A stretch of DNA of 11,197 nt, from the NCBI GenBank assembly GCA_020723935.1, contig DYHY01000015.1, positions 1 to 11,197 on the forward strand. The letters run 5' to 3'. The notes under the pieces were generated by a model that had not been told where the DNA came from, ran no database searches, and saw only the letters and a list, made by a program, of their open reading frames with translations. The position numbers and the translations under genes were made by a program. Shown here one piece after another: positions 1 through 11,197 of this stretch. Source of the DNA: Candidatus Micrarchaeum sp. (GTDB lineage: Archaea > SpSt-1190 > DYHY01). Within the stretch, counting starts at the first letter, position 1. Each line of letters starts with the position of its first letter.

Positions 1-2014
1 CGTCGAGGAGCTCGCCGCAGAGCGCGGGCGCAAGAGGTGAGAGTACTTGCGCGAGGTTGAGGACCGCGGCATCGGCGGCATCCCTGCTCATTCCCCCCCG
101 GCGCAGATAGGTGGAAACGGCTGAAAAGCCCGAAAACAGCGAAAGAAGGGCATCCCGGGGCATGAGGCTTTCCATTGCGGAATGCGCACGGGCGATGCGG
201 ACGGCCGCATCGGCGCCGAGGAAGTCCTCCGCCTGCCCGGATGATGCTCCGCCCACGGGAAGGGCGGCGATCCTTTCAACCAGCTTCCTGATCTCCTGGA
301 TCCTTTCGGAAACCGCGCGCAGGTCCGCCGTCCCGCATTCCGAATCCTTCCTGGGTCCCGCAAGAAGTATCGAGAGCCTGACCGCTTCCCCGCCGTACGC
401 GGAAAGCAGGGCGGAGAGCGGCTCGTGGGAGGAGAGGAAGGGGAGCTTGATGAAGCCCTTGGGTCCCTGTGCCGGCTCCAGCATCGCCGAGGACAGGCGG
501 CACAGGTCCGAGGGCCAGCGTTCCGGCTTTCCGGAGAAGACGAAGAAGGATGACGGCGACGAAGAACCTTCGGGCCCCTCGGAGAAGACGAGTCCGGCCG
601 CCTGCCTTGCGGAAAGGAGCGCCTCCTTGGGAAGGACGCCGCGGCAGCTCTTGAGGACGGAGTTGAAGTTGCTTTCCTTGCCGAAAAGATAGTCGAACGC
701 GACGGGCGGCGGGGATTTCTCCGCAGGCAGGCCGCAGAGGAGGTGGAACGCCGAAAAAAGGAAGGGATCCGAGGGGGGCCGATCGCCGCTAGGGAGCTGC
801 GCCAGCATCCCGGCCGCGGCGGGGACGAGGGAGATGGAATCCGACCAGCTCTTGGAGGAGAAGAGGAGGACGGGGGAATCCGCGCGCACCGCGCAGAGGA
901 GCCTCGCGCCGCAGAACCCGCACTCGCCCCGCGCCGGTTCGAGGAATTCGCATGCGGCGCCGCTCCTCAGGAATTCGTGGCGCATCAGGGGCGCGCCCTC
1001 CCCGACAGGGAGGCCGTGGAACCTCCCGCACACCTCCGTGAACATTCCGTCCCTCGCAGGGAATTTCACCTGGACTTCCTCAAGCTTCCTCTGCGACAGG
1101 CCGCTTTGCGAGAGGATCTGCGGCGAGGAGGAGAGGACGCGCAGGCCGGACAGGTCCCCGGCGTCCGTTCCCGGCGAGCAGACGGAGATTCCCGTCGGGC
1201 TCCCGGGTTTTCCGGGTATGATCGGCACGAACTCCTCGGTCACCGGGTTCTTCGCCGCGCTAGCGAGGAGGTCTTTCCCCGTGAATTCCATCTCGACGCT
1301 CCCCTCGCCCAGCTGCGCTGAGAAATCCGGGAGCCTTTCCCTGAGGAACACGTACGAAACATTCTTGTTTCCCTTGGAACGCCAGCGGGCGTATGCGGCG
1401 GACGGGTCGACCCAGAGGGCGCACGCCGCGAAGGCGTCCTGGGGCTTCCTGATTTCCGCGAGGAGGATGAGATCCGCGACCGCGAAGTTCAGGAGGAGCC
1501 GCGGCTCGATCCGCTCGGAGAAATCGGTCAGGTCCTTCCCGCACGACGGGCAGGCGACGACAGGGACGTCCAGAGTGGAGGAGAGCTTCTCAGCCGAGAG
1601 CCATGCGCGCGCGTACGGGAAGAACCCCGACGAGAAGAGTGGGTCTGTCGAGCGCAGGATTTTCTTCGTCCCGACAAAGAGGTCCCTCAGCGCCGAGAGC
1701 CACCTCCCCTCCAGGTGCGCCGAGAACTCCGCCTCGTCGCGCAGGCCGTCCGGGAGGGCGGCCTCCTCGAGGGAAAACATCGTCCTGCTCTCTATCGTCT
1801 TGCGCGAGAAAGAGGAGAAGGCGCAGGAGACCGACGACCCGCGGGTGACGAGCCCGACGGCGGCCTCGGGCGAGGAGAAGAACCTGTTCATCGCGTCGCA
1901 GAAAACGTGCGGCCGAATCCCGCCCATCGTCGGGAAGCCGCATGTGACTATCGGGGGTGGAAGGAGGATGGTTCGCCTCTGCGCCTTTCCTTTCTTCCCT
2001 TCCTCTGCCGGCAT
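1..2014 (-). CDS. Degenerate leucyl-tRNA synthetase-like protein (partial, 3' end outside window)
   Basis: One stop-free frame gives 671 residues from an ATG at 2014-2012 to the window edge. The order of segments follows archaeal LeuRS as I remember it: an N-terminal strand with FPT (27-29), a CP1 insert with WVDPSAAY (201-208, compare WVNPNATY), VKFPARDGMF (316-325), a Cys pair, FDYLF (440-444), SSFFVF (488-493), the helix LSALLSAYGGEAVRLSILL (533-551, compare the segment after KMSKS), and LSPLAPALCGELL (658-670, compare LMAPFTPHICEELW in the anticodon-binding domain). Catalytic signatures are lost: HIGH is replaced by GGIRPH with a short deletion, KMSKS by FIKLP (521-525), the editing RPET by RKPQD (189-193), and the WLDKKACAR-type loop is absent. 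Cys pairs C155/C158 and C365/C368 remain and could bind zinc. It is probably unable to aminoacylate, so a regulatory, tRNA-binding or structural role is inferred. Codon use stays regular and the frame is intact over 2 kb, which argues against a decaying pseudogene. The start fits a leaderless promoter at 2036-2053. A full archaeal LeuRS is about 930-970 residues, so a few hundred may lie outside. Confidence 0.82.
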   Translation of the reverse strand, partial: MPAEEGKKGKAQRRTILLPPPIVTCGFPTMGGIRPHVFCDAMNRFFSSPEAAVGLVTRGSSVSCAFSSFSRKTIESRTMFSLEEAALPDGLRDEAEFSAHLEGRWLSALRDLFVGTKKILRSTDPLFSSGFFPYARAWLSAEKLSSTLDVPVVACPSCGKDLTDFSERIEPRLLLNFAVADLILLAEIRKPQDAFAACALWVDPSAAYARWRSKGNKNVSYVFLRERLPDFSAQLGEGSVEMEFTGKDLLASAAKNPVTEEFVPIIPGKPGSPTGISVCSPGTDAGDLSGLRVLSSSPQILSQSGLSQRKLEEVQVKFPARDGMFTEVCGRFHGLPVGEGAPLMRHEFLRSGAACEFLEPARGECGFCGARLLCAVRADSPVLLFSSKSWSDSISLVPAAAGMLAQLPSGDRPPSDPFLFSAFHLLCGLPAEKSPPPVAFDYLFGKESNFNSVLKSCRGVLPKEALLSARQAAGLVFSEGPEGSSSPSSFFVFSGKPERWPSDLCRLSSAMLEPAQGPKGFIKLPFLSSHEPLSALLSAYGGEAVRLSILLAGPRKDSECGTADLRAVSERIQEIRKLVERIAALPVGGASSGQAEDFLGADAAVRIARAHSAMESLMPRDALLSLFSGFSAVSTYLRRGGMSRDAADAAVLNLAQVLSPLAPALCGELLD

Positions 2015-2035
2015 CGCGGCCGTGATGGCGCGCGG

Positions 2036-2053
2036 GGATATATCCTTTTTTCG
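2036..2053 (-). promoter_or_regulatory. TATA/BRE-like promoter of the LeuRS-like gene
   Basis: On the minus strand a GAAAAAAGG purine run is followed by GGATATATCC (2036-2045), itself a 10-bp palindrome. Its centre lies about 26 nt upstream of the ATG at 2014, the spacing expected for an archaeal TATA box serving a leaderless transcript. I see no Shine-Dalgarno sequence before the ATG. Confidence 0.55.
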
Positions 2054-2086
2054 GGTCCGGGTGGGAGGGGACCGACGGGAGGGGCA

Positions 2087-2110
2087 TTTATTTATAAAAT
2101 ATTTATAAAT
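2087..2110. promoter_or_regulatory. A/T-only element between two minus-strand genes
   Basis: A stretch of A and T only, holding two TTTATAAA-type cores, stands out in very GC-rich surroundings between the stop of the coiled-coil gene (2146) and the LeuRS-like gene. It could be a second, upstream promoter for the LeuRS-like gene (giving a leader of roughly 50 nt) or part of the 3' end of the coiled-coil transcript. No plus-strand gene is there to use it. Confidence 0.4.
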
Positions 2111-2145
2111 AAGTGGTATCGCGCTCCCAGGGGGGCGCGCCCGGG

Positions 2146-4593
2146 TCACATGTTGTAGTACGCCTTGTGGCTCCTGAGCATCGACTTGATCTTACTTATC
2201 TCCGCCTGGTGCTTGTCAAGGTGGTCCTCAATGGAGAGGGTGCGTGCGATGCGCGCGTCTATCTCCTTGAGCTTTTCGCGGGTCTGGCGCGATATGTCCT
2301 CGAAATGCTTCTCGGAGACGAGGCCCTCCTCCTTCTGGTTGGAGAGGAGCATGAGGAGTTCGGAGAGCTCCTTCCTCTGGCTCTTGAGCGCCTCCAGGTT
2401 TGACACCTCGGCCATGAGGTCCTGCGATTTCTTCGCGAGGTCCGATGCGTTGGCATCCGGGCTCTGCTCGGACGGCCTCGGCTGCGCGGGATAGGCCCGG
2501 GGCGAGAAGGACATCTTGGATTCGAAGGCGGATTTTATCGCGTCTATCTCGACCGACTTCCTCTCGAGGAGCGCCTGCTTGGAGGAGAGGTCCGAGAGCC
2601 TCGAGTCGATTGCCGCGAGCTTCTGGGAGACCGCGTCCTCGATCTTTCCGAACGCCTCGACCCGGGCGTCGAGGTCCTTCTCCTTGGAGACGAGGAAGCC
2701 TATCTTCACCTCTATCTCCCCGAGTTTCTCGGTGAGATCCTCGTCCACGCCCTTGAGGCTTTCGCGCGCCTGCTCGGATTCCGAGACGGAGCGTTTCACG
2801 GACTCCATCTCGTCCTTGAGGGAGGCTTGGAGGCCGTCGACTGCGGACGTGAGATCGGACGCCTTCTTGAGGCCGCGCTCGACCTGCTCGGAGATCGCCG
2901 CGACCTTGCGCTGGTATTCGGAGACTGCCGCCTCGCGCTTCCTCGTCGTCTCGTCAATGAGCTGCTCCGCCTGCTCCTCGGTCTTCTGGACCTGGCCCCG
3001 CCTCGCGGAGAGGTCCGTAGCTATCTTGGCCATGCCCTCGGTGAGCGAGACGGATGTCTGGCGGAGCGAGGACGCGCGCGCGTCCAGCGACTCGACGTCC
3101 GAGCGGATCCTCATTATGTCCGAAGTGGAGGACTCGATCCTCTGCTTGGACGTTATGACCTCGTTCTCCAGGGCGAGGACCGCGCTCTTGAGCTTGGACG
3201 CGCGCTCCTCGGCGGAGGAGAGCCTGGATGAGGAGGTGTCCTGCATAGCCTGCAGGTCGGAGAACTTCGCGGAAATGGACGACTCTATCTGCTTGAGGGC
3301 GGAAAGCTTGGTCCCCGCCTCGGAGAGGCGCGAGTCCAGGTCCTCGCTCGAGCGCCTGAACGACTCGAGCTTCGCGTTCGCTCCTGTGGTCAGGTCGTCA
3401 AGCCTCGCCTGCGAGGCCACGAGTTCCGAGACGCGCGAGGAGAGGGTCTGCGCCTGGCTTTCCGCCTGCTGGCGCAGGCTCTTGAGCTCCGAGAGTCTGG
3501 ACTCGACGAAGCCCTGGCTCTTCTGCATCTCGGACTCGAGGGTCTCGTGCGCCTGCTTGACGAACGCGATCTTGGAATCTATCTTTGGGATGAGCTCCTC
3601 GGCCGAGGATTGCACCTCCTTGAAGGAGAGGAGCTTCTGTTCGAAGTTCGCCTTGAGGGAATCGAGGCCCGCAATCTTGGCGTGGACGTCCGGGAGGATG
3701 AACTCAAAGGTCGCCTTGAGCTTCTCGGCTTCCTGGCGCCTGCCCTCGATCGCCGCCCTTATCGCGTTGACCTCGCCGCCGAGGAGGTCGGACGCCTTCC
3801 TCGCGTCCGAAGCCTGCGCCTTTATCGACTCGACGACGGCGGTCACTTCCGCCTTCTTGGAATCCGCTATTTCGCGCGAAGTCCTCACCTGCTGCTCGAG
3901 GGCCTCGGTCACCCTGCGGAACTCCTCGAGCCGGTCCTTGGCGTCGGGCAGGGCGGAAGCCATCCTGCGGGCGGCCTCCTCTATGAACGCTATCCTGTCG
4001 TCGGAGGATTTCTTCAGGCCCTCGAGCTCCGAGAGCCTGGCCGAGATCGAGCTAGCGGTGTCGGACACCTCCTTGTGGAGGGCCCCTACCTCCGCGCGTT
4101 TGTCCGCGTAGCTCGTGCGCGCGGCGTCCACTTCCGCGTGCAGGCGGTCCAGGTACGATATCACCTTCTGAAGGTTCGCGGCAAGGCTTTCCGAGAGGAC
4201 GGAGAGGCGGTTGAAATCCTCGCGGCGCTCGTTGAGGTGGCTCTCGATGCCCGTGAAGCCGCGGTCAATCTCCTGCTGGAGGCCCTGGGCCGCCTGGAGG
4301 CGGCTCCTGAGCTGCTCGGACTTCTGCTCGAGGGCCGCCTTGACCCGCAGGGCCTCCTCTATCTGCTCGGAAGTCTCCTGGCGGGCCTTGGAAAGCACGA
4401 TGAACGCGTCCTTCATCCCGGAAGGATCGCCACCTTGCGGCTGCCCCGCCTGCGCGGGATCGTCCCGGGAGAAACGGCGGACCGGACCGGACTCCCCGGA
4501 GGGAGCGGGCGGCGCCTGGCGGCGGACGGGCGGAGCCTTCTCCCCGGAGTCGTCGTCATCCGGATAGGCCGCCACGGCGATTGGAATCGGCAC
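2146..4593 (-). CDS. Large coiled-coil protein, 815 residues, function unknown
   Basis: The product starts at a GTG (4593-4591) and ends in TGA. Residues 1-60 are Pro/Asp/Gly-rich and probably disordered. Residues about 60-690 are an almost unbroken heptad pattern rich in Glu, Lys, Ser, Ala and Leu. A Pro-rich hinge (696-715) precedes a second helical region (718-815) ending in AYYNM. I find no Cys, no Trp, no Walker motif, no signal peptide and no membrane segment, so it is not an SMC or Rad50 ATPase but a cytoplasmic rod. A recurring [RK]-[LVF]-[SE] motif sits at residues 366, 387, 408, 422, 443 and 457, spaced by 21 or 14 residues, and [RK]-I-[AG]-F recurs at 200, 341 and 630. The GTG start is preferred because a TATA box lies about 26 nt upstream; a later start at Met60 would remove only the disordered leader. 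It may be a structural or scaffold protein, but no family is recognised. It is divergent from the small membrane protein at 4691. Confidence 0.85.
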   Translation of the reverse strand: MPIPIAVAAYPDDDDSGEKAPPVRRQAPPAPSGESGPVRRFSRDDPAQAGQPQGGDPSGMKDAFIVLSKARQETSEQIEEALRVKAALEQKSEQLRSRLQAAQGLQQEIDRGFTGIESHLNERREDFNRLSVLSESLAANLQKVISYLDRLHAEVDAARTSYADKRAEVGALHKEVSDTASSISARLSELEGLKKSSDDRIAFIEEAARRMASALPDAKDRLEEFRRVTEALEQQVRTSREIADSKKAEVTAVVESIKAQASDARKASDLLGGEVNAIRAAIEGRRQEAEKLKATFEFILPDVHAKIAGLDSLKANFEQKLLSFKEVQSSAEELIPKIDSKIAFVKQAHETLESEMQKSQGFVESRLSELKSLRQQAESQAQTLSSRVSELVASQARLDDLTTGANAKLESFRRSSEDLDSRLSEAGTKLSALKQIESSISAKFSDLQAMQDTSSSRLSSAEERASKLKSAVLALENEVITSKQRIESSTSDIMRIRSDVESLDARASSLRQTSVSLTEGMAKIATDLSARRGQVQKTEEQAEQLIDETTRKREAAVSEYQRKVAAISEQVERGLKKASDLTSAVDGLQASLKDEMESVKRSVSESEQARESLKGVDEDLTEKLGEIEVKIGFLVSKEKDLDARVEAFGKIEDAVSQKLAAIDSRLSDLSSKQALLERKSVEIDAIKSAFESKMSFSPRAYPAQPRPSEQSPDANASDLAKKSQDLMAEVSNLEALKSQRKELSELLMLLSNQKEEGLVSEKHFEDISRQTREKLKEIDARIARTLSIEDHLDKHQAEISKIKSMLRSHKAYYNM

Positions 4594-4613
4594 GGGCTAG
4601 GGGAGGCGGCCGC

Positions 4614-4625
4614 AGTATAAAAAGC
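4614..4625 (-). promoter_or_regulatory. TATA box of the coiled-coil gene
   Basis: On the minus strand GCTTTTTATAC is centred about 26 nt upstream of the GTG at 4593. Transcription would then begin at or next to the GTG. This spacing is the main reason for choosing the GTG as the start codon. Confidence 0.55.
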
Positions 4626-4650
4626 ATTTGCGGGAGCAGGGGCCGCGAGG

Positions 4651-4667
4651 GAAATCCGTTTTATAGG
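4651..4667 (+). promoter_or_regulatory. TATA/BRE-like promoter of the small membrane protein
   Basis: GAAATCCG followed by TTTTATAG is centred near 4662, about 29 nt upstream of the ATG at 4691. A GGAGG sequence near 4677-4681 could act as a ribosome binding site only if the transcript began further upstream. It lies back-to-back with the coiled-coil promoter in a 97-bp divergent intergenic region. Confidence 0.5.
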
Positions 4668-4690
4668 AGGAGCGGGGAGGAGGGCGGGAA

Positions 4691-5002
4691 ATGGCAGTGG
4701 AAATGGCGACGATCATGCAGGTGGCAACCCTCGGTGCGGCGATCGCATCGGGAGTGATAGCCGTCCTGATCCTGAGGAAGCAGACGAACGAGAACACGGA
4801 GGTCTCCTGGCGCTACATAATAGCGTCGGCGGTGGCTTTCGCCCTCGCCCAGGCTTTCACCCTGGCCAAGGCGATGTCCCTCCCGATACCCGCGGGCGTC
4901 CTAGCCCACGAGCCGGAGGCGGCGTACCTAGTCTTCGCCCTCCTCTTCCTGCTGGGCATCGCGCGCCAGCACCAGGTCGTGCGCAATAACCCGTTAGACT
5001 AG
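4691..5002 (+). CDS. Small integral membrane protein, 103 residues
   Basis: This is the only plus-strand gene supported in the window. The product has three hydrophobic stretches at about residues 8-28, 41-59 and 77-91. The first is followed by R29 K30, the second preceded by R41, and the third followed by R92 and a short polar tail, which suggests a three-helix membrane protein of unknown family. There are no Cys residues and no catalytic motif. An alternative in-frame start at Met5 (4703) would barely change it. It faces the large coiled-coil gene across a 97-bp divergent promoter region, so the two could be co-regulated, and a coiled-coil protein with a membrane anchor partner is conceivable but unproven. 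It converges with the minus-strand operon that ends at 5063. Confidence 0.75.
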   Translation: MAVEMATIMQVATLGAAIASGVIAVLILRKQTNENTEVSWRYIIASAVAFALAQAFTLAKAMSLPIPAGVLAHEPEAAYLVFALLFLLGIARQHQVVRNNPLD

Positions 5003-5062
5003 TGCGGATCCGGAGGGCTGCGGGCCTCCGCGGTGCGGAGCAGTCCGCCCGACTGGACCGAG

Positions 5063-5382
5063 TTAGGCCCGTGCCCCGACCCGCGAGTAGAACTCCCTGT
5101 GGCGCGCCGCGCATTCCTCCAGCTCAGCTAGGGGCAGGGGGGCGTATCCCGCGTTCCTCGCGCAGTAAGCCCCGGCGCGCCTCGCGACCGCGGCGGCCAC
5201 TTCGGCCGGCGGGGACGCGAGGACCTGCAATACCGGGACGGTGGTGTAGACGCTAGCGAAGAATCCCGTGTCCTCGACGAGCCGCCCGCCCGCCCCGACG
5301 CTGGCCCGGCGAGGGGAAAGAGGGCCTTCTCTTCGTCGTTCTTCCCCCGCTTCGTGAGGAATCGCGGAAGGGCGAGTCCCAT
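5063..5382 (-). pseudogene. Small gene of unknown function with a -1 frame break
   Basis: An ATG at 5382, 4 nt after the stop of the proteasome-like gene, opens a frame starting MGLALPRFLTKRGKND. Protein-like sequence then continues in the -1 frame, with ASVGAGGRLVEDTGFFASVY and later YCARNAGYAPLPLAELEE, ending HREFYSRVGARA at TAA (5065-5063). The downstream frame has no start codon of its own before the late VLQVLASP region, and the upstream frame degenerates into Arg/Pro/Ser-rich text after about residue 30. The switch lies near 5291-5315, in a run of G/C repeats (GGGG, GGGC), and one added base would restore a 106-residue protein. Possible causes are a real deletion, a sequencing error in the G-rich run, or programmed frameshifting. 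The family is not recognised. Position suggests the last gene of the MinD-like operon. Confidence 0.55.
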
Positions 5383-5386
5383 GCGC

Positions 5387-6193
5387 CTATGCCTTCCCCA
5401 AAAGCTCCTGCCAGTTGTTGAATCCTAGCTGCGTCCTGAAGAGGAGCGATGGGTCTATTTTGAGCGCCGAAAGCTTCTCATGGGCGGCGGGCGAAACCTG
5501 CTTCTCCGTCGAGGGCATAACCGCCGCGTCCTCTTTGAGGAGCTTGGTCCCCAGAAGGAGGTCGAGCACCGCGAGGTTCCCGAGGAACGTGCACGCGGGC
5601 GCGTCCAGGGTCGTGACGTCGGTGACGCCGATGACCTGGATGCGTGCATAGCCTTCGACGCCGCGGATCTTCAGGGAATTGGCATAGGCGAGGAGCGTGC
5701 TCTCCAGGGCCAGCTCCATCCCCGCAAGCTTCTGGCGGATGCGCCCGGAGAAGGCGTACTGCGCGCCGATCCCTATCGAGAAGAAGTCGGTCCCCTCGAG
5801 GGAGGTCTGGAACCCGTTCGTCACCTGGTATGCGCCGAACTTCTCTATCGTCCTGTCGTATCCGACAATGAGGGCGGGCGTCTGCTCGAGGAGCTTCTCT
5901 GCCTGCCTCGGGTATCCCGCGTTCTTCTGGGCCTCCCTACGCAGCAGATCCGCCGCGCCCTTGGCGAGCTCCGCGAGCGTGAGCTCGTTGAGCTGCTGCG
6001 GCACCGCCGCGATGAGCTTCTTGGAAAGCTCCGGGTTCCCAGTGCATATTACCACACCGTGCCCGAACGGCTTCTGGAAAGCCGCGTATTTCGTCGCGCT
6101 CGCCCGCTTCTCCCAAGACGAGGGGTTGTACTCAAAGCCGTCGCTTGCGGCGATGAGCCCCCCGTCGAACCTGCAAAATATTCCGACGCTCAT
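5387..6193 (-). CDS. Proteasome-fold (Ntn hydrolase superfamily) protein, 268 residues
   Basis: The N-terminus MSVGIFCRFDGGLIAASDGF resembles the opening strands of HslV and proteasome beta subunits (TTxxx...GVVIAGD). If Met1 is removed, as expected before Ser, then Ser1, Asp17, Lys28 and Lys34 fall at or within one position of the Thr1, Asp17, Lys28 and Lys33 positions of HslV. Further fold landmarks are GVVICTGN (46-53), ALIVGYD (107-113) and SIGIGAQYA (139-147), the last matching IGSGGPYA of HslV but with Ile142 where the conserved Ser stands. There is no propeptide, and the C-terminal part (about 180-268) is longer than in typical beta subunits. It could be a Ser-nucleophile peptidase or amidase, or a non-catalytic proteasome-fold subunit; the sequence alone does not decide. 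It is the second gene of the MinD-like operon, with GGAG about 7 nt before the ATG. Confidence 0.75.
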   Translation of the reverse strand: MSVGIFCRFDGGLIAASDGFEYNPSSWEKRASATKYAAFQKPFGHGVVICTGNPELSKKLIAAVPQQLNELTLAELAKGAADLLRREAQKNAGYPRQAEKLLEQTPALIVGYDRTIEKFGAYQVTNGFQTSLEGTDFFSIGIGAQYAFSGRIRQKLAGMELALESTLLAYANSLKIRGVEGYARIQVIGVTDVTTLDAPACTFLGNLAVLDLLLGTKLLKEDAAVMPSTEKQVSPAAHEKLSALKIDPSLLFRTQLGFNNWQELLGKA

Positions 6194-6239
6194 TTCTGTC
6201 TCCTTTCATCTCCTTTGTTTTTCGCTATCGTGACGCGGG
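6194..6239 (-). promoter_or_regulatory. Intergenic leader with ribosome binding site for the proteasome-like gene
   Basis: The 46-nt gap after the MinD-like stop has no TATA box at the usual distance but carries AAAGGAGACAGAA directly before ATG, a good Shine-Dalgarno sequence. The genes before and after the gap therefore look cotranscribed, in contrast to the leaderless first genes of the window. Confidence 0.6.
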
Positions 6240-7316
6240 TCATGCCCCTTTCTCGAGCTGGGCGATCTTCTCCATCATCTCGTCGAGGGTCATCTTCCCG
6301 TCCATCCACGCCTTCATATAGTCGTCCTTTGTCCTGCGCTGCTGCGGCTGGGGCTGCTGCTCCGGGGCTGCTGCGGATGGCGCTTGCTGCTGCCTCTGCG
6401 CTTGGACGGCCGGTTGGATAGTGAATGCCTGGGCAGGCTGGGGCGCCGCTGCCGCCGCGGGCTGCTGGGTCTGCGGGGCGGCCGGGAACATCACGCCCGC
6501 GCGCACGCCCTCCAGCTGCAGGGAGATCTTGGTGGAAGCAGACCTCGCTTCGGGCCGCCGCTTCCCCCCGAGGAGGGAGCCGAATATCGAGGGCTTCTGC
6601 GGATGCGGCAGGCCCAGGATGTCCGCGGCGAGGGCGCGCACGGCGACCGATGAGGGGGAGGCTGGGTTGTAGAGGGTCGCGGGCGTCCTTGCGAAGGTGC
6701 TCTCCCTCACGACAAGGTCCTCCGGGATGGTGACGAGCACGCGCGATTTCGTCGCGGATTCTATCTCCTCGGCACGCAGCTCGTGCTTCTCGCCCCGTCC
6801 CTTGAACCTGTTGAGTATGACGCCCGTGACCGGGACGCCGGCGGACTGGAGCGTCCCGATGAGCTTGAGGGCGCCCGTCACGGCCGGGATTTCGGGCGTC
6901 GTCGCTATGAACGCCTCGCCCGCGGCCCGCGCGACGGAAATCTCCGCCTGCGTCATCGTGCCCGCGCAGTCGAGGAGGATGAAATCGTAGCCGGCGACGA
7001 CCTGGGAGAGGGCGGCCTGGAGGTTGTCGGGGCTCGCGTCCTTCCCGATCGAGAGGGAGGAGGGGACGACGTGCAGGCCCGTGTCGTGGGCGAAGACAGC
7101 AGCCCCCATCTGCGCGCCCTCCGCAAGGACGCTGTAGAGCGTCGCAGCCGGGCGCACGATGTTGAGGAACACGCCGAGGCTCGGCGAGGAGAAGTTGCAG
7201 TCCACAAGGAGGACCCTTTTCTTGAAGTCGGAGACGAGGGACGCGCCGAGGGCCGAGCATAGGAACGTCTTCCCCGTCCCCCCCTTCCCGGAGAGAACCG
7301 CTATTGTCCTTGCCAT
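6240..7316 (-). CDS. MinD/ParA-like P-loop ATPase with Gln/Pro-rich C-terminal tail
   Basis: Residues 1-240 form a MinD/ParA-type ATPase: the deviant Walker A GKGGTGKT (10-17) with signature Lys11 and catalytic Lys16, the switch I region LLVDCNFSSPSLG (36-48, Asp39), Walker B FILLDCAG (112-119, Asp116), and the family's C-terminal pattern RESTFARTPATLYNP (204-218). The second switch I Asp typical of MinD is replaced here by Asn or Ser. Such proteins dimerise on ATP and position other machines on membranes or nucleoids. No amphipathic MinD-type membrane helix is obvious. Instead residues 280-327 are Gln/Pro/Ala-rich, followed by a short charged helical tip, DDYMKAWMDGKMTLDEMMEK (331-350), likely a partner-binding peptide. 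It is the first gene of an operon with the proteasome-like gene 46 nt downstream, and sits beside pilin-like genes, so a role in placing a surface structure is an inference. A leaderless start is supported by the TATA box at 7341-7348. Confidence 0.9.
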   Translation of the reverse strand: MARTIAVLSGKGGTGKTFLCSALGASLVSDFKKRVLLVDCNFSSPSLGVFLNIVRPAATLYSVLAEGAQMGAAVFAHDTGLHVVPSSLSIGKDASPDNLQAALSQVVAGYDFILLDCAGTMTQAEISVARAAGEAFIATTPEIPAVTGALKLIGTLQSAGVPVTGVILNRFKGRGEKHELRAEEIESATKSRVLVTIPEDLVVRESTFARTPATLYNPASPSSVAVRALAADILGLPHPQKPSIFGSLLGGKRRPEARSASTKISLQLEGVRAGVMFPAAPQTQQPAAAAAPQPAQAFTIQPAVQAQRQQQAPSAAAPEQQPQPQQRRTKDDYMKAWMDGKMTLDEMMEKIAQLEKGA

Positions 7317-7340
7317 CTGCGAGCCTTCCTTCGCGCCTTC

Positions 7341-7350
7341 TTTTAAAATT
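7341..7350 (-). promoter_or_regulatory. TATA box of the MinD-like operon
   Basis: On the minus strand AATTTTAAAA is centred about 28 nt upstream of the ATG at 7316, predicting a start of transcription within a few nt of the codon. Confidence 0.55.
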
Positions 7351-7370
7351 GTCCCTCGGGGCAGTTAACC

Positions 7371-7384
7371 GGCCCGGGAGGGCC
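7371..7384 (-). terminator. Short GC hairpin after the first pilin-like gene
   Basis: A perfect 5-bp GGCCC/GGGCC stem with a 4-nt loop lies about 45 nt after the stop at 7429 and ahead of the next promoter. There is no strong T-run on the minus strand, so a terminator role is only suggested by position. Confidence 0.25.
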
Positions 7385-7428
7385 TTCGGTTGCCTTCCGG
7401 CGCCTTCTTTGTCCGCCGCGCCGCTAAA

Positions 7429-7905
7429 TCACTGGCACGTCCCTATCAGCGGGCGCGCCCCGGTGAAGTTGTAGACGTTGGAGGGGAGTGTGGCGTCCGC
7501 ATACCCTATCCGCACGTCGGAGACGAAATACGTCTGGCCGGCGGAGGTGCAGGGGACCTGCGCGACGAGCGTCACGAGGCGCGTCGCGCCCGGCGAGAAG
7601 CTCATCGGGAGGCCGCTGTAGTGGACGTTCGTCGAGCCGAAATAGAGCGAGTTCACGAGGACGGGGAAGTTCTGGTTGTTCCTTATCGTCACGCTGCTCG
7701 TCCCGCCCGTCGAGGAGGCGCTCATGAAGGGCTTGGTGATCCCTATGTCCGCAGATTCCCAGTAGGAGAGGGCCTCGCGCCGGGAGATCCCGCTGGAGAT
7801 CGATGGGAAGCTCGTCACGACGCCGATGACGGCGAGGGCTATTATCAGGACGGCGGCGAGTATCATGAGGTATTCGACCGCGGATTGGGCTTTCTCGGCC
7901 GCCAT
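7429..7905 (-). CDS. Class III signal peptide pilin-like protein, 158 residues
   Basis: The N-terminus MAAEKAQSAVEYLMIL is an archaeal class III signal peptide: a short charged leader, then a QSAVEY variant of the Q-x-S-x-E-Y motif, then a hydrophobic helix (13-30). Known members are cleaved just before the Gln by an EppA/FlaK-type peptidase, leaving a type IV pilin-like subunit. The rest is beta-rich, with the family strand VTIRNNQNFPV, one internal Cys (VPCTSAG), and a C-terminus NFTGARPLIGTCQ whose Cys could pair with the internal one. It shares this plan with the proteins at 8671, 9401, 10133 and 10851 but is the most divergent full-length copy, with Ala for the motif Ser. A TATA box fits leaderless translation from the ATG at 7905. 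Confidence 0.88.
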   Translation of the reverse strand: MAAEKAQSAVEYLMILAAVLIIALAVIGVVTSFPSISSGISRREALSYWESADIGITKPFMSASSTGGTSSVTIRNNQNFPVLVNSLYFGSTNVHYSGLPMSFSPGATRLVTLVAQVPCTSAGQTYFVSDVRIGYADATLPSNVYNFTGARPLIGTCQ

Positions 7906-7927
7906 GCCATTATAGGGCGCAAATCCG

Positions 7928-7942
7928 TATTTAACTTTTAGA
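7928..7942 (-). promoter_or_regulatory. TATA/BRE promoter of the first pilin-like gene
   Basis: On the minus strand TAAAAG followed by GTTAAATAC is centred about 27 nt before the ATG at 7905. It overlaps the stop codon of the upstream gene (7933-7931), so the two genes are tightly packed but the pilin has its own promoter. Confidence 0.55.
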
Positions 7943-8492
7943 GTCCGAAGTTTTCCCCGCCGGGGGGGCGCTGCCCAGGATGGGCCGCCCGTAGAGGGCC
8001 GCGTATTCGGAAGCGAGGGAATCCATGTGCCTGGTCACGGCACGGCCCGCTCGTAAGCGTACGTCAGGCCGAAGCCCGCCGCGTCGGCGAGGAGATCGTA
8101 GCTGGATTCCAGGATCTTGTAGGCGGCCGGGTTCGTGGAGACGTCTGCAACCTCCTTCCCGGCCGAGACTGCTCCGGCAGCCGCTCCCGCGGCGCGCCCC
8201 AGCGGGCGGGAGCCGAGCCTCCCCGCCGCTTCCGTGCCGGCGGCCAGCCAAGCGTTCGCCGCGAAATGGACGAAAGCGGTGTAATCCATGCGGCCGTGCG
8301 CGGGGGCGGGCGCCCTGGCGATGCAGGCCGCGACCGCCGCCCCCTTCGCCGCGGCGGGAAGGGCGAGGCGCAGGAGGGTCTCGTCCCGGGAAAACTCCCT
8401 CTCAAGATCCTCCGGCAGGACCGCCGCATAGTATTCCCCGGGGCAAAGGTGCCTTCGGAAACCCTGCGCAAACGCTCCCTCAGGCGCGCCAT
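7931..8492 (-). pseudogene. Unrecognised gene broken by two frame changes (185 residues if repaired)
   Basis: Protein-like sequence runs through three frames. It starts with ATG at 8492, MARLRERLRRVSEGTFAPG, and leaves this frame at a CCCC-GGGG run (8436-8443). It continues in the -1 frame as EYYAAVLPEDLEREFSRDE through an Ala/Gly-rich region with a glycine-zipper look, then KILESSYDLLADAAGFGL and YAYERAV. There it meets an exact CACGG tandem duplication (8036-8045) that creates a premature TGA at 8035. The next frame carries TRHMDSLASEYAALYGRPIL to a TAA at 7931. One added C plus removal of one 5-bp copy restores 185 residues. An unbroken alternative, from a TTG at 8529 to 8035, keeps the middle segment but gives a poor N-terminus; the ATG is preferred because a TATA box lies about 28 nt before it. 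No family is recognised. It may be an active gene with errors or a recent pseudogene. Confidence 0.55.
8036..8045. repeat. Exact 5-bp tandem duplication (CACGG twice)
   Basis: CACGG occurs twice head-to-tail at 8036-8040 and 8041-8045. Removing one copy joins YAYERAV to TRHMDSLASEYAALYG in one frame and removes the premature TGA. Confidence 0.75.
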
Positions 8493-8517
8493 ATCGTGCG
8501 CGGTGGGGCTCCTTGCC

Positions 8518-8527
8518 GCTTAAAAAC
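8518..8527 (-). promoter_or_regulatory. TATA-like box of the broken unrecognised gene
   Basis: On the minus strand GTTTTTAAGC is centred about 28 nt before the ATG at 8492, the same spacing as elsewhere in the window. It supports that ATG over the upstream TTG, which overlaps this element. Confidence 0.45.
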
Positions 8528-8645
8528 AAATACTATCAGAGAGTGGGATAATTCGTTCTCCCGGGCGGCGCGGGGCCCGCCCCGCAAGGATGGGGCCCTC
8601 TTGCCGGATTTTGCGTCCTCTACCTTACTGGCAGGCTCTGCAAAG

Positions 8646-8661
8646 CCCTCTCTTCGGAGGG
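8646..8661 (-). terminator. Hairpin after pilin-like gene copy A
   Basis: A CCCTC/GAGGG stem with a 6-nt loop lies 10 nt after the stop codon at 8671. Next to it GGCTCTGCAAAGCC is an imperfect palindrome, with the base that differs from copy B spoiling the symmetry. A terminator or mRNA 3' end structure is inferred from position. Confidence 0.35.
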
Positions 8662-8670
8662 TCCCGTCTA

Positions 8671-9153
8671 TTACTGGCAAGTTCCTACGAGCGGCTTCGC
8701 TCCGGTGAACTGGTAGGTGTTCACGGTGTTCGAGGTGTCGTAGTAGGTTATCTTCACCGTCGGCGAATAGGTCGAAGATCCCGCGGTCTGGCCGTTGCAA
8801 GGGTTGGTCGGTCCGTTCGTTATTGTGACGGTCGCAGTCTGCCCGGGCGAGAGCGTGAAAGACGAGGAGCCGTTGTAGGCAAGGGCGGTGTTGAAGGTGA
8901 CATTCGTCACCGTGACGCCGAAGTTCTGGTTGTTCCGGAGGACGATGCTCGACGTCTGGGCGACGCTGAGGTAGGGGCGCTCGACTCCGATGTCCCCGGA
9001 CTGCCAGTACGCAAGGGAGTCCTTCGTCGAGACCCCTTTCGTCAGGGTCGGGAATCCTCCGAGGACTCCTACGACCGCGAGGGCGATGATCACGACTACC
9101 GCCAGAATCACAAGGTATTCCGTCGACGATTGGGCTCGTTTCTGCGCTGCCAT
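8671..9153 (-). CDS. Class III signal peptide pilin-like protein, copy A, 160 residues
   Basis: The leader MAAQKRA is followed by QSSTEY, an exact match to Q-x-S-x-E-Y, and a hydrophobic helix (about 14-32). Cleavage is expected between Ala7 and Gln8. The mature part is beta-rich with IVLRNNQNFGV, sequons NVT and NGS that could be N-glycosylated, FTLSPGQ, one Cys in NPCNGQ, and the C-terminus QFTGAKPLVGTCQ. The protein is identical to the copy at 9401-9883. There is no Trp apart from the one in YWQSGD just after the helix, a position kept in the whole family. A TATA box sits about 28 nt before the ATG. Being present twice suggests a major subunit or gene-dosage effect, which is inference. The expected prepilin peptidase and assembly genes are not in the window. 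Confidence 0.92.
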   Translation of the reverse strand: MAAQKRAQSSTEYLVILAVVVIIALAVVGVLGGFPTLTKGVSTKDSLAYWQSGDIGVERPYLSVAQTSSIVLRNNQNFGVTVTNVTFNTALAYNGSSSFTLSPGQTATVTITNGPTNPCNGQTAGSSTYSPTVKITYYDTSNTVNTYQFTGAKPLVGTCQ

Positions 9154-9176
9154 GGTGGGACGTAAGGGCTGCGGGC

Positions 9177-9195
9177 GGTATTTATTCTTTTCACG
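9177..9195 (-). promoter_or_regulatory. TATA/BRE promoter of pilin-like copy A
   Basis: On the minus strand GTGAAAA followed by GAATAAATACC is centred about 28 nt before the ATG at 9153. It lies entirely outside the 546-bp repeat, so this promoter is specific to copy A. Confidence 0.6.
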
Positions 9196-9208
9196 GGCGG
9201 GAAAGCCG

Positions 9209-9220
9209 TTCTGCGCAGAA
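9209..9220. promoter_or_regulatory. 12-bp perfect palindrome upstream of the copy A promoter
   Basis: TTCTGCGCAGAA is self-complementary and centred about 33 bp upstream of the TATA core of copy A, a position suitable for a dimeric regulator. No regulator family is recognised. Confidence 0.35.
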
Positions 9221-9270
9221 ACGCACCGGAAGGAAAAGGGGGGGGGTGAGGCGCCGGGCCAAGGGAAATG

Positions 9271-9290
9271 AAGGCCTGGAAAGCCTTTTT
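9271..9290 (+). terminator. Hairpin with T-run on the plus strand in the spacer between pilin copies
   Basis: A stem AAGGC/GCCTT with loop CTGGAAA runs into five Ts, two of which are in the stem. It reads as a terminator only on the plus strand, where no gene is evident, so it may be accidental. The rest of the 184-bp spacer holds the copy A promoter, a run of nine Gs (9238-9246) and no open frame of note. Confidence 0.25.
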
Positions 9291-9363
9291 CCGGAATCAG
9301 CTTACCGGCGGGCGCCTACAAGGGGCCGAGACCCGCGTCGAGGTCCGGTCGGGTTTACTGGCA

Positions 9364-9391
9364 GGCTCTGCAGAGCCCTCTCTTCGGAGGG
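9364..9391 (-). terminator. Paired hairpins after pilin-like gene copy B
   Basis: The CCCTC/GAGGG hairpin (9376-9391) is followed on the minus strand by GGCTCTGCAGAGCC (9364-9377), a perfect 14-bp palindrome in this copy. The two overlap by two bases, so they may be alternatives. They start 10 nt after the stop at 9401, suggesting a 3' end or terminator structure. Confidence 0.35.
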
Positions 9392-9400
9392 TCCCGTCTA

Positions 9401-9883
9401 TTACTGGCAAGTTCCTACGAGCGGCTTCGCTCCGGTGAACTGGTAGGTGTTCACGGTGTTCGAGGTGTCGTAGTAGGTTATCTTCACCGTCGGCGAATAG
9501 GTCGAAGATCCCGCGGTCTGGCCGTTGCAAGGGTTGGTCGGTCCGTTCGTTATTGTGACGGTCGCAGTCTGCCCGGGCGAGAGCGTGAAAGACGAGGAGC
9601 CGTTGTAGGCAAGGGCGGTGTTGAAGGTGACATTCGTCACCGTGACGCCGAAGTTCTGGTTGTTCCGGAGGACGATGCTCGACGTCTGGGCGACGCTGAG
9701 GTAGGGGCGCTCGACTCCGATGTCCCCGGACTGCCAGTACGCAAGGGAGTCCTTCGTCGAGACCCCTTTCGTCAGGGTCGGGAATCCTCCGAGGACTCCT
9801 ACGACCGCGAGGGCGATGATCACGACTACCGCCAGAATCACAAGGTATTCCGTCGACGATTGGGCTCGTTTCTGCGCTGCCAT
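9401..9883 (-). CDS. Class III signal peptide pilin-like protein, copy B, 160 residues
   Basis: The protein is residue-for-residue identical to that of 8671-9153: leader MAAQKRA, QSSTEY motif, hydrophobic helix, RNNQNF strand, internal Cys and C-terminal PLVGTCQ. Even silent positions are unchanged, so the duplication is recent or the copies are kept alike by gene conversion. Only the promoter differs: its TATA core is about 37 nt before the ATG rather than 28, giving a short leader of perhaps 10 nt, and it is flanked by TACAACC half-sites absent from copy A. The likely effect is different timing or level of the same subunit, which is inference. Confidence 0.92.
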   Translation of the reverse strand: MAAQKRAQSSTEYLVILAVVVIIALAVVGVLGGFPTLTKGVSTKDSLAYWQSGDIGVERPYLSVAQTSSIVLRNNQNFGVTVTNVTFNTALAYNGSSSFTLSPGQTATVTITNGPTNPCNGQTAGSSTYSPTVKITYYDTSNTVNTYQFTGAKPLVGTCQ

Positions 9884-9902
9884 GGTGGGACGTAAGGGCT
9901 AT

Positions 9903-9909
9903 TACAACC
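9903..9909. promoter_or_regulatory. TACAACC half-site between TATA box and start of pilin copy B
   Basis: This 7-mer repeats the half-site at 9964-9970 and lies close to the predicted transcription start. A protein bound here could block initiation. The assignment rests only on repetition of the motif. Confidence 0.3.
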
Positions 9910-9915
9910 GGAATT

Positions 9916-9931
9916 GTTATTTATCCTTTTG
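9916..9931 (-). promoter_or_regulatory. TATA/BRE promoter of pilin-like copy B
   Basis: On the minus strand CCAAAA followed by GGATAAATAAC is centred about 37 nt before the ATG at 9883. It lies outside the repeat, like the copy A promoter, but further from its start codon. Confidence 0.55.
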
Positions 9932-9950
9932 GTCCGAAAAGGGGATTGGT

Positions 9951-9970
9951 GTTGTAAAGGTGGTACAACC
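9951..9970. promoter_or_regulatory. Inverted repeat upstream of the copy B promoter
   Basis: GTTGTA (9951-9956) and TACAAC (9964-9969) form a perfect inverted repeat with a 7-bp spacer, about 40 bp upstream of the TATA core of copy B. With the half-site at 9903-9909 it brackets the core promoter. A dimeric activator or repressor site is inferred. Confidence 0.4.
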
Positions 9971-10060
9971 AGAAAAGGACGAAAAAGAAGTAAAATCGGA
10001 CCGGCCAGCCCCCTTTGGCAAGTCCCGGACGGGCGGGAAGGCCGCGGCCCTTCGCCGGCG

Positions 10061-10092
10061 GGCTCCGCAAGCCCCCTCTCTGCGGCGGAGCC
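10061..10092 (-). terminator. Hairpin after the third pilin-like gene
   Basis: GGCTCCGC (10061-10068) pairs perfectly with GCGGAGCC (10085-10092); CCGCA/TGCGG offers an alternative inner pairing. It lies about 40 nt after the stop at 10133. Its order of short motifs (GGCTC-x-GCAA, then CCCTCTCT, then CGG) resembles the hairpin region after pilin copies A and B, so the 3' structure looks inherited with the gene family. Confidence 0.35.
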
Positions 10093-10132
10093 TAAAGCAA
10101 GCGACGTCCGCCGCAAGCGGGAGGGCTTCTGC

Positions 10133-10617
10133 CTATTGACAGGTTCCGACCAAGGGCATCGAGCCGATGAACTGGTGGCTGTTGATGGGTTCGGAGCTGT
10201 CGCGGTAGTCAACCCAGGCGGCCGCCGAATAGGTGATGCTCCTGGGAACCGCCCCGCTGCAGGGGTTCGACGGGCCGTCCGTCACGTCGATTGTCACAGC
10301 CTGGCCGGGCGATAAGGTGAAGGAAGCCGTGCCGTTGTACCCCAGGTTCCCGTTGAAAGTGAGGTTGCTCAGGATCACTTCGAAAGGCAGGTTGTTCCTC
10401 ACGATCACGCGCGAGCCGGAAAGGGAGCTGAAGTAGGGCGCCTCTCGAGGCCGACGTCGGCCCCCTGCCAGTATGCAAGGGACTCCTTCTCGGAGACCCC
10501 CTGCGCGAGCGTCGGGAAGCCGCTGAGCACGCCCACGAGCGAGAGGGCGACGATCACGACGACGGCCAGGACGACCAGGTATTCGACTGAGCCTTGTGCA
10601 GGCCTCTGCTTTGCCAT
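10133..10617 (-). pseudogene. Class III signal peptide pilin-like gene with a -1 frame break
   Basis: From ATG at 10617 the first frame encodes MAKQRPAQGSVEYLVVL, an exact class III signal peptide with QGSVEY, then FPTLAQGVSEKESLAYWQGADVGLER. Near 10440 the homologous sequence moves to the -1 frame and continues PYFSSLSGSRVIVRNNLPF, NPCSGAV and finally QFIGSMPLVGTCQ to TAG. The 99 residues after the break align without gaps to those of the 160-residue copies A and B, so the family identity of both halves is certain. Taking out two bases from the AGGCGCCC region would give exactly 160 residues; adding one G would give 161. As it stands, ribosomes would make a roughly 70-residue product with the signal helix only. 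It could be a sequencing error, a true pseudogene, or a silent cassette. Confidence 0.8.
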
Positions 10618-10637
10618 CCCGCCTGAGGATGAAGATA

Positions 10638-10650
10638 TTATTTAACAATT
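10638..10650 (-). promoter_or_regulatory. TATA box of the third pilin-like gene
   Basis: On the minus strand AATTGTTAAATAA is centred about 25 nt before the ATG at 10617. The intact promoter of the broken gene favours a recent break or a sequence error over an old pseudogene. Confidence 0.5.
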
Positions 10651-10735
10651 TACCCTGAAAAGGTTAACAGTGATTGCGTGTTTATAATCCGGTAAGGGGG
10701 CCCGGGGCCGCCGATTTTGGGGAAAAACTGAGGGC

Positions 10736-10759
10736 TGCGCGGCCCGCGAGGGCCGCGCA
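10736..10759. other. Strong 10-bp perfect hairpin with GCGA tetraloop
   Basis: TGCGCGGCCC pairs perfectly with GGGCCGCGCA around a 4-nt loop, GCGA on the plus strand (a GNRA loop) and TCGC on the minus strand. It lies in the 200-bp gap between the stop of the fourth pilin-like gene and the promoter of the third. On the minus strand GTTTTTCC follows 8 nt later, so it may be a terminator; on the plus strand a TTTATAAT box at 10681-10688 could drive a small RNA containing it. Confidence 0.45.
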
Positions 10760-10810
10760 TTTCTCTAGCCTGCTTGCGACCTAACAGCTGCCGATCAGGG
10801 GCCCTCCGCC

Positions 10811-10828
10811 GAGGACCTGTCAGTCCTC
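10811..10828 (-). terminator. Hairpin just after the fourth pilin-like gene
   Basis: GAGGAC/GTCCTC is a perfect 6-bp inverted repeat with a 6-nt loop, 22 nt after the stop at 10851. There is no T-run on the minus strand. It may be part of a 3' end structure together with the stronger hairpin at 10736-10759. Confidence 0.3.
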
Positions 10829-10850
10829 TTGAGAAGGTCATTGGGAGGTT

Positions 10851-11197
10851 CTAGCAGGAACCGACCAACGGCTTGATCCCGGTGAAGTTGTAGACAGTGT
10901 TGTACGCCGGGTCCTTGTAGCCGTACCCTAGCTCGGAGACGGGGACTGTGAAGGAGCCCGTGCCCGCCGCCGCGCACTGCGCGCCGGAGACGGTCGAGAG
11001 GATCCTGAAGGTCGTCGTGCTCTCGCCCGGCGAGAGGGCGAGGCCCGTTCCCGGTATGTCGTCGCCGGTCCCGGTGCTGGAAGTCAGGGAGATCGCGAAG
11101 TTCTTGTTGTTCCTGATTATCCCGAACGTCCCGGTGTCGTTCGCGAAGTAGCGCACGATCGCGATGTCGGCTGCCTGCCAGTACATTGCGGAATCCT
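10851..11197 (-). CDS. Pilin-like protein, fourth family member (5' end outside window)
   Basis: The frame is open to the window edge and begins DSAMYWQAADIAIVRYF, matching the DSLAYWQSGDIGVERPY segment just after the signal helix of copies A and B. The internal Met is therefore not the start, and the class III signal peptide should lie just outside. Family landmarks follow: IIRNNKNFAI, ALSPGES, one internal Cys in GAQCAAAG, and the C-terminus YNFTGIKPLVGSC, here ending at the Cys without the final Gln. The mid region differs most from the other copies, so it may be a different subunit type. The following 198 bases before the third gene's promoter hold two hairpins and no gene. Confidence 0.85.
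   Translation of the reverse strand, partial: DSAMYWQAADIAIVRYFANDTGTFGIIRNNKNFAISLTSSTGTGDDIPGTGLALSPGESTTTFRILSTVSGAQCAAAGTGSFTVPVSELGYGYKDPAYNTVYNFTGIKPLVGSC

Follow-up and report, generated by a model that had tools for sequence, protein, structure and literature searches.

A putative LeuRS-derived pseudo-synthetase with a retained CP1 editing-like domain and an unrecognizable catalytic domain, encoded at the end of an archaeal contig

The window analyzed here, 11,197 bases in length, is the left part of a contig of 27,700 bases (C16) that belongs to an archaeal genome of 1.14 Mb (47 contigs, 91% complete); the phylum of this host comprises ten genomes in the examined set. At the left edge of the window, on the minus strand, lies a gene for a putative pseudo-synthetase derived from leucyl-tRNA synthetase (LeuRS; 2..2014), which was assigned from its open frame, its coding statistics and its match to the archaeal LeuRS model of NCBIfam (E 3e-17). 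The frame begins with an ATG at position 2014, with an in-frame GTG at 2149 as a possible alternative start, and continues over at least 671 codons until it runs off the left contig edge. The stop codon and the C-terminus are thus located beyond the assembly, and the downstream genes likewise fall outside the assembled contig. A matching LeuRS C-terminus, the part that would hold the domain for the long arm of tRNA(Leu), was not found on any other contig of the genome. A previous sequence-only reading of this DNA had noted an open frame of 671 codons, which is borne out by the minus-strand frame at 2-2014 and its coding statistics. The same reading called the gene intact; as the frame leaves contig C16 with its C-terminus and stop unseen, this description is unsupported.

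Upstream of the gene, a promoter-like GAAAAAAGGATATAT was recognized by inspection at 2038..2052 on the minus strand, 23 nt before the ATG. TATA-like boxes are found, again by inspection, 22-25 nt before the ATG of the coiled-coil, MinD-like and pilin genes nearby. The TATA-like GAAAAAAGGATATAT thus sits at the spacing seen in the neighbouring genes, which favours the ATG at 2014 as the start as well as expression of the gene from its own putative promoter. Between this gene and the coiled-coil gene, an AT-rich tract at 2091..2109 contains two exact copies of TTTATAAA. When one mismatch was allowed, three matches to TTTATAAA were obtained compared to 0.3 expected, the two exact ones both being those in this tract. 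The tract lies within a window of 64% GC, ends 77 nt before the ATG and is possibly an operator or a terminator.

The gene directly upstream (2146-4593, minus strand) encodes a coiled-coil protein of 815 aa, whose matches to SMC/Rad50-type models are far below the cut-offs. Further upstream on the same strand (5387-6193), a protein of 268 aa starting with MSVGIFCRFDGGLIAASDGFEY resembles by eye a proteasome-type Ntn hydrolase without the N-terminal threonine. It matched nothing in Pfam, NCBIfam or PHROG and has no relative in the nine other genomes of the phylum. Two pilin-like proteins of 160 aa each, encoded at 8671-9153 and 9401-9883, are letter-identical, and two copies of a 300-nt stretch (8625-8924 and 9355-9654; 730 nt apart) are identical at every base. 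These copies are either a recent duplication or an assembly artefact. Just to the right of the window, 100 N inside another pilin-like gene mark a scaffold gap (11198-11297).

The frame at 2..2014 is a real coding frame. The GC content at its three codon positions (0.63/0.52/0.83) resembles that of the genome's other genes, and its synonymous codon score of 0.44 compares to 0.53 for the canonical LeuRS of the same genome, 0.25-0.75 for the neighbouring genes and 0.28 for the best shadow frame; the codon preference becomes somewhat weaker toward the 3' end. Random sequence of the same composition would contain about 15 stops in 671 codons, and the probability of finding none is about 3e-7.

The encoded protein matches only LeuRS models in NCBIfam, and it stays far below the curated thresholds for archaeal LeuRS, with 61.8 bits for NF008957 (cut-off 677) and 58.4 bits for TIGR00395 (cut-off 648.5). 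A Pfam search with the 670-residue protein yielded no match, and in a sequence search of the PDB P. horikoshii LeuRS was the sole significant match. A canonical LeuRS gene, the presence of which the sequence-only reading had proposed to check, is present on another contig of the same genome (C38:40205-42964). Its product is full (965 aa, 960 bits) and carries the HMGH, KMSKS, TLRPET, AHAPYD and CAR motifs. Since a complete LeuRS is encoded elsewhere in the genome, the protein of the window is a paralog.

The homology of this paralog to LeuRS is modular and not full-length, as judged from piecewise scoring against an HMM profile of 57 canonical LeuRS sequences with 300 shuffles per piece. The best-conserved part is a LeuRS-type CP1 editing-like domain (residues 167-315, 1070..1516, minus strand), which is supported by HMM, NCBIfam, AF2 and structure matching and scores 55.7 bits, a value reached by 0 of 300 shuffles. 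The segment after CP1 (residues 316-392, 839..1069, minus strand) reaches 18.0 bits (0/300 shuffles), and residues 156-506 taken alone match LeuRS in NCBIfam with an E-value of 1.4e-9. An anticodon-binding helical bundle (residues 532-671, 2..421, minus strand), supported by HMM, NCBIfam and pLDDT and extending past the contig end, scores 42.9 bits, again reached by none of 300 shuffles. On its own it matches archaeal LeuRS with E 2e-8, ranked above bacterial LeuRS in NCBIfam. By contrast, the place of the first Rossmann catalytic half (residues 1-148, 1571..2014, minus strand) is unrecognizable by HMM and NCBIfam and lacks HIGH: for residues 1-166 the LeuRS HMM signal is not above that of shuffles, and there is no NCBIfam match to this part alone. 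The place of the second half (residues 393-531, 422..838, minus strand; no KMSKS, pLDDT 27-78) is shortened, scores marginally against the LeuRS HMM (0.7 bits) and is without a LeuRS match in NCBIfam when searched alone. Both regions are shortened rather than deleted (166 and 139 residues, respectively). On these profile comparisons, the catalytic Rossmann domain appears to be eroded beyond recognition or replaced. A frameshift as the cause of the missing catalytic domain was rejected, because the missing LeuRS parts, when sought in the other reading frames, left no LeuRS signal there.

These results also bear on individual residues. A motif scan of all 671 residues found no HIGH, KMSKS-like, RPET/RPDT or WLxxxxCAR-type pattern. 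The losses listed by the sequence-only reading (HIGH, KMSKS, RPET and the WLDKKACAR-type loop) are therefore confirmed. Its statement that the protein aligns with LeuRS along its length does not hold, as the signal exceeds that of shuffles only for about residues 149-392 and 532-671 and not for 1-166 and 393-531. The replacements it gave for HIGH (GGIRPH) and KMSKS (FIKLP) are unsupported as well, because both lie in parts without significant alignment, where the alignment is equalled by shuffled sequence. Its replacement of RPET is acceptable in the form KPQD (residues 190-193, 1436..1447, minus strand), which lies inside the significantly aligned CP1. In this gapless alignment TLRPET reads IRKPQD in the paralog, so that the threonines are gone, and the TG of the later editing motif is kept. 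Asp287 (1154..1156, minus strand) occupies the position of the universal editing Asp, an invariant column in an alignment of 58 sequences. In LeuRS editing sites, hydrolysis should be lost together with the threonines, and the Asp could still hold an amino group.

The motif scan further yielded a candidate zinc site. Its first half, CPSC at residues 155-158 (1541..1552, minus strand), aligns with the CPxC of canonical LeuRS. The second half is CGFC at residues 365-368 in the segment after CP1, and zinc could be bound by the two pairs together. In the canonical LeuRS of the genome the first cysteine pair is missing, and the sequence there is YCLND. Conserved basic columns are kept at 11 of 26 positions overall, with all four kept in the helical bundle and none of four in the segment after CP1; these counts are alignment-dependent and share the weakness of column-retention counts. 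The retention of near-invariant LeuRS columns (37/109) was dropped as evidence for the fold, because shuffled sequences made to fit the same alignment retain similar numbers (mean 30, maximum 39).

An AF2 model of the paralog, for which canonical LeuRS sequences supplied the alignment, has a mean pLDDT of 76 and a pTM of 0.66. Among PDB structures it matches P. horikoshii LeuRS best, with a Foldseek E-value of 1.5e-27 and, over 635 residues, a Z of 23.2 and an rmsd of 3.8, and the CP1 model agrees with LeuRS editing domains at Z ~22 and an rmsd of 1.8. Profile search and structure prediction, the check suggested by the sequence-only reading, thus both lead to LeuRS, as the only NCBIfam match and the best structure, respectively. 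As the other alignment rows are canonical LeuRS, the overall predicted fold is partly imposed. A single-sequence AF2 control was uninformative (pLDDT 37). The pLDDT is about 88-96 in CP1 and the following segment, mostly 82-95 in the helical bundle and 27-83 in the catalytic halves. A preserved fold, as had been proposed from the sequence, is therefore backed for CP1, the following segment and the bundle and not for the catalytic domain.

Relatives of the paralog were searched for in several sets. Among 394 archaeal genomes, no orthologue was found with a match above 50 bits and the results were in line with canonical LeuRS only; those of the retained loci that were checked were recognized as canonical LeuRS by their motifs or their scores. 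A search of the genome contigs with the paralog protein gave no orthologue, and neither did one with the alignment, which returned 80 loci that all scored as canonical LeuRS. Viral contigs contained no relative. A CP1 profile was run over 297 genomes, in which second matches may be IleRS or ValRS. In one genome of the same class (G003), the archaeal LeuRS CP1 profile finds nothing better than an E-value of 5e-9, and the LeuRS of this genome may be of a different type. In a phylogenetic tree the branch of the paralog is saturated and at the limit, so that the tree is unable to tell an origin within its own lineage from one elsewhere; a sister position to the canonical LeuRS of the same genome was not rejected (p-AU 0.39). 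The nearest genome (G001; same family, 84% complete) shares the ATPase-TadB-TadC-pilin order, and its contig ends after the pilins. Since this is before the corresponding place and the genome is incomplete, absence of the paralog from it is not established.

Several explanations for such a gene have to be weighed. A chimera at the contig end or a foreign contig might be suspected, as the gene is situated at the very end of a contig in a fragmented and incomplete assembly. Such an artefact is extremely improbable: GC content (0.64) and codon use match the genome, the neighbouring ATPase, TadB, TadC and pilin genes have relatives in the same order in G001, and a chimera would not create the LeuRS signal, because this is spread over the whole frame. 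A duplicate of LeuRS that has lost its function and whose frame is open so far by chance would explain the unrecognizable catalytic halves, the fast divergence with a tree branch at the limit, the lack of an orthologue in the searches and the codon preference weakening toward the 3' end. Decay of this kind is nevertheless unlikely in view of 671 codons without stop or frameshift at ~20-25% identity (P ~3e-7), a GC3 of 0.83, conservation that is selective for domains and a promoter-like box at normal spacing.

If the gene is functional, its product might still be an enzyme whose catalytic domain was rebuilt for a much changed reaction, either ATP-using or of the ligase type, given that the shortened halves still fill the space and that residues 393-531 retain their marginal score. 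The missing class I signature motif, the lack of a family match to either half and the low model confidence in both make this very improbable. Hardly more probable is a trans-editing factor whose CP1 deacylates mischarged tRNA. CP1 is indeed the best-kept domain and includes the universal Asp, but this Asp is the only catalytic editing residue that remains after the threonine-rich RPET motif changed to KPQD, and the genome's own LeuRS has intact TLRPET and AHAPYD, so that no editing function needs replacement. A protein scaffold or amino-acid sensor centred on CP1, which does not bind RNA and uses the bundle for protein contacts, is less easily dismissed and still rather unlikely. It would agree with the conservation of CP1 and its Asp and with the poor overall retention of basic columns (11/26, alignment-dependent); the score of the bundle (42.9 bits) and its four retained conserved basic columns argue against it.

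With moderate confidence, we therefore read the gene as that of a non-catalytic, LeuRS-derived pseudo-synthetase whose probable ligands are tRNA(Leu) or a comparable RNA, an amino acid, or both. When CP1 and the anticodon-binding bundle are present and the catalytic site is missing, binding is the simplest role for the protein. That the paralog is non-catalytic we infer with good confidence from its sequence, and it would be unable to activate leucine or to charge tRNA. The CP1 site, devoid of the catalytic threonines and equipped with the universal Asp, would probably bind and not hydrolyse its ligand. RNA binding is suggested by the modelled bundle, and sensing of tRNA or an amino acid appears plausible. 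As a guess, the helical bundle may grip tRNA(Leu) or a tRNA-like RNA and CP1 may hold the 3' end of this RNA or an amino acid, in which case the paralog, made from its own putative promoter, might act as a regulator, sensor or RNA chaperone. More tentatively, this may be an undescribed LeuRS-derived protein of a small archaeal lineage, in which the catalytic domain was dismantled or rebuilt while CP1 and the bundle were kept as a dedicated tRNA/amino-acid sensor or RNA chaperone.

Compared to canonical archaeal LeuRS (TIGR00395; P. horikoshii 1wkb/1wz2), the paralog shares the order of CP1, following segment and bundle, the CPxC pair before CP1 and the overall predicted fold, whereas it is shorter, far under the cut-offs and devoid of the motifs, and its catalytic halves are unrecognizable. 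A second LeuRS is also encoded in Sulfolobaceae genomes. According to the account in PMC9437257, this LeuRS-I (Weitzel et al. 2020) has lost aminoacylation and has a disrupted CP1, but it still binds tRNA(Leu) and forms leucyl-adenylate. LeuRS-I is also marked by a divergent acidic C-terminal domain, a part that in the paralog lies beyond the assembled contig. The paralog described here is the reverse, with CP1 best kept and the catalytic site gone, which agrees with the earlier suggestion that it is the more divergent of the two. The halobacterial duplicate LeuRS2 (Fang et al. 2014), as summarized in the same source (PMC9437257), preserves tRNA affinity and charges weakly, in contrast to a paralog without catalytic motifs. 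LeuRS functions that do not depend on catalysis have precedents. The human LARS splice variant LSV3, likewise incapable of charging owing to a lesion in the catalytic domain, shows no leucylation and still senses leucine for mTOR (PMC8941210); it arises by splicing from the LARS gene itself and lacks 71 residues, whereas the paralog is a separate, divergent gene. Other precedents come from further roles and partners of LeuRS: yeast mitochondrial LeuRS acts in intron splicing, and archaeal LeuRS forms complexes with LysRS, ProRS and EF-1A (PMC7373986). HisZ and other synthetase-like regulators are synthetase paralogs that lost catalysis and are used in regulation (PMC9437257). HisZ derives from the class II HisRS and pairs with HisG, unlike the paralog, which is without a known partner.

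Overall, the known archaeal LeuRS paralogs LeuRS-I and LeuRS2 retain part of the catalytic function (PMC9437257), and the paralog of the window probably does not. If it is expressed and functional, it would show the editing and tRNA-binding modules of LeuRS naturally separated from the catalytic core. It would then be a test case for the use of synthetase remnants as sensors or RNA-binding regulators in archaea, as eukaryotes use LARS.

Follow-up and report, generated by a model that had tools for sequence, protein, structure and literature searches.

Pilin genes of the pilE/pilS system in Neisseria are made mosaic by intragenomic gene conversion. Pilin gene conversion at pilE/pilS is treated in PMC4023411, and the duplicated mtrA genes of methanogens are archaeal paralogs shaped by gene conversion (PMC4632066). 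The genes considered here resemble the converted mtrA duplicates in this respect, although mtrA encodes an enzyme subunit and the present genes encode a surface protein. Identical pilin pairs are already on record, as are families of several pilins that have the helix in common (PMC7217056, PMC4371748). In Sulfolobus islandicus, the type IV pilin genes pilA1 and pilA2 are found as two identical copies in 7 of 12 strains (PMC7217056). Our locus is similar in that two near-identical type IV pilin genes lie close together in one archaeal genome, but the S. islandicus loci M164_2742 and M164_2746 come with tested virus and adhesion phenotypes (PMC7217056), whereas the array described here has six genes and belongs to an uncultured lineage. 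Haloferax volcanii also has six such pilins, PilA1-PilA6, which share an almost completely conserved hydrophobic domain and whose genes are regulated separately from those for assembly (PMC4371748). Here, in contrast, the array adjoins assembly genes and two of the pilins are identical over the whole gene. In archaea, pilins serve in contact and as receptors for viruses, and the locus extends a known pilin-family pattern to another lineage.

A six-pilin array and its duplicated product

The window, which is the whole stretch of 11,197 bases that was analysed, covers bases 1-11197 of a contig that is 27.7 kb long; the assembly totals 1.14 Mb in 47 contigs and is about 91% complete. Six pilin genes follow one another on the minus strand, with pilins 2 and 3 forming the repeat pair and the sixth lying past the window end:

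7429-7905, minus strand: pilin 1, 46% identical to pilin 2 by sequence comparison
8671-9153, minus strand: pilin 2 coding sequence, 160 residues, with a class III-like signal (QSSTEYL); from structure model and motif
9401-9883, minus strand: pilin 3 coding sequence, identical to pilin 2; from sequence identity
10133-10617, minus strand: pilin 4, with the frame broken near 10441-10446 (GAGAG) and the rest conserved
10851-11197, minus strand: 3' part of pilin 5, the 5' part of which lies inside a 100-N gap starting at contig position 11198
contig 11511-11993, minus strand: pilin 6, beyond the window

The sequence of pilin 4 is conserved on either side of the frame change, and the gene is a probable recent pseudogene or else carries a sequence error. 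Further along the contig, two T2SSF platform genes and a T2SSE ATPase adjoin the array, with one PF00437 match and two PF00482 matches over cut-off, and by its gene content this is a type IV-like pilus locus. A search for the prepilin peptidase gave one weak PF06847 match (14.1 bits against a cut-off of 29.9) in an assembly that is about 91% complete. Among named relatives, those closest to the ATPase come from DPANN archaea, for the most part labelled Micrarchaeota, Aenigmatarchaeota and Diapherotrites, and the host is an uncultured, DPANN-like archaeon.

The surroundings of the array hold a MinD/ParA-like ATPase gene immediately downstream (6240-7316), a gene at 2146-4593 for an 815-residue coiled-coil protein without clear family, and a 12-bp minisatellite (GGGGGCTTCCCA, 8.6 copies) at contig 12052-12154, between pilin 6 and the first T2SSF gene.

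The 160-residue protein encoded by both pilin 2 and pilin 3 starts with a short charged leader, followed by QSSTEYL and a long hydrophobic helix. The Pfam Class_IIIsignal model, only 27 positions long, matches at the expected place with 15.4 bits (E 0.018) against a curated cut-off of 23.7, which is a detection threshold and not a biological trait. Residues Q8 and E12 of the Q-x3-E motif are invariant across 24 aligned relatives. In the AlphaFold2 model (mean pLDDT 80.8, pTM 0.63) an N-terminal helix (residues 5-32) is joined to a beta-rich head, and the top matches among solved structures are the archaeal pili 8fk7 (E 3.5e-4) and 8q30 (E 1.2e-3), with Pyrobaculum and Sulfolobus pili as the best. 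The TM-scores of these matches are low (0.35-0.41), which we put down to uncertain placement of the helix relative to the head in the model. A sequence search against solved structures yielded nothing useful for the pilin, and an NCBIfam search returned no pilin family for the protein. The invariant Q8 and E12, the predicted fold and the archaeal pili as top matches bear out the preliminary description, which had called the product a pilin, and its assignment as a type IV-like (class III) archaeal pilin is supported. These pilins are predicted to assemble into a filament.

The repeat pair and its two promoters

The repeat copies, the spacer between them and their TATA-like boxes are arranged as follows:

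8625-9170, minus strand: repeat copy A, the pilin 2 gene with its margins, matching 9355-9900 with one mismatch
9355-9900, minus strand: repeat copy B, the pilin 3 gene with the same margins, matching 8625-9170
9171-9354, no strand assigned: 184-bp unique spacer with the pilin 2 promoter, unrelated to the flanks outside the pair
8643, no strand assigned: the lone difference between the copies, past the stop codon, A here and G at 9373
9179-9185, minus strand: TATA-like ATAAATA of pilin 2, starting at -32
9918-9924, minus strand: TATA-like ATAAATA of pilin 3, starting at -41 (outlier)

Self-comparison of the window gives a 546-bp match at an offset of 730, which is far beyond chance, and the two coding sequences are identical letter for letter. 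Each copy spans 17 bp 5' of the ATG, the whole gene and 46 bp past the stop codon, and the sole mismatch sits 28 bp past the stop. Identity ends sharply at 8624/9354 and at 9171/9901. Beyond these edges there is no significant similarity between the upstream flanks, for which 6 of 200 shuffles reach the alignment score, or between the downstream flanks, for which 22 of 200 do. Hence, three claims of the preliminary description hold: the copies differ at one base after the stop, their flanks are unrelated, and the repeat edge lies 17 bp 5' of the ATG with the TATA-like boxes outside the repeat. The 1.14-Mb assembly has no third near-identical copy, the next-best matches being the diverged neighbouring pilins, and a search of the genome_contigs collection found no close relatives of the pilin.

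In eight other TATA-bearing genes checked in the genome, the distance from the start of the TATA-like box to the ATG is 28-33; the distance of 32 in pilin 2 is thus usual, and 41 is seen only in pilin 3 (the repeat and TATA-spacing checks took in a few contigs of the genome). Given that in archaea the centre of the TATA box lies about 27 nt ahead of the transcription start (PMC5316973), the pilin 2 transcript is probably leaderless or nearly so, and the pilin 3 transcript is predicted to carry a leader of approximately 10 nt with no Shine-Dalgarno motif. It had been proposed that one protein is placed behind separate promoters at different TATA-to-start distances, and the values of 32 and 41 agree with this. 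The odd spacing, 9 bp more than in pilin 2, makes pilin 3 the more likely recipient copy. We infer both the direction of copying, with pilin 3 as recipient, and the type of start, with pilin 2 leaderless.

Mosaic neighbours and the origin of the pair

Exchange between pilin genes extends beyond the repeat pair, and three further features of the window bear on it:

10780-10887, minus strand: 108-bp block identical to the 3' end of pilin 6 and its post-stop region at contig 11440-11547
11143-11197, minus strand: 55-bp block identical to contig 11809-11863 in pilin 6, abutting the gap
10781-10801, minus strand: pilin C-terminus relic (PLIGSC-stop) downstream of pilin 5, recognised by motif

Pilins 5 and 6 are identical over the 108 bp at the 3' end and agree exactly over 55 bp to either side of the N gap. 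Should pilin 5 match pilin 6 inside the gap as well, the shared 5' block would be about 248 bp long and include the promoter. The middle between the identical blocks has a dS of about 0.4-0.7, and identical runs as long as those of this pair arose in 43 of 20,000 shuffles of the mismatch positions, a test that ignores selection. The shared 3' block stops one base beyond the stop codon of the PLIGSC relic. The same relic follows pilin 6 at contig 11441-11461, and in 4 Mb of random sequence its motif turned up a single time. A second pilus locus in the same genome (contig C20; L124 12485-13651) has three pilins, of which c1 and c2 are identical over the first 113 bp from the ATG and then diverge to a dS of about 1, with upstream regions that differ. 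The corresponding locus of a sister genus also has three pilins, and dS between a1 and a2 is 0.19 at the 5' end versus 1.5 or saturation further on, whereas the two-pilin loci of three more distant genomes have no such long identical runs. Blocks without synonymous change beside diverged blocks, the pattern of intragenomic gene conversion, are present in both pilins 5/6 and c1/c2, and homogenised ends and diverged heads thus recur in this pilin family.

The best reading, to which we assign a probability of roughly 60%, is a recent gene conversion or local duplication inside the pilin array, together with its proposed effects. Recombination within the array would recently have copied a pilin gene in full, along with 17 bp of leader and 46 bp of post-stop sequence, after which pilins 2 and 3 would encode the same protein while each retained its own promoter. 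The event would likely raise the dose of one major subunit and homogenise the helical core, whereas in other pairs the exposed heads diverge. Taken as a whole, the observations are best explained by recombination among array members. For pilins 2 and 3 alone, a dispersed duplication would fit about as well as conversion, because their flanks carry no residual paralog signal; flank homology, tried as a means of telling conversion from duplication, gave no signal either way. The proposal in the preliminary description, recent duplication or gene conversion, is therefore supported as it stood, and conversion gains further support from the mosaic neighbours pilins 5/6 and c1/c2. An identical pair with different promoters, alongside a pair with the same ends and promoter and different middles, would allow pilin-family recombination to be measured in uncultured archaea.

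The closest competitor, which we consider possible if clearly less probable, is a simple recent local duplication, in which illegitimate recombination inserted a second copy of one pilin gene segment and conversion between older paralogs played no part. It would account for the near-zero divergence and for the unrelated flanks on both sides, and a 9-bp sequence, TTACTGGCA, lies at the outer 3' edge and at the stop codon of both copies (8625, 8671, 9355 and 9401), where it is a possible microhomology site. However, a plain tandem copy of a 730-bp unit would repeat the spacer, and we rejected that form of the event because the spacer is single; moreover, the mosaics of pilins 5/6 and c1/c2 show that partial exchange occurs in these arrays. 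Separately, TTACTGGCA was considered as a second pilin relic and set aside, given that just three codons match.

Expression, variation and assembly

Among the 55 related loci that extend at least 6 kb beyond the ATPase match, one pilin was found nearby in 43, two in 4 and none was detected in 8, counts that depend on match thresholds and on short-read assemblies that may collapse repeats. A near-identical repeat of at least 150 bp overlapping a detected pilin was absent from all 100 related loci, and the relatives examined have no orthologous pilin duplicate. The further claim that the pair was selected for expression diversity is hence unsupported, since no relative carries an orthologous duplicate that would show retention. 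Selection of the second copy as a means of putting one pilin under another expression programme seems unlikely, even though the promoters differ, the TATA spacing differs by 9 bp, and H. volcanii reportedly, on preliminary data, uses different pilin subsets in planktonic and sessile cells (PMC4371748). The 9-bp difference is explained equally well by where the copied tract ended, of which it may be a by-product, and the near absence of divergence may reflect no more than a recent event.

Still less probable, and in our view quite doubtful, is that pilin variation is actively generated in this array: conserved ends would serve as recombination sites, the broken pilin 4 and the C-terminal relics would be donors or debris, and repeated conversion would reshuffle heads and promoters. 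If so, the reshuffling might act, for example, against viruses or alter contacts with other cells. The array has one broken pilin and short C-terminal relics. Antigenic variation of the pilE/pilS type works through silent, promoterless cassettes that feed one expressed gene and gives variants in a population, whereas the intact pilins here carry their own TATA-like boxes.

A 100-N scaffold gap interrupts pilin 5 at contig 11198-11297, immediately outside the window. It is flanked on each side by exactly 55 bases that pilin 6 shares without a difference, which suggests that the assembly derives from a k=55 short-read graph. The gap falls exactly where pilins 5 and 6 become identical, and copy number is poorly determined in such a graph, but an artefact showing a single gene twice, which the preliminary description had named as the outcome that would overturn the duplication, is very improbable from the topology of the repeat: the 184-bp spacer runs from the end of one copy into the start of a second and so requires at least one repeat-spacer-repeat molecule, all flanks are unique, and the lone mismatch is no more than 18 bp away from flanks that differ. 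With the repeat at both ends of the spacer and unique flanks anchoring the mismatch, two copies are a sound minimum rather than a count.
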